Source of the DNA: Rhodopseudomonas infernalis
GTDB lineage: Bacteria > Pseudomonadota > Alphaproteobacteria > Rhizobiales > Xanthobacteraceae
Direction of reading: 5' to 3'
NCBI RefSeq assembly: GCF_022271405.1
Contig: NZ_JAJNAL010000038.1
Location: 1 to 47,346, forward strand
Length of the DNA stretch: 47,346 nucleotides
The translations under genes were made by a program, and so were the position numbers. This document shows positions 1-47,346 of this stretch, in pieces. Position 1 is the stretch's first letter, and every line of letters begins with the position of its first letter. The notes under the pieces are model-generated. The model saw only the letters and a list, made by a program, of their open reading frames with translations, made no database searches and was not told where the DNA came from.

Positions 1-99
1 GAGCGGGAGAGGGCGCGCGCTGCGGAGTGGGGCTTCTATCCGCACACGTCTGGCCACAGTACAATTCCTCGGCGATAGCCGATGACTCGGTCGTGGCGC
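1..99. other. window edge, no gene seen
   Basis: GC-rich non-coding edge downstream of the minus-strand SDR gene. The first 15 or so bases resemble one arm of the family E palindrome (GCGGGAGAGGG), so this may be a truncated repeat. Nothing else is recognised. Confidence 0.3.
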
Positions 100-849
100 T
101 TACTTCAGTCCGCCCGTGACATGCAGCGTTTCGCCGGTGACGTAGGAGGCGCCGTTGCTGGCCAGGAAGGCGACCACCGCGGCGACCTCGTCGGCTTCGC
201 CGACGCGGCCGAGCGGGGTGATGGCTTCGATCTGCTGGCGCATTTCGCCTTCGTGGAAGCCGGCCGTCTTGACGCCTTCGGTGACGACCATGCCGGGATT
301 GACGGCGTTGACGCGGATCTTGTGCGGCGCCAGCTCCTTGGCCAGCACACCGGTGATCAGATCGACCGACGCCTTGGTGGCGCCGTACACCGCGGTGCCC
401 GGCATCGCCAGGGTCGACACGCCGGACGAGATGTTGACGATGCTGCCGCCGTCGTTGAAGTGCCGCGCCGCCTCCTGCGTCACCAGCAGCAGGCCGAGCA
501 CATTGACGTTGAACTGGCGGTGGAAATGCTCGGGCGTGATGACGTCGAGTGCGCCGAATTCGTAAACGCCGGCGTTGTTGACCAGCACGTCGATCTTGCC
601 GAGCGCCTTCACCGTCTCGCCGACGAGTTTTGCGGAGTCGCCCGGTTCGGCGAGGTTGCCGTGCACGGCGACGGCCTTGCCGCCCGCCGCAGTGATCTTG
701 GCTACGACGGCGTCGGCGCCGTCCTTGCCGGAGGCGTAGTTCACCGCCACCGCGGCGCCTTCGGCCGCCAGCTTTAGCGCAATCGCGGAGCCGATTCCCT
801 TCGATGCGCCGGTCACCAGCGCCACCTTGCCTTGCAGAGTCTTGGTCAT
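100..849 (-). CDS. SDR family NAD(P)-dependent oxidoreductase (3-oxoacyl-ACP reductase-like)
   Basis: Classical short-chain dehydrogenase of 249 aa, the normal family length. The cofactor motif TGASKGIG lies at residues 13-20, NNAG at 91-94, and the catalytic set is Ser141, Tyr155 and Lys159 (YGATK). The C-terminus (YVTGETLHVTGG) is typical of FabG-like members. It probably reduces or oxidises a ketone or alcohol in the cytoplasm; the substrate cannot be read from sequence. The ATG at 849 is preceded by AAGGGA as ribosome binding site. It is transcribed away from an ArsR-type regulator, and the gap holds a palindromic operator, so control by that regulator is a fair inference. Confidence 0.93.
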   Translation of the reverse strand: MTKTLQGKVALVTGASKGIGSAIALKLAAEGAAVAVNYASGKDGADAVVAKITAAGGKAVAVHGNLAEPGDSAKLVGETVKALGKIDVLVNNAGVYEFGALDVITPEHFHRQFNVNVLGLLLVTQEAARHFNDGGSIVNISSGVSTLAMPGTAVYGATKASVDLITGVLAKELAPHKIRVNAVNPGMVVTEGVKTAGFHEGEMRQQIEAITPLGRVGEADEVAAVVAFLASNGASYVTGETLHVTGGLK

Positions 850-876
850 GTTGGTCGTCCCTTTTCGATCCGCGAT

Positions 877-923
877 CGTTCGCTAGATCAATAGTTCGGA
901 AATATGGGACTATTGAACGAACG
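877..923. promoter_or_regulatory. palindromic operator between divergent SDR and ArsR genes
   Basis: TCAATAGT (888-895) and ACTATTGA (909-916) form a perfect 8-bp inverted repeat with a 13-base spacer. An outer pair CGTTCG (877-882) and CGAACG (918-923) adds partial symmetry, offset by 2 bp. The position between divergent starts fits autoregulation by the ArsR-type protein; binding is inferred. Confidence 0.6.
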
Positions 924-947
924 CAAGGGGGCGCCTATATCTTTTGC

Positions 948-1262
948 ATGGTTCAGTTCGTGCATCCGGCCCGTCAGGACATCACGCTCGCCGGCGTGCT
1001 CGCCGCGCTGGCCGACCCGGTGCGGCTGCAGATCGTCAGGGGCCTGCTGACCGAGCCCGCCTGCATGTCCTGCACCGCCGCATCGCCGTGCCCCGACATC
1101 CCCAAGTCGACGCTCTCCAACCACTTCCGCGTGCTGCGCGAATCCGGCCTGATCCACACCACGAAAAAGGGCGTCGAGCACAGGAACGTCGTGCGCGAGG
1201 CGGATATCAACGCTCGGTTTCCGGGGTTGTTGAAGGCGATTTTGAAGCACGCGGGGGCGTAG
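948..1262 (+). CDS. ArsR-type winged-helix transcriptional regulator
   Basis: Regulator of 104 aa. The DNA-recognition helix is around residues 54-69 (STLSNHFRVLRESGLI), and LADPVRLQIVRGLL is the family's usual opening. I chose the ATG at 948 because ArsR homology begins just after it; the frame is open further upstream but that part is unlike the family. Cys39, Cys42 and Cys48 lie just before the recognition helix and could be a metal or thiol sensor. Several ArsR-like regulators paired with oxidoreductases carry such cysteines, but the inducer here is unknown. It probably represses itself and the divergent SDR gene. Confidence 0.9.
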   Translation: MVQFVHPARQDITLAGVLAALADPVRLQIVRGLLTEPACMSCTAASPCPDIPKSTLSNHFRVLRESGLIHTTKKGVEHRNVVREADINARFPGLLKAILKHAGA

Positions 1263-1589
1263 CTGTTTCGTGTGTCCCGGATGCAGCGAGGCGAAGTCCT
1301 ATGCGTCCAGCCTCGGTGTTCGTCATTGCGAGCGTAGCGAAGCAATCCAGAGGCTCGTGCACGGACTGGATTGCTTCGTCGCTGCGCTCCTCGCAATGAC
1401 GGGGAGAGGCTGCGCATGAATCCCCGTCACGTCTTTCGCGGGCCCGGGTCGAGGGTGTCCCGGATTTCGCTGCGCTGCATCCGGGCTACGAATTTTCCCT
1501 CGGGAATGACGAACGAAGTCGTATCGACCTCTGCACAATGACGACCGAGAGTGTGCTGTCTGCATCGCTGGGAAGGTGTTGCAGCAGCC
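1263..1589. repeat. intergenic region with family A palindrome and a second palindromic element
   Basis: A 327-bp gap between convergent genes. The family A element spans 1322-1400: GTCATTGCGAG, then GAAGCAATCCAG, mirrored by CTGGATTGCTTCG and CTCGCAATGAC. Around it, TGTCCCGGATGCAGCG (near 1272) and CGCTGCATCCGGGC (near 1474) form the arms of another imperfect palindrome. No gene is visible. The hairpins could end transcription from both sides. Confidence 0.75.
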
Positions 1590-2288
1590 TCACCCCATCC
1601 CACAGCATCGCTTGTACTTCTTCCCCGACCCGCACGGGCACGGCTCGTTGCGGCCGATCTTGGTGCGCTTTGCCGGCGGTGGCAGCGGCTGTGGCGTTGG
1701 CGGGCCCCATTCGATGGTGCGGGGCGACGGGTCGTGGGCGGTGCGCCAGGTGTTCAGGGTAAGGAGCCAACCGGTGACTTTGTCGGCGGCCGTTTTGTCC
1801 AGGGCTTCGCGTTCGGCTTGGTCGATGTCGACCATCATGGCGGAGATGTCGACCAATCGCGACAGGCCGTCGAACGCCCCTCGTGTCGCGTCGTCGGCAT
1901 CCTGCAGGCGCTCCCAATGCTCCGGCCACATGTCCACGGCTGCTCCGAAGCCGTCGACCCACGTCTCCCACACGACGTCCCCCGTGCCGACGCCGGGCAT
2001 CAACGGACGGTAGCGCTCGGGATGTTCGGACAGCGTCGTCGCGACGTCGTTGTAGTGCCGCATGATCACCGCGAAGATGCTGTTGGCGTGATCGAGGTCG
2101 TCGAATGGCGCCGGGTCGTCCGCGTTGCCGCCCCACACCGCCGGCAGCCAGTCGCCGGGCTTGATCATCTCGGGGCAGACCAGCAGCGCGGCGATGAAGC
2201 CGTCGAGCTCTTCGACCTGCATGATGTCGGGCCCGATCTCGGTGAATTCCTCTTCGAGGCGCGCGAGATGGGGAGGGAGGTCGGGCAT
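1590..2288 (-). CDS. UPF0149/YecA family protein with C-terminal SEC-C zinc motif
   Basis: A 232-aa protein. Residues 1-190 have the alpha-helical UPF0149 (YecA/YgfB) pattern, including [15 protein letters not shown] near the start. Residues 211-232 are a complete SEC-C motif ([18 protein letters not shown]), the zinc-binding module also found at the SecA C-terminus. A proline-rich linker (QPLPPPAKR) joins the two. The family is widespread; its exact role is not established to my knowledge. It lies 83 bp downstream of the higA-like gene on the same strand and may share its transcript. The ATG at 2288 lacks a strong Shine-Dalgarno sequence. Confidence 0.85.
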
Positions 2289-2371
2289 GGGATGATCCGG
2301 TTTGGAAGGGGGACGTCAGCGGTGAGTTGTAAGTTGCGCTTGTAGGTGTGCAAGTATCAACGACGTCCTCT

Positions 2372-2656
2372 CTACGCCACCGCGCGCGGCACGATGCTGG
2401 TGTAGTCGATCGACCGCTCGGCCTTGGACAGGTCGTATGCGGCCTGCAGGTTGAGCCAGAATCGCGGATCCGTGCCGAAGTAGCGACCGAGCCGGAGCGC
2501 CGTGTCGGCGCTGACGTCGCGGCTGCCGCGCATGATCTCGGTCAGGCGATTGGCGGGGACGCCAAGCTCTTTGGCCAGCGCTCGGGCGGAGAGGCCGAGC
2601 GGTGCCAGATATTCTTCGCGGAGTACTTCGCCAGGGTGGGTGCGGAGCCGGGGCAT
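2372..2656 (-). CDS. HigA-family antitoxin / XRE-type DNA-binding protein, no adjacent toxin
   Basis: A 94-aa protein with the HigA signature: HPGEVLREEYLAPLGLS at the N-terminus, an XRE helix-turn-helix at about residues 21-60, and FGTDPRFWLNLQAAYDL after it. HigA antitoxins bind their own promoter and neutralise the HigB mRNA endonuclease. higB normally lies directly upstream, but upstream here (2657-2822) is only a promoter-like stretch, a family B hairpin and the groEL terminator. The start is ATG at 2656, because GGAGGT sits 5 bases before it; an in-frame TTG at 2668 would put that site inside the gene. TATAGT near 2686 is a possible -10 box. The protein may act as a solitary regulator. 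Confidence 0.85.
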   Translation of the reverse strand: MPRLRTHPGEVLREEYLAPLGLSARALAKELGVPANRLTEIMRGSRDVSADTALRLGRYFGTDPRFWLNLQAAYDLSKAERSIDYTSIVPRAVA

Positions 2657-2703
2657 CGTTACCTCCAAATCTCGACGGCAAACTATAGCATAATCCTGTC
2701 CCC

Positions 2704-2741
2704 GTCATTCCGGGGCGCGCGACGCGCGAGCCCGAAATGAC
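2704..2741. repeat. short family B palindrome
   Basis: A single hairpin with arms GTCATTCCGGG and CCCGAAATGAC around a CGCGC/GCGCG core, in the higA promoter region just upstream of the possible -10 box. It is the shortest family B copy in the window. Confidence 0.7.
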
Positions 2742-2766
2742 GAACGAGAGGTGGTCGCGAAGCGCA

Positions 2767-2796
2767 ACAAAAAAGCCCGGGATTGCTCCCGGGCTT
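2767..2796 (-). terminator. rho-independent terminator of groESL
   Basis: Read on the minus strand, a perfect 10-bp stem (AAGCCCGGGA with TCCCGGGCTT, loop of 4) runs into a T-rich tract at 2768-2774. It lies 27 bp beyond the groEL stop codon, an ideal intrinsic terminator. Confidence 0.9.
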
Positions 2797-2822
2797 CGTT
2801 GTCTGTGCGTGGGTAGCTGAAC

Positions 2823-4615
<1,793 letters not shown>

Positions 4616-4626
4616 GCGAGCGCGAC

Positions 4627-4941
4627 TTAGGCGGCCTTCTTCTTGGCCTCGGCGCCGGTGATGACGCCCATGATGTCGCTTTCCTTCATGATCAGCAGGT
4701 CTTTGCCGTCGATCTTGACTTCGGTGCCCGACCATTTGCCGAACAGCACTCGGTCGCCGACCTTGAGGTCGATCGGGATCAGCTTGCCGGCTTCGTCGCG
4801 GCCACCCGGGCCGACGGCGACGATCTCGCCCTGCGAGGGCTTTTCCTTGGCCGAGTCAGGAATGATGATACCGCCAGCGGTCTTCTCTTCGGCGTCGATG
4901 CGCTTGACCACGACGCGGTCGTGAAGCGGACGGAAATTCAT
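4627..4941 (-). CDS. groES: co-chaperonin GroES (10 kDa, Hsp10)
   Basis: A 104-aa protein that caps the GroEL ring. It starts [15 protein letters not shown] and contains the mobile-loop region [18 protein letters not shown] and the conserved [15 protein letters not shown], all diagnostic of Cpn10. The ATG at 4941 has a strong AGGAGG site 9 bases upstream. It is the first gene of the operon, with a leader of more than 100 bp carrying two CIRCE-like inverted repeats. Confidence 0.99.
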
Positions 4942-5071
4942 GCAAGTCCTCCTAAGTTTCTGAAGTTGTTTCAGAATTTCTGGAATTAGCAGTCGCGACC
5001 AGCGAGTGCCAGCGCGACACAGAGGAGATAATCCAGCGCTTTGGGAGAGACAAGGGTGGGTAGCAGAAAAA

Positions 5072-5098
5072 TTGGCACTCGGGTGAAACTTCTGCCAG
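5072..5098. promoter_or_regulatory. degenerate second CIRCE-like site upstream of groES
   Basis: TTGGCACTC - 9 bases - TTCTGCCAG has the exact 9-9-9 spacing of CIRCE (TTAGCACTC-N9-GAGTGCTAA). The left half matches 8 of 9, the right half only 4 of 9, but the halves keep TGGCA/TGCCA symmetry with each other. It lies 131 bp before groES, between the better site and the gene. Confidence 0.4.
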
Positions 5099-5161
5099 TT
5101 CCGTTGACCAGATGAATGCAGCTGCCTGTGTGCCCGCCAGCCGCCGCCCTGCGGGCCTCTG

Positions 5162-5188
5162 TTAGCACTTAATCTAAGTCGCTGCTAA
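5162..5188. promoter_or_regulatory. CIRCE operator (HrcA-type heat-shock control) of groESL
   Basis: TTAGCACTT - 9 bases - CGCTGCTAA. The halves match the CIRCE consensus at 8/9 and 6/9 with exactly 9 bases between, about 220 bp upstream of groES. TTGAAA on the minus strand (complement of 5198-5203) is a possible -35 element just ahead, with a weak -10 (TTAGAT) inside the operator. The HrcA repressor gene itself is not in this window. Confidence 0.7.
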
Positions 5189-5377
5189 CGCTTGTGTTTT
5201 CAACATGACGTTAATTTTTTAGGCTTGAGATGGTGAGCATCGTCGCGGATGATTTGGGTGCGGCCTGGCCGGGAAGTGGACCCCGGGCCCGGTCAGGCCG
5301 GAAGGACAGTTGCAGGGCGCATCGACACGCAACCGGACATCACTTTTGCTGAATGCGCTTCTGCTTTGGAGGTTGGC

Positions 5378-5662
5378 ATGGACGGAAAAGGTGCAGTTTC
5401 TGAGGACTTCAGGAAACAGGTGCTCGGCTACGGTCTGACCACGGCGGAGATCCTCTACCGCAGGCCCGATCGCCACTGGCTGCTGCAAAGCTACACTTGG
5501 CAGAACTACGATCTGTTTCCGCACTTCCCGGCCTTGAAGGACTTCCTGTCGTTCTGGGAGAAGGAGCTCGAGGGCCCGCTGGTCGCGGTCACCGTGGCGC
5601 ACTCCAAGCTGATCAAGCCAGCCGAGCTGCGCACGGTCGACGGGGTATTCAGACTGCATTGA
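5378..5662 (+). CDS. usg: Usg family protein
   Basis: A 94-aa protein of the small Usg family found in alphaproteobacteria. Conserved stretches are FRKQVLGYGLTTAEILYR, a central SYTWQNYDLFPHFP and a C-terminal VAHSKLIKPAELR. The family is named for an ORF near trp genes; no biochemical role is established that I know of. I chose the ATG at 5378 because GGAGG lies 5 bases upstream and homology begins right after; the frame is open further upstream. It is divergent from groES. The next gene starts after a strong hairpin. Confidence 0.85.
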   Translation: MDGKGAVSEDFRKQVLGYGLTTAEILYRRPDRHWLLQSYTWQNYDLFPHFPALKDFLSFWEKELEGPLVAVTVAHSKLIKPAELRTVDGVFRLH

Positions 5663-5676
5663 GCCGCTGGCAATCG

Positions 5677-5717
5677 CTCCGTCACGCGCTTAGATTGAAA
5701 GCGAACGCGTGACGGAG
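5677..5717 (+). promoter_or_regulatory. perfect 12-bp hairpin that would hide the ribosome binding site of the next ORF
   Basis: CTCCGTCACGCG (5677-5688) and CGCGTGACGGAG (5706-5717) are perfect reverse complements around a 17-base loop. The right arm ends in GGAG, 8 bases before the ATG at 5726, so in RNA the site would be paired. As DNA it could instead be an operator; TAGATT inside the loop resembles a -10 box. No T-tract follows, so it is not a classic terminator for usg. Confidence 0.65.
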
Positions 5718-5725
5718 ACACGCCG

Positions 5726-5932
5726 ATGACCAAGCACGCTGCGGATCTGACCTTCGAAGAATTAGCTAAGGCGGGCGCCGCCGCCGCACAACGCGCGGCC
5801 GATCAGGCTTATGCTGCCGGTCTGACGGTGAGCGGCACGGAATATGATGACGGTCCGATCATCGAGACCGATCGATCGGCATTCGAGCAACGGCCGCCCT
5901 TGCGGAAAGACGCAGTCGGGCGTCGAAGCTGA
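5726..5932 (+). CDS. small unrecognised protein, possible antitoxin for the adjacent zeta-like kinase
   Basis: A 68-aa acidic, alanine-rich protein (FEELAKAGAAAAQRAADQAYAAGL) with a predicted helix followed by GTEYDDGPIIETDR. I do not recognise the family firmly; small proteins of this type often precede zeta-like toxin genes in proteobacteria, and the position makes an antitoxin role plausible. It ends 26 bp before the earliest start of the kinase frame. Its GGAG site is inside the 12-bp hairpin, which suggests translational or operator control. The basic C-terminal residues (LRKDAVGRRS) look unlike the rest and could be an altered end. Confidence 0.6.
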   Translation: MTKHAADLTFEELAKAGAAAAQRAADQAYAAGLTVSGTEYDDGPIIETDRSAFEQRPPLRKDAVGRRS

Positions 5933-5958
5933 AGTCCGCCATCGTCAGGCCGCCGTCA

Positions 5959-6614
5959 TTGGTGGTCATGGCTGGGCCGAATGGCTCCGGGAAAAGCACG
6001 CTCACGAATTTCCTGATCGAAGCCGGCGTCGACTTCGGCACCTACATCAATCCCGACGAGATCGCCGCAACTCTCGACTTGAGCGAGCCGGAACGATCGC
6101 AGACAGCTCAAGCCATTGCGGACGCGCGACGGGAGGGATGCCTTCGATTGCGGCAGAGCTTCGCATTCGAAACCGTGATGTCTCACCCGAGCAAAATCGA
6201 AGTCATGGAGCGGGCTGCACGCGCGGGTTACGATGTGACGCTGTATTTCGTATGTACGTCCCAGCCGGCTCTCAATCTCAAACGCATTGCGCAACGTGTG
6301 GTGTTGGAGGTCATGACGTTCCAAAGGAGCGCGTCATAGCGCGGTACGCGCGCACACTTAATCTGTTGGTCCCGGCCGCATTGGTGGCTCATCGCACCGT
6401 GCTGTTCGACAACAGCCGACAGGTACCCCCTAGCGAAGCGCTGATCGCCGTACGTCCTGCCGGCCTTCGATCTGTCGCCGAATTGACGCGAGCCACGGAA
6501 AGTTGCCACTTGAAGGTCAGAAGGGCTGTTCCGCTATGGGTGCGACGTCACTTCATCGACCCGCTGACGGCAAGATCCGACCAACTCCAACTCACCGTGC
6601 AGGAGACGGATTGA
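5959..6614 (+). pseudogene. zeta-toxin-like P-loop kinase, disrupted by one frameshift
   Basis: Zeta toxins phosphorylate UDP-GlcNAc or similar substrates. The first frame (start TTG 5959 or ATG 5968) has the Walker A AGPNGSGKST, then INPDEIAATL, SFAFETVMSHPSK and VTLYFVCTSQPALN, all family landmarks. It runs off-family after QRV near 6297 and stops at 6339. The family continues exactly one frame over from about 6300 (GVGGHDVPKERVIARYARTLNLL, then RTVLFDNS) and stops at 6614. A single missing base in the GTGTGGTG stretch at 6296-6303 explains both. Restored, the product is about 218 aa, the usual length. No convincing slippery site is present, so a real mutation or a sequencing error is likelier than programmed frameshifting. 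Its stop abuts the stop of the convergent transporter gene. Confidence 0.8.
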
Positions 6615-7865
6615 TTACGTCATCACCCCCACCACCGCTCCCATCAAGCACGTCGTCAGCGTGCCCGATACGATCGACTTCAACCCCAGCGAGGCGATTT
6701 CTTCGCGGCGGTCGGGGGCCATGGCGGTGAGGCCGCCGAGCATGATGCCGAGGCTGCCGAAATTGGCGAAGCCGCACATCGCGTACAGCATGATCAGGCG
6801 GGAGCGTGGATCGAGCGCGCCCTCCGGGAGCTTCGACAGCTCGACATAGGCGATCAGTTCGTTGAGCACCGTCTTGATGCCCATCAGTGAGCCGGCGGTG
6901 ACGGCCTGCGACCACGGCAGGCCGAGCAGCCAGCACACCGGCGCCATCGCGTAGCCGAGCAGCCGCTGCAGCGAGATCGCTTCGCCGCCAAGCTGCGGCA
7001 GCACGCCGAGCATGGCGTTGGCGAGATACACCAGCGCGACCAGCACGATCAGCATCGCGACGATGTTGAGCAGCAGTTCGAGGCCGGCGGCGGTGCCCTT
7101 GACGATCGCGTCCATGGTGCTGACCGCGATCCGCTCCGGATCGTCGAGCGATCCGCCGGTGCGGCGCGGTTCGGTCTCGGGCAACATGATCAGGCTGATC
7201 AGGATCGCGGCCGGCGCGCCCAGCACCGAGGCGATCACGAAGTGCGCAGCAGCATCGGGCAGGATCGGCGCCAGCAGCGTCGCGTACAGGACCAGCACGG
7301 TGCCGGCGATGCCGGCCATGCCGCCGGTCATCACCAGGAACAATTCGCTGCGGGTGAGCTGCGCCAGATAGGGCCGGATGAACAGCGGCGCCTCGACCAT
7401 GCCGAGAAACACGTTGGCGGCGGTCGACAGGCCGACCGCGCCGCCGACGCCGAGCGTGCGTTTCAGCAGCCACGCCATGCCGCGCACCACCGGCGGCAGG
7501 ATCTTCCAGTAGAACAGCAGCGTGGTGAGCACGCTCATCACCAGCACCACCGGCAGCGCCTGGAAGGCGAGGATGAAATCGGCGCCCGGCGCCTTGATGT
7601 CGAACGGCGCCTGCGCGCCGCCGAGATAGCCGAACGCGAACGAGGTGCCGGCGCGCGTCGCCGCGCCGATCACCCCGACCGCCTCGTTGATCGCACCGAA
7701 GGCATGCGCGGCGCCGGGCAGTTTCAGCATCAGCAGGGCGGTGGCGAGCGTCACCACGAGCCCGATCACGATCTGCCGTAGCGAGACGCGGTCGCGATGT
7801 TCGCCGAACGCCCAGGCGAGCATCAGCAGCGCGAAAATTCCAAAGCCGGATTGCAGTTGTAGCAT
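6615..7865 (-). CDS. concentrative nucleoside transporter (CNT/NupC family)
   Basis: A 416-aa inner-membrane protein with many hydrophobic segments. Family hallmarks are the gate region FAFGYLGG...FDIKAPG...FQALPVVLVMSVLTTLLFYW, the core GLSTAANVFLGMVEAPLFIRPYL (residues about 140-165), MTGGMAGIAGTVL, and the C-terminal GIKTVLNELIAYVELSKL...YAMCGFANFGSLGI. CNT proteins import nucleosides with H+ or Na+; which nucleosides cannot be told. It is divergent from an MFS exporter (217-bp gap) and convergent with the broken zeta gene with no space between stops. Confidence 0.95.
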   Translation of the reverse strand: MLQLQSGFGIFALLMLAWAFGEHRDRVSLRQIVIGLVVTLATALLMLKLPGAAHAFGAINEAVGVIGAATRAGTSFAFGYLGGAQAPFDIKAPGADFILAFQALPVVLVMSVLTTLLFYWKILPPVVRGMAWLLKRTLGVGGAVGLSTAANVFLGMVEAPLFIRPYLAQLTRSELFLVMTGGMAGIAGTVLVLYATLLAPILPDAAAHFVIASVLGAPAAILISLIMLPETEPRRTGGSLDDPERIAVSTMDAIVKGTAAGLELLLNIVAMLIVLVALVYLANAMLGVLPQLGGEAISLQRLLGYAMAPVCWLLGLPWSQAVTAGSLMGIKTVLNELIAYVELSKLPEGALDPRSRLIMLYAMCGFANFGSLGIMLGGLTAMAPDRREEIASLGLKSIVSGTLTTCLMGAVVGVMT

Positions 7866-8082
7866 CAGTCCCCCGCGCCATTATGCCGATGCGGCGGAGC
7901 GAGGCCAGCCCGGATGCGGCGCAGGCCGCACCGACTTTGTGCGCACGCCGCGGCGGCGCCACGCTCCGCACGCGGTGCGGGGCAGACGTGTCGGTACGCC
8001 GCTTGACGCTGCGTGCGGGGCGCGTCATGGCATGGAAAATGATCCAGCCTCGGCTCCGCGCGCCTGCCGGTCGCGCGCTCCC

Positions 8083-9300
8083 ATGACGACGCTCACCCCT
8101 TCGGACTCGCTGCTGCGGCATCCTCCGTTGATGCTGTATCTCGGCGCGCGCACGTTCTCGCGCTTCGCCAGCCAGATCGCGGCGGTGGCGGTCGGCTGGC
8201 AGATCTACGACATGACCTCGAGCGCCTTCGCGCTCGGCATGATCGGGCTGGTGCAGTTCATCCCCACCGCGCTGCTGGTGTTTGTCGCCGGCCATGCGGT
8301 CGATCATTTCGACCGCAAGCGCGTGGTGCAGATCTGCCAGATCGTGCAGGGGCTGACGGCGCTGTTTCTCGCCGCCGGCACGTACGGCGACTGGCTGAGC
8401 GTAACGCAGATCTTCGTGGCGATGACGGTGGTCGGCATCGCCACCTCGTTCGAAAGCCCGGCAGTGGCGGCGATGCTGCCGTCGGTCGTGCCCGAGGGCA
8501 CGCTGCAGCGCGCGACCGCGACCTCCACCGGCGTCGCCCAACTGGCGATGATCACCGGCCCGGCGATCGGCGGCTTCGCCTATGCGGTGTCGCCGACGCT
8601 GCCTTACGCCATCATGGCGGCGTTCTGGATCGTCGGCAGCCTGCTGATTCCGCTGGTCGCCGTGACGCCTGCGCCGGCCAAACAGGCGACGGCGGACGTC
8701 GACGATCTCTATTCGGGCCTGCGCTTCGTCCGCTCCAATCCGGCGATCCTCGGCACCATCTCGCTCGATCTGTTCGCGGTGCTGCTCGGCGGCGCCACCG
8801 CGTTGCTGCCGATCTACGCGCGCGACATCCTGCACACCGGGCCGTGGGGGCTCGGCGTGCTGCGCGCCGCGCCGGCGATCGGCGCGCTGGCCATGACGAT
8901 CGTGCTGGCGCGCACGTCGATCACCAGCCGGGTCGGGCTGCGGATGTTCCAGGCCGTCATCGTGTTCGGCATAGCCACCATCGTGTTCGCGCTGTCCTGG
9001 TGGCTGTGGCTGTCGGTGGCGGCGCTGGTGGTGATGGGCGCAGCCGACACGGTCAGCGTCGTGATCCGGTTCTCGCTGGTGCAGCTCGCGACGCCGGACA
9101 ATATGCGCGGCCGGGTCGGCGCGGTGAACTTCCTGTTCATCAACGCCTCCAACCAGCTCGGCCAGTTCGAGAGCGGCGTCACCGCGGCGCTGTTCGGCGC
9201 GATGCCGGCGGCGGTGCTGGGCGGCGTCGGCACCGTGGCGGTGGCGCTGTTGTGGATGAAGCTGTTTCCGTCGCTGCGGCGGATCGAGCGGCTGGAATAG
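8083..9300 (+). CDS. MFS transporter (MFS_3/EntS-like exporter)
   Basis: A 405-aa membrane protein with about 12 hydrophobic segments. LGARTFSRFASQIAAVAVGWQIYDMT near the start and the loop GHAVDHFDRKRVV (motif A-like) fit the MFS_3 group that includes the enterobactin exporter EntS. ESPAVAAMLPSVVPEGTLQRA in the middle and NMRGRVGAVNFLFINASNQLGQFESG in the second half are also typical. The substrate is unknown. I chose the ATG at 8083, where homology starts; the frame is open far upstream but antisense to the nucleoside transporter gene. A family A repeat follows it. Confidence 0.92.
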   Translation: MTTLTPSDSLLRHPPLMLYLGARTFSRFASQIAAVAVGWQIYDMTSSAFALGMIGLVQFIPTALLVFVAGHAVDHFDRKRVVQICQIVQGLTALFLAAGTYGDWLSVTQIFVAMTVVGIATSFESPAVAAMLPSVVPEGTLQRATATSTGVAQLAMITGPAIGGFAYAVSPTLPYAIMAAFWIVGSLLIPLVAVTPAPAKQATADVDDLYSGLRFVRSNPAILGTISLDLFAVLLGGATALLPIYARDILHTGPWGLGVLRAAPAIGALAMTIVLARTSITSRVGLRMFQAVIVFGIATIVFALSWWLWLSVAALVVMGAADTVSVVIRFSLVQLATPDNMRGRVGAVNFLFINASNQLGQFESGVTAALFGAMPAAVLGGVGTVAVALLWMKLFPSLRRIERLE

Positions 9301-9315
9301 GTCTCGCAAAGAAGC

Positions 9316-9395
9316 GTCATTGCGAGGAGCGATGCGACGAAGCAATCCAGCGCCGAGCACTGGGCCCTGGATTGCTTCGCTTCGCTCGCAATGAC
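9316..9395. repeat. family A palindrome
   Basis: An 80-bp element with GTCATTGCGAG and CTCGCAATGAC outer arms and GAAGCAATCCAG / CTGGATTGCTTCG inner arms. It sits 15 bp after the MFS stop and 76 bp before the RuBisCO-like gene, where it may act as a terminator. Confidence 0.85.
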
Positions 9396-9470
9396 GGGGA
9401 AAGGCTGAAAGCTTGCTTGCAGTTCAAGACCCGCTTTAAGGTCGATCAGGCCGAAGCTGGAGTCAAGCCG

Positions 9471-10598
9471 GTGACCGGCAAGCACATCATCGCGACCTAC
9501 CATTTGAGCAGCGACGCGGCACGGATCGCCGACCGCGCGCAGTTTCTGGCGATCGAGCAGAGCGTCGAATGCCCGCTCGAGGCGATCGGCGATCCGTGGG
9601 TGCGCGACGCGATCCTGGGCCGGGTCACGCTGATCCAGGAGATTGCTGAGGGCCGCTATGCGGTGCGGATCGCGCTGGCCGCCGCGACCGCGCCGGCCGA
9701 GCCGGGCCAACTGCTCAACATGCTGTTCGGCAATGCCTCGATGCAGCCGGACGTCGAGCTGGTCGATGTCGAGCTGCCGCGATCCTACGCCGCGGCGTTC
9801 GGCGGACCGCGGCGCGGCATCGCCGGGATCCGCGAAGCGACCGGGACGCGGGGACGGGCCCTGACGGCCTCGGCGCTGAAACCGCAGGGTCTGTCGCCCG
9901 AGGCGCTCGCGGTGATCGCCGGCCGGTTGGCGCGGGGCGGCGTTGATCTGATCAAGGACGATCACGGCATCGCCGACCAGGCCTATAGCCCGTTCGCCGA
10001 ACGCATCCGCGCGGTCGGTCGCGCGGTGCGCGATGCCAATGCGGCGAGCGGAGGGCGAACGCTCTACGCGCCGCATGTCTCCGGCTCGCTCGATACGATG
10101 CGGCGGCAGCTCGATCTGATCCGCGCCGAGGGCATCGGGGCGCTAATGCTGATTCCGATGATCGTCGGGCTGTCGAACTTTCACGCGCTGGTGCGCGAGA
10201 CCGAGGGGCTGGCGGTGCTGGCGCATCCGGCGATGTCCGGTGGCGCACGGATCGCGCCGCCGCTGCTGCTCGGCAAGCTGTTCCGGCTGCTCGGCGCCGA
10301 CGCCACGGTGTTTCCGCATGCCGGTGGCCGCTTCGCCGCGACGGCCGAGAGCTGCTGGGCGTTGGCAGAGGCCGCGCGCGGCCAATGGGACGGGATGAAG
10401 CCGTGCCTGCCGGTGCCGGCCGGCGGCATCGCGATCGATCGCGTCGCAGAGCTGTTGTCGTTTTATGGTGAGGACGTGATGCTGCTGATCGGCGGCAGCC
10501 TGCTTGCGGCCGGCGAGCGGCTGACGGAGCAAGCGGTCTTGTTCACGGCGGAGGTTGCACGGCATGGCAAGTCACAGCACGACGTCGCATCCCGCTGA
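9471..10598 (+). CDS. RuBisCO-like protein (form IV, probably DeepYkr type; 5-methylthioribulose-1-phosphate isomerase candidate)
   Basis: A 375-aa member of the RuBisCO large-subunit superfamily that cannot be a carboxylase. KPQGLSP (137-143) is at the place of the first active-site lysine loop. IKDDHGIADQ (161-170) replaces the KDDE metal motif: Lys162, Asp163 and Asp164 remain, but the metal ligand Glu is His165. PAGG (316-319) and GGS (341-343) fit the phosphate-binding loops. In Rhodospirillum rubrum the DeepYkr-type protein isomerises 5-methylthioribulose-1-P to methylthioxylulose-5-P, and a cupin then forms methanethiol and deoxyxylulose-5-P. The overlapping cupin gene here supports the same shunt, which recovers MTA for isoprenoid synthesis. 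The start is GTG at 9471 with GGAG 9 bases upstream; a TTG at 9417 is a weaker alternative. Confidence 0.9.
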   Translation: MTGKHIIATYHLSSDAARIADRAQFLAIEQSVECPLEAIGDPWVRDAILGRVTLIQEIAEGRYAVRIALAAATAPAEPGQLLNMLFGNASMQPDVELVDVELPRSYAAAFGGPRRGIAGIREATGTRGRALTASALKPQGLSPEALAVIAGRLARGGVDLIKDDHGIADQAYSPFAERIRAVGRAVRDANAASGGRTLYAPHVSGSLDTMRRQLDLIRAEGIGALMLIPMIVGLSNFHALVRETEGLAVLAHPAMSGGARIAPPLLLGKLFRLLGADATVFPHAGGRFAATAESCWALAEAARGQWDGMKPCLPVPAGGIAIDRVAELLSFYGEDVMLLIGGSLLAAGERLTEQAVLFTAEVARHGKSQHDVASR

Positions 10599-11079
10599 TC
10601 CGCAAGCTGGCGAGCGTCCCGGCGTGCGCGCCCAGACGTCGCCTGGCCGTTGGGATGGCGTTGCGGTGATGCCCTACAAGCAGAGCGCCGAGGCGCCGTT
10701 TCGCGACGTCACCCGGCAGCTGCTGTTCGCCGATCCGAACCTCGCCTGCGAGTGGCGTTACTTCGAAGTGGATGAAGGCGGCTGGTCGACGCTCGAGCGC
10801 CACGCGCATGTTCACGCGGTGATGATCCATCGCGGCAAGGGGCAGTGCCTGGTCGGCACTACGATCAGCGACATCGCGGCGGGCGATCTCGTTTTCATTC
10901 CGCCGATGACCTGGCATCAGTTTCGTGCCAATCGCGGCGACTGCCTCGGCTTCCTCTGCGTGGTGAATGCGGCGCGCGACCGTCCGCAACTGCCGGGGAC
11001 CGAGGATGTTGCGGAGCTGCGTCGCGACGCCGCAGTGGCGGCGTTCATCCGCAGCAGCGGCGAGGACGTTTCGGCGTAA
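10564..11079 (+). CDS. cupin protein, candidate methylthioxylulose-5-phosphate methylsulfurylase
   Basis: A 171-aa single-domain cupin. Motif 1 is ERHAHVHAVMIHRGKG, with His80, His82 and His84 as likely metal ligands; the Glu usual three residues later is absent. Motif 2 is DLVFIPPMTWHQF with His118. The ATG at 10564 follows GGAGG by 9 bases and overlaps the RuBisCO-like gene by 35 bp, so translation is probably coupled. In R. rubrum a cupin acts directly after the RuBisCO-like isomerase in the MTA-isoprenoid shunt, releasing methanethiol. The role here is inferred from fold and operon, not from a diagnostic residue set. Confidence 0.8.
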   Translation: MASHSTTSHPADPQAGERPGVRAQTSPGRWDGVAVMPYKQSAEAPFRDVTRQLLFADPNLACEWRYFEVDEGGWSTLERHAHVHAVMIHRGKGQCLVGTTISDIAAGDLVFIPPMTWHQFRANRGDCLGFLCVVNAARDRPQLPGTEDVAELRRDAAVAAFIRSSGEDVSA

Positions 11080-11135
11080 CGGTAGGCGGGTGCTGCTACG
11101 TGCTCTCGGCAATCCGCCGCCGCACGATGGTCGGT

Positions 11136-11154
11136 TGCAACGCGTCGCGTTGCA
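11136..11154. promoter_or_regulatory. 19-bp perfect palindrome, candidate operator
   Basis: TGCAACGCG-T-CGCGTTGCA, 9-bp arms around one base, 80 bp upstream of the gene at 11234 and 57 bp after the cupin stop. The form and TTGCAACG-like half-sites recall LacI-type operators; no regulator gene is adjacent. Confidence 0.45.
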
Positions 11155-11233
11155 TTTTGCGCCGGCTGCAATCATTAGCGGCACGTTAACGAATCCGGGC
11201 CTACTCATCACGATGGTCTGAGGAGGCTTGGTC

Positions 11234-12007
11234 ATGCGCATCGGTTATGCGGCTTCGTACCAGTCCGATCTTGCCGCGCTGCAACTGCTGCGCGCGGCCT
11301 CGCAAGCACATTCAGGGCGCGGCGCGAACGCCGGCACGTCGGCGTCGTCCGGCTTCACCGCTTCCGCGTCGAGCACGCTGCAGACTTACTCGCAGAGCGG
11401 CACGCTGTCGGGAAGCTCAAGCTCGGTTGCGCTGATCAAGACGATGGCCGCGTCGAGCACCTTCGCCAACGCAGCGAACGGCGTCGCCGACGATCAGGTT
11501 CGCGCGCTGGTGCGCGATGGCAAAATTGCGCAGCTGCCGCTGCCGAAAGACTTCGATCCGTCCGGGCTGAGCCAAGCGGAGCAGAACGTGTACCATGTGG
11601 TGCAGGGACTGCAGAGCCTGTACGACGCCCAGCCGAAGACGCTGGACGGCGCGCTGGCCGATCACGTCGCGACGGTGCTTGACACCTATCCGGACGCGAT
11701 CGCGCGGATGAAGGACGGGCTCGCGAACGGCACGCTGCCGGCGTCCGACGGCTGGAACGACGTGATCGCCAACTACGAGAACGAACTCGCCGCCGCCCAG
11801 CAGGGCAAGATGAAGATCACAGGCATCGACGATCCGAGCCTGGTTCAGACCACCAACGAATTCAGCATCTCGTCGAACGGCATCGGCTGGAGCGGTCGTG
11901 GCACCATCACCAAGGCCGACATTCCGGCGCTGCAGGCGTTGACCGGAACCAAGAACGTGCTGCCCGGCGGCAGTCCCTACACCGGCAGCTACGTCATCAG
12001 CTGGTAG
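11234..12007 (+). CDS. unrecognised protein with Ser/Ala-rich N-terminal region
   Basis: A 257-aa protein I do not recognise. Residues 1-30 look helical (MRIGYAASYQSDLAALQLL), 30-75 are low-complexity Ser/Thr/Ala/Gly, and about 75-190 are mostly helical (LSQAEQNVYHVVQGLQSLYD, AIARMKDGLANGTLP). The C-terminus is Gly/Ser/Thr-rich and ends GGSPYTGSYVISW. There is no clear signal peptide or membrane segment. AGGAGG 7 bases before the ATG at 11234 fixes the start. It stands alone between the cupin gene and a convergent histidine-rich gene. Codon use matches its neighbours, so it is probably real and expressed. Confidence 0.8.
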   Translation: MRIGYAASYQSDLAALQLLRAASQAHSGRGANAGTSASSGFTASASSTLQTYSQSGTLSGSSSSVALIKTMAASSTFANAANGVADDQVRALVRDGKIAQLPLPKDFDPSGLSQAEQNVYHVVQGLQSLYDAQPKTLDGALADHVATVLDTYPDAIARMKDGLANGTLPASDGWNDVIANYENELAAAQQGKMKITGIDDPSLVQTTNEFSISSNGIGWSGRGTITKADIPALQALTGTKNVLPGGSPYTGSYVISW

Positions 12008-12028
12008 CTGCCGGGCAGGTCGGAAGCG

Positions 12029-12370
12029 TCAGGCGAGTTCGACCGGGCCGTGGTCGTCGCAATGGCCGGCGTGCGGATGGTGCAGGCGGCCGTCGACCAG
12101 ATAGTCGACATGATCGCCGTGCGGCACCGCTTCGTGGCCGCAGCCGGGGCCGTGGGTGTGGCCGGCGCAGGCGGTTTCCGGCGTGCATGTGACCGGGTTG
12201 GTGTCGTTCACCGCAATCACATGCTCATCGACATGGTCGCCGTGCATGTGGTGCAGATGGCCGTCGTGCAGATAGTCGACGTGGCCCTCGTGCTTGATCG
12301 CGGTGTGACCGCAACTCGGTCCGTGTTGGTGATCGTGATGCGTGTGGTGCGGTTCGTTGCAGGTGGTCAT
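12029..12370 (-). CDS. histidine-rich metal-binding protein with two tandem 29-residue repeats
   Basis: A 113-aa protein with 26 His and 6 Cys. Residues 15-43 and 72-100 are two copies of one unit with the shared pattern HGPxCGHxAxxHxxHVDYLxDGxLHHxH. A third HVDEH-like half lies between them. The metal-ligand density implies binding or buffering of Zn, Ni, Co or similar; short proteins with HVDYLxDGxLHH occur in other bacteria, sometimes labelled zinc transporter-like without proof. There is no membrane segment or signal peptide. Upstream a GATAAG/CTTATC palindrome overlaps the likely promoter. GGAGAGG lies 4 bases before the ATG. It converges with the gene at 11234 (21-bp gap). Confidence 0.85.
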   Translation of the reverse strand: MTTCNEPHHTHHDHQHGPSCGHTAIKHEGHVDYLHDGHLHHMHGDHVDEHVIAVNDTNPVTCTPETACAGHTHGPGCGHEAVPHGDHVDYLVDGRLHHPHAGHCDDHGPVELA

Positions 12371-12382
12371 GATCGCCTCTCC

Positions 12383-12397
12383 GATAAGGCGCTTATC
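12383..12397. promoter_or_regulatory. 15-bp palindrome at the promoter of the His-rich gene
   Basis: GATAAG-GCG-CTTATC, perfect 6-bp arms, just upstream of the ribosome binding site. On the minus strand TTGCGG - 17 bases - AAGATA is a reasonable promoter whose -10 overlaps the palindrome. This suits a metal-sensing repressor site. Confidence 0.5.
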
Positions 12398-12531
12398 TTC
12401 CGCAACAGGCGGCGCTCCGCAACCGAATAATCTGCGACCTCGGCATCAGTCGAGGCGAACTGATCGCTCGATGCGAGTCGCGGTTGTGTCGCCGAGTGTT
12501 GGCGCCAGCAGGTCCGCCGACCTTGCGCGTT

Positions 12532-13293
12532 TCACCCCCGCCCGACGAACGGCATCTTGGTGGCCATCACCGTCATGAACAGCACGTTGGCGTCGAGCGG
12601 CAGGCCGGCCATGTAGGCGACCGCGTCGCCGACGGCTTTGGCATCCATCCGCGGTTCGTGGCGGGTCGAGCCGTCAGGTTGCAGTACGCCGGGGCCGTCG
12701 ACCATGCGGTCGGTCATCGGCGTCGCGGCGTTGCCGATGTCGATCTGGCCGACTGCGATGTCATAGGCGCGGCCATCGAGATTGCTGGCCTTGGTCAGGC
12801 CGGTGATGGCGTGCTTGGTCGAGGTGTAGGCCGCGGAGAACGGCCGCGGCGCATGCGCCGAGATCGAACCGTTGTTGATGATGCGTCCGCCGCGCGGCGT
12901 CTGGTCCTTCATGATGCGGAAGGCGTGCTGCGTGCACAGGAACGGCGCGGTGAAGTTGGTGTCGACCACGGCCTGCCACTGCTGCAGCGACAGATCCTCG
13001 AACGGCACCGGCGGCGCGCCCATGCCGGCGTTGTTGAAGAGCAGATCGAGCCGGCCGTAGGTTGCGACGGTCTTGTCGAACAGCGCAGCGATCGAGGCAG
13101 GGTCTGCCATGTCGGCCTGCACCGGCAGGCTCTGGCCGATGCCTTCGCCGAGCTTCTGGGTTTCCTGCAATAGCGCGAGCCGGCGGCCGGCGAGCACCAC
13201 GGTGAAGCCGGCCTGCATCAGCGCCAGCGAGGCGGCGCGGCCGACCCCGGTGCCGGCACCGGTGACGAGTGCGATCTTGGTGGTTGCGGCCAT
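12532..13293 (-). CDS. SDR family oxidoreductase
   Basis: A 253-aa short-chain dehydrogenase. The cofactor motif TGAGTGVG is at 11-18, NNAG at 87-90, and Ser143, Tyr156 and Lys160 (YTSTK) form the catalytic set. [21 protein letters not shown] and [30 protein letters not shown] are typical of one proteobacterial subgroup whose substrate is unknown. The GNAT gene lies 26 bp upstream on the same strand, so the two may be co-transcribed. About 160 bp separate it from the His-rich gene. Confidence 0.93.
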
Positions 13294-13318
13294 GGTCAGT
13301 CCTCCCGATGTGGTGTTG

Positions 13319-13840
13319 TTATCGCGCGCCGAGGCTGCGCATCATGTAGCACGCTTCGGCGTCGTAGCTGCGCAGCTTGGCGTCCAGCGCCGGATCGGCG
13401 ATGCGCGCGAGACCTTGCTTGCTCCAGAACTGCACCGTTCCGCCGACTGCGACAAGCGAGATGTTGTCGGCGATCGTCGCTGCATGGCGCATCAGCGGCG
13501 CCAGAATGGCTGCGGCGGCGCCGCTGCCGCGGGCGACCGGCAGCAGCGCGATGTCGTGGATATAGTAGGTCGAGGCCGGCGAGGGCAGCGCACCGAGCAG
13601 CGCGTTCAGCGCGGGCGGCTGCCGCAAATTCCAGGGATGGCTGATCAGGTAGCCGGCGATCTCGGCGTCGCCGTCGGCGATGTCGCTCAGCACGTAGCAA
13701 CCTTGCGGATGCAGCGCGAGCCGCTCGGCGAACACCGCGGCGTCTTCCGGATAGTCGACGTGCACGGCTGCGGCAACGGCGTTGACCGCATCGAGGTCGG
13801 CGGCGGACATCGCCCGCCACTGGAGGGCGGTGGTGCTCAT
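13319..13840 (-). CDS. GNAT family N-acetyltransferase
   Basis: A 173-aa cytoplasmic acetyl-CoA-dependent transferase. [22 protein letters not shown] (about residues 91-112) is the beta4-alpha3 region with the CoA pyrophosphate loop in modified form (ARGSGAA for the usual R/QxxGxG/A). [16 protein letters not shown] is the usual beta6 region where substrate and product contact. The acceptor is unknown. It is the first gene of a likely two-gene unit with the SDR; upstream lies a family B palindrome and then the Anbu cluster. Confidence 0.85.
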
Positions 13841-13862
13841 GCGGAAGCAACGCTCCCAGCGC

Positions 13863-14010
13863 CGTCATTCCGGGATGCGCCCAAAGGGCGCAGGCCCGGA
13901 ATCCATATCCCCTGCCGGCTGTGGTTGAGGATTGCGGGTGAGGTGGTCGTCCTGTCGCGAGTCCAGGGGGTATGGATTCCGGGTTCGCGCTGCGCGCGCC
14001 CCGGAATGAC
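13863..14010. repeat. family B long palindrome
   Basis: A 148-bp element: GTCATTCCGGGATGCGCC with mirror GCGCGCCCCGGAATGAC, inner arms GCCCGGAATCCATA and TATGGATTCCGGG. It fills the gap between the Anbu stop and the GNAT start. Confidence 0.85.
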
Positions 14011-14053
14011 GGGGAGAGGGGAGTGCGGGATGACGTTGGTCATCGTGGTCGGG

Positions 14054-14800
14054 TTACTTCGCATCCTTGTAGGGCGGCCGTGGGATGTTCTTGTGGGCGG
14101 CGCGGAGGGCGGCGGACCAGCGTGAGCGGAGGTCGTGGAAGTACGGCTCCCCGGCTTCGATGCGGTGGTTGAGGTCGGCGTCGCAGACGTCGGTGCGGAC
14201 TACCAGCACGTCGATCGGCAGGCCGACGCCGAGATTGGAGCGCATCGTCGAATCCATCGAGATCAGGCTGGTTTTCAACGCCTCGTAGAGTTCGACGTCG
14301 AAAGTGATCGCGCGGTCGAGCACCGGCTTGCCGTATTTGTGCTCGCCGATCTGCAGATACGGCGTGTCGATGGTGCATTCGATGAAATTGCCGGCCGGGT
14401 AGATCATGAACAGGCGCATCCGCTCGCCCTTGATCTGGCCGCCGAACAGAAACGACACCTCGTAGTTGATGTCTTCGGCTTTCAGCGCCTGCGCCTCGGT
14501 GGCGTTGACGTGGCGGATCGCGCGGCCGATCAACTGCGCGGCCTGAAACATCGTCGGCGCGTCGAGCAGCTTTTCGCGCGCGCCGGTCTCGGGATCTTCG
14601 AGGCCCTCGTTGAGGGTCGACAGCACCGACTGGCTGATCGACAGATTGCCGGCACTGGCGATCGCCATGATGCGGTCGCCCGGCTTGTTGAAGACGTGCA
14701 GCTTGCGGAAGGTCGAGATGTTGTCGAGGCCGGCATTGGTCCGGGTGTCGGCGACCATCACGAGGCCGTCCTGGACCAGTACTCCACAGCAGTAAGTCAT
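14054..14800 (-). CDS. anbu: Anbu proteasome-like peptidase (ancestral beta subunit, COG3484)
   Basis: A 248-aa Ntn-hydrolase related to HslV and proteasome beta subunits. After Met removal the N-terminus is Thr1 (TYCCG), the expected nucleophile. Asp17 in MVADTRTNAG and Lys32 in STFRKLH fit the conserved catalytic Asp and Lys. FGGQIKGERMRLFMIYPAGNFIE and GKPVLDR are Anbu-specific. Anbu proteins from other bacteria assemble into open rings or spirals; their substrate and partner ATPase are unclear. It is the last gene of a four-gene minus-strand cluster after ATP-grasp, alpha-E and transglutaminase-like genes, an association seen in many proteobacteria that suggests peptide making or tagging plus cleavage. 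Confidence 0.95.
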   Translation of the reverse strand: MTYCCGVLVQDGLVMVADTRTNAGLDNISTFRKLHVFNKPGDRIMAIASAGNLSISQSVLSTLNEGLEDPETGAREKLLDAPTMFQAAQLIGRAIRHVNATEAQALKAEDINYEVSFLFGGQIKGERMRLFMIYPAGNFIECTIDTPYLQIGEHKYGKPVLDRAITFDVELYEALKTSLISMDSTMRSNLGVGLPIDVLVVRTDVCDADLNHRIEAGEPYFHDLRSRWSAALRAAHKNIPRPPYKDAK

Positions 14801-14960
14801 CTCGTCCTCGGCGGCTCTGTCGATCAGGGGAAACCGGCGCGGCTGCGCATTCGGCGGCTGGAGACTAGAGCATTTCGCCCTTCAGGGGAAACCGCCTGTA
14901 CTCCGCAATTGTGCGCAGCCGCCCGGCGCCGGACCGGTCGCAGTTGCCGATTTGATGACG

Positions 14961-15800
14961 CTACTGCGATTGCGATTGCGATTGTGACTGGCGGCCGCCG
15001 GCCTGATCGACCTTGACGGCGACGGTCAGGGTTTCGAGGCCGCCGCCATAGCGCGTGCCGCGCACCGGCGCGGCGCCGAGATAGTCGAGCCCGATGGCGA
15101 CGCGGGCGTGAGCGTCGGTCGAGCAGATGGCGTTAGCCGGATCGAACCCGACCCAGCCGAGCGTCGGCACATAGGCTTCTGCCCAGGCGTGGCCGGCCTG
15201 TTGATTGATCTGGCCATCGGCGCGCAGGAAGTGGCCGGCGACGAAGCGGGCAGGCACGCCGCCGGCGCGCGCGCAAGCAATGAAGATATGCGCATAGTCC
15301 TGGCACACGCCACGGCGCAGCGTGAAGGCTTCGGCTGCGGTGGTGCCCGAATGAGTCGGATCGTCGTCGAACGTCATGTGATCGTTGAGCCGCATCATCA
15401 GCGCGTGCAGGAAGCTGATGGCGTCGCCCTCGGCGCCGCCGATCTCGCGAGTGAAGGCGGCGATCGACGGACTCGGCGCGGTGAGATCCGTCGTGCGCAG
15501 GAACAGCTGCGGCGGAAAGCGCTCGTCGGTGCCGCGCATCACGCCGCCGGTGTCGTTGGTCTCGACCAACCCTTCGGCCGTGATGGTGAGATCCTCGGTG
15601 GTGCCGAGCGTGAGCACATGGGTGATGTTGCCGAACGCGTCCTCGTGCATGTCGAGCTTGGCGTCGGATGAAATGTCGATCTGCCAGTCGGCGACGTATT
15701 GGCCGTCATGGCTGCCGGGCGTCATCCGCAGCACCTGGATCAGTCCGGTGGCGGCAGGCTCATAGCGATAGGTGGTGGTGTGGGAAATTCGCAGGCGCAT
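14961..15800 (-). CDS. transglutaminase-like cysteine protease of the Anbu cluster
   Basis: A 279-aa protein with an N-terminal Transglut_N beta domain (MRLRISHTTTYRYEPAATG, to about 110) and a transglutaminase core. The triad is Cys166 (RRGVCQDYAH), His204 (GHAWAEAY) and Asp220 (GFDPAN). Bacterial members act as peptidases or amide-forming enzymes. No signal peptide is seen, so it is cytoplasmic. It lies 160 bp before the Anbu start in transcription order and 142 bp after alpha-E. The C-terminus ends in SQSQSQSQ, encoded by a short tandem repeat (14964-14990), a region likely to vary between strains. Confidence 0.93.
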   Translation of the reverse strand: MRLRISHTTTYRYEPAATGLIQVLRMTPGSHDGQYVADWQIDISSDAKLDMHEDAFGNITHVLTLGTTEDLTITAEGLVETNDTGGVMRGTDERFPPQLFLRTTDLTAPSPSIAAFTREIGGAEGDAISFLHALMMRLNDHMTFDDDPTHSGTTAAEAFTLRRGVCQDYAHIFIACARAGGVPARFVAGHFLRADGQINQQAGHAWAEAYVPTLGWVGFDPANAICSTDAHARVAIGLDYLGAAPVRGTRYGGGLETLTVAVKVDQAGGRQSQSQSQSQ

Positions 15801-15942
15801 GGGTCGGCATTCCGGGTCGTCGCGGCGCAGAGCGCGCGGACTATATCAGCTATGGCGGCGAGACTTGCGAGAAATGCCGATGTGCCCGCATTTTTCAATG
15901 GCGGATGGGCCGGCGCGCGGCAAACCGCGCCGGAATCAGGCG

Positions 15943-16887
15943 TCAGATTAGATATTGCTTGGCGATGATCTCGCCGAGGCGGCTGTTGTCGGCCAGGAAT
16001 TCCTGGATAAATTCGTGCAAGCCCCGCTGGAAGATGTCTTCCATGTCGGAATGCTCGAGCCGGTTACGAATGCCGCGGGCGTGGCGCTGCGCCGGCCCCT
16101 GACGGCCATAGGCGACGCCGATCTGGTCGAGGTTGCGGAGCAGATCGCCGTAGCAGGACGCGAGTGAGCGCGGCAGGCTGTCGTTGAGGATCAACAGGTC
16201 GGCGATCAGCCACGGCTTCAGCGTCTGCCGATACACCCAGTGATAGGCGGTCTGCGCCGACACCGAGCGCAGGATCGACGACCACTGATAGTAATCGAGC
16301 GGGCCGCCGACGTGCTCCTCCTCGGGCAACAGCAGATGATATTTGACGTCGAGAATCCGCGCGGTGTTATCGGCCCGCTCCAGATGGACGCCGAGCCGCG
16401 AGAACCAATAGGCGTCGTTGCGCAGCATGGTGCGATAGGCCGAGCCGTCGAACCGCAGTGAGGCCTCCTGCACGAAGCGGAGGAAGCCATCGAGCTGCTC
16501 GCGAGTCTTGGCACCCTTGCTCCAGGTCTCCTGCAGTTCGATCCAGGCGCTGTTGATGGTTGCCCACATCTCGCCGGTGAGCGCCGTGCGCACCGACCGC
16601 GCGTTCAGCCGTGCTGCCTCGATGCAGTTGCGGATCGAGGACGAGTTGGTCGAGGCGAATGCGAGATATTCGACGACGTTGGCCTCGTTCGCCTCGTCGT
16701 AGTGCGTGTAGAAGCTGGCGGCGACGCCGGCCGTCAGCAGCGCCGAATCCCACTCGTTACCCTGACCCGAATAGGTGTTGGGCAGGGCGGTGACACGCAG
16801 CGTCGCCTCGATCGTCCGCGCCAGATACTCCGCGCGTTCGACATAGCGGGCGAGCCAGAACAGGTTTTCAGCGGTGCGGGAGAGCAT
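15943..16887 (-). CDS. alpha-E domain protein (DUF403, COG2307)
   Basis: A 314-aa all-helical protein, the normal family length. It starts MLSRTAENLFWLARYVERAEYLARTIEA and has WxxLxRNDAYWFSRLGxHLERADNTARILDVKYH in the middle, family landmarks. The family is almost always beside circularly permuted ATP-grasp genes and has no known activity; it may bind the ATP-grasp product or act as its partner. I chose the ATG at 16887 because homology starts there; the frame is open further upstream into a family E repeat. It ends 142 bp before the transglutaminase start in transcription order. Confidence 0.93.
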   Translation of the reverse strand: MLSRTAENLFWLARYVERAEYLARTIEATLRVTALPNTYSGQGNEWDSALLTAGVAASFYTHYDEANEANVVEYLAFASTNSSSIRNCIEAARLNARSVRTALTGEMWATINSAWIELQETWSKGAKTREQLDGFLRFVQEASLRFDGSAYRTMLRNDAYWFSRLGVHLERADNTARILDVKYHLLLPEEEHVGGPLDYYQWSSILRSVSAQTAYHWVYRQTLKPWLIADLLILNDSLPRSLASCYGDLLRNLDQIGVAYGRQGPAQRHARGIRNRLEHSDMEDIFQRGLHEFIQEFLADNSRLGEIIAKQYLI

Positions 16888-16910
16888 GGCGCGAACTCGG
16901 GGACGGCGTT

Positions 16911-17013
16911 CTCCCTCGCCCCTTGCGGGGGAGAGGCGGGGTGGGGGGTGACACGAGGTGAGGATCCCGTTGTGGAACCCCACCCCCGAAACCTCCCCGC
17001 AAGGGGGAGGGGA
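16911..17013. repeat. family E palindrome inside the Anbu cluster
   Basis: CTCCCTCGCCCCTTGCGGGGGAG and CCTCCCCGCAAGGGGGAGG hairpins flank GGGGTGGGGGGTG and its mirror CCCCACCCCC. It lies in the 167-bp gap between the ATP-grasp stop and the alpha-E start and could lower expression of the downstream genes. Confidence 0.8.
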
Positions 17014-17054
17014 GCGGGCAGCGGTCGTGGCGGCGCTCGACGTGTGCGGCGGAG

Positions 17055-18473
17055 CTACTCATCCAGAATCCACGTGTCCTTGGTGCCGCCGCCCTGGCTG
17101 GAGTTCACCACCAGGGAGCCTTCCTTCAGCGCCACACGGGTCAGGCCGCCGGGGACGATGGTGACGCGGTCGCAGCCGGTGAGCACGAACGGGCGCAGGT
17201 CGACATGGCGCGGCGCCAATCCGGCTTCGGTGCATGTCGGGCAGGTGGAGAGCGCCAGCGTCGGCTGGGCGATGAAGCCCTCCGGCTCGCGCTTCAGCTT
17301 GTCGCGGAACGCCTCGATGGTCGCCTTGGTGGCGGCGGGGCCGATCAGCATGCCGTAGCCGCCGGAGCCGTGCACTTCCTTGACGACCAGTTCGCCGAGG
17401 TGATCGAGCACATAAGCGAGGTCTGCCGGCTCGCGGCAGCGCCAGGTCGGGACGTTCTTCAGGATCGGCTCCTCGCCGAGATAGAATTTCACGATCTCCG
17501 GCATGTAGCTGTACACCGCCTTGTCGTCGGCGATGCCGGTGCCGACCGCATTCGCGAGCGTGACGTTGCCGGCGCGATAGGCCGACATCAGCCCGGGCAC
17601 GCCGAGCGCGGAGTCCGGACGGAAGGTCAGAGGATCGAGGAAGTCGTCGTCGACGCGGCGATAGATCACGTCGACGCGTTTCAGCCCCTCGGTTGTGCGC
17701 ATGAACACTTCGTCGTTCTTGACGATGAGGTCGCGGCCCTCGACCAGCTCGATGCCGAGCTTGTCGGCCAGGAACGAGTGCTCGTAATAGGCGGAGTTGT
17801 AGATGCCGGGCGTCATCAGCGCGACGGTCGGCTCCGACGAGGAATGCGCCGGCGCCACCGAGCGCAGCGCGGTCAGCAGTTCGTCCGGATAGCGCTCGAC
17901 CGGCGCGATGCGGTGGCGGGCGAACAGATCCGGGAACAGCCGCATCATCACTTCGCGGTTTTCCAGCATGTAGGACACGCCGGACGGCGTCCGGGCGTTG
18001 TCCTCCAGCACGTAAAAGTCCTCGTCGTCGACCCGGACGAGATCGATGCCGGCGATGTGGACGTAGACGTCGTGCGGCACGGCCTGACCGTTCATCTCCG
18101 GGCGGAACACCGGGTTCTGAAAGATCAGATCGTGCGGGATGATGTCGGCGCGCAGGATGTCGCGGCCGTGATAGATGTCGCGCAGGAACATGTTGATCGC
18201 GCGCACCCGCTGCTTCAGCCCGAGTTCCATCCGGGCCCATTCGGTGCCGGACAGGATCCGCGGGATCACGTCGAACGGGATCAGCCGCTCCTGGGCCTCG
18301 GCGTCGCCATAGACCGCGAAGGTGATGCCGATCCGCCGGAACAGCATCTCGGCTTCCTCGCGCCGGTGGGCGAGCGCCTCGGGCGGCGTGTCTGCAAGCC
18401 AGCGGGACAATTCTTCATAGGCCGGGCGGGGCTCGCCGCCGGGACCTTTCATCTCATCGAACGCAACTGCCAT
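17055..18473 (-). CDS. circularly permuted ATP-grasp protein (DUF404/DUF407, COG2308)
   Basis: A 472-aa protein, the usual length. Landmarks are YEELSRWL near the start, IPFDVIPRILSGTEWARMELGLKQRVRAINMFLRDIY, DLVRVDDEDFYVLEDNARTPSGVSYMLENREVM and the C-terminal GYGMLIGP and LRPFVLTG. ATP-grasp enzymes activate a carboxylate as acyl-phosphate and join it to an amine or thiol, so a peptide or peptide-like product is expected. I chose the ATG at 18473 (MAVAFDEMKG), in line with family N-termini. It is the first gene of the cluster and divergent from the CinA/MoaB-like gene (211-bp gap), so the cluster promoter lies there. Confidence 0.95.
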   Translation of the reverse strand: MAVAFDEMKGPGGEPRPAYEELSRWLADTPPEALAHRREEAEMLFRRIGITFAVYGDAEAQERLIPFDVIPRILSGTEWARMELGLKQRVRAINMFLRDIYHGRDILRADIIPHDLIFQNPVFRPEMNGQAVPHDVYVHIAGIDLVRVDDEDFYVLEDNARTPSGVSYMLENREVMMRLFPDLFARHRIAPVERYPDELLTALRSVAPAHSSSEPTVALMTPGIYNSAYYEHSFLADKLGIELVEGRDLIVKNDEVFMRTTEGLKRVDVIYRRVDDDFLDPLTFRPDSALGVPGLMSAYRAGNVTLANAVGTGIADDKAVYSYMPEIVKFYLGEEPILKNVPTWRCREPADLAYVLDHLGELVVKEVHGSGGYGMLIGPAATKATIEAFRDKLKREPEGFIAQPTLALSTCPTCTEAGLAPRHVDLRPFVLTGCDRVTIVPGGLTRVALKEGSLVVNSSQGGGTKDTWILDE

Positions 18474-18684
18474 GTCGCCAATTTGATTCCAAAGCTGTTT
18501 GCACGAGAGTGCAGCACGGAACACGATGGTAGCAAGCGTCGGGCCAGCAAGATATGGATGGAGTGGACCGATTTATGCGAGCAGGCAGGGATGTTGCTCG
18601 AAAAACGGGCGGCAGGACGCCTAATTAAGTGCCAATGTGCAAGTTGAGACGGCCGAGCCACGGCCGGGAGGGACAAGGGACGTC

Positions 18685-19428
18685 ATGAGCGACATCGTCA
18701 CGGCGGGTATTCTGGTGATCGGCGACGAGATCCTGTCCGGCCGCACCAAGGACAAGAACATCGGCTTCATCGCCGAATACCTCACAAACATCGCTATCGA
18801 CCTGCGCGAGGTCCGTGTCGTCGCGGACGACGAGGACGCGATCATCGAGGCGCTCGACGCGCTGCGCAACCGCTACACCTATGTCTTCACCACCGGCGGG
18901 ATCGGCCCGACCCACGACGACATCACCGCAGACTGCGTCGCAAAGGCGTTCGGTGTGTCGATCGGCTATCATCCGGAGGTGGTGGCGCGGTTCCGCGAGC
19001 GCTTCTCGGAAGCGGAACTCAACGAGGCGCGGCTGCGGATGACGCGGATCCCGGAGGGGGCAGAGCTGATCCAGAGCGCGACGATCATCGCGCCGGGGTT
19101 CAAGATCGGCAATGTCATCGTCATGGCCGGTGTGCCGTCGATCATGCAGGCGATGATGGATATCGTCGCGCCGAAGCTGAAGTCCGGCGTGAAGATGCTG
19201 TCGGACACCGTCAAGGCCGACGCCCGTGAGGGCGATATCGGCGGGCCGCTGCGGGCGATCGCCGCGGCGCATCCGGACACGATGATCGGCAGCTATCCGT
19301 TCCTCGACGAGGAGCGCAAACCGAACACCAATCTGGTGGTCCGCTCGCGCGATCCGGAGAAGCTGCAGGCCGCCATGACGGCGGTGAAGCAGATGCTGGC
19401 CGAGTTGCAGGCAGGGCGGACTGGTTGA
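18685..19428 (+). CDS. CinA N-terminal/MoaB-Mog-like molybdopterin-binding domain protein
   Basis: A 247-aa protein. VTAGILVIGDEILSGRTKDKN (residues 5-25) and VFTTGGIGPTHDDIT (67-81) are the MoaB/Mog/CinA fold motifs. It lacks the C-terminal deamidase domain of full CinA (about 410 aa), so it is a stand-alone family member. Related enzymes act on molybdopterin or hydrolyse pyrophosphates such as ADP-ribose; the substrate here is not known. GGGAGGGA lies upstream of the ATG at 18685, where homology begins. A family A repeat and gpt follow. Confidence 0.88.
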   Translation: MSDIVTAGILVIGDEILSGRTKDKNIGFIAEYLTNIAIDLREVRVVADDEDAIIEALDALRNRYTYVFTTGGIGPTHDDITADCVAKAFGVSIGYHPEVVARFRERFSEAELNEARLRMTRIPEGAELIQSATIIAPGFKIGNVIVMAGVPSIMQAMMDIVAPKLKSGVKMLSDTVKADAREGDIGGPLRAIAAAHPDTMIGSYPFLDEERKPNTNLVVRSRDPEKLQAAMTAVKQMLAELQAGRTG

Positions 19429-19446
19429 GCACAGAGGTTGTTCGAC

Positions 19447-19557
19447 GTCATTGCGAGCACCCGGATCGGCGCTCTGCGCCGTCCGGGCACAGGCTCCGCG
19501 AAGCAATTCAGCGCCACGCGCGCGGCGTGGATTGCTTCGCCTTCGGCTCGCAATGAC
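19447..19557. repeat. family A palindrome with enlarged left arm
   Basis: A 111-bp copy with GTCATTGCGAGCACCCGGAT at the start and GGCTCGCAATGAC at the end. It is longer than other copies because of an inserted GC-rich stretch (GCGCTCTGCGCCGTCCGGGC). Confidence 0.8.
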
Positions 19558-19577
19558 GGAGAGATTGGAGTGAGTGA

Positions 19578-20084
19578 ATGGAGAACGAGCAGCGGGCGGG
19601 CCGGCCGTTTCCGGTGTCGTGGGATCAATTCCACCGCGACTGCCGGGCACTGACCTGGCGGCTCAACGAAGTCGGGCCGTTTCACGCGGTGATCGCCATC
19701 ACCCGCGGCGGCCTGGTGCCGGCGGCGATCGTGGCGCGCGAACTCGGTCTGCGGGTGATCGACACCATCTGCATCGCCAGCTACGAGCACGACAAGCAGG
19801 GCGAGCTGCAGGTGCTGAAAGGCGTCTCCGAGCAGACCGCCGCGCTCGGCGGCGGCACCGGCAAGGGTCTGCTGATCGTCGACGACCTGGTCGACACCGG
19901 CAAGACCGGCCGCATGGTGCGCGACCTGCTGCCCGACGCCCATTTCGCCACCGTCTACGCCAAGCCCAAGGGCAAGCCGCTGGTGGACACCTTCATCACC
20001 GAAGTCTCGCAGGACACCTGGATCTTCTTCCCCTGGGACACCGGCCTCAGCTTCCAGCCGCCGCTGAAGGACGGCGCGGCGTAG
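19578..20084 (+). CDS. gpt: xanthine-guanine phosphoribosyltransferase
   Basis: A 168-aa type I phosphoribosyltransferase that converts xanthine or guanine plus PRPP to XMP or GMP (purine salvage). [18 protein letters not shown] (40-57) and the PRPP-binding [10 protein letters not shown] (101-110) are diagnostic, as are [28 protein letters not shown] and the C-terminal end. It is slightly longer than E. coli Gpt (152 aa). It stands alone between family A and family E repeats; guaB, another GMP-pathway gene, is about 22 kb away. Confidence 0.95.
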
Positions 20085-20117
20085 CGGGGCAATGACGGAG
20101 AGGGAGCAGCAGCCTAA

Positions 20118-20292
20118 CCTCTCCCCGCGCGCGGGGAGAGGTCGGATTGCGTAGCAATCCGGGTGAGGGGGCGTTTCCGCGAGTCTGAGCATTTCGGGTG
20201 GCTCCCCTGACCGCCGATCAGTACATCGCAGGCGCTCGGCCACGCGGAGGCGCCCCCTCATCCCAGCCTTCTCCCCGCAGGCGGGGAGAAGG
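20118..20292. repeat. family E palindrome
   Basis: CCTCTCCCCGCGCGCGGGG with TTCTCCCCGCAGGCGGGGAG at the other end, and GGTGAGGGGGCG mirrored by CGCCCCCTCATCC. It occupies most of the 255-bp gap between gpt and the next gene. Confidence 0.8.
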
Positions 20293-20339
20293 AGCGCGCC
20301 GTGTGCGTGAAGCAGTCGTGCTCGACATCCGGAGCTCCC

Positions 20340-21026
20340 ATGCCGCTGCAAAACCGCGTCACGCCGTTCGGTGACATCGTCGCAGTCGCCGCGCGCGGGA
20401 TGTTCACCGGCAATCGCGGCATCATCCATGATCCGGCGACGCGGACGCTGCTGAACCGGCGCTGGTCGAATCCGGCGTGGATCACTTGCGTCTGCGACTT
20501 CCGCGGCCGCCGCCGCGCCGTGATGGCGACGCGGAGCTGGACCGAGCTGTTCTTTCTCGATGAAGCGACCGCGCTCGCGGCCGGGCACCGGCCGTGTTAT
20601 TACTGCCGCCGCGAAGACGCCAAGCGCTTCGCCGCCGCATGGGTGCGGGGCAACGCCTTGTCCCGCATCACCGCCAAGGAGATCGACGGGGTGCTGCATC
20701 GCGAACGCCTCGACGGGCGGGACAAGCGGTTGCATCCGCTGCCGTGCGCGGTGAGCGAGTTGCCGGATGGCGCGATGGTGGCTGAACGGAGTGACCCAGC
20801 TTCACCGGTTGCCGCCGACGAGGCTATGCCGCAGCGGAGTCCCGCATGCTACCTGATCATGCGCGGCCGCCCGCTGCGGTGGTCGTTCGACGGCTATCGG
20901 CCGGCTGATGCCGAGGCGCTGGATCTCCAACCGATGCGCTGTGTCCTGCTCACACCGCCCTCGACGCTGCGCGCCCTCATCGCAGGCTATACGCCCGCAC
21001 TGCATCCAACCACAGGCACCACCTAA
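20340..21026 (+). CDS. conserved protein of unknown function with CYYC motif
   Basis: A 228-aa protein of a family I cannot name. Residues 7-30 (VTPFGDIVAVAARGMFTGNRGIIH), WSNPAWITCVCDFRGRRR (42-59), WTELFFLDEATALAAGHRPCYYCRREDA (67-94) and the later RPLRWSFDGY look conserved rather than random. Cys86 and Cys89 (CYYC), with Cys50 and Cys52 nearby, could form a zinc site, in a way that recalls the Ada N-terminal domain, but that link is only a guess. I chose the ATG at 20340, with GGAG upstream. Confidence 0.75.
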   Translation: MPLQNRVTPFGDIVAVAARGMFTGNRGIIHDPATRTLLNRRWSNPAWITCVCDFRGRRRAVMATRSWTELFFLDEATALAAGHRPCYYCRREDAKRFAAAWVRGNALSRITAKEIDGVLHRERLDGRDKRLHPLPCAVSELPDGAMVAERSDPASPVAADEAMPQRSPACYLIMRGRPLRWSFDGYRPADAEALDLQPMRCVLLTPPSTLRALIAGYTPALHPTTGTT

Positions 21027-21030
21027 CCCC

Positions 21031-21176
21031 GTCATTCCGGGGCGCGCGCAGCGCGAACCCGGAATCCATAACCCCTGTGGACGAGATCAAGCACAGCGGC
21101 GCGACGTCACGCACTAACAACATGGTCCAGGGAGTATGGATTCCGGGTTCGCCGCTGCGCGGCGCCCCGGAATGAC
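21031..21176. repeat. family B long palindrome
   Basis: A 146-bp element: GTCATTCCGGGGCGCGCGC, GCGAACCCGGAATCCATA, mirrored by TATGGATTCCGGGTTCGC and GCGCCCCGGAATGAC. It lies between two convergent genes. Confidence 0.88.
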
Positions 21177-21235
21177 GGGGAGAGGTTGGTGACGAAAGAG
21201 AGGCCGGCGACCGAGGGATGCCGGCCTGTTGACTT

Positions 21236-21262
21236 GTTACTTAAACCGTCTCCTCGCCAGCA
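21236..21262 (-). pseudogene. decayed copy of the 3' end of the MetE-like gene
   Basis: Just beyond the stop of the MetE-like gene (35 bp along), the minus strand again encodes LARRRFK and a stop, against LARERFK and stop in the gene itself. About 21 of 26 bases agree. It is best explained as the remnant of a tandem duplicate gene. Confidence 0.6.
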
Positions 21263-21271
21263 CCGCCCCGG

Positions 21272-22294
21272 TTACTTGAACCGCTCCCGCGCCAGCTCAG
21301 CGCCTGCACCCAGCGCCGCCAGCTTGGCTTCCGCGATCTCCCGCCGCATCGGGGCCATGCCGCAATTCGTCGTCGCCACGATGTTGCTTTTCGGCACGTG
21401 CTTCATCACTGCCTCGATGGTGGCGCAGACGTCCTCGGCGGATTCGACCTCGTCGCTGGCGACGTCGATGACGCCGGCCTGCACGATCTTGCCCTTCAGC
21501 AGCGACAGCAGCTCCAGCGGCACCTTGGAGTTGCGGCATTCGACCGCGACCTGCTGGATCGAGCTCCGATCGATCGCCGGGAAGATGTCCTCGTATTGCC
21601 GCCACTGATCGCCGAGCGTTTCCTTCCAGTCGGTGTTGGCCTTGATGCCGTAGCCGTAGCAGATGTGCACGGCGGTGGCGCAGGTGAGGCCCTGCGCGGC
21701 GCGCTCCAGCGCCTTGACGCCCCAGTCGGCGGCCTCGCTCATGTAGACGTTGAACGCCGGCTCGTCGAACTGGATCATGTCGATGCCGTCGGCGGCGAGC
21801 GCCTTGGCTTCCTCGTTCAAAAGCTCGGCGAAGGCGAACGCCATCTTGACGCGGTCGCCGTAGTGATTGTCGGCGATGGTGTCGATGATGGTCATCGGGC
21901 CGGGCAGGGTGAACTTGATCTTGTGCGTGGTATGCGCCCGCGCGATCTGCCCTTCGAAGCCGTGGACGCGGCCCTTCAGCCGCAGCGGCGCGACGACCTG
22001 CGGCACCATCGCTTTGTAGCGATCGTTGCGGATACCCATCTCGACCTTGTGGGCGAAGTCGATGCCTTCCACCGCTTCGAGGAAGCCGTGGACGAAATGC
22101 TGCCGCGCCTGTTCGCCGTCGGTGACGATGTCGACGCCGGAATCTTCCTGCAGCTTCAGCGCGAGAATCGTGGCGTCGCGCTTGGCACGGGCGAGTTCCT
22201 CGCCGCTCGATTTCCACGGCGCCCACAGCTTGTTGGGCTCGGCGAGCCATTCGGGCTTCGGCAACGAACCGGCGATCGTGGTCGGAAACAGCAT
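21272..22294 (-). CDS. core-MetE type cobalamin-independent methionine synthase-like enzyme
   Basis: A 340-aa protein equal to the catalytic C-terminal half of MetE, without the N-terminal half. The zinc ligands are all present: His210 and Cys212 (VHICYGYG), Glu252 (VECRNSK) and Cys311 (TTNCGMAP). FDEPAF (176-181) carries the homocysteine-binding Asp. Such short enzymes transfer a methyl group to homocysteine or another thiol; the methyl donor may differ from polyglutamyl-methyltetrahydrofolate. No MesX (DUF1852) partner is visible nearby. It is divergent from a GST gene, and its leader holds two hairpins. A decayed second copy of its 3' end follows. Confidence 0.9.
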   Translation of the reverse strand: MLFPTTIAGSLPKPEWLAEPNKLWAPWKSSGEELARAKRDATILALKLQEDSGVDIVTDGEQARQHFVHGFLEAVEGIDFAHKVEMGIRNDRYKAMVPQVVAPLRLKGRVHGFEGQIARAHTTHKIKFTLPGPMTIIDTIADNHYGDRVKMAFAFAELLNEEAKALAADGIDMIQFDEPAFNVYMSEAADWGVKALERAAQGLTCATAVHICYGYGIKANTDWKETLGDQWRQYEDIFPAIDRSSIQQVAVECRNSKVPLELLSLLKGKIVQAGVIDVASDEVESAEDVCATIEAVMKHVPKSNIVATTNCGMAPMRREIAEAKLAALGAGAELARERFK

Positions 22295-22315
22295 CGGTCA
22301 CTCCCGGGCTTAAGG

Positions 22316-22363
22316 GGCAGTCTGTCTGCCATGTCTCGGCCGCGCCGTACAGCCGGCCGAGAC
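22316..22363. promoter_or_regulatory. two adjacent hairpins between the MetE-like and GST genes
   Basis: GTCTCGGCCG (22333-22342) and CGGCCGAGAC (22354-22363) are perfect 10-bp arms around 11 bases. GGCAG-TCTGT-CTGCC lies at 22316-22330. They fall in the leader of the MetE-like gene and upstream of the divergent GST. No known SAM or SAH riboswitch pattern is recognised, so operator or attenuator are both open. Confidence 0.45.
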
Positions 22364-22432
22364 CGAGGTGACAAGCCCGCGGCAGCCGGGCTAGGATCGG
22401 CGCAAACCCGCCAAGAGGACCAGGGAGCCCGC

Positions 22433-23164
22433 ATGATCGAGCTGTTTTACGCGCCGACCCCGAACGGCTGGAAGATTTCGATCATGCTGGAAGAGTGCGG
22501 CCTGCCGTACAAGCTTGTGCCAATGCAACTCGGCCGCGGCGACCAGCACAAGCCGGAATATCTCAAGCTCTCCCCGAACGGCCGGATGCCGGCGATCGTC
22601 GATCACGCGCCGGCGGACGGCGGCGGACCGCTGAGCGTTTTCGAGAGCGGTGCGATCCTGATGTATCTGGCGGAGAAGACCGGCAAATTCATGCCGGCCG
22701 CGACCCGGCCGCGGTTCGAGGTGACGCAGTGGGTAATGTGGCAGATGGCCGGGCTCGGGCCGATGCTCGGCCAGAACGGTCACTTCCTGCTCTACGCGCC
22801 GGAGAAGATCCCTTACGCGATCGACCGCTACACTCGCGAGGCCAAGCGGCTGTACGGCGTGCTCGATACGCAGCTCGATGGCCGCGACTACATCGCCGGC
22901 GACTACTCGATCGCCGACATGGCGTGCTTCCCCTGGATCATGACCCACAAGGCGCAGGGACTGTCGCTCGACGAGTTTCCCAACGTAAAGCGCTGGTACG
23001 CGCGCCTGCGCGAACGCCCCAAGCTGCAGGCCGGCCTCGCGCTGGGCAAGGAAGACCGCAAGCCGATGGACGAGCAAGCGCGAAAGCTGCTGTTCGGCGT
23101 CGACAAGCCCGCGCATGCGGAAGCGGGCGCCGCCGCCGATGCGCAAGGCGCGCAGCAGCAGTGA
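22433..23164 (+). CDS. glutathione S-transferase family protein (YfcG/YghU-like)
   Basis: A 243-aa cytoplasmic protein. The N-terminal thioredoxin fold begins IELFYAPTPNGWKISIMLEE, with LSPNGRMPAIVDH and FESGAILMYLAEKTG forming the glutathione site (residues about 40-85). The helical C-terminal domain has WVMWQMAGLGPMLGQNGHF and YIAGDYSIADMACFPW, as in the disulfide-reducing YfcG/YghU group. The last 25 residues are Ala/Gln-rich and probably disordered. ATG at 22433, with GGGAG upstream. It is divergent from the MetE-like gene. Confidence 0.93.
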   Translation: MIELFYAPTPNGWKISIMLEECGLPYKLVPMQLGRGDQHKPEYLKLSPNGRMPAIVDHAPADGGGPLSVFESGAILMYLAEKTGKFMPAATRPRFEVTQWVMWQMAGLGPMLGQNGHFLLYAPEKIPYAIDRYTREAKRLYGVLDTQLDGRDYIAGDYSIADMACFPWIMTHKAQGLSLDEFPNVKRWYARLRERPKLQAGLALGKEDRKPMDEQARKLLFGVDKPAHAEAGAAADAQGAQQQ

Positions 23165-23241
23165 GGGCGAAACACGATCGCGCGAGGCGCGCAGCTTGGG
23201 TGGACGTAGGAAAGATTGTTGGCGTTCGCACCACCATCACC

Positions 23242-23354
23242 GTCATCGCCCGGCTTGCCCGGGCGACCCAGTATTCCAGAGCGCGTGCGGCGGGCGACGG
23301 CGCACAACACGAGTGCTCTGCGATACTGGCCCCCCCGCTTTCGCGGGGGATGAC
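23242..23354. repeat. family D palindrome
   Basis: GTCATCGCCCGGCTTGCCC and GGGCGACCCAGTATTCCAG, then CTCTGCGATACTGGCC and CCCGCTTTCGCGGGGGATGAC. The mirrored GTATTCCAGAGCG/CTCTGCGATAC core defines the family; a second copy is at 34165-34298. Confidence 0.8.
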
Positions 23355-23394
23355 GGGGAAGGCGGTGGCGGCGCAGTGCGTTTCGCTCAGCGTT

Positions 23395-23448
23395 CGTCAT
23401 TCCGGGGGTCGTCATTCCGGGTTCGCGCTGCGCGTGCCCCGGAATGAC
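23395..23448. repeat. short family B palindrome
   Basis: GTCATTCCGGGGGTCGTCATTCC with GCCCCGGAATGAC: the left outer arm appears twice, as if a larger element had lost its middle. It lies 51 bp before the gene at 23499. Confidence 0.75.
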
Positions 23449-23498
23449 GGATTGAGAGTTCAGTAACAACCAACAACAACCAAGAAAAGGAAACGCCG

Positions 23499-24119
23499 AT
23501 GCTTGAAGTGTTCTTTGATTGCTCCAGTCCCTGGACGTATCTTGCCTTCCACAACATCCAGCCGCTGGCGAAGGAGATGGGCGAGGAGATTAGCTGGCGA
23601 CCGATCCTGGTCGGCGGCATCTTCAACTCGGTCAATCCGAGTGTGTACGAATCGCGCAAGACGCCGGTGCCGCTGAAGGCGCGCTATACGCTGAAGGATC
23701 TGGCCGATTGGGCGCGGTCGTCCAATCTGGCGATCAAGATGCCGCCGAGCGTGTTTCCGGTGAACAGCGTCAAGGCGATGCGCGGCTGCCTGTGGCTGTT
23801 GCGCGACAAGCCGGACGCGATGGTGCCGTTCGCCACCGCGGTTTTCGAAGCCTATTGGGGCGACGATCAGGACATCTCCAAGGACGAGGTGCTGACCGCG
23901 ATCTGCGCCAGGTGCAAGATCGATCCGCAGGCGTTCTTCGCGGCCATCGCCGAGCCGGCGATCAAGGATCAGCTCAAGGACAACACCGAGGAAGTGATCG
24001 CGCGCGGCGGCTTCGGCTCGCCGACGATCTTTGTCGACAAGACCGACATGTATTTCGGCAACGACCGCTTGCCGCTGGTGCGCGAGGCTCTGGCGCGTCG
24101 CAAAGTGAGCGCCGCCTGA
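23499..24119 (+). CDS. 2-hydroxychromene-2-carboxylate isomerase-like protein (DsbA fold)
   Basis: A 206-aa protein of the glutathione-dependent HCCA isomerase/kappa-GST group. FDCSSPWTYLAFHNIQPLAKE opens the thioredoxin fold; Ser9-Ser10 (CSSPWTY) contains the usual catalytic Ser. RGGFGSPTIFVDKTDMYFGNDRL near the end has the cis-Pro loop and the family's final strand. HCCA isomerase acts in naphthalene degradation; members in other bacteria have unknown aromatic or epoxide substrates. AAAGGAAA precedes the ATG. Its TGA overlaps the next gene's start (TGATG), so the two are translationally coupled. Confidence 0.9.
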   Translation: MLEVFFDCSSPWTYLAFHNIQPLAKEMGEEISWRPILVGGIFNSVNPSVYESRKTPVPLKARYTLKDLADWARSSNLAIKMPPSVFPVNSVKAMRGCLWLLRDKPDAMVPFATAVFEAYWGDDQDISKDEVLTAICARCKIDPQAFFAAIAEPAIKDQLKDNTEEVIARGGFGSPTIFVDKTDMYFGNDRLPLVREALARRKVSAA

Positions 24120-25093
24120 TGCCGAAAGCCGTGGTGTGCCGCGAACTCGGGCCTCCCGAGGCGTTGCGGCTGGAAGAGGTCGAGCGCAAGGCGTTGAAAC
24201 CGGGTGAGGCACGGATCGCGCTCCGCGCCGCCGGCATCAACTTCCCCGACATCCTGATGTGCGCCGGCGAGTATCAGCTCAAGCCGGAGCTGCCGTTCAT
24301 TCCCGGCATGGAAGCTGCCGGCGATGTCGTCGAACTCGGCGAGGGCGTCGGCAACGCCAAGGTCGGCGACCGCGTCATCGTCAAGCTGCGGTTCGGCGCC
24401 TATGCGGACGAGGTGGTGACGGCGGCGTCGCAGCTGACACCGGCCCCGTCCACCTTCGACTACGCCGAGGCCGCGACCTATCTCGCCGGCCACGGCACTG
24501 CGTGGCACGGCCTGGTCGAGCGCGGCCATCTGAGGAAGGGCGAGGTGCTGCTGGTGCATGGCGCCGGCGGCGGCGTCGGCCTCGCCGCGGTCGAGGTCGG
24601 CAAGTATCTCGGCGCGACGGTGATCGCGGCGGCGTCGAGCGAGGAGAAGCTGGAGGTGGCCCGCGCGCGCGGTGCCGATCATGGCTTGCTGTACAGCGCC
24701 GAGCCGTTCCGCGACGCCGTCAAGCGCATCACCGGCGGCCGCGGCGCCGACGTGGTGTTCGATCCGGTCGGCGGCGAGATCTTCGAAGACAGCGTGCGCT
24801 GTATCAACTGGGGCGCGCGGCTGCTGGTGGTGGGCTTCACCGGCGGCATTGGCCTCGCGCGCACCAACCTGATCCTGATGAAGGGCGCCAGCGTCGTCGG
24901 TGTCCGCGCCGGCGAGGCGGTGCGGCGCGATCCGGCGCTCGGCGAGCAGCGCATCGCGACGTTGCTCGACCTCGCCGAAAAGGGCGTGCTGCGGCCGAAT
25001 ATCTCGCACCGCGTGCCGCTGACTGAATGGGCGCGCGGCATGCAATTGCTGATCGACCGTAAGGCGATCGGCCGGGTCGCCCTGATCCCATAG
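24119..25093 (+). CDS. NADPH:quinone oxidoreductase family protein (zinc-free MDR)
   Basis: A 324-aa medium-chain dehydrogenase/reductase. The N-terminal GroES-like domain has GINFPDILMCAGEYQLKPELPFIPGMEAAG, and the Rossmann domain has VHGAGGGVGLAAVEVGKYLGA (about 143-163). No structural zinc loop or catalytic zinc cysteines are seen, as expected for the QOR group. It reduces quinones or enoyl compounds with NADPH. It overlaps the isomerase gene by one base (TGATG). A strong terminator follows, so this pair may be a unit separate from the MaoC-SDR pair. Confidence 0.93.
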   Translation: MPKAVVCRELGPPEALRLEEVERKALKPGEARIALRAAGINFPDILMCAGEYQLKPELPFIPGMEAAGDVVELGEGVGNAKVGDRVIVKLRFGAYADEVVTAASQLTPAPSTFDYAEAATYLAGHGTAWHGLVERGHLRKGEVLLVHGAGGGVGLAAVEVGKYLGATVIAAASSEEKLEVARARGADHGLLYSAEPFRDAVKRITGGRGADVVFDPVGGEIFEDSVRCINWGARLLVVGFTGGIGLARTNLILMKGASVVGVRAGEAVRRDPALGEQRIATLLDLAEKGVLRPNISHRVPLTEWARGMQLLIDRKAIGRVALIP

Positions 25094-25108
25094 GTTAAAA
25101 TTTTCAAG

Positions 25109-25144
25109 GCCGCGCCAGCGAAGATTTCGCTTGGCGCGGCTTTG
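25109..25144 (+). terminator. stem-loop terminator after the quinone oxidoreductase gene
   Basis: GCCGCGCCAGCGAA (25109-25122) pairs with TTCGCTTGGCGCGGC (25126-25140) with one bulged base and a 3-base loop, followed by TTT. It lies 15 bp after the stop. An AAAATTTT stretch on the other side could make it work both ways. Confidence 0.75.
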
Positions 25145-25183
25145 CCAAATGTGGAATGTGCGGCGCAAAACAACGAGGATCGA

Positions 25184-25651
25184 ATGGGCGCTGAAGTCGA
25201 ACGCGACGCGTATCTCAAGATGGTCGGCTGCGAGATCGGCGTGTCGGAATGGCACGTACTGGATCAAAAGCGGATCGACACTTTCGCGGACTGCACCGAG
25301 GACTGGCAGTTCATCCACGTCGATCCGGAGCGCGCTGCGCGCGAGACACCGTTCGGCTCGACCATCGCGCACGGCTTCCTGACGCTGTCGATGCTCAGCG
25401 TGTTCAGCTACGAGGCGATGCCGAAGATCAAGGGCGTCACCATGGGCGTCAATTACGGCTTCGACCGCTTGCGTTTCATCTCGCCGGTGAAGGCGGGCAT
25501 GCGGGTGCGCGGTCGCTTCATGCTGGCCGAAGCGACGTGGCGCAAGCCGGGCGAATTGCTGTCGCGTACCAGCGTCAATGTCGAGATCGAGGGCGAGAAG
25601 CGCTCCGCACTCGTGGCCGACTGGCTCGGCCTGATCTACTTCGAACAATAA
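25184..25651 (+). CDS. MaoC family (R)-specific enoyl-CoA hydratase-like protein
   Basis: A 155-aa single hot-dog domain. FADCTEDWQFIHVDPERA (residues 34-51) is the hydratase-2 motif with catalytic Asp40 and His45; FGSTIAHGFLTLSM follows as in (R)-hydratases. It would hydrate an enoyl-CoA, making the substrate for the SDR encoded 17 bp downstream, and the pair resembles a split version of the peroxisomal multifunctional enzyme type 2. I chose the ATG at 25184 (GAGGA upstream) over an in-frame TTG at 25142 that lies within the terminator. Confidence 0.93.
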   Translation: MGAEVERDAYLKMVGCEIGVSEWHVLDQKRIDTFADCTEDWQFIHVDPERAARETPFGSTIAHGFLTLSMLSVFSYEAMPKIKGVTMGVNYGFDRLRFISPVKAGMRVRGRFMLAEATWRKPGELLSRTSVNVEIEGEKRSALVADWLGLIYFEQ

Positions 25652-25668
25652 TCCGGGAAACAGCACAC

Positions 25669-26586
25669 ATGGCTATCAGGTTCGACGGACGCGTCGCTAT
25701 CGTCACCGGCGCGGGCAATGGTCTGGGACGCGCGCATGCGCTCGGCCTCGCGGCGCTCGGCGCCAAGGTCGTCGTCAACGATTTCGGCGGCGCGCGTGAC
25801 GGCACCGGCGGCTCGATGACCGCGGCAGAGACCGTGGTCGAGGAGATCAAGAAGGCCGGCGGCACCGCGATGGCCGATGGCGCCGACGTCTCCAACTACG
25901 AGCAGGTGCAGGCGATGGTCGCCAAGGCGACCAAGGAGTGGGGCAGCGTCGATCTTCTCGTCGCCAACGCCGGCATCCTGCGCGACAAGTCGTTTGGCAA
26001 GATGGAGCTGAGCGATTTCCAGAAGGTGATCGACGTGCATCTCGCCGGCACGTTCTACTGCTGCAAGGCAGTGTGGGACGGCATGAAGGAGCGCAACTAC
26101 GGCCGCATCGTGCTGACCACGTCGTCGTCCGGCATGTTCGGCAATTTCGGCCAGGCCAATTACGGCGCGGCGAAAGCCGGCATCGTCGGGCTGATGAACG
26201 TGCTGGCGCAGGAAGGCCGCAAGACCGACATCCGCGTCAACACCGTGTCGCCGACGGCCGCGACGCGCATGACCGAAGAGCTGCTGCCGCCGCAGGCGCT
26301 GCAGCTGATGAAGCCCGAGGCGATCACCCCGGCGGTGCTGTTCCTGCTCAGCGAAAACGCCCCGACCCGTACGACGCTCGGCGCCGGCGCGGGCTCATTC
26401 GCGCAGATCAAGATCATCGAGACCGAAGGCATCAACCTGCCGGAGTCCGAATGGACCCCCGACGGGATCGCGGCGCACTTCGCCGAGATCAGCGACGACT
26501 CCAAGGCCCAGGCACTCGAAGGCGCGTTCCAGCAGACGCAGAAATACGTGGCGCAGGCGGCGGCGAGGCTGGGCATCAAGATGTGA
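25669..26586 (+). CDS. SDR 3-hydroxyacyl-CoA dehydrogenase (MFE-2-like)
   Basis: A 305-aa short-chain dehydrogenase with the extended C-terminus of MFE-2 type (R)-3-hydroxyacyl-CoA dehydrogenases. TGAGNGLGRAHAL (13-25), VVNDFGGARDGTG (35-47, with the NAD-selecting Asp), NAGILRDKSF (100-109), and Tyr165/Lys169 (YGAAK) are all present. It oxidises the product of the MaoC hydratase to 3-ketoacyl-CoA, a likely beta-oxidation-type module. The 17-bp spacing supports an operon. No thiolase or CoA ligase is adjacent, so the substrate is open. Confidence 0.93.
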   Translation: MAIRFDGRVAIVTGAGNGLGRAHALGLAALGAKVVVNDFGGARDGTGGSMTAAETVVEEIKKAGGTAMADGADVSNYEQVQAMVAKATKEWGSVDLLVANAGILRDKSFGKMELSDFQKVIDVHLAGTFYCCKAVWDGMKERNYGRIVLTTSSSGMFGNFGQANYGAAKAGIVGLMNVLAQEGRKTDIRVNTVSPTAATRMTEELLPPQALQLMKPEAITPAVLFLLSENAPTRTTLGAGAGSFAQIKIIETEGINLPESEWTPDGIAAHFAEISDDSKAQALEGAFQQTQKYVAQAAARLGIKM

Positions 26587-26618
26587 GGCGAGGGGCGCAT
26601 TGCTCCACCCTCCCGATT

Positions 26619-26717
26619 GTCATTCCGGGGCGCGCGCAGCGCGAACCCGGAATCTCTGAGGCGCAGAACATCTCGGGATTCCGGGTTCTCTCGCTGACGC
26701 GAGCGCCCCGGAACGAC
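26619..26717. repeat. family B palindrome
   Basis: GTCATTCCGGGGCGCGCGCA, GCGAACCCGGAATCTC, mirrored by GGGATTCCGGGTTCTC and GAGCGCCCCGGAACGAC. It lies 32 bp after the SDR stop. Confidence 0.85.
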
Positions 26718-26780
26718 GTGCTTGGGGCTTAAGACTTCCAACGCGTCGGAGCGGTGGAGAGAACGGGACCCTCTCCACGA

Positions 26781-26817
26781 GTCATTCCGGGGCACGCGTA
26801 GCGTGAACCCGGAATCT
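26781..26817. repeat. half-copy of family B
   Basis: Only the left half (GTCATTCCGGGGCACGCG, GTGAACCCGGAATCTC) is present, about 60 bp upstream of the flavoprotein gene, probably the remnant of a full element. The promoter of the next gene must lie close to it. Confidence 0.75.
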
Positions 26818-26874
26818 CTGCGCTGGCCCCGGTTGGTGTATAAGCGCGGATGAACTCCTCCGGACCCCTCAGCC

Positions 26875-28113
26875 GTGGTTGACATCATCGACATCGACAT
26901 CGACGTCGCCGTGATCGGCGCTGGGCCGGCCGGGCTGATGGCGGCGGAGACCGCTGCGCAACGCGGTGCGCGTGTCGTCGTATTCGACAGCATGGGAGCG
27001 CCGGCGCGGAAGTTTCTGCTCGCCGGGCGCGGCGGGCTCAATCTCACCCACAGCGAAGCCCTTCCGGATTTTCTGGCGCGCTACGGCGCCGCGCAGCCGC
27101 GGCTCCGTCCGGCGATCGAAGCGTTTCCGCCCGAGGCGCTGCGCGCGTGGGCCGACGAACTCGGCCAGCCGACCTTCGTCGGCACCAGCGGGCGGGTGTT
27201 TCCCACCGCGATGAAAGCGTCGCCGCTGCTGCGCGCCTGGCTGCGCCGGCTCGACGGGCAGGGCGTGCGGCTGCAGCTTCGGCATCGCTGGGCCGGCTGG
27301 GACGATCAGGGCCACCTGCGCTTCGAAACCGCGACCGGCCGCAGCACGATCGCCGCGCGCACAACCGTGCTGGCGCTCGGCGGCGCGAGCTGGCCGCGGC
27401 TCGGTTCGGACGGCGGCTGGGTTCCGCTGCTCGCCGCCAAGGGCATCGCGATCGCGCCGCTGAAGCCGGCCAATTGCGGGTTCGTCGCCGCTTGGTCGGC
27501 GTTGTTCGCCGACAAGTATCAAGGTGCACCACTGAAGAACATCGCACTGTCGTTCGGCGACCGCACCGTGCGCGGTGAAGCGGTGATCACGCAAGGCGGC
27601 ATCGAAGGCGGGGCGATCTACGCGCTGTCGGCATCGCTGCGCGATGCGATCCTGGCGACCGGCGAGGCGCGGCTCAAGATCGCGCTGCGGCCCGATCTCG
27701 GCGTCGACGAACTCGCGGCGCGGCTCGCCAAGCCGAAGGGCAAGCAGTCGCTGTCGACATATCTGCGCAAAGCTGTGGGGCTGACGCCGGCCGGCATTGG
27801 TCTGTTGTACGAAGCGGCGCTGGCGGACGGCGTCCCGCTCGCAGCGATGTCGCCGCAGGCACTCGCCGCGCTGATCAACGCCGTCCCGCTACGCCTCACC
27901 GGCGTCGCGCCGATTGCCCGCGCGATCTCCAGCGCCGGGGGCATCGAGCTGGGCGAGATCGACGACGACTACATGCTGAGCAAACTGCCGGGCGTGTTCG
28001 CCGCCGGCGAAATGCTCGACTGGGAAGCACCAACGGGCGGCTACCTGCTGACGGCGTGCTTCGCGACCGGCGTTGCGGCAGGGCGCGGCGCGGCGAAGTA
28101 TCTCGGGCGATAA
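26875..28113 (+). CDS. NAD(P)/FAD-dependent oxidoreductase (HI0933/BaiN-like, TIGR03862 type)
   Basis: A 412-aa flavoprotein. VAVIGAGPAGLMAAETAAQRGARVVVFD is the FAD dinucleotide motif, followed by GRGGLNLTHSE, a family landmark. TTVLALGGASWPRLGSDGGWVPLL and the final EMLDWEAPTGGYLLTACFATGVAAGR are HI0933-family hallmarks. The substrate is unknown. The start is GTG at 26875; the first codons contain a GACATC tandem repeat (VDIIDIDID), a possible length-variable site. It lies between family B and family A repeats with no operon partner. Confidence 0.9.
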   Translation: MVDIIDIDIDVAVIGAGPAGLMAAETAAQRGARVVVFDSMGAPARKFLLAGRGGLNLTHSEALPDFLARYGAAQPRLRPAIEAFPPEALRAWADELGQPTFVGTSGRVFPTAMKASPLLRAWLRRLDGQGVRLQLRHRWAGWDDQGHLRFETATGRSTIAARTTVLALGGASWPRLGSDGGWVPLLAAKGIAIAPLKPANCGFVAAWSALFADKYQGAPLKNIALSFGDRTVRGEAVITQGGIEGGAIYALSASLRDAILATGEARLKIALRPDLGVDELAARLAKPKGKQSLSTYLRKAVGLTPAGIGLLYEAALADGVPLAAMSPQALAALINAVPLRLTGVAPIARAISSAGGIELGEIDDDYMLSKLPGVFAAGEMLDWEAPTGGYLLTACFATGVAAGRGAAKYLGR

Positions 28114-28118
28114 TTTTC

Positions 28119-28196
28119 GTCATTGCGAGGAGCGAAGCGACGAAGCAATCCAGTCCGGTGCACCAAGCTGGATTGCTTCGCTCCGCTCGCAATGAC
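28119..28196. repeat. family A palindrome
   Basis: GTCATTGCGAGGAGCGAAGC with mirror GCTCGCAATGAC, inner arms GAAGCAATCCAG/CTGGATTGCTTCG. It begins 5 bp after the flavoprotein stop and is followed directly by a family B element. Confidence 0.88.
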
Positions 28197-28224
28197 GAAC
28201 GATGGGCCGGGACCCTCCCCACGA

Positions 28225-28357
28225 GTCATTCCGGGGCACGCCACCGGGTCCGGCCTTCGGCCGGCCCGATGACTGGCTCCGCGCGAGCCCGGAATCTCCG
28301 GTCGCAGAACATCTCGGGATTCCGGGTTCGCTCGCTGTGCGAGCGCCCCGGAATGAC
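28225..28357. repeat. family B palindrome
   Basis: GTCATTCCGGGGCACGCC and GAGCCCGGAATCTCCGG, mirrored by GGGATTCCGGGTTCGCTCG and GAGCGCCCCGGAATGAC, with an extra CCGGCCTTCGGCCGG mini-hairpin inserted on the left side. It ends 15 bp from the stop of the convergent gene. Confidence 0.85.
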
Positions 28358-28372
28358 GGTGTGGGGCAGTTG

Positions 28373-29455
28373 TTACTTCAGCTTCCCCCGTGCCGCGACC
28401 GGCAGAAGCCCCAAAATCTCTTCGCCCCGCACCATCACCACTTCGTCGACCATGTTGACGACGACGCAGACGTGGTTCGGCACGATCCTGACGACGTCGC
28501 CGACGTTCGGGCGAGAGTTGCTGCGGGAGAGGTCGAGAAAGCCGTGTTCTTCGGCGAACTTCGCGATCCTCGCTTCAGGGTGGTCGAGGATCAGGCCGAA
28601 GCCGTCGAGGCCGCCGCCGGGGTCGGAGGTCAGTGTTTTGGAGCCGGCGTCGAGGATGCCGCGCTCCGGGCCGGCGCGGCTGACGACGGTGGAGTACACC
28701 GTCAGCGCGCAGTCGTCCCAGCCGGCGACGCCGGCCGCGACCTGCATGCGGTCGTTGTAGATGTAGGTGCCGGGGCGATGTTCGGTGGCGCCTTTGAGCT
28801 GGCCGAGGTTCTTCAGGTTCGGCGAGCCGCCGGTCGACACGATGGCGGCGTCGAGGCCGTGGGCGCGCACGCCAGCGAGCGCCTCGTCGAAGAAGCGCTG
28901 CGCGCGCGGCCAGCCGTCTTCGGTCGGGTACAGCATGAAGCCCTTGAAAACGAGGCCGTCCGAGGCGGCGATGGCGCGCGCCAGCGCGATCGCTTCGCCC
29001 GGCGTCTCGACGCCGGCGCGCTGGCGGCCGGTGTCGCATTCGACAACGACGCCGAGCGGGCGGCCGGCGCGCGCGGCGGCCGCGGGCAGGCCGGAGATCA
29101 CCACCTCGTTGTCGGCGGCGACGGTCATCCGCACGCGTTCATGCAGCGCGCCGAGACGGGCCATCTTTTCCTCGCCGAGCAGATTGTAGCTGATCAGGAT
29201 GTCGTCGATGCCGGCGTCGGCCATCACTTCGGCCTCGCCGAGCTTCTGGCAGGTGATGCCCTTGGCGCCGGCGGCGATTTGCATCTGAGCGAGGTAGGGC
29301 GATTTGTGGGTCTTGATATGCGGCCGGTTGGCGACGCCGGCCGCATCGCACAGCGCCTGCACCCGCGCAATGTTGCGCTCGACCCGGTCCATGTCGATCA
29401 CCAGCGCGGGCGTGCCGATCTCGCGGGCGATTTTGGCGGCGAGGGATGTGGTCAT
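28373..29455 (-). CDS. D-threonine aldolase / D-serine dehydratase-like PLP enzyme (alanine racemase fold)
   Basis: A 360-aa fold-III PLP enzyme of the DSD1 family. GTPALVIDMDRVERNIARVQ opens the barrel, and RPHIKTHKSPYLAQ carries the PLP-binding lysine (Lys48 or Lys51). VVECDTGRQRAGV, YPTEDGW and PNHVCVVVNMVDEVVMVRG (a metal-binding His/Cys site near the C-terminus) are typical. It likely cleaves or deaminates a D-3-hydroxyamino acid. I chose the ATG at 29455, with GGAG upstream; the frame is open for 12 codons more. It stands alone. Confidence 0.9.
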   Translation of the reverse strand: MTTSLAAKIAREIGTPALVIDMDRVERNIARVQALCDAAGVANRPHIKTHKSPYLAQMQIAAGAKGITCQKLGEAEVMADAGIDDILISYNLLGEEKMARLGALHERVRMTVAADNEVVISGLPAAAARAGRPLGVVVECDTGRQRAGVETPGEAIALARAIAASDGLVFKGFMLYPTEDGWPRAQRFFDEALAGVRAHGLDAAIVSTGGSPNLKNLGQLKGATEHRPGTYIYNDRMQVAAGVAGWDDCALTVYSTVVSRAGPERGILDAGSKTLTSDPGGGLDGFGLILDHPEARIAKFAEEHGFLDLSRSNSRPNVGDVVRIVPNHVCVVVNMVDEVVMVRGEEILGLLPVAARGKLK

Positions 29456-29567
29456 CGGCGGGCTCCGGCTTGTTGTACGCTGCTTAGCCACTTAGTACCA
29501 CGTCACGCCCGGGACAAGCTCGGCCATGACGGCTTACTACTGGGATGGGTTGCTATTCAAAACGCCC

Positions 29568-31388
29568 TCACGCGCTCTCGATCTCTTCGCGCAGCATTTC
29601 CAGTTCGAGCCAGCGCTGCTCCGCATCGTGCAGGGCTTCGTGCGCCTTGGCCATCGCCGCGGAGGCTTTGTCGAATTTGGCGCGGTCCTTGGCGTAGAGC
29701 TGCGGGTCGTCGAGTTCGGCCTGCAGCTTGGCGATCTCGGCTTCGAGCTTGGCGATGGTCTTGGGCAGCGTTTCCAGCGCGTGCTTGTCGTTGAAGCTCA
29801 TCTTGCGCTTCGCCGCCGGCGTAGCCGCAGGCACAGATGCCGGGGAGGACGAGGCCGAACCGGACTCGGTCGCTGCGGCCTTCGGCGCGCGCGACAGGTC
29901 CGCGCCGCGCTGGGCCAGCATGTCGGAGTAACCGCCGGCATATTCGGTCCAGCGGCCGTCGCCCTCCGGCGCGATCACCGAGGTGACGACGCGGTCGAGG
30001 AAGTCGCGGTCATGGCTGATCAGGATGACGGTGCCGTCATAGTCGCCGAGCATCTCCTCGAGCACGTCGAGGGTTTCCAGATCGAGGTCGTTGGTCGGCT
30101 CGTCGAGCACCAGCAGGTTGGACGGCTTGGCAAGCGCGCGGGCCAGCATCAGCCGGCCGCGCTCTCCGCCGGACAACGCTTCGAGCGGGGTGCGGGCCTG
30201 CTCCTGCTTGAACAGGAAGTCCTTCATGTAGCCGATAACGTGGCGCGGCTTGCCGCCGACCATCACCTGGTCGCCGCGGCCGCCGGTCAGCGCTTCGGCG
30301 AGCGAGGTCTTGGCGTCGAGGCTGTCGCGGTGCTGATCGAGCGTCGCGACTTCGAGATTGGTGCCGAGCCGGATGCTGCCGCTGTCGGGCGCGACTGCGC
30401 CGGTCAGGATGCTGATCAGCGTCGTCTTGCCGGCGCCGTTGGGGCCGACGATGCCGATGCGGTCGCCGCGGTTAATGCGGATCGAGAAGTTGTCGACGAT
30501 CGGGCGATCGCCCCACGCCTTGTTGATGCCTTTCGCCTCAATCACCAGCTTGCCGGATTTGTCGGCTTCAGCCGCGGCGAGATTGGCGCTGCCGGTGGGG
30601 CCGCGATAGTCGCGGCGCTGCGCGCGCAGGTCGTGCAGGCCGGCGAGCCGCTTGACGTTGCGCTTGCGGCGGCCGGAGACGCCGTAGCGCAGCCAGTGCT
30701 CTTCGGCGACGATCTTGCGGTCGAGCTTGTGCTGATCGCGTTCTTCTTCGGCGAGAATGTCGTCGCGCCAGGATTCGAACTGCGAGAAACCGCGGTCGAT
30801 CTGGCGGATGACGCCGCGATCGAGCCAGGCCGTGGCGCGCGACAGATTGGCGAGGAAGCGGCGGTCGTGGCTGATCATCACGATCGCGCTCTTGCGCTGC
30901 GCCAGATCGCTTTCGAGCCATTCGATCGTGGTGAGATCGAGATGGTTGGTCGGCTCGTCGATCAGCAGGATGTCCGGATCGGGCGCCAGCATCCGCGCCA
31001 GCGCGGCGCGGCGGGCTTCGCCGCCGGACAGGTGGGCGGGGTCCTCGTCGCCGTGCAGGCCGAGCTGCTCCAAGAGATACGCGGCCTGATAGTGCTCATC
31101 GCCCGGTGCGAGGCCGGCTTCGACATAGGCCAGCGTGGTCTGGTAGCCGTCGAAGTCCGGCTCCTGCGGCAGATAGCGGATCGTCGCGCCGGGCTGCACG
31201 AAGCGGCTGCCGCGGTCGGACTCGATCAGGCCGGCGACGATCTTCAGCAGCGTCGATTTGCCGGAGCCATTGCGGCCGATCAGGCACAGCCGATCGCCGG
31301 CCGAAACGCTGAGTTCGACGCCGTCGAACAGCGGCGCGCCACCGAAGGTCAGCGCGATGTCTTTGAGTTGGATCAGCGGCGGCGCCAT
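29568..31388 (-). CDS. uup: ABC-F family ATP-binding protein (Uup-like)
   Basis: A 606-aa protein with two ABC ATPase cassettes and no membrane domain. First cassette: Walker A GRNGSGKST, signature LSGGEARRA, Walker B LLIDEPTNHLD. Second: GPNGAGKTT, LSGGERGR, LVLDEPTNDLD. The charged linker between them and the C-terminal coiled coil (from about residue 530, FNDKHALETLPKTIAKLEAE) match Uup. ABC-F proteins act on ribosomes; Uup is linked to DNA transposition frequency and ribosome function. The DUF188 gene lies 10 bp upstream on the same strand, a likely operon. Confidence 0.93.
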   Translation of the reverse strand: MAPPLIQLKDIALTFGGAPLFDGVELSVSAGDRLCLIGRNGSGKSTLLKIVAGLIESDRGSRFVQPGATIRYLPQEPDFDGYQTTLAYVEAGLAPGDEHYQAAYLLEQLGLHGDEDPAHLSGGEARRAALARMLAPDPDILLIDEPTNHLDLTTIEWLESDLAQRKSAIVMISHDRRFLANLSRATAWLDRGVIRQIDRGFSQFESWRDDILAEEERDQHKLDRKIVAEEHWLRYGVSGRRKRNVKRLAGLHDLRAQRRDYRGPTGSANLAAAEADKSGKLVIEAKGINKAWGDRPIVDNFSIRINRGDRIGIVGPNGAGKTTLISILTGAVAPDSGSIRLGTNLEVATLDQHRDSLDAKTSLAEALTGGRGDQVMVGGKPRHVIGYMKDFLFKQEQARTPLEALSGGERGRLMLARALAKPSNLLVLDEPTNDLDLETLDVLEEMLGDYDGTVILISHDRDFLDRVVTSVIAPEGDGRWTEYAGGYSDMLAQRGADLSRAPKAAATESGSASSSPASVPAATPAAKRKMSFNDKHALETLPKTIAKLEAEIAKLQAELDDPQLYAKDRAKFDKASAAMAKAHEALHDAEQRWLELEMLREEIESA

Positions 31389-31398
31389 CAGCGCTCCA

Positions 31399-31878
31399 TC
31401 AGGTCTGGTCGGCGCGGCGACGCGCGATCCGGCGGATCGCGCTGTCGAGCGCCGAGAGGAAGGTCGAGCGGTCGCGCGGGGTGAAGCCGCGCGGGCCGCC
31501 GGTGATCTCGCCCGACGAGCGCAGGTCGGTCATCAGGTTGCGCACCGCCAGCGTCATGCCGATCGAGGCTTCGGAGAACGGCTTGCCGTTCGGCGCCAGC
31601 ACCTCGGCGCCGGCCTTGACGCAGCGGCTCGCCAGCGGAACATCGGCGGTGACCACGATATCGCCCGGTTGGACGCGCTCCGCAATCCAGTCGTCGGCCG
31701 CATCCATGCCGGAACCGGCGGCGATCCGCTCGATCAGCGGATGCTGCGGCACGCGGATGAAGTTGCCGGCGACCACGCTGACGGGCAGGCCGTGGCGCTC
31801 CGCGACCTTGTAGATCTCGTCCTTCACCGGGCAGGCGTCGGCGTCGACATAGATTCGGGTAGGCGCGGCTTCGGTCAT
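31399..31878 (-). CDS. YaiI/YqxD family protein (DUF188)
   Basis: A 159-aa protein with the PIN-like DUF188 domain: [25 protein letters not shown] at the start, then [26 protein letters not shown] and [11 protein letters not shown]. The acidic residues and fold suggest a nuclease, but no activity is established to my knowledge. The ATG at 31878 is where homology begins; the frame stays open far upstream, antisense to the MaoC-like gene. It is the first gene of a pair with the ABC-F ATPase. Confidence 0.92.
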
Positions 31879-31983
31879 TCGCTCTCGTTGGACGGCTGGC
31901 GACGGCGCTTTACGCCCGCCGCGGCGCTGGCGTAGCATCGCCGGGCACGATCGCCAACAAGATCGAACAAACCGGGAGAATCC

Positions 31984-32784
31984 ATGGCCGCAGCCCTCGC
32001 GCCCTGGCGCATCAGCGCCTTCAACACCGCCAAACAGTCCGAAAACAAGATGCACGACGACACCGTGGCGAAGCGGTTCGGCTTTTCCGGCGGGCTGGTC
32101 CCGGGCGTCGAGGTGATGGCCTACATGATGCACCTGCCGGTCGCGCGCTGGGGCCGCGACTTCCTGGAGCGCGGGCTGATCGAGGCGCGGTTCGTCAAGC
32201 CGGTGTACGACGGCGAGACCGCGACGGTCTCGGGCGATGAGCAGAGCGACGGCATCTCGCTCAGCGTCGAGAGCCGCGGCGAGCTGTGCGCGACGGGCAG
32301 CGCCTCGTTGCCAGCACAAGTGCCGGCGATCGATCTGGCGGCCTATCCGGACACGCCCGTGGTCGCGACCCGCCCGCCGGTCGGCGCGGGCTCGTTCCCG
32401 GAAGGGCACTGGTTCGGCACCGCGCCGGTGAGCTGGGGCGGGGTCAGGTTGCGCGAATACCTGGATGAGATCCGCGAGACCGAGCCGATTTATCTGGCCG
32501 ATGATCTGATCCATCCCGGCACGCTGCAGCGGATCATGAACCGCGTGCTGGTCGACAATGTCATGCTCGGGCCGTGGATTCACGTCGGCTCCAGGATGCA
32601 ATTGCTGGCCGCGGCAGGCGGCGACGATGTGCTGACCGCGCGCGCCAAGGTGGCGGCGAACTACGACAAGAAAGGCCACCGCTTCGCCGAGTTCGACGCG
32701 CTGATCGTCGCCAACGGCACGACGCCGGTGGCGCATTGTCATCACGTCGCGATCTTCGCACCGCGGCAAAAGGCGGCCGCGTAG
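31984..32784 (+). CDS. MaoC-like hot-dog fold protein
   Basis: A 266-aa protein. [33 protein letters not shown] (residues 16-48) resembles the hydratase motif region, with His24-Asp25-Asp26 and GGLVPGV at the place of the usual FGxxIAHG. A second half ([24 protein letters not shown]) matches another hot-dog domain. It probably acts on a CoA thioester. SD-like GGGAG precedes the ATG. It is divergent from the DUF188 gene and 118 bp upstream of a substrate-binding protein gene. Confidence 0.75.
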
Positions 32785-32902
32785 TTCGCGCTTATCCCGG
32801 CACGCGCATCTGGAATTCACAGGGGAGGGCGAGCAAACGCGTGCGCGAGGCCGGCGACAAGGCCGACACAACAAATCAAAAAAAAACGCTTCCGGAGGAA
32901 AC

Positions 32903-34120
32903 ATGCATTTCATTCAACGTGCGGCGGCCGCGGTAACGCTGGCTGCGCCGCTGCTGCTCGGCGTCTCTGCGTTCGCGCAGCAACAGGGCCCGCTCAAGAT
33001 CGGCCTGCTCGGCGACTTCCAGTCGGTGTATTCCGACATCGGCGGCGCCGGCAATGTCGAGGCTGCCAAGATGGCGATCGAGGAGATGGGCGGCACGATG
33101 TTCGGCAAGCCGATCGAATTCATCTCGGCCGACGTCCAGAACAAGCCCGACATCGCCGCTTCGCTGGCGCGCAAATGGTACGAGAACGAAGGCGTCGACA
33201 TGATCGTCGACCTGCCGACCTCGGCTACCGCGCTCGCCGCGATGGAGATGTCGAAGAAGTTCGAGAAGATCATGATCGTCACCGACGCGGCGTCGTCGGA
33301 CATCACCGGCAAGTCGTGCTCGCCCTATACGGCGCACTGGACCTACGACACCTATTCCAACGCCCACACCGTCGGCTCGGCGATCGTCAAGAACGGCGGC
33401 GACACCTGGTTCTTCATCACCGCGGACTATCTGTTCGGCCATTCGATCGAGCGCGACACCGGCGAGGTGGTGAAAGCGAACGGCGGCAAGATCGTCGGCA
33501 GCGCGCGGCACCCGCTGAACAATGCCGACTTCTCGTCGTTCCTGCTACAGGCGCAGTCCTCCAAGGCCAAGATCATCGGCATGGCCAATGGCGGCGGCGA
33601 CACCATCAACACCATCAAGCAGGCGTCGGAGTTCGGCATCGTCGCCGGCGGCCAGAAGCTCGCCGGCATCGTGATGTTCATCTCGGACATCCACAGCCTC
33701 GGACTGAAAATGGCCAACGGCCTGATCATCACCGAGGCCTATTACTGGGACCTCAACGACCGCACCCGCGCGTTCGGCAAGAAGTACTACGAGCGCATGA
33801 AGCGGATGCCGACGATGAACCAGGCCGCGACCTACAGCGCGACGCTGCACTATCTGAAGGCCGTGAAGGCGGCGAACACCAAGGACACGAAGACCGTGCT
33901 GGCGAAAATGCGCGAAATGCCGGTGCGCGACGCCTTCACCGACAACGGCTTCCTGCGCGAGGACGGCCGCATGGTGCACTCGATGTTCCTGTTCGAGGTC
34001 AAGAAGCCCGAGGAATCCAAGGCGCCGTGGGACTACTACAAGCTGCTGGCCGAGGTCCCCGGCGACCAGGCCTTCCGCCCGCTGAAGGATGGGGGATGCC
34101 CGTTGGTGAAGGCGGAGTAA
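32903..34120 (+). CDS. ABC transporter substrate-binding protein (branched-chain amino acid/aromatic type)
   Basis: A 405-aa periplasmic binding protein. Residues 1-25 are a signal peptide (basic start, hydrophobic [17 protein letters not shown]), with cleavage expected after AFA. The mature part begins [20 protein letters not shown] and continues as LivK/type I binding fold, with [17 protein letters not shown] and [20 protein letters not shown]. No permease or ATPase gene is adjacent, so it uses components encoded elsewhere. In relatives, similar proteins bind aromatic acids, fatty acids or amino acids. GGAGGA precedes the ATG, with a run of nine A just upstream. Confidence 0.93.
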
Positions 34121-34164
34121 GGCAAGGCCTCGTTGAGGCCAAGTCTCGTGCCACAAACGAAACC

Positions 34165-34298
34165 GTGGTCCCCCGCGCATGCGGGGGACCCAGTATTCCA
34201 GGGCGCGGATGTTGCAGCGAGGCGGCGCTCTGCGCGCTGCGGTTCAACAACACAAATGCTCTGGAATACTGGGTCGCCCGGTCAATTCGGGCGATGAC
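34165..34298. repeat. family D palindrome
   Basis: GTGGTCCCCCGCGCATGCGG and GGACCCAGTATTCCAGGGC, mirrored by GCTCTGGAATACTGGGTCGCCC and CGGGCGATGAC. It lies between two convergent genes; about 90 bp between it and 34388 hold nothing I recognise. Confidence 0.82.
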
Positions 34299-34388
34299 GT
34301 GGGTGAGTGGGGCGAGCCACTGCTTCCAGCAAGCATCCGCTAGGACAGCGCCCTCTCAGCCAGCATCGTCTCGGAGAGCGGCGACGCC

Positions 34389-36764
34389 TCACGCCGCCGC
34401 GCTTCCCTTCGCCTCCCGGATCGCGCGCCAGACTTTTTCCGAGGTCAGCGGCATGTCGAGCGTCTTGACGCCGACGTCTTTCAGGGCGTCGAGGACGGCG
34501 TTGACGACGCTGCCGAGTGAGCCGGCGCAGCCGGCTTCGCCGCAGCCTTTGGTGCCGAGCGGGTTGCCGGGCGTCGGCACCGGGTGATCGCCGACGCTCA
34601 TCATCGGGATGTCTTCGGCGCGCGGCAACGCATAGTCCTGCAGCGAGCCGGTGATCGGCTGGCCGCTGGCGTCGTAGCTCATCTTCTCCATCAGCGCCTG
34701 ACCGATGCCCTGCGCGACGCCACCGTGCAATTGGCCGGCGACGATCATCGGGTTGATCACCGTGCCGAAATCATTCACCGCCGTGTAGCGCACCACTTGC
34801 GTCACGCCGGTGTCGCGATCGATCTCCACCTCGGCGACATGGCAGCCATTGGGGAAGGCAGAGGGCGGGCCCTGCGTGGTGTGATCGACGTCGAGCGAGG
34901 AGGGCACGCCCTCGGGCAGCTTGGCGTCGCGCAGCCGCTGCGCCAGCTCCATGATGCCGATGCTGCGGTCGGTGCCGGCCACGGTGAAGCGGCCTCCTTC
35001 GAATTCGATGTCGGCTTCGGCGGTTTCGAGGAGATGCGACGCTGCGGCCTTGCCCTTGGCGATGACCTGCTGCGACGCCTCGACGATCGCCTGGCCGCTG
35101 GCGGTGATCGAGCGCGAGCCGCCGCTGCCGCTGCCGGCATGGACGATGTCGCTGTCGCCCTGTTCCAGCCGGACGGCGTCGAACGGCAAGCCGAGCTGCG
35201 CGCACAGCACTTGGGCGAACGGGGTGGCGTGGCCCTGGCCGTAATCGAGCGTGCCGGTGATCAGCCGCACCGTGCCGTCTTGCTCGAACACGATCTTGCC
35301 GAGCTCGGCGCTCGGCGGCGCGGTGACTTCCAGATAGGAGCCGACCGCGATGCCGCGCAGCTTGCCGCGCTTGCGGCTGTCCTTCTTGCGCTGCGCGAAG
35401 CCGGCATAGTCCGCCTGTTCGAGCGCCTGCGCGAACACGCCGGCGAAGTCGCCGCAATCATAGGTGACGCCGGAGCAGGCCGTGAACGGCATTTGCGCCG
35501 GCTTGATGAAGTTGCGCTTGCGCAGCGTCAGCCGGTCGATCCCGATCTCGTCGGCGGCGCGGTCGATCAGGCGTTCGAGGAAGTAGTTCGCCTCCGGACG
35601 GCCGGCGCCGCGATAGGCGCCCATCAGCGTCACGTTGGTGACGACGCATTTGATGTCGACGCTGAGCAGCGGCGTGCGATAGACGCTGCCGATGTTCTTG
35701 CCGGTGTTGAGCGACAGCGGCAGCGGTGCGACGCCGGTGATATAGGCGCCGAGATTGCCGGTGCCGCTGAGGCGGATGGCGAGGAAATGGCCCGCGGCAT
35801 CGAGCGCCAGCTCGGCGCGGATCTGCTGGCCGCGGCCGTGGCTGTCCGACAGGAAGCTCGACGAGCGCTCGTCCAGCCACTTCACCGGCCGCCCGAGCGC
35901 CTTGGCGGCGTGCAGGATGCAGATGTATTCCGGATAGGAGATGTTCTTCATGCCGAACGAGCCGCCGACCTGGCCGGTCAGCACGCGCACCTTGTCGTTC
36001 GGAACGCCGAGCAGCTTGGCCAGTGTGTTGCGGTTGCCGGTGACGCCCTGGGTCGGGAGCTGGATGGTGTAGCGTTCGGACCTCGCGTCGTAGGACGCGA
36101 CCCCGACGCGCGGCTCCATCGGCACTGCGGCGACGCGGGTGTTCTCGATGTCCAGCGTGGTCACATGCGCGGCCGAGGCGAAGGCGGCATTCACCGCGTC
36201 GGTGTCGCCGAAGTGATAGTCGATCGCGACGTTGTTGGGGATGTGGTCGTAGAGCTGCGGCGCGCCGGGCTGCATCGCCGCGTCGGCATCGATGACGGCC
36301 TGCAGCGGCTCGATGTCGAGCTCGACCGCTTCGGCGGCGTCGCGTGCCTGCGCCAGCGTGTCGGCGACCACGAACGCAACCGGATCGCCGACGAAGCGGA
36401 CCTTGTCGGTCGCGAGCGCGAGGCGATTGGTCTGCAGCAGCGGCGTGCCGTCACGGCTCTTCATCGGCAGACCGCAGGTGAAGGGCCCGTAATTGGCGGC
36501 GGCCAGATCTGCGCCCGTATAGACCCCGCGCACGCCCGGCATGCCGCGCGCCGCCTCGAGGCCGATGCCGCGGATGACGCCGTGGGCATGCGGGCTGCGG
36601 ACCATCACGGCATAAAGTTGGCCGGGCAGGCTGCAGTCGTCGGTGTAGCGGCCCTTGCCTCGCACCAGCGTGTCGTCCTCCTTGCGCCGCACCGGCTGGC
36701 CGACGCCGTATTTCTGCAGCGCGATGGAGGTGTCGAGCGACGCGTTCGAAGTGTGGTCCTGCAT
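34389..36764 (-). CDS. xanthine dehydrogenase-family molybdopterin-binding subunit (CoxL-like, not a true CO dehydrogenase)
   Basis: A 791-aa large subunit of the molybdenum hydroxylase family. GVGQPVRRKEDDTLVRGKGRYTDD at the start is typical CoxL. The active-site loop is MGAYRGAGRPEA (about residue 380) rather than AYRCSFR, so it is the non-CODH (form II) group acting on aldehydes, purines or N-heterocycles. The catalytic Glu lies in GTKGCGEAGCAG (about residue 741). The usual medium (FAD) and small (2Fe-2S) subunit genes are absent here. I chose the ATG at 36764 by homology; the frame is open upstream. It is divergent from ppx/gppA. Confidence 0.93.
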   Translation of the reverse strand: MQDHTSNASLDTSIALQKYGVGQPVRRKEDDTLVRGKGRYTDDCSLPGQLYAVMVRSPHAHGVIRGIGLEAARGMPGVRGVYTGADLAAANYGPFTCGLPMKSRDGTPLLQTNRLALATDKVRFVGDPVAFVVADTLAQARDAAEAVELDIEPLQAVIDADAAMQPGAPQLYDHIPNNVAIDYHFGDTDAVNAAFASAAHVTTLDIENTRVAAVPMEPRVGVASYDARSERYTIQLPTQGVTGNRNTLAKLLGVPNDKVRVLTGQVGGSFGMKNISYPEYICILHAAKALGRPVKWLDERSSSFLSDSHGRGQQIRAELALDAAGHFLAIRLSGTGNLGAYITGVAPLPLSLNTGKNIGSVYRTPLLSVDIKCVVTNVTLMGAYRGAGRPEANYFLERLIDRAADEIGIDRLTLRKRNFIKPAQMPFTACSGVTYDCGDFAGVFAQALEQADYAGFAQRKKDSRKRGKLRGIAVGSYLEVTAPPSAELGKIVFEQDGTVRLITGTLDYGQGHATPFAQVLCAQLGLPFDAVRLEQGDSDIVHAGSGSGGSRSITASGQAIVEASQQVIAKGKAAASHLLETAEADIEFEGGRFTVAGTDRSIGIMELAQRLRDAKLPEGVPSSLDVDHTTQGPPSAFPNGCHVAEVEIDRDTGVTQVVRYTAVNDFGTVINPMIVAGQLHGGVAQGIGQALMEKMSYDASGQPITGSLQDYALPRAEDIPMMSVGDHPVPTPGNPLGTKGCGEAGCAGSLGSVVNAVLDALKDVGVKTLDMPLTSEKVWRAIREAKGSAAA

Positions 36765-36991
36765 CCGGTTCGTTCCAGCACGTGAGAGGCGGACGGCCGC
36801 TGGCGCAGCAAAGGTCCGCAAGGGCTTGGCGGGGAGGGCAATCATCTCCAAATAGGCCGGCAATACCGGCGCGGCAACGCACGATCTGGAATGCGGGCCG
36901 TGCGATGGGTTGCGCCCCAGCCGGGCGCTGCTAAACTTTCCGTGAAAACCTGAACACGACGTCGGCCGGACGGCCACGAAAGACCGAATTG

Positions 36992-38059
36992 ATGGACGAG
37001 GAGACGCGGCTCCGCGGCGGCCCTGTGCCGCGCGAAGATCCGCAGCCGGCGCATATTGCAGCGGCCGAGGCTGAGCATGACACGACTGCGCCGCACGGCG
37101 CCGTCTATGCGGCGCTTGATCTCGGCACCAACAACTGCCGCCTGCTGATCGCGCGGCCGGCCGGGGACAGCTTCCGGGTCGTCGACTCGTTTTCCCGGAT
37201 TATCCGGTTGGGCGAGGGCGTCTCCGTGTCCGGACGGATCAGCGACGCGGCGATAACCCGAGCGATCTCGGCGCTGTCGGTGTGCCGTGACAAGATCAGG
37301 CAGCGTCACGTCACGCGGCAACGCCTGATCGCGACCGAAGCCTGCCGGGCAGCGGTCAATGCCGACGAATTCTGCGACAAGGTCGCCCACGCCACCGGCA
37401 TCCGGCTGGAAATCATCGATCGCGAGACCGAGGCACGGCTGGCCGCGACCGGCTGCTCGCCGCTGGTCGACACGGCCGGCCGCGGCGCGATTCTGTTCGA
37501 CATCGGCGGTGGCTCCAGCGAGCTGGTGCGGCTCGCGCGCGATCCGGCGCGGCCGGATCTGCCGCCCCGGATTCGGGCCTGGATGTCGATTCCGCTCGGC
37601 GTCGTCACGCTCGCCGAGCAGTTCGGCGGCAAGGTGGTGACGCCCGGCAGCTATACGGCGATGGTGGCGGAGGTCGCCAAGCACGTCGCGCCGTTCGCCG
37701 CCGCCCATGGCGACGATCTCGAAGGGCTGCATCTGCTCGGGACGTCGGGCACCGTGACCACGCTGGCCGGCCTGCATCTCGATCTGATCCGCTACGACCG
37801 GCGCAGGGTCGACGGCATCTGGATGGACGATGCCGAACTCACCGCCACGATCGAGCGGTTGCTCGGCATGACCTATCACGACCGCGCCCAAAACCATTGC
37901 ATCGGCACCGAGCGCGCCGACCTGGTGCTGGCCGGCTGCGCCATCCTCGACGCGGTGCGCGCGGCGTTCCCGCTGCCCCGCCTGCGCGTCGCCGATCGGG
38001 GGCTCCGCGAAGGCATGCTGGTCGAGATGATGCAGGCCGATGGGCTGCTCGGGGCCTGA
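36992..38059 (+). CDS. Ppx/GppA family exopolyphosphatase / pppGpp phosphatase
   Basis: A 355-aa protein of the ASKHA fold. YAALDLGTNNCRLLIARP (39-56) is phosphate loop 1 and FDIGGGSSELVRLA is loop 2; LLGTSGTVTTLAGLHL, RRRVDGIWM and RADLVLAGCAIL are further family motifs. The first 35 residues are an extra, poorly conserved extension. It lacks the long C-terminal domain of E. coli Ppx, as usual in alphaproteobacteria. It hydrolyses polyphosphate or pppGpp. The start is ATG at 36992 (no strong Shine-Dalgarno). rlmE follows on the same strand, a pairing I recall as common in rhizobia. Confidence 0.92.
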   Translation: MDEETRLRGGPVPREDPQPAHIAAAEAEHDTTAPHGAVYAALDLGTNNCRLLIARPAGDSFRVVDSFSRIIRLGEGVSVSGRISDAAITRAISALSVCRDKIRQRHVTRQRLIATEACRAAVNADEFCDKVAHATGIRLEIIDRETEARLAATGCSPLVDTAGRGAILFDIGGGSSELVRLARDPARPDLPPRIRAWMSIPLGVVTLAEQFGGKVVTPGSYTAMVAEVAKHVAPFAAAHGDDLEGLHLLGTSGTVTTLAGLHLDLIRYDRRRVDGIWMDDAELTATIERLLGMTYHDRAQNHCIGTERADLVLAGCAILDAVRAAFPLPRLRVADRGLREGMLVEMMQADGLLGA

Positions 38060-38087
38060 GCCTCAATTCAGCGGACGACCTCTCCCC

Positions 38088-38166
38088 GTCATTGCGAGGA
38101 GCGTAGCGACGAAGCAATCCAGCCTCGGTGCACGGCACTGGATTGCTTCGCTTCGCTCGCAATGAC
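38088..38166. repeat. family A palindrome between ppx/gppA and rlmE
   Basis: GTCATTGCGAGGAGCGTAGC with mirror GCTCGCAATGAC, inner GAAGCAATCCAG/CTGGATTGCTTCG. It lies within a probable operon, 28 bp after the stop. Confidence 0.88.
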
Positions 38167-38242
38167 GGGAGAATCGGTTCCGCGCTGTTTTTTCCGCGCT
38201 CATCTGCTAAGCAACGCTGGTTCATCACGCACAAGCAGGGCC

Positions 38243-38959
38243 ATGGCCAAAGACACCACCGGACGAATGCGCGTTACCGTCAAGAGCGCCGGCAGGATGA
38301 AGCTGTCGTCGAAGCTCTGGCTCGACCGCCAACTCAACGATCCGTATGTCGCGCAGGCCAAGCGCGACGGCTATCGCTCGCGCGCGGCCTACAAGCTGAC
38401 CGAGATCGACGACAAGTATCACCTGCTCAAGCCGGGGCTGGCGGTGGTCGATCTCGGCGCCGCGCCGGGCGGCTGGAGCCAGGTCGCAGCCAAGCGCACG
38501 CGCGCCGCGGAGGGCCGCGGCAAGGTGATAGCGATCGACCTGCTGGAGATGGGCGAGATTCCCGGCGTCACATTCGCGCAACTCGACTTCCTCGACAATG
38601 CCGCGCCCGACAAACTCCGCGAGATGCTCGGCGGCGGCGCCGACGTGGTGATGAGCGACATGGCGGCCAATACCACCGGCCATCGCAAGACCGATCAGCT
38701 CCGCATCGTCGGCCTGGTCGAGAGCGCCGCGCAGTTCGCCAGCGAAGTGCTGAAGCCGGGCGGCACCTTCGTCGCCAAGGTGTTTCAGAGCGGCGCGGAC
38801 GCGACGCTGATGAATCAGCTCAAGCGCGATTTCGCGACCGTCAAGAACGTCAAGCCAGCAGCGAGCCGCAAGGATTCGTCGGAGCGCTATGTCCTGGCGA
38901 TGGGCTTTCGCGGTACCGCGGAGGTCTCGCAAGACCAAAGCGCTTCATCGATTGATTGA
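38243..38959 (+). CDS. rlmE: 23S rRNA (uridine-2'-O)-methyltransferase RlmE (FtsJ/RrmJ)
   Basis: A 238-aa SAM-dependent enzyme that methylates U2552 (E. coli numbering) of 23S rRNA late in ribosome assembly. The K-D-K-E catalytic set is Lys51 (AAYKL), Asp139 ([11 protein letters not shown]), Lys179 (FVAKVFQ) and Glu214 (SSERYVLA). The SAM-binding motif [15 protein letters not shown] is at 68-82. I chose the ATG at 38243; the N-terminal 28 residues of the longer frame are not conserved. A family C repeat follows. Confidence 0.97.
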
Positions 38960-38988
38960 AGCGACGCCGTCTCTTCGAGTGCTGAGTC

Positions 38989-39106
38989 GTCATCCTGAGG
39001 TGTGCGCGTAGCGCACCTCGAAGGATACGGCCAAGGTGCTTGCGGCTCATCCTTCGAGGCCCGCAGCGCGGCGCAAAGCGCGGCACAGCGGGTGCCTCAG
39101 GATGAC
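38989..39106. repeat. family C palindrome
   Basis: GTCATCCTGAGGTGTGCGC, GCACCTCGAAGGAT, mirrored by ATCCTTCGAGGCCCGC and GTGCCTCAGGATGAC. It is the second copy of the repeat found inside groESL. Confidence 0.85.
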
Positions 39107-39302
39107 GGCGGTGATGCTATCAGAAGCACAACCGCTCTCATTCCGTGGCGCTGCGCGTTCGTGCGAGCTGAGCTGCGAGTTACTTGCTCAGATTCCGGTT
39201 GAGTACGCACGATTTGCCGCGCTGGGGTATCAATTTACAGCGGTGATTTCGCAGACTCTTCTACGCTGGTTCATTGGACAGCGAAACCCGAGGGGACTGC
39301 GG
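39107..39302. other. non-coding stretch, nothing recognised
   Basis: 196 bp less GC-rich than the surroundings, between the family C repeat and the zinc-ribbon gene. It probably holds the promoter of that gene, but no clear -35/-10 pair stands out. GAGGGG just before 39303 serves as ribosome binding site. Confidence 0.4.
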
Positions 39303-39482
39303 ATGGATATTCTGACCCCGATGTGTCGGGCATGCGGCGTCGACCGCGAACTCGTCGAGGTCGAACACGCCAACGCGCGTTTCGACGTGCCGCACTATCG
39401 CTGCCCGATCTGCGCCGACGTGCTGCGACTGGCGGTGCGGCACGACGATCTCGGTCCTGGCGACCAGGACGCCCTGCGCTAA
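39303..39482 (+). CDS. small zinc-ribbon protein
   Basis: A 59-aa protein with two CxxC pairs, Cys8-x2-Cys11 (MCRACG) and Cys34-x2-Cys37 (RCPICA), spaced as in a zinc ribbon. The C-terminal half (LRLAVRHDDLGPGD) is acidic. Function is unknown; such ribbons often bind nucleic acids or partner proteins. I chose the ATG at 39303, with GAGGGG upstream. Its stop lies 3 bp from the stop of the convergent MFS gene, leaving no room for a terminator. Confidence 0.75.
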   Translation: MDILTPMCRACGVDRELVEVEHANARFDVPHYRCPICADVLRLAVRHDDLGPGDQDALR

Positions 39483-39485
39483 CCG

Positions 39486-40973
39486 TCAACCCAGCCGCTG
39501 ATCGCGTGCGTCCTGGGTCTCTTCCGTGGCCTTCTTGGTGGCGGTGCTGGTGACCGCGCTGACTTCGCCCTTGCGGCTGGAAATGTCGATCGCCTTGCGG
39601 CCGGAAATCTCGCTGCCGGCGTCGTCCGGCATCCGCCAGAACGAGAAGGCCGACAGCGCCGACAGCGCGGCGACCACCACGAAAGCCGGGGCGAAATCGT
39701 CGGCGCTGAGTGTCGACGAGTGGCGCAGCGCCATGGTGGCCTCCACCGTAAAAGCCCCGACCGCAACGCCGGCCGAGATCGCGAGCTGCTGGCCGACGCT
39801 GACCAGCGTGGTGGCGCGGCTCATCTGTGGCGTCTGCACTTCTGCATAAGCCACCGTGTTGATCGCGGTGAACTGCAGCGAGCGGAAGAAACCGCCGACC
39901 AGCAGGATGATCATGATCAGCAGCAGCGGCGTCGCCGGGGTGAACAGCGCGCAGGCGGCGAGAAAGACGGCACTGACCAGCGCGTTGATGGTCATGATGC
40001 GGCGGAAGCCGAAAGTGCGGATGATCCGCGCGGCCAGAGGCTTCATCCCCATTGCCCCGGCCGAAGACGCGAAGGTGACGAGGCCGGACTGGAACGGCGT
40101 CAAGCCGAAGCCGATCTGCATCAACAACGGCAGCAGAAACGGCAGCGCGCCGATGCCGAGCCGGAAAAGGAAGCCGCCGGTCAGCGAGGCGCGCAGCGTC
40201 GTCAGCCGCATCAGCGAGAAGTCGAGCACCGGGGAGGCGGTGCGCCGGGCATGGCGCAGATACAGCAGCAGCGAGCCGCAGCCGACCACGATCAGGCCGG
40301 TGACGACCGGCCAGGGCAGCAGGCCGAGGCCGGCGACCGACAGGCCGAACGCGATGCCGGCAACGCCGATGCCGGCCAGCACCAGGCCGTAGACGTCGAG
40401 CCGCTCCGGATTCTCGCTGCGGATCGGATCGATATAGCGCTGCGCGAAGAAGATGCCAGCGAGCCCGATCGGGATGTTGATCAGGAAGATCCAGTGCCAG
40501 GAGAAATACGTGGTGATGAAGCCGCCGAGCGGCGGGCCGATGACCGGACCGATCAGCGCCGGCACCGTCATCCACGCCATCGCGCCGACCAGCGCCGCCT
40601 TGTCGATCGAGCGCAGCAGCACCAGCCGCCCGACCGGAGTCATCATCGCGCCGCCGATGCCCTGCAGGATGCGGGCGGCGACGAAGTCGTTGATCGAATG
40701 CGCCAGCGCGCAGCCGATCGAGCCGACCATGAACACGGCGATCGCCGCGGAGAACACCGTGCGCGCCCCGAACCGGTCGGCGGCCCAGCCGGACGCCGGG
40801 ATGAACACCGCCAGCGACAGCAGATACGAGGTGATCGCCAGCTTCAGCGTCAGCGGCGAGGTGCCGATATCCGCCGCGATGGCCGGCAGCGAGGTCGCGA
40901 TCACGGTGGCGTCCATGTTTTCCATGAACAGCGCGGCGGCCACGATCAGCGGGATCAGTCGTTCTTTTTGCAT
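39486..40973 (-). CDS. MFS transporter, DHA2 family (EmrB/QacA-like drug exporter)
   Basis: A 495-aa inner-membrane protein with about 14 hydrophobic segments. FMENMDATVIATSLPAIAADIG (residues 16-37) is DHA2 motif D1. GWAADRFGARTVFSAAI is motif A, and GAMAWMTVPALIGPVIGPPLGGFI is motif C (GxxxGPxxGG), which marks antiporters that export drugs. No membrane-fusion protein gene is adjacent, so it probably works alone. The last 25 residues are cytoplasmic and polar. It is divergent from the small membrane protein gene at 41112. Confidence 0.95.
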   Translation of the reverse strand: MQKERLIPLIVAAALFMENMDATVIATSLPAIAADIGTSPLTLKLAITSYLLSLAVFIPASGWAADRFGARTVFSAAIAVFMVGSIGCALAHSINDFVAARILQGIGGAMMTPVGRLVLLRSIDKAALVGAMAWMTVPALIGPVIGPPLGGFITTYFSWHWIFLINIPIGLAGIFFAQRYIDPIRSENPERLDVYGLVLAGIGVAGIAFGLSVAGLGLLPWPVVTGLIVVGCGSLLLYLRHARRTASPVLDFSLMRLTTLRASLTGGFLFRLGIGALPFLLPLLMQIGFGLTPFQSGLVTFASSAGAMGMKPLAARIIRTFGFRRIMTINALVSAVFLAACALFTPATPLLLIMIILLVGGFFRSLQFTAINTVAYAEVQTPQMSRATTLVSVGQQLAISAGVAVGAFTVEATMALRHSSTLSADDFAPAFVVVAALSALSAFSFWRMPDDAGSEISGRKAIDISSRKGEVSAVTSTATKKATEETQDARDQRLG

Positions 40974-41111
40974 GCCGGATGAGGTCGAGGAGGGAGCCCG
41001 GGCTGTAGCACCTGCGCCGAGCGGTCGCTATTGCGGAAGCGTGTGTGCTTCCTAAATCCTGCGTGACCGGCGCGTTCCCATCTGCCGGAACCTCGCCAGG
41101 GAGTTTCGCCG

Positions 41112-41360
41112 ATGATCTACCTGCTCGCCGCGTTCCTGCCGCCGCTGGGCCTGCTGTTCAACGGTCAGCCGCTGTCGGCGGTGTTCAACTTCATGCTGCT
41201 GGTCGTCTGCCTGGTGCTCGGCTTGATCTTCCACCCTTTGCTGGTGGTGCCGTCGCTGCACGCGCTGATTGCGGTGCGGATGGAGCGGGAAAAGCGGATG
41301 CACCGCGAAGTTGTCGAAGCAATCCGTGAGTATGGCCCGCCGCAGGGCTACCGGCGCTGA
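41112..41360 (+). CDS. small two-helix membrane protein (possible Pmp3/UPF0057-like)
   Basis: An 82-aa protein with two hydrophobic segments (MIYLLAAFLPPLGLLF and FNFMLLVVCLVLGLIF) and a basic C-terminal tail (RMEREKRMHREVV). The FLPPLGLL opening and layout resemble Pmp3/YqaE proteins, which influence membrane potential under salt stress, but the second half is longer, so the assignment is tentative. The ATG at 41112 follows AGGGAG by 8 bases. It is divergent from the DHA2 exporter. Confidence 0.7.
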   Translation: MIYLLAAFLPPLGLLFNGQPLSAVFNFMLLVVCLVLGLIFHPLLVVPSLHALIAVRMEREKRMHREVVEAIREYGPPQGYRR

Positions 41361-43164
<1,804 letters not shown>

Positions 43165-43188
43165 GGCTGCGCGAAGTACCAAGTGGCA

Positions 43189-43303
43189 GTCATTCCGGGG
43201 CGCGCGCCCTTGCGCGCGAACCCGGAATCTCGAAGAGATGGGGCACGGCGGTACCCGTTGCAGATTCCGGGTTCGCTCGCTTGCGCGAGCGCCCCGGAAT
43301 GAC
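43189..43303. repeat. family B palindrome
   Basis: GTCATTCCGGGGCGCGCGCC, GCGCGAACCCGGAATCTC, mirrored by AGATTCCGGGTTCGCTCGC and GAGCGCCCCGGAATGAC. It begins 24 bp after the guaB stop. Confidence 0.85.
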
Positions 43304-43362
43304 GGCGCTGCGGCGGGCGGCTGGCCGCCGAAACGGTTAGTTTCGCCGATCACCTCTCCATT

Positions 43363-43506
43363 GTCATTCCGGGCGCGCGAAGCGCGAGCCCGGAATCCAT
43401 AACCACCGCGCTGTGTTGTGATGCGGGGCGGCGCGGCGTCGTGTCCTGTCGTGTGCAAAGTGGCTATGGATTCCGGGCTCGCGCCAAGAGGCGCGCCCCG
43501 GAATGA
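43363..43506. repeat. family B long palindrome
   Basis: GTCATTCCGGGCGCGCGAAG, GAGCCCGGAATCCATA, mirrored by TATGGATTCCGGGCTCGC and GCGCGCCCCGGAATGAC. With the previous copy it fills most of the 490-bp gap between guaB and the MDR gene; 43507-43654 hold only the likely promoter and AAAGGAAA. Confidence 0.85.
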
Positions 43507-43654
43507 CGAACGAGAGGGTGTCGCAAAGGTGAATTGACGCTGCGCCAACCTCCGTGGGGGGCGATCCGCACCGCAGTTGGCGAATTGGATGCATTCGCAT
43601 ACAGTCCCGGCCTCGACGCCTGATCTCTCAACAAGCATCAAAAAAGGAAACGCA

Positions 43655-44680
43655 ATGTCCAAGGCCAAGCGTATCGTTCTTGCCTCGCGTCCGGTCGGTG
43701 AGCCGACCGCGGCGAATTTCCGTCTCGAGGAAGTCGACATGCCGGCGCCGGGCGAGGGGCAGGTGCTGTTGCGGACGATCTGGCTGTCGCTCGATCCCTA
43801 TATGCGCGGCCGCATGAGTGATGGGCCGTCCTACGCGCAGCCGGTTCCGATCGGCGGCGTGATGGAAGGCGGCACGGTGTGCGAAGTGATCGACAGTAAG
43901 AGCCCCGGCTTCGCCAAGGGTGACATCGTGCTGGCGCACAGCGGCTGGGCGACCCATGCGGTGGCCGACGCCAAGCCGCTGCGCAAGATCGACCCGTCGC
44001 TCGGGCCGATCTCGACGGCTGTCGGCGTGCTCGGCATGCCCGGCATGACCGCCTACACCGGCCTGCTCGATATCGGCCAGCCGAAGGAAGGCGAGACCGT
44101 CGTGGTCGCCGCCGCATCCGGCGCGGTCGGTTCGGCGGTCGGGCAGATCGCCAAGATCAAGGGCGCCCGCGCGGTCGGCATCGCCGGCGGCAAGGAGAAG
44201 TGCGACTACGTCAAGAAAGAGCTCGGCTTCGACGACTGCCTCGACCATCGCGATCCGGACCTCGCCGCCAAGCTGAAGGCGGCGTGCCCGAACGGCATTG
44301 ATGTGTATTTCGAGAACGTCGGCGGCGGAGTGTTCGAAGCGGTGTTTCCGCTGTTCAACAATTTCGCCCGCATGCCGGTGTGCGGACTGATCGCCCAGTA
44401 CAACGCCTTCGAAGCGCCGCCGACGCCGAAATGGGCGACCGCGCTGATGCGCCATGTGCTGACCAAGCGGCTCAATATCCGCGGCTTCATCGTCAGCGAC
44501 TTCGCCGGCCGGCGTCAGGAGTTTCTGCGCGAGATGTCGCAGTGGGTGCGTGAAGGCAAGGTGAAGTACAAGGAGTTCGTCACCGAGGGAGTCGAGAGCG
44601 CGCCGGAGGCGTTTATCGGCCTCTTGAAGGGCGCGAATTTCGGCAAGCAGATGGTTCGCATCGGCGCCGACAAGGCGTAG
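43655..44680 (+). CDS. NADP-dependent MDR oxidoreductase (leukotriene B4 dehydrogenase/CurA-like)
   Basis: A 341-aa medium-chain reductase without zinc ligands. LRTIWLSLDPYMRGRMSD (about 45-62), GMPGMTAYTGLLDIGQPKEGETVVVAAASGAVGSAVGQIAKIKGARAVGIAGG (128-180, the NADPH fold) and VDVYFENVGG are characteristic of the PTGR/CurA group that reduces enones. The substrate is unknown. The start is ATG at 43655, where homology begins; the frame is open 26 codons upstream. It is a separate unit from guaB, with two family B repeats between. Confidence 0.93.
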   Translation: MSKAKRIVLASRPVGEPTAANFRLEEVDMPAPGEGQVLLRTIWLSLDPYMRGRMSDGPSYAQPVPIGGVMEGGTVCEVIDSKSPGFAKGDIVLAHSGWATHAVADAKPLRKIDPSLGPISTAVGVLGMPGMTAYTGLLDIGQPKEGETVVVAAASGAVGSAVGQIAKIKGARAVGIAGGKEKCDYVKKELGFDDCLDHRDPDLAAKLKAACPNGIDVYFENVGGGVFEAVFPLFNNFARMPVCGLIAQYNAFEAPPTPKWATALMRHVLTKRLNIRGFIVSDFAGRRQEFLREMSQWVREGKVKYKEFVTEGVESAPEAFIGLLKGANFGKQMVRIGADKA

Positions 44681-44690
44681 CGCGAGCGGG

Positions 44691-45356
44691 CTAAATCACC
44701 CGGTAGCGGATCGCGTAGTCGTCGCGGACGGCCTTGGGCCGGCTCTGCGACGGCGCGCGGTCCGCCAGATGCCACGGGCCGAAAATGGCGGTGCGGCTCG
44801 GATTGGCGGCGAGCCGCAGCTTGAACAGATGCTGGCCCTCGCCGGGCAGGTTGAGGATCACCAGCCGGTCGGCGGTACGGAATTCGATCGGCACCGAGCC
44901 GCGCAGCACCGCATGGCCGTCGGCGAGCGCGGCGGGGCCTTGCAGTTGCGCGATGGTCTGATTGCGGTCGGTGTGCAGCTCGATCTGGGCGTCGCGGCCG
45001 AGCGCTGCGAGCGCGGCCGGCGGCAGCCGGATCTCGAATTCGACGGCGGGCCTGGCGCTGTTCAGGCCAAGCGCAGCCAGCGCAGTGTGGCGAATGTCGT
45101 GAACCACGAAAGCGAGCAGGGCGCCGGCCAACACCAGCGCGGCGCCGTGCTTGAGGACGTCGCGAACGGTGCGCTCGTACCGGCCGAAATACATCCAGAG
45201 CACGATGGCCACCGCGCCCGCGGCGGCGGCGCCGGCCAGCGCCGATGTGGCGATCCCGGCGGCATCGGTGGTGAGGCCGAAGATGCGGCCGAGGCTGACG
45301 ATCGCGTCCGCGATCATGTCGCCGATCGTCTCCGCAAAGCTGGCCCAGTCACCCAT
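44691..45356 (-). CDS. unrecognised membrane protein
   Basis: A 221-aa protein I do not recognise. Two strong hydrophobic segments lie at about residues 36-57 (SALAGAAAAGAVAIVLWMYF) and 72-88 (AALVLAGALLAFVVHDI). The rest (about 100-221) is soluble with a beta-rich pattern (VEFEIRLPPAALAALGRDAQIELHTDRNQTIAQLQ) and would sit outside or inside the inner membrane. It is convergent with the MDR gene (10-bp gap) and divergent from the MAPEG-like gene. Base composition matches its neighbours. Confidence 0.75.
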   Translation of the reverse strand: MGDWASFAETIGDMIADAIVSLGRIFGLTTDAAGIATSALAGAAAAGAVAIVLWMYFGRYERTVRDVLKHGAALVLAGALLAFVVHDIRHTALAALGLNSARPAVEFEIRLPPAALAALGRDAQIELHTDRNQTIAQLQGPAALADGHAVLRGSVPIEFRTADRLVILNLPGEGQHLFKLRLAANPSRTAIFGPWHLADRAPSQSRPKAVRDDYAIRYRVI

Positions 45357-45490
45357 CTACGCCTCCCGATCCGTCCCGCACCCCGTCAGGCGTGGGTCGG
45401 AGCTGCGCTGGCGCTGGTTCAACGCCGACGCGCGATTTGTCATAGTCCGGCGGCGCGGCTAAGAGGGCCCGAACAAGCGGAGAGCTTTCG

Positions 45491-45856
45491 ATGTCGGTCC
45501 AAATGGTTCTGCTGCCGGTGTTCGCGCTGGTCGGGCTGGCGTTCGCACTGATGCTATGGCGGACGCGGTCCAAATCCGCCCCTGGCGCGGACCGGCCTGC
45601 GCCTGACGGCCTGCGCGAGCCATTCGACCTTCCGGTGCTGTTCTATGTGCTGGTGGCGATCGCACTGCCGCTGCGCAAGATGGACCTGGTTCTGGTGCTG
45701 CTGTCCTGGGTGTTCGTGGTGGCGCGCTACGCCGACGCCGGCGTGTTCCTCACCGCGAGTGGCAATGGTCGCCGCGGCCCGGTGTGGCTGGCCGGCGCGC
45801 TGGTGCTGCTGGCGATGTGGCTGTACTTCGCGCTGCGCATTCTGCTGCTGATTTGA
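45491..45856 (+). CDS. MAPEG family membrane protein
   Basis: A 121-aa protein with about four hydrophobic segments, the MAPEG layout (microsomal glutathione transferase-related). EPFDLPVLFYVLVAIALPLRKMD (about 43-65) and LSWVFVVARYADAGVFLTA match the family's LPxLFY and VFVxxRxxHA regions, with Ala-Asp in place of the usual His. Function in bacteria is unclear. GGAG precedes the ATG. The rRNA methyltransferase gene follows 38 bp downstream on the same strand and may be co-transcribed. Confidence 0.8.
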   Translation: MSVQMVLLPVFALVGLAFALMLWRTRSKSAPGADRPAPDGLREPFDLPVLFYVLVAIALPLRKMDLVLVLLSWVFVVARYADAGVFLTASGNGRRGPVWLAGALVLLAMWLYFALRILLLI

Positions 45857-45894
45857 CCGGCGCTTGTGCGCCTTCGACGATTTGAAAGTCTGCC

Positions 45895-47196
45895 ATGACC
45901 CCCGCCGCACGGCTGTCCGCAGCCATCGACCTGATCGCCGCCATCGATGCGCAGCGTATCCCCGCCGCAAAGGCCCTCAAGGAATGGGGCACGGCGCATC
46001 GCTACGCCGGCTCCGGCGACCGCGCCGCGATCGCCGGCCTGGTCTGGGACGTGCTGCGCCGCCGCGCTTCCAGCGCCTTTCTGATGGACGCCGACACGCC
46101 GCGCGCGCGCGTGCTCGGCATGCTGAAGCTGGAGCGCGGCATGGACGTCGAGACGATCGCCGCGCTGTGCGACGGTGGCCGCTTCGCGCCCGAGCCGCTC
46201 ACCGACGCCGAACGCGCCGCGTTGACGACGCGGACGCTGGACGGCGCGCCGCCGCACGTCGCCGGTGACTACCCGGAATGGCTCGACGATCAGCTCGCCG
46301 CGCTGTTCGGCGACGAGCGCGTCGCCGAGGCCACTGCGATGGCGAGCCGGGCGCCGCTCGATCTGCGCGTCAATACGCTCAAGGGCAAACGCGACAAGGT
46401 GTTGGCCTCGCTGAAGCATCTCGGCGCCACCGAGACTCCGTGGTCGCCGCTCGGGCTGCGGATCGAACTCGGCGCCGACGCCCGTAACCCCGGCATTCAG
46501 GCCGAGCAGGACTTCATCAAGGGCGCCGTCGAGGTCCAGGACGAGGGCTCGCAGCTCGCGGCTCTGCTGTCGGGCGCCAAGCCCGGCGAGCAGGTGATCG
46601 ACCTGTGCGCCGGAGCGGGCGGCAAGACGCTGGCGCTGGCCGCGATGATGCAGGGCAAGGGCCGGCTGATCGCGACCGATTCGGACAAGCGCCAGCTCGC
46701 GCCGATCCACGACCGGCTGTCGCGCGCCGGCGTCCACAACGCCGAGGTGCGTCCGCCGAAGGGCGACGCCGATCCGCTCGCCGACATCAGGGGCAGCGCC
46801 GATCTGGTGCTGGTCGATGCGCCGTGCACCGGCACCGGCACCTGGCGCCGCAACCCCGATGCGAAATGGCGGATGCGGCCCGGCGCGCTGGAGATCCGGC
46901 TGAAGGACCAGGCTGAGGTGCTGGCGCGGGCCGCCAAGCTGGTGAAGCCGGGCGGCCGCATCGCCTATGTGACGTGCTCGGTGCTGCCGGCGGAAAACGT
47001 CGAGCAGGTGAGGGCGTTCGTGGCCGCGCACCCCGACTTCACCCCGATCCCGCCCGCCGAACTCGCCGCCACCCTGTGGGACAAGGCCGACGCCTTCCTG
47101 GCCGCCACCTGGCCCACCCCCGAAGGCCTGCTGCTGACCCCACGGCGGACCGGGACAGATGGGTTTTTCGTGAGCGTCTTGAAGCGCAAAGCCTAG
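45895..47196 (+). CDS. RsmB-like 16S rRNA m5C methyltransferase (NOL1/NOP2/Sun family)
   Basis: A 433-aa SAM-dependent RNA cytosine methyltransferase. Residues 1-140 form a NusB-like RNA-binding domain (RLSAAIDLIAAIDAQRIPAAKAL). QDEGSQLAALLSGAKPGEQVIDLCAGAGGKTLALA (about 215-250) is the SAM-binding motif. The two catalytic cysteines are Cys311 (DAPCTGTGTWRRNPD) and Cys361 (YVTCSVLPAENVEQV). It closely resembles E. coli RsmB (m5C967). It lies about 2.7 kb after guaB; in relatives I recall it between guaB and guaA. Confidence 0.93.
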   Translation: MTPAARLSAAIDLIAAIDAQRIPAAKALKEWGTAHRYAGSGDRAAIAGLVWDVLRRRASSAFLMDADTPRARVLGMLKLERGMDVETIAALCDGGRFAPEPLTDAERAALTTRTLDGAPPHVAGDYPEWLDDQLAALFGDERVAEATAMASRAPLDLRVNTLKGKRDKVLASLKHLGATETPWSPLGLRIELGADARNPGIQAEQDFIKGAVEVQDEGSQLAALLSGAKPGEQVIDLCAGAGGKTLALAAMMQGKGRLIATDSDKRQLAPIHDRLSRAGVHNAEVRPPKGDADPLADIRGSADLVLVDAPCTGTGTWRRNPDAKWRMRPGALEIRLKDQAEVLARAAKLVKPGGRIAYVTCSVLPAENVEQVRAFVAAHPDFTPIPPAELAATLWDKADAFLAATWPTPEGLLLTPRRTGTDGFFVSVLKRKA

Positions 47197-47212
47197 CCCC
47201 AAGCACGGCGCG

Positions 47213-47251
47213 CTCCCTCTCCCGCTTGCGGGAGAGGGCTGGGGTGAGGGC
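47213..47251. repeat. half of a family E palindrome
   Basis: CTCCCTCTCCCGCTTGCGGG with AGAGGGCTGGGGTGAGGGC: the left half of the repeat; the mirror half would lie beyond, where the sequence is replaced by poly-G. Confidence 0.75.
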
Positions 47252-47284
47252 GACGCAGGCACGGAATCTCGGCCGCGCGGAAGT

Positions 47285-47346
<62 letters not shown>

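What the first reader, a model, noticed from the sequence alone, without database searches (positions are those of the whole stretch)
14054..18473. Complete Anbu gene cluster: ATP-grasp, alpha-E, transglutaminase-like protease, Anbu
Seen: four adjacent minus-strand genes with intact catalytic residues (Thr1/Asp17/Lys32 in Anbu; Cys166/His204/Asp220 in the transglutaminase-like protein; a full-length circularly permuted ATP-grasp). Known: these families co-occur in many proteobacteria, and the cluster's substrate is unresolved as far as I know. Inference: the ATP-grasp makes an amide- or peptide-linked product or tag, alpha-E helps, and the two hydrolases process it. It is the best candidate in the window for a poorly described system.
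Basis: partly seen in the sequence, partly recalled or inferred. Interest (0 to 1): 0.75.

Follow-up and report, generated by a model that had tools for sequence, protein, structure and literature searches.

The report
Nitrogen-controlled Anbu amide ligase operon
This is an ordinary, intact copy of a bacterial gene cluster known since about 2008 whose product is still unknown; the useful addition is a conserved nitrogen-starvation type switch in front of it, which suggests where to look for its job.

Summary
Four intact minus-strand genes lie at 14054-18473: circularly permuted ATP-grasp, alpha-E, transglutaminase-like and Anbu, with the stated residues.

I add: (1) a -24/-12 (sigma54) promoter-like site at 18546-18531, 73 nt before the ATP-grasp ATG. 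It is conserved in the family; 27 of 67 ATP-grasp upstream regions over Pseudomonadota reach 12 bits, against 9 of 358 control regions, and only the correct spacer gives the signal. This agrees with most published nitrogen-limitation data. (2) Anbu is the loosest member: often unlinked, rarely with a sigma54 site of its own. (3) The genome holds a second locus (DUF2126 amidoligase, fused degenerate ATP-grasp/alpha-E, transglutaminase-like), adjacent to the first in other lineages. (4) Alpha-E is a tandem duplication with conserved Arg/Glu residues.

Best reading: a nitrogen-limitation-induced module that makes and breaks an amide-linked conjugate. The substrate is unknown. A published rpoN-mutant result conflicts with strict sigma54 dependence.

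The parts
17055..18473 (-). Circularly permuted type 2 ATP-grasp amide ligase (type I, intact active-site motifs)
   Evidence: Pfam PF14403 E 8.8e-169; PDB 3n6x E 1.8e-207; among 43 aligned type I proteins the E-x-N before PSG is in 43, GGYG in 42, KDxW in 41, DLRP in 41
15943..16887 (-). Alpha-E protein, tandem duplication of a unit with an ER motif (E17 R18; E170 R171)
   Evidence: Pfam PF04168 E 5.1e-90; N-half against C-half hhalign E 5e-19 to 6e-18 for three cut points, reversed control 0.1; conserved R/E residues
14961..15800 (-). Transglutaminase-like cysteine hydrolase, C166/H204/D220
   Evidence: Pfam PF01841 and PF08379; residues
14054..14800 (-). Anbu, proteasome-like Ntn hydrolase, T1/D17/K32
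   Evidence: PDB Anbu chains E 7.3e-86 to 6e-64; alignment; residues
18531..18546 (-). Sigma54 (-24/-12) promoter-like site TGGCCCGACGCTTGCT, 73 nt upstream of the ATP-grasp ATG
   Evidence: 15.8 bits; TGGCCCG-N4-TTGCTA occurs once in each of 14 of 16 genus genomes, the pattern read backwards 3 times in the 16
16911..17014 (.). G+C-rich inverted repeat (37-nt arms, 73% complementary) in the gap between ATP-grasp and alpha-E; possible mobile palindrome or attenuator

Best explanation
The cluster is a member of the known Anbu / alpha-E / ATP-grasp system and works as a nitrogen-limitation-induced make-and-break module for an amide-linked conjugate. Step 1 (inferred from promoter conservation and published regulation in other genera): at low nitrogen, NtrC or another enhancer-binding protein with sigma54 RNA polymerase switches on the operon from 18546-18531. 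Step 2 (inferred from the family): the ATP-grasp activates a carboxylate as an acyl phosphate and joins it to an amine. Step 3 (inferred from gene fusion in the paralogous locus): alpha-E, a duplicated protein with a conserved Arg/Glu-rich residue set, binds the ATP-grasp and holds or positions the substrate. Step 4 (inferred): the transglutaminase-like cysteine enzyme and, more loosely, Anbu hydrolyse the amide bond and release amino acid or amine nitrogen, in the manner of known ligate-then-hydrolyse routes (glutathionylspermidine, gamma-glutamylated polyamines; recalled). Shown here: anatomy, residues, promoter conservation, looser linkage of Anbu, the second locus. Not shown: transcription in this genus, substrate, product, order of steps.
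For: Promoter: 35 of 67 type I ATP-grasp upstream regions score >=10 bits and 27 of 67 >=12. At >=12 bits: 9 of 358 control upstreams (2.5%) and 1.4% of mononucleotide shuffles; other spacers (1-3, 5-7) give 0-2 of 67 and the opposite strand 1 of 67. Taking one locus per family, about 13 of 40 families against 1 expected. In the window's family 20 of 23 upstream regions hold TGGCCCG-N4-TTGCT, and a TGC-N11-GCA dyad starts 88-89 nt before it in 15 of 23 (that place was read from the result, not set beforehand). Exact GCAC-N7-GTGC dyads in 7 of 67 regions, 1.0% in shuffles, 8 of 358 controls; five start 67-76 nt before a >=13.7-bit site. Further exact dyads in Burkholderia stagnalis (two) and in two more genomes of unnamed family f51. 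Own genome encodes one RpoN and nine strong sigma54-activator domains. Published: the B. cenocepacia cluster is listed among common NtrC and sigma54 targets (PMC5491218 passages); P. putida PP_2686-2688 up 11-15 fold in nitrogen limitation (PMC7801951 passages); DNA upstream of PP_2688 drives a nitrogen-starvation reporter (PMC8050072 passages). Ligase: intact motifs; orthophosphate release by the Yersinia ATP-grasp (PMC6376114 passages). Partnership of ATP-grasp and alpha-E: fused in the own second locus and in the 80 loci kept from a search that used the fused protein as query.
Against: In P. putida the triad was still induced 14-20 fold (and urtABCD 7-17 fold) in a strain called an rpoN mutant (PMC7801951 passages), so sigma54 may not be strictly needed there or that strain is not a clean null. 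40 of 67 upstream regions lack a >=12-bit site; the best site stays under 9 bits in, for example, unnamed families f20, f24, f25, f45, f47 and f53. Of 8 named plasmid-collection records, 2 reach 12 bits (B. stagnalis, Caballeronia); Klebsiella has 11.5, Sinorhizobium meliloti 9.6, and Limimaricola, Enterobacter, Deinococcus and Tsukamurella 5.2 or less. The window's own clade lacks a clear TGC-N11-GCA dyad at the upstream place, and the range that I had set beforehand (-75 to -48) held none in 23. Fuchs et al. (PMC5666114, section 14) argue for protein degradation rather than peptide synthesis, since proteasome inhibitors bind Anbu. No activity on AMC substrates and no interaction of operon proteins were found (PMC6376114 passages). 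No neighbouring nitrogen-salvage gene stands out: the commonest non-core family is in 14 of 91 loci, and it is the large short-chain dehydrogenase superfamily. GspS does not align significantly with either ATP-grasp profile (a single GspS sequence).
Confidence: 0.42

Rival explanations
1. Protein tagging: the ATP-grasp (with the DUF2126 amidoligase) attaches an amino acid or peptide tag to proteins, and the transglutaminase-like enzyme and Anbu remove the tag or degrade tagged proteins (the Iyer 2009 / Valas and Bourne 2008 ideas, as cited in PMC6376114).
For: Ligase plus two hydrolases in one cluster; Anbu is proteasome-like; nitrogen starvation would suit protein turnover.
Against: No recurrent tag or carrier gene was seen among the neighbour families printed; only ORFs of at least 80 aa were used, so a short tag peptide would be missed. 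No Anbu match in 70 of 212 alpha-E genomes. No peptidase activity seen (PMC6376114).
Confidence: 0.2
2. Biosynthesis of a small peptide-like or amine-containing metabolite made under nitrogen limitation (signal, storage or protective compound); the hydrolases trim it.
For: Two different amide-ligase families in the paralogous locus (PF14403 and PF09899 'putative amidoligase'); all 120 of 398 genomes with DUF2126 also have alpha-E.
Against: No transporter or tailoring gene specific to the loci was seen among the neighbour families printed (an ABC-transporter ATPase-like family, named from its sequence, is in 13 of 91 loci); making a nitrogen-rich product when nitrogen is short is costly.
Confidence: 0.2
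3. Anbu is an independent processive protease for bulk protein turnover in nitrogen shortage, and the ATP-grasp triad is a separate neighbour.
For: Anbu stands apart in unnamed family f50 (no triad gene beside it in 10 of 11 loci read, mutS in 7 of the 11), is present without alpha-E in 3 of 398 genomes, and rarely has a sigma54 site (1 of 66 >=12 bits); the argument of Fuchs et al. 2017 (PMC5666114).
Against: 142 of 145 Anbu genomes also have alpha-E; 97 of the 121 Anbu places with a listed alpha-E row are within 6 kb on the same strand; Anbu and ATP-grasp mRNAs rise together on nitrate in P. putida (PMC8050072 passages).
Confidence: 0.13

Closest known systems
Anbu operon of Pseudomonas / Yersinia / Hyphomicrobium (Valas and Bourne 2008; Iyer 2009; PMC5666114; PMC6376114)
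   Same: Same four families, same order, same catalytic residues; Anbu chains 5loy, 5nyj, 5nyf, 5nyw, 5lox match by sequence
   Different: Wide intergenic gaps and a G+C-rich palindrome between ATP-grasp and alpha-E here; the second ATP-grasp/alpha-E locus lies on another contig
Alpha-E/ATP-grasp 'type II' locus with TG-DUF2126 (own genome L005; 80 loci, nearly all titled Alphaproteobacteria; PF09899)
   Same: Also alpha-E, circularly permuted ATP-grasp and transglutaminase-like proteins; alpha-E of both types keeps the same residues (159 rows)
   Different: ATP-grasp fused to alpha-E and degenerate: E-x-N before PSG in 0 of 52 and 0 of 9 aligned rows, GGYG in 0 and 0, DLRP in 1 and 0, KDxW in 0 of 52 but 6 of 9; adds a DUF2126 amidoligase; no Anbu in the held flanks of 80 loci; few sigma54 sites (8 of 79 >=12 bits)
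Glutathionylspermidine synthetase/amidase (E. coli GspS, PDB 2io7)
   Same: Circularly permuted ATP-grasp ligase paired with a cysteine amidase (recalled); D-x(11 or 12)-E-x-N motif in both by eye
   Different: No significant sequence alignment; the amidase domain is fused in GspS (annotation)
NtrC/sigma54 nitrogen regulon (PMC5491218, PMC7801951, PMC8050072, PMC12316311)
   Same: -24/-12 element with strict spacing and upstream NtrC dyads in several lineages
   Different: Not tested experimentally in the window's genus; many lineages lack a recognisable site; one rpoN-mutant result conflicts
RimK/RimB and Rlo systems (PMC12239564 passages)
   Same: ATP-grasp paired with a peptidase; Rlo also has a transglutaminase-fold protein
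   Different: Aspartic peptidases instead of Anbu; Rlo's transglutaminase domain is inactive and its peptidases secreted; no homology test was run here

Membership tests
Anbu operon | Anbu protein with T1/D17/K32 | tested here: met
Anbu operon | Circularly permuted type 2 ATP-grasp with intact motifs | tested here: met
Anbu operon | Alpha-E protein | tested here: met
Anbu operon | Transglutaminase-like protein with Cys/His/Asp | tested here: met
Anbu operon | Order ATP-grasp, alpha-E, transglutaminase-like, Anbu on one strand | tested here: met
   this order in 32 of 91 loci read (chosen partly for oddities; in L006 and L030 other DNA lies before Anbu)
Anbu operon | Open-ring oligomer and enzymatic activity | not testable with these tools
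   structure prediction switched off; activity needs a bench
Sigma54/NtrC-controlled operon | -24/-12 site with GG-N10-GC spacing, conserved | tested here: met
Sigma54/NtrC-controlled operon | NtrC dyad upstream of the promoter in this genome | tested here: inconclusive
   clear in 15 of 23 family members, not in the window
Sigma54/NtrC-controlled operon | Nitrogen-, NtrC- and RpoN-dependent transcription | not testable with these tools
   published for B. cenocepacia (PMC5491218); for P. putida nitrogen induction is published but an rpoN-mutant result conflicts (PMC7801951)
Glutathionylspermidine synthetase | Sequence homology to GspS / fused amidase | tested here: not met
   no significant alignment to one GspS sequence; no amidase domain in the ATP-grasp protein
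20S proteasome / HslV | AAA+ unfoldase gene beside the protease gene | tested here: not met
   no AAA+ family among the 10 ORFs scanned at 12532-22294; the rest of the genome was not searched for a partner

The most novel reading that the evidence does not exclude
The alpha-E/ATP-grasp/transglutaminase system is a widespread, previously unrecognised nitrogen-salvage cycle: under NtrC/sigma54 control it ligates a carrier acid to amine or peptide nitrogen and then releases usable nitrogen by the two hydrolases. Alpha-E would be the substrate-holding or even catalytic partner of both an active (type I) and a degenerate (type II) ATP-grasp, and Anbu a late, optional amidase rather than a proteasome.
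Probability: 0.22. Interest if true: 0.75.

Novelty: already known. Interest (0 to 1): 0.42.

Why it matters
The cluster's families occur in a large share of Pseudomonadota (alpha-E in 212 of 398 sampled genomes), and in the papers seen here the substrate is still unknown. A conserved nitrogen switch in front of the ligase gene names the condition under which to look for the product, and points to the core (ATP-grasp, alpha-E, transglutaminase-like) beside Anbu, which the published activity assays that I saw tested with proteasome substrates.

Tried and rejected
Considered and dropped: chance ORFs (strong family matches); a 'complete' single-unit system (second locus; unlinked Anbu); gene context as a clue to the substrate (no informative neighbour among the 45 largest neighbour families printed; a Peptidase_Mx metallopeptidase recurs in 6 loci); sigma54 control of Anbu itself (4 of 66 >=10 and 1 of 66 >=12 bits) and of the own type II locus (best site 7.95 bits); mapping residues on GspS by hhalign (no alignment); RNA elements (no Rfam match at gathering score); sigma70-type sites (none found in 13800-18800). 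That the type II ATP-grasp is degenerate is not claimed as new: from memory, the Pfam text of PF04168 already speaks of active and inactive ATP-grasps (recalled, not from a call).

Slips of mine: the Anbu table pasted into searches left out genome G169, which is in both lists, so overlaps are given as 142 of 145 and not the 141 of 144 printed. One search used a mistyped pattern (no match) and was repeated correctly. The start-codon choice was automatic, so some positions are approximate. The Anbu search used a profile of six related Anbu proteins (A1), so divergent Anbu could be missed.
Full report
OBSERVATION. PDB relatives exist for ATP-grasp (3n6x), Anbu (five distinct sequences) and the transglutaminase-like protein (3isr), none by sequence at E 0.001 for alpha-E. 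The window is contig C32 of a 5.5-Mb genome. The best named matches to its second locus are mostly Rhodopseudomonas and Bradyrhizobium records, a Rhodopseudomonas first. The ATP-grasp upstream region was read in 11 further genomes of the window's genus (L006, L008, L013, L175-L182).

PRIOR WORK. PMC5666114 and PMC6376114 (passages; section 14 of the first) describe this operon, its order, the peptide-synthesis and tagging ideas of Iyer 2009 and Valas and Bourne 2008 (neither is held; seen only as cited), crystal structures, lack of activity on proteasome substrates, no interaction among the four proteins, and phosphate release by the ATP-grasp.

DISTRIBUTION. In one sample of 398 genomes of the phylum, alpha-E is in 212, Anbu in 145 and DUF2126 in 120. 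Of the 145 Anbu genomes 142 have alpha-E (corrected for one genome left out of my list); 70 alpha-E genomes have no Anbu match; all 120 DUF2126 genomes have alpha-E. I pasted 145 Anbu places into. For 121 of them one search listed an alpha-E row: 97 lie within 6 kb on the same strand, 3 within 6 kb on the other strand, 12 further away and 9 on another contig. For 24 no row was listed (the table was cut), of which 3 have no alpha-E. In unnamed family f50 Anbu stands apart: in 10 of 11 loci read no triad gene lies beside it, and mutS is near it in 7 of 11. In a genome of the window's own genus (L006) a chemoreceptor-like gene on the other strand separates Anbu from the rest (named from its sequence, not by a family search).

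SECOND LOCUS. The genome holds a TG-DUF2126 protein (ORF 1184 aa), a fused ATP-grasp/alpha-E and another transglutaminase-like protein on contig C21. In 12 of 91 loci read, parts of both systems lie in one stretch (a thirteenth hit of the script, L014, is a split type II gene), and an Enterobacter roggenkampii plasmid carries both in a row. In type II ATP-grasps the E-x-N before PSG is in 0 of 52 and 0 of 9 aligned rows against 43 of 43 type I rows; GGYG 0 and 0 against 42; DLRP 1 and 0 against 41; KDxW 0 of 52 but 6 of 9, against 41. So they look degenerate, most clearly in the 52-row set. Alpha-E is kept in both types: in 159 rows S3 R4 W11 R14 E17 R18 E20 R24 R100 G148 G166 E170 R171 P239 R240 and others stay at 85% or more. 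Alpha-E is thus under constraint even where its ligase partner looks dead. Its two halves align with each other (hhalign E 5e-19 to 6e-18; reversed control 0.1). In the 80 best loci kept (query: the fused protein) a transglutaminase-like ORF was found in 79 and Anbu in none within the held flanks.

PROMOTER. The best sigma54-type site upstream of the ATP-grasp gene is TGGCCCGACGCTTGCT at 18546-18531, 15.8 bits. Weights were set by me from the recalled consensus, not trained on these loci. Over 67 upstream regions (of 78 ATP-grasp hits; type II and weak ones left out) in 40 families, 35 score >=10 bits and 27 >=12, against 7.3% and 2.5% of 358 upstream regions of other genes in the same loci and 4.6% and 1.4% of mononucleotide shuffles. 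Spacers of 1-3 and 5-7 give 2-8 (>=10) and 0-2 (>=12) of 67; the opposite strand gives 2 and 1. With one locus per family, about 13 of 40 families reach 12 bits against 1 expected. In the window's family 20 of 23 regions hold TGGCCCG-N4-TTGCT inside mostly variable DNA. The pattern TGGCCCG-N4-TTGCTA occurs once per genome in 14 of 16 genus genomes (backward control 3 in 16); 10 of those 14 places lie within loci that I read and fall upstream of this gene, the other 4 were not checked. Exact NtrC dyads are in 7 of 67 regions (0.7 expected from shuffles; 8 of 358 controls), five of them 67-76 nt before a strong site. In the window's family a TGC-N11-GCA dyad lies 88-89 nt before the site in 15 of 23, a place found after the fact (none in the range set beforehand); the window has no clear copy there. 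Upstream of Anbu 1 of 66 and upstream of the large type II gene 8 of 79 reach 12 bits. Of 8 named plasmid-collection records, two reach 12 bits, Klebsiella 11.5, Sinorhizobium meliloti 9.6, four 5.2 or less, two of these outside Pseudomonadota. One RpoN and nine strong activator domains are encoded in the genome.

PUBLISHED REGULATION. In B. cenocepacia the DUF404/407, DUF403, transglutaminase-like and large transglutaminase-like genes (I35_5080-83) are among common sigma54 and NtrC targets, changed -6.0 to -9.4 in the ntrC mutant (PMC5491218 passages). In P. putida PP_2686-2688 rise 11-15 fold in nitrogen limitation, but Anbu (PP_2685) 1.12 fold in that wild type (PMC7801951 passages), against 11.1 fold in another study (PMC3325844 passages) and about 22 fold on nitrate, alongside about 16 fold for PP_2688, in a third (PMC8050072 passages). 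In that third study DNA upstream of PP_2688 was nitrogen-induced and that upstream of PP_2685 constitutive, but so was that of glnK, so the reporter result for Anbu is weak. A 2025 survey lists COG3484 in sigma54 regulons with enrichment in alpha-, beta- and gammaproteobacteria and reads it as protein quality control (PMC12316311 passages). Marine metagenomes link these domains with urea domains (PMC3597751 passages). Against: induction persists in a P. putida rpoN mutant (triad 14-20 fold), as does that of the urea transporter genes (PMC7801951). So nitrogen control is partly in print; I found no paper that shows the promoter conserved across families for the whole operon (searches, open-licence papers only).

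MECHANISM. From the families: ATP-grasp makes an acyl phosphate and an amide; two hydrolases of unrelated folds can cut amides. From regulation: the cell wants this when nitrogen is short. The economical reading is a ligate-and-release route that mobilises nitrogen, with glutathionylspermidine and gamma-glutamylated polyamine routes as functional analogues (recalled). It remains an inference; no neighbour gene names the substrate. Tagging, metabolite synthesis and independent proteolysis stay open as rivals.

VERDICT. The promoter result makes the open question of substrate more testable, hence 0.42.

Noticed in passing
window 8844-10598 (+): ORF with a RuBisCO large-chain catalytic domain (PF00016 E 1.1e-20), probably a RuBisCO-like protein; start not refined.
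   Followed up: no
window 12029-12370 (-): 113-aa His-rich protein with many HxH-like stretches and no Pfam match at E 0.001; looks metal-binding.
   Followed up: no
L014 8586-11035 (-): Type II fused ATP-grasp/alpha-E gene split into two overlapping ORFs in one genus member; natural break or sequence error.
   Followed up: no
L033, L034 (G114, G322) and G412: One genus (g136) has Anbu without any alpha-E match (3 of 398 genomes); its Anbu may do without the ligase triad.
   Followed up: partly
L084 6077-7237 (+) and L011, L060, L061, L062, L089: Zinc-ribbon plus Peptidase_Mx metallopeptidase family in six ATP-grasp/alpha-E loci, three of them without Anbu in the stretch read (Pfam on the L084 member only); a possible stand-in hydrolase.
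   Followed up: partly
L200 (Enterobacter roggenkampii plasmid p1_120063): Both alpha-E systems in one row on a 90.7-kb plasmid, with arsC and transposase genes listed upstream.
   Followed up: no
window 13862-14012 and 16911-17014: Palindromic repeats after Anbu and between ATP-grasp and alpha-E; the first resembles a dispersed palindromic element by its sequence (my guess, not searched).
   Followed up: no
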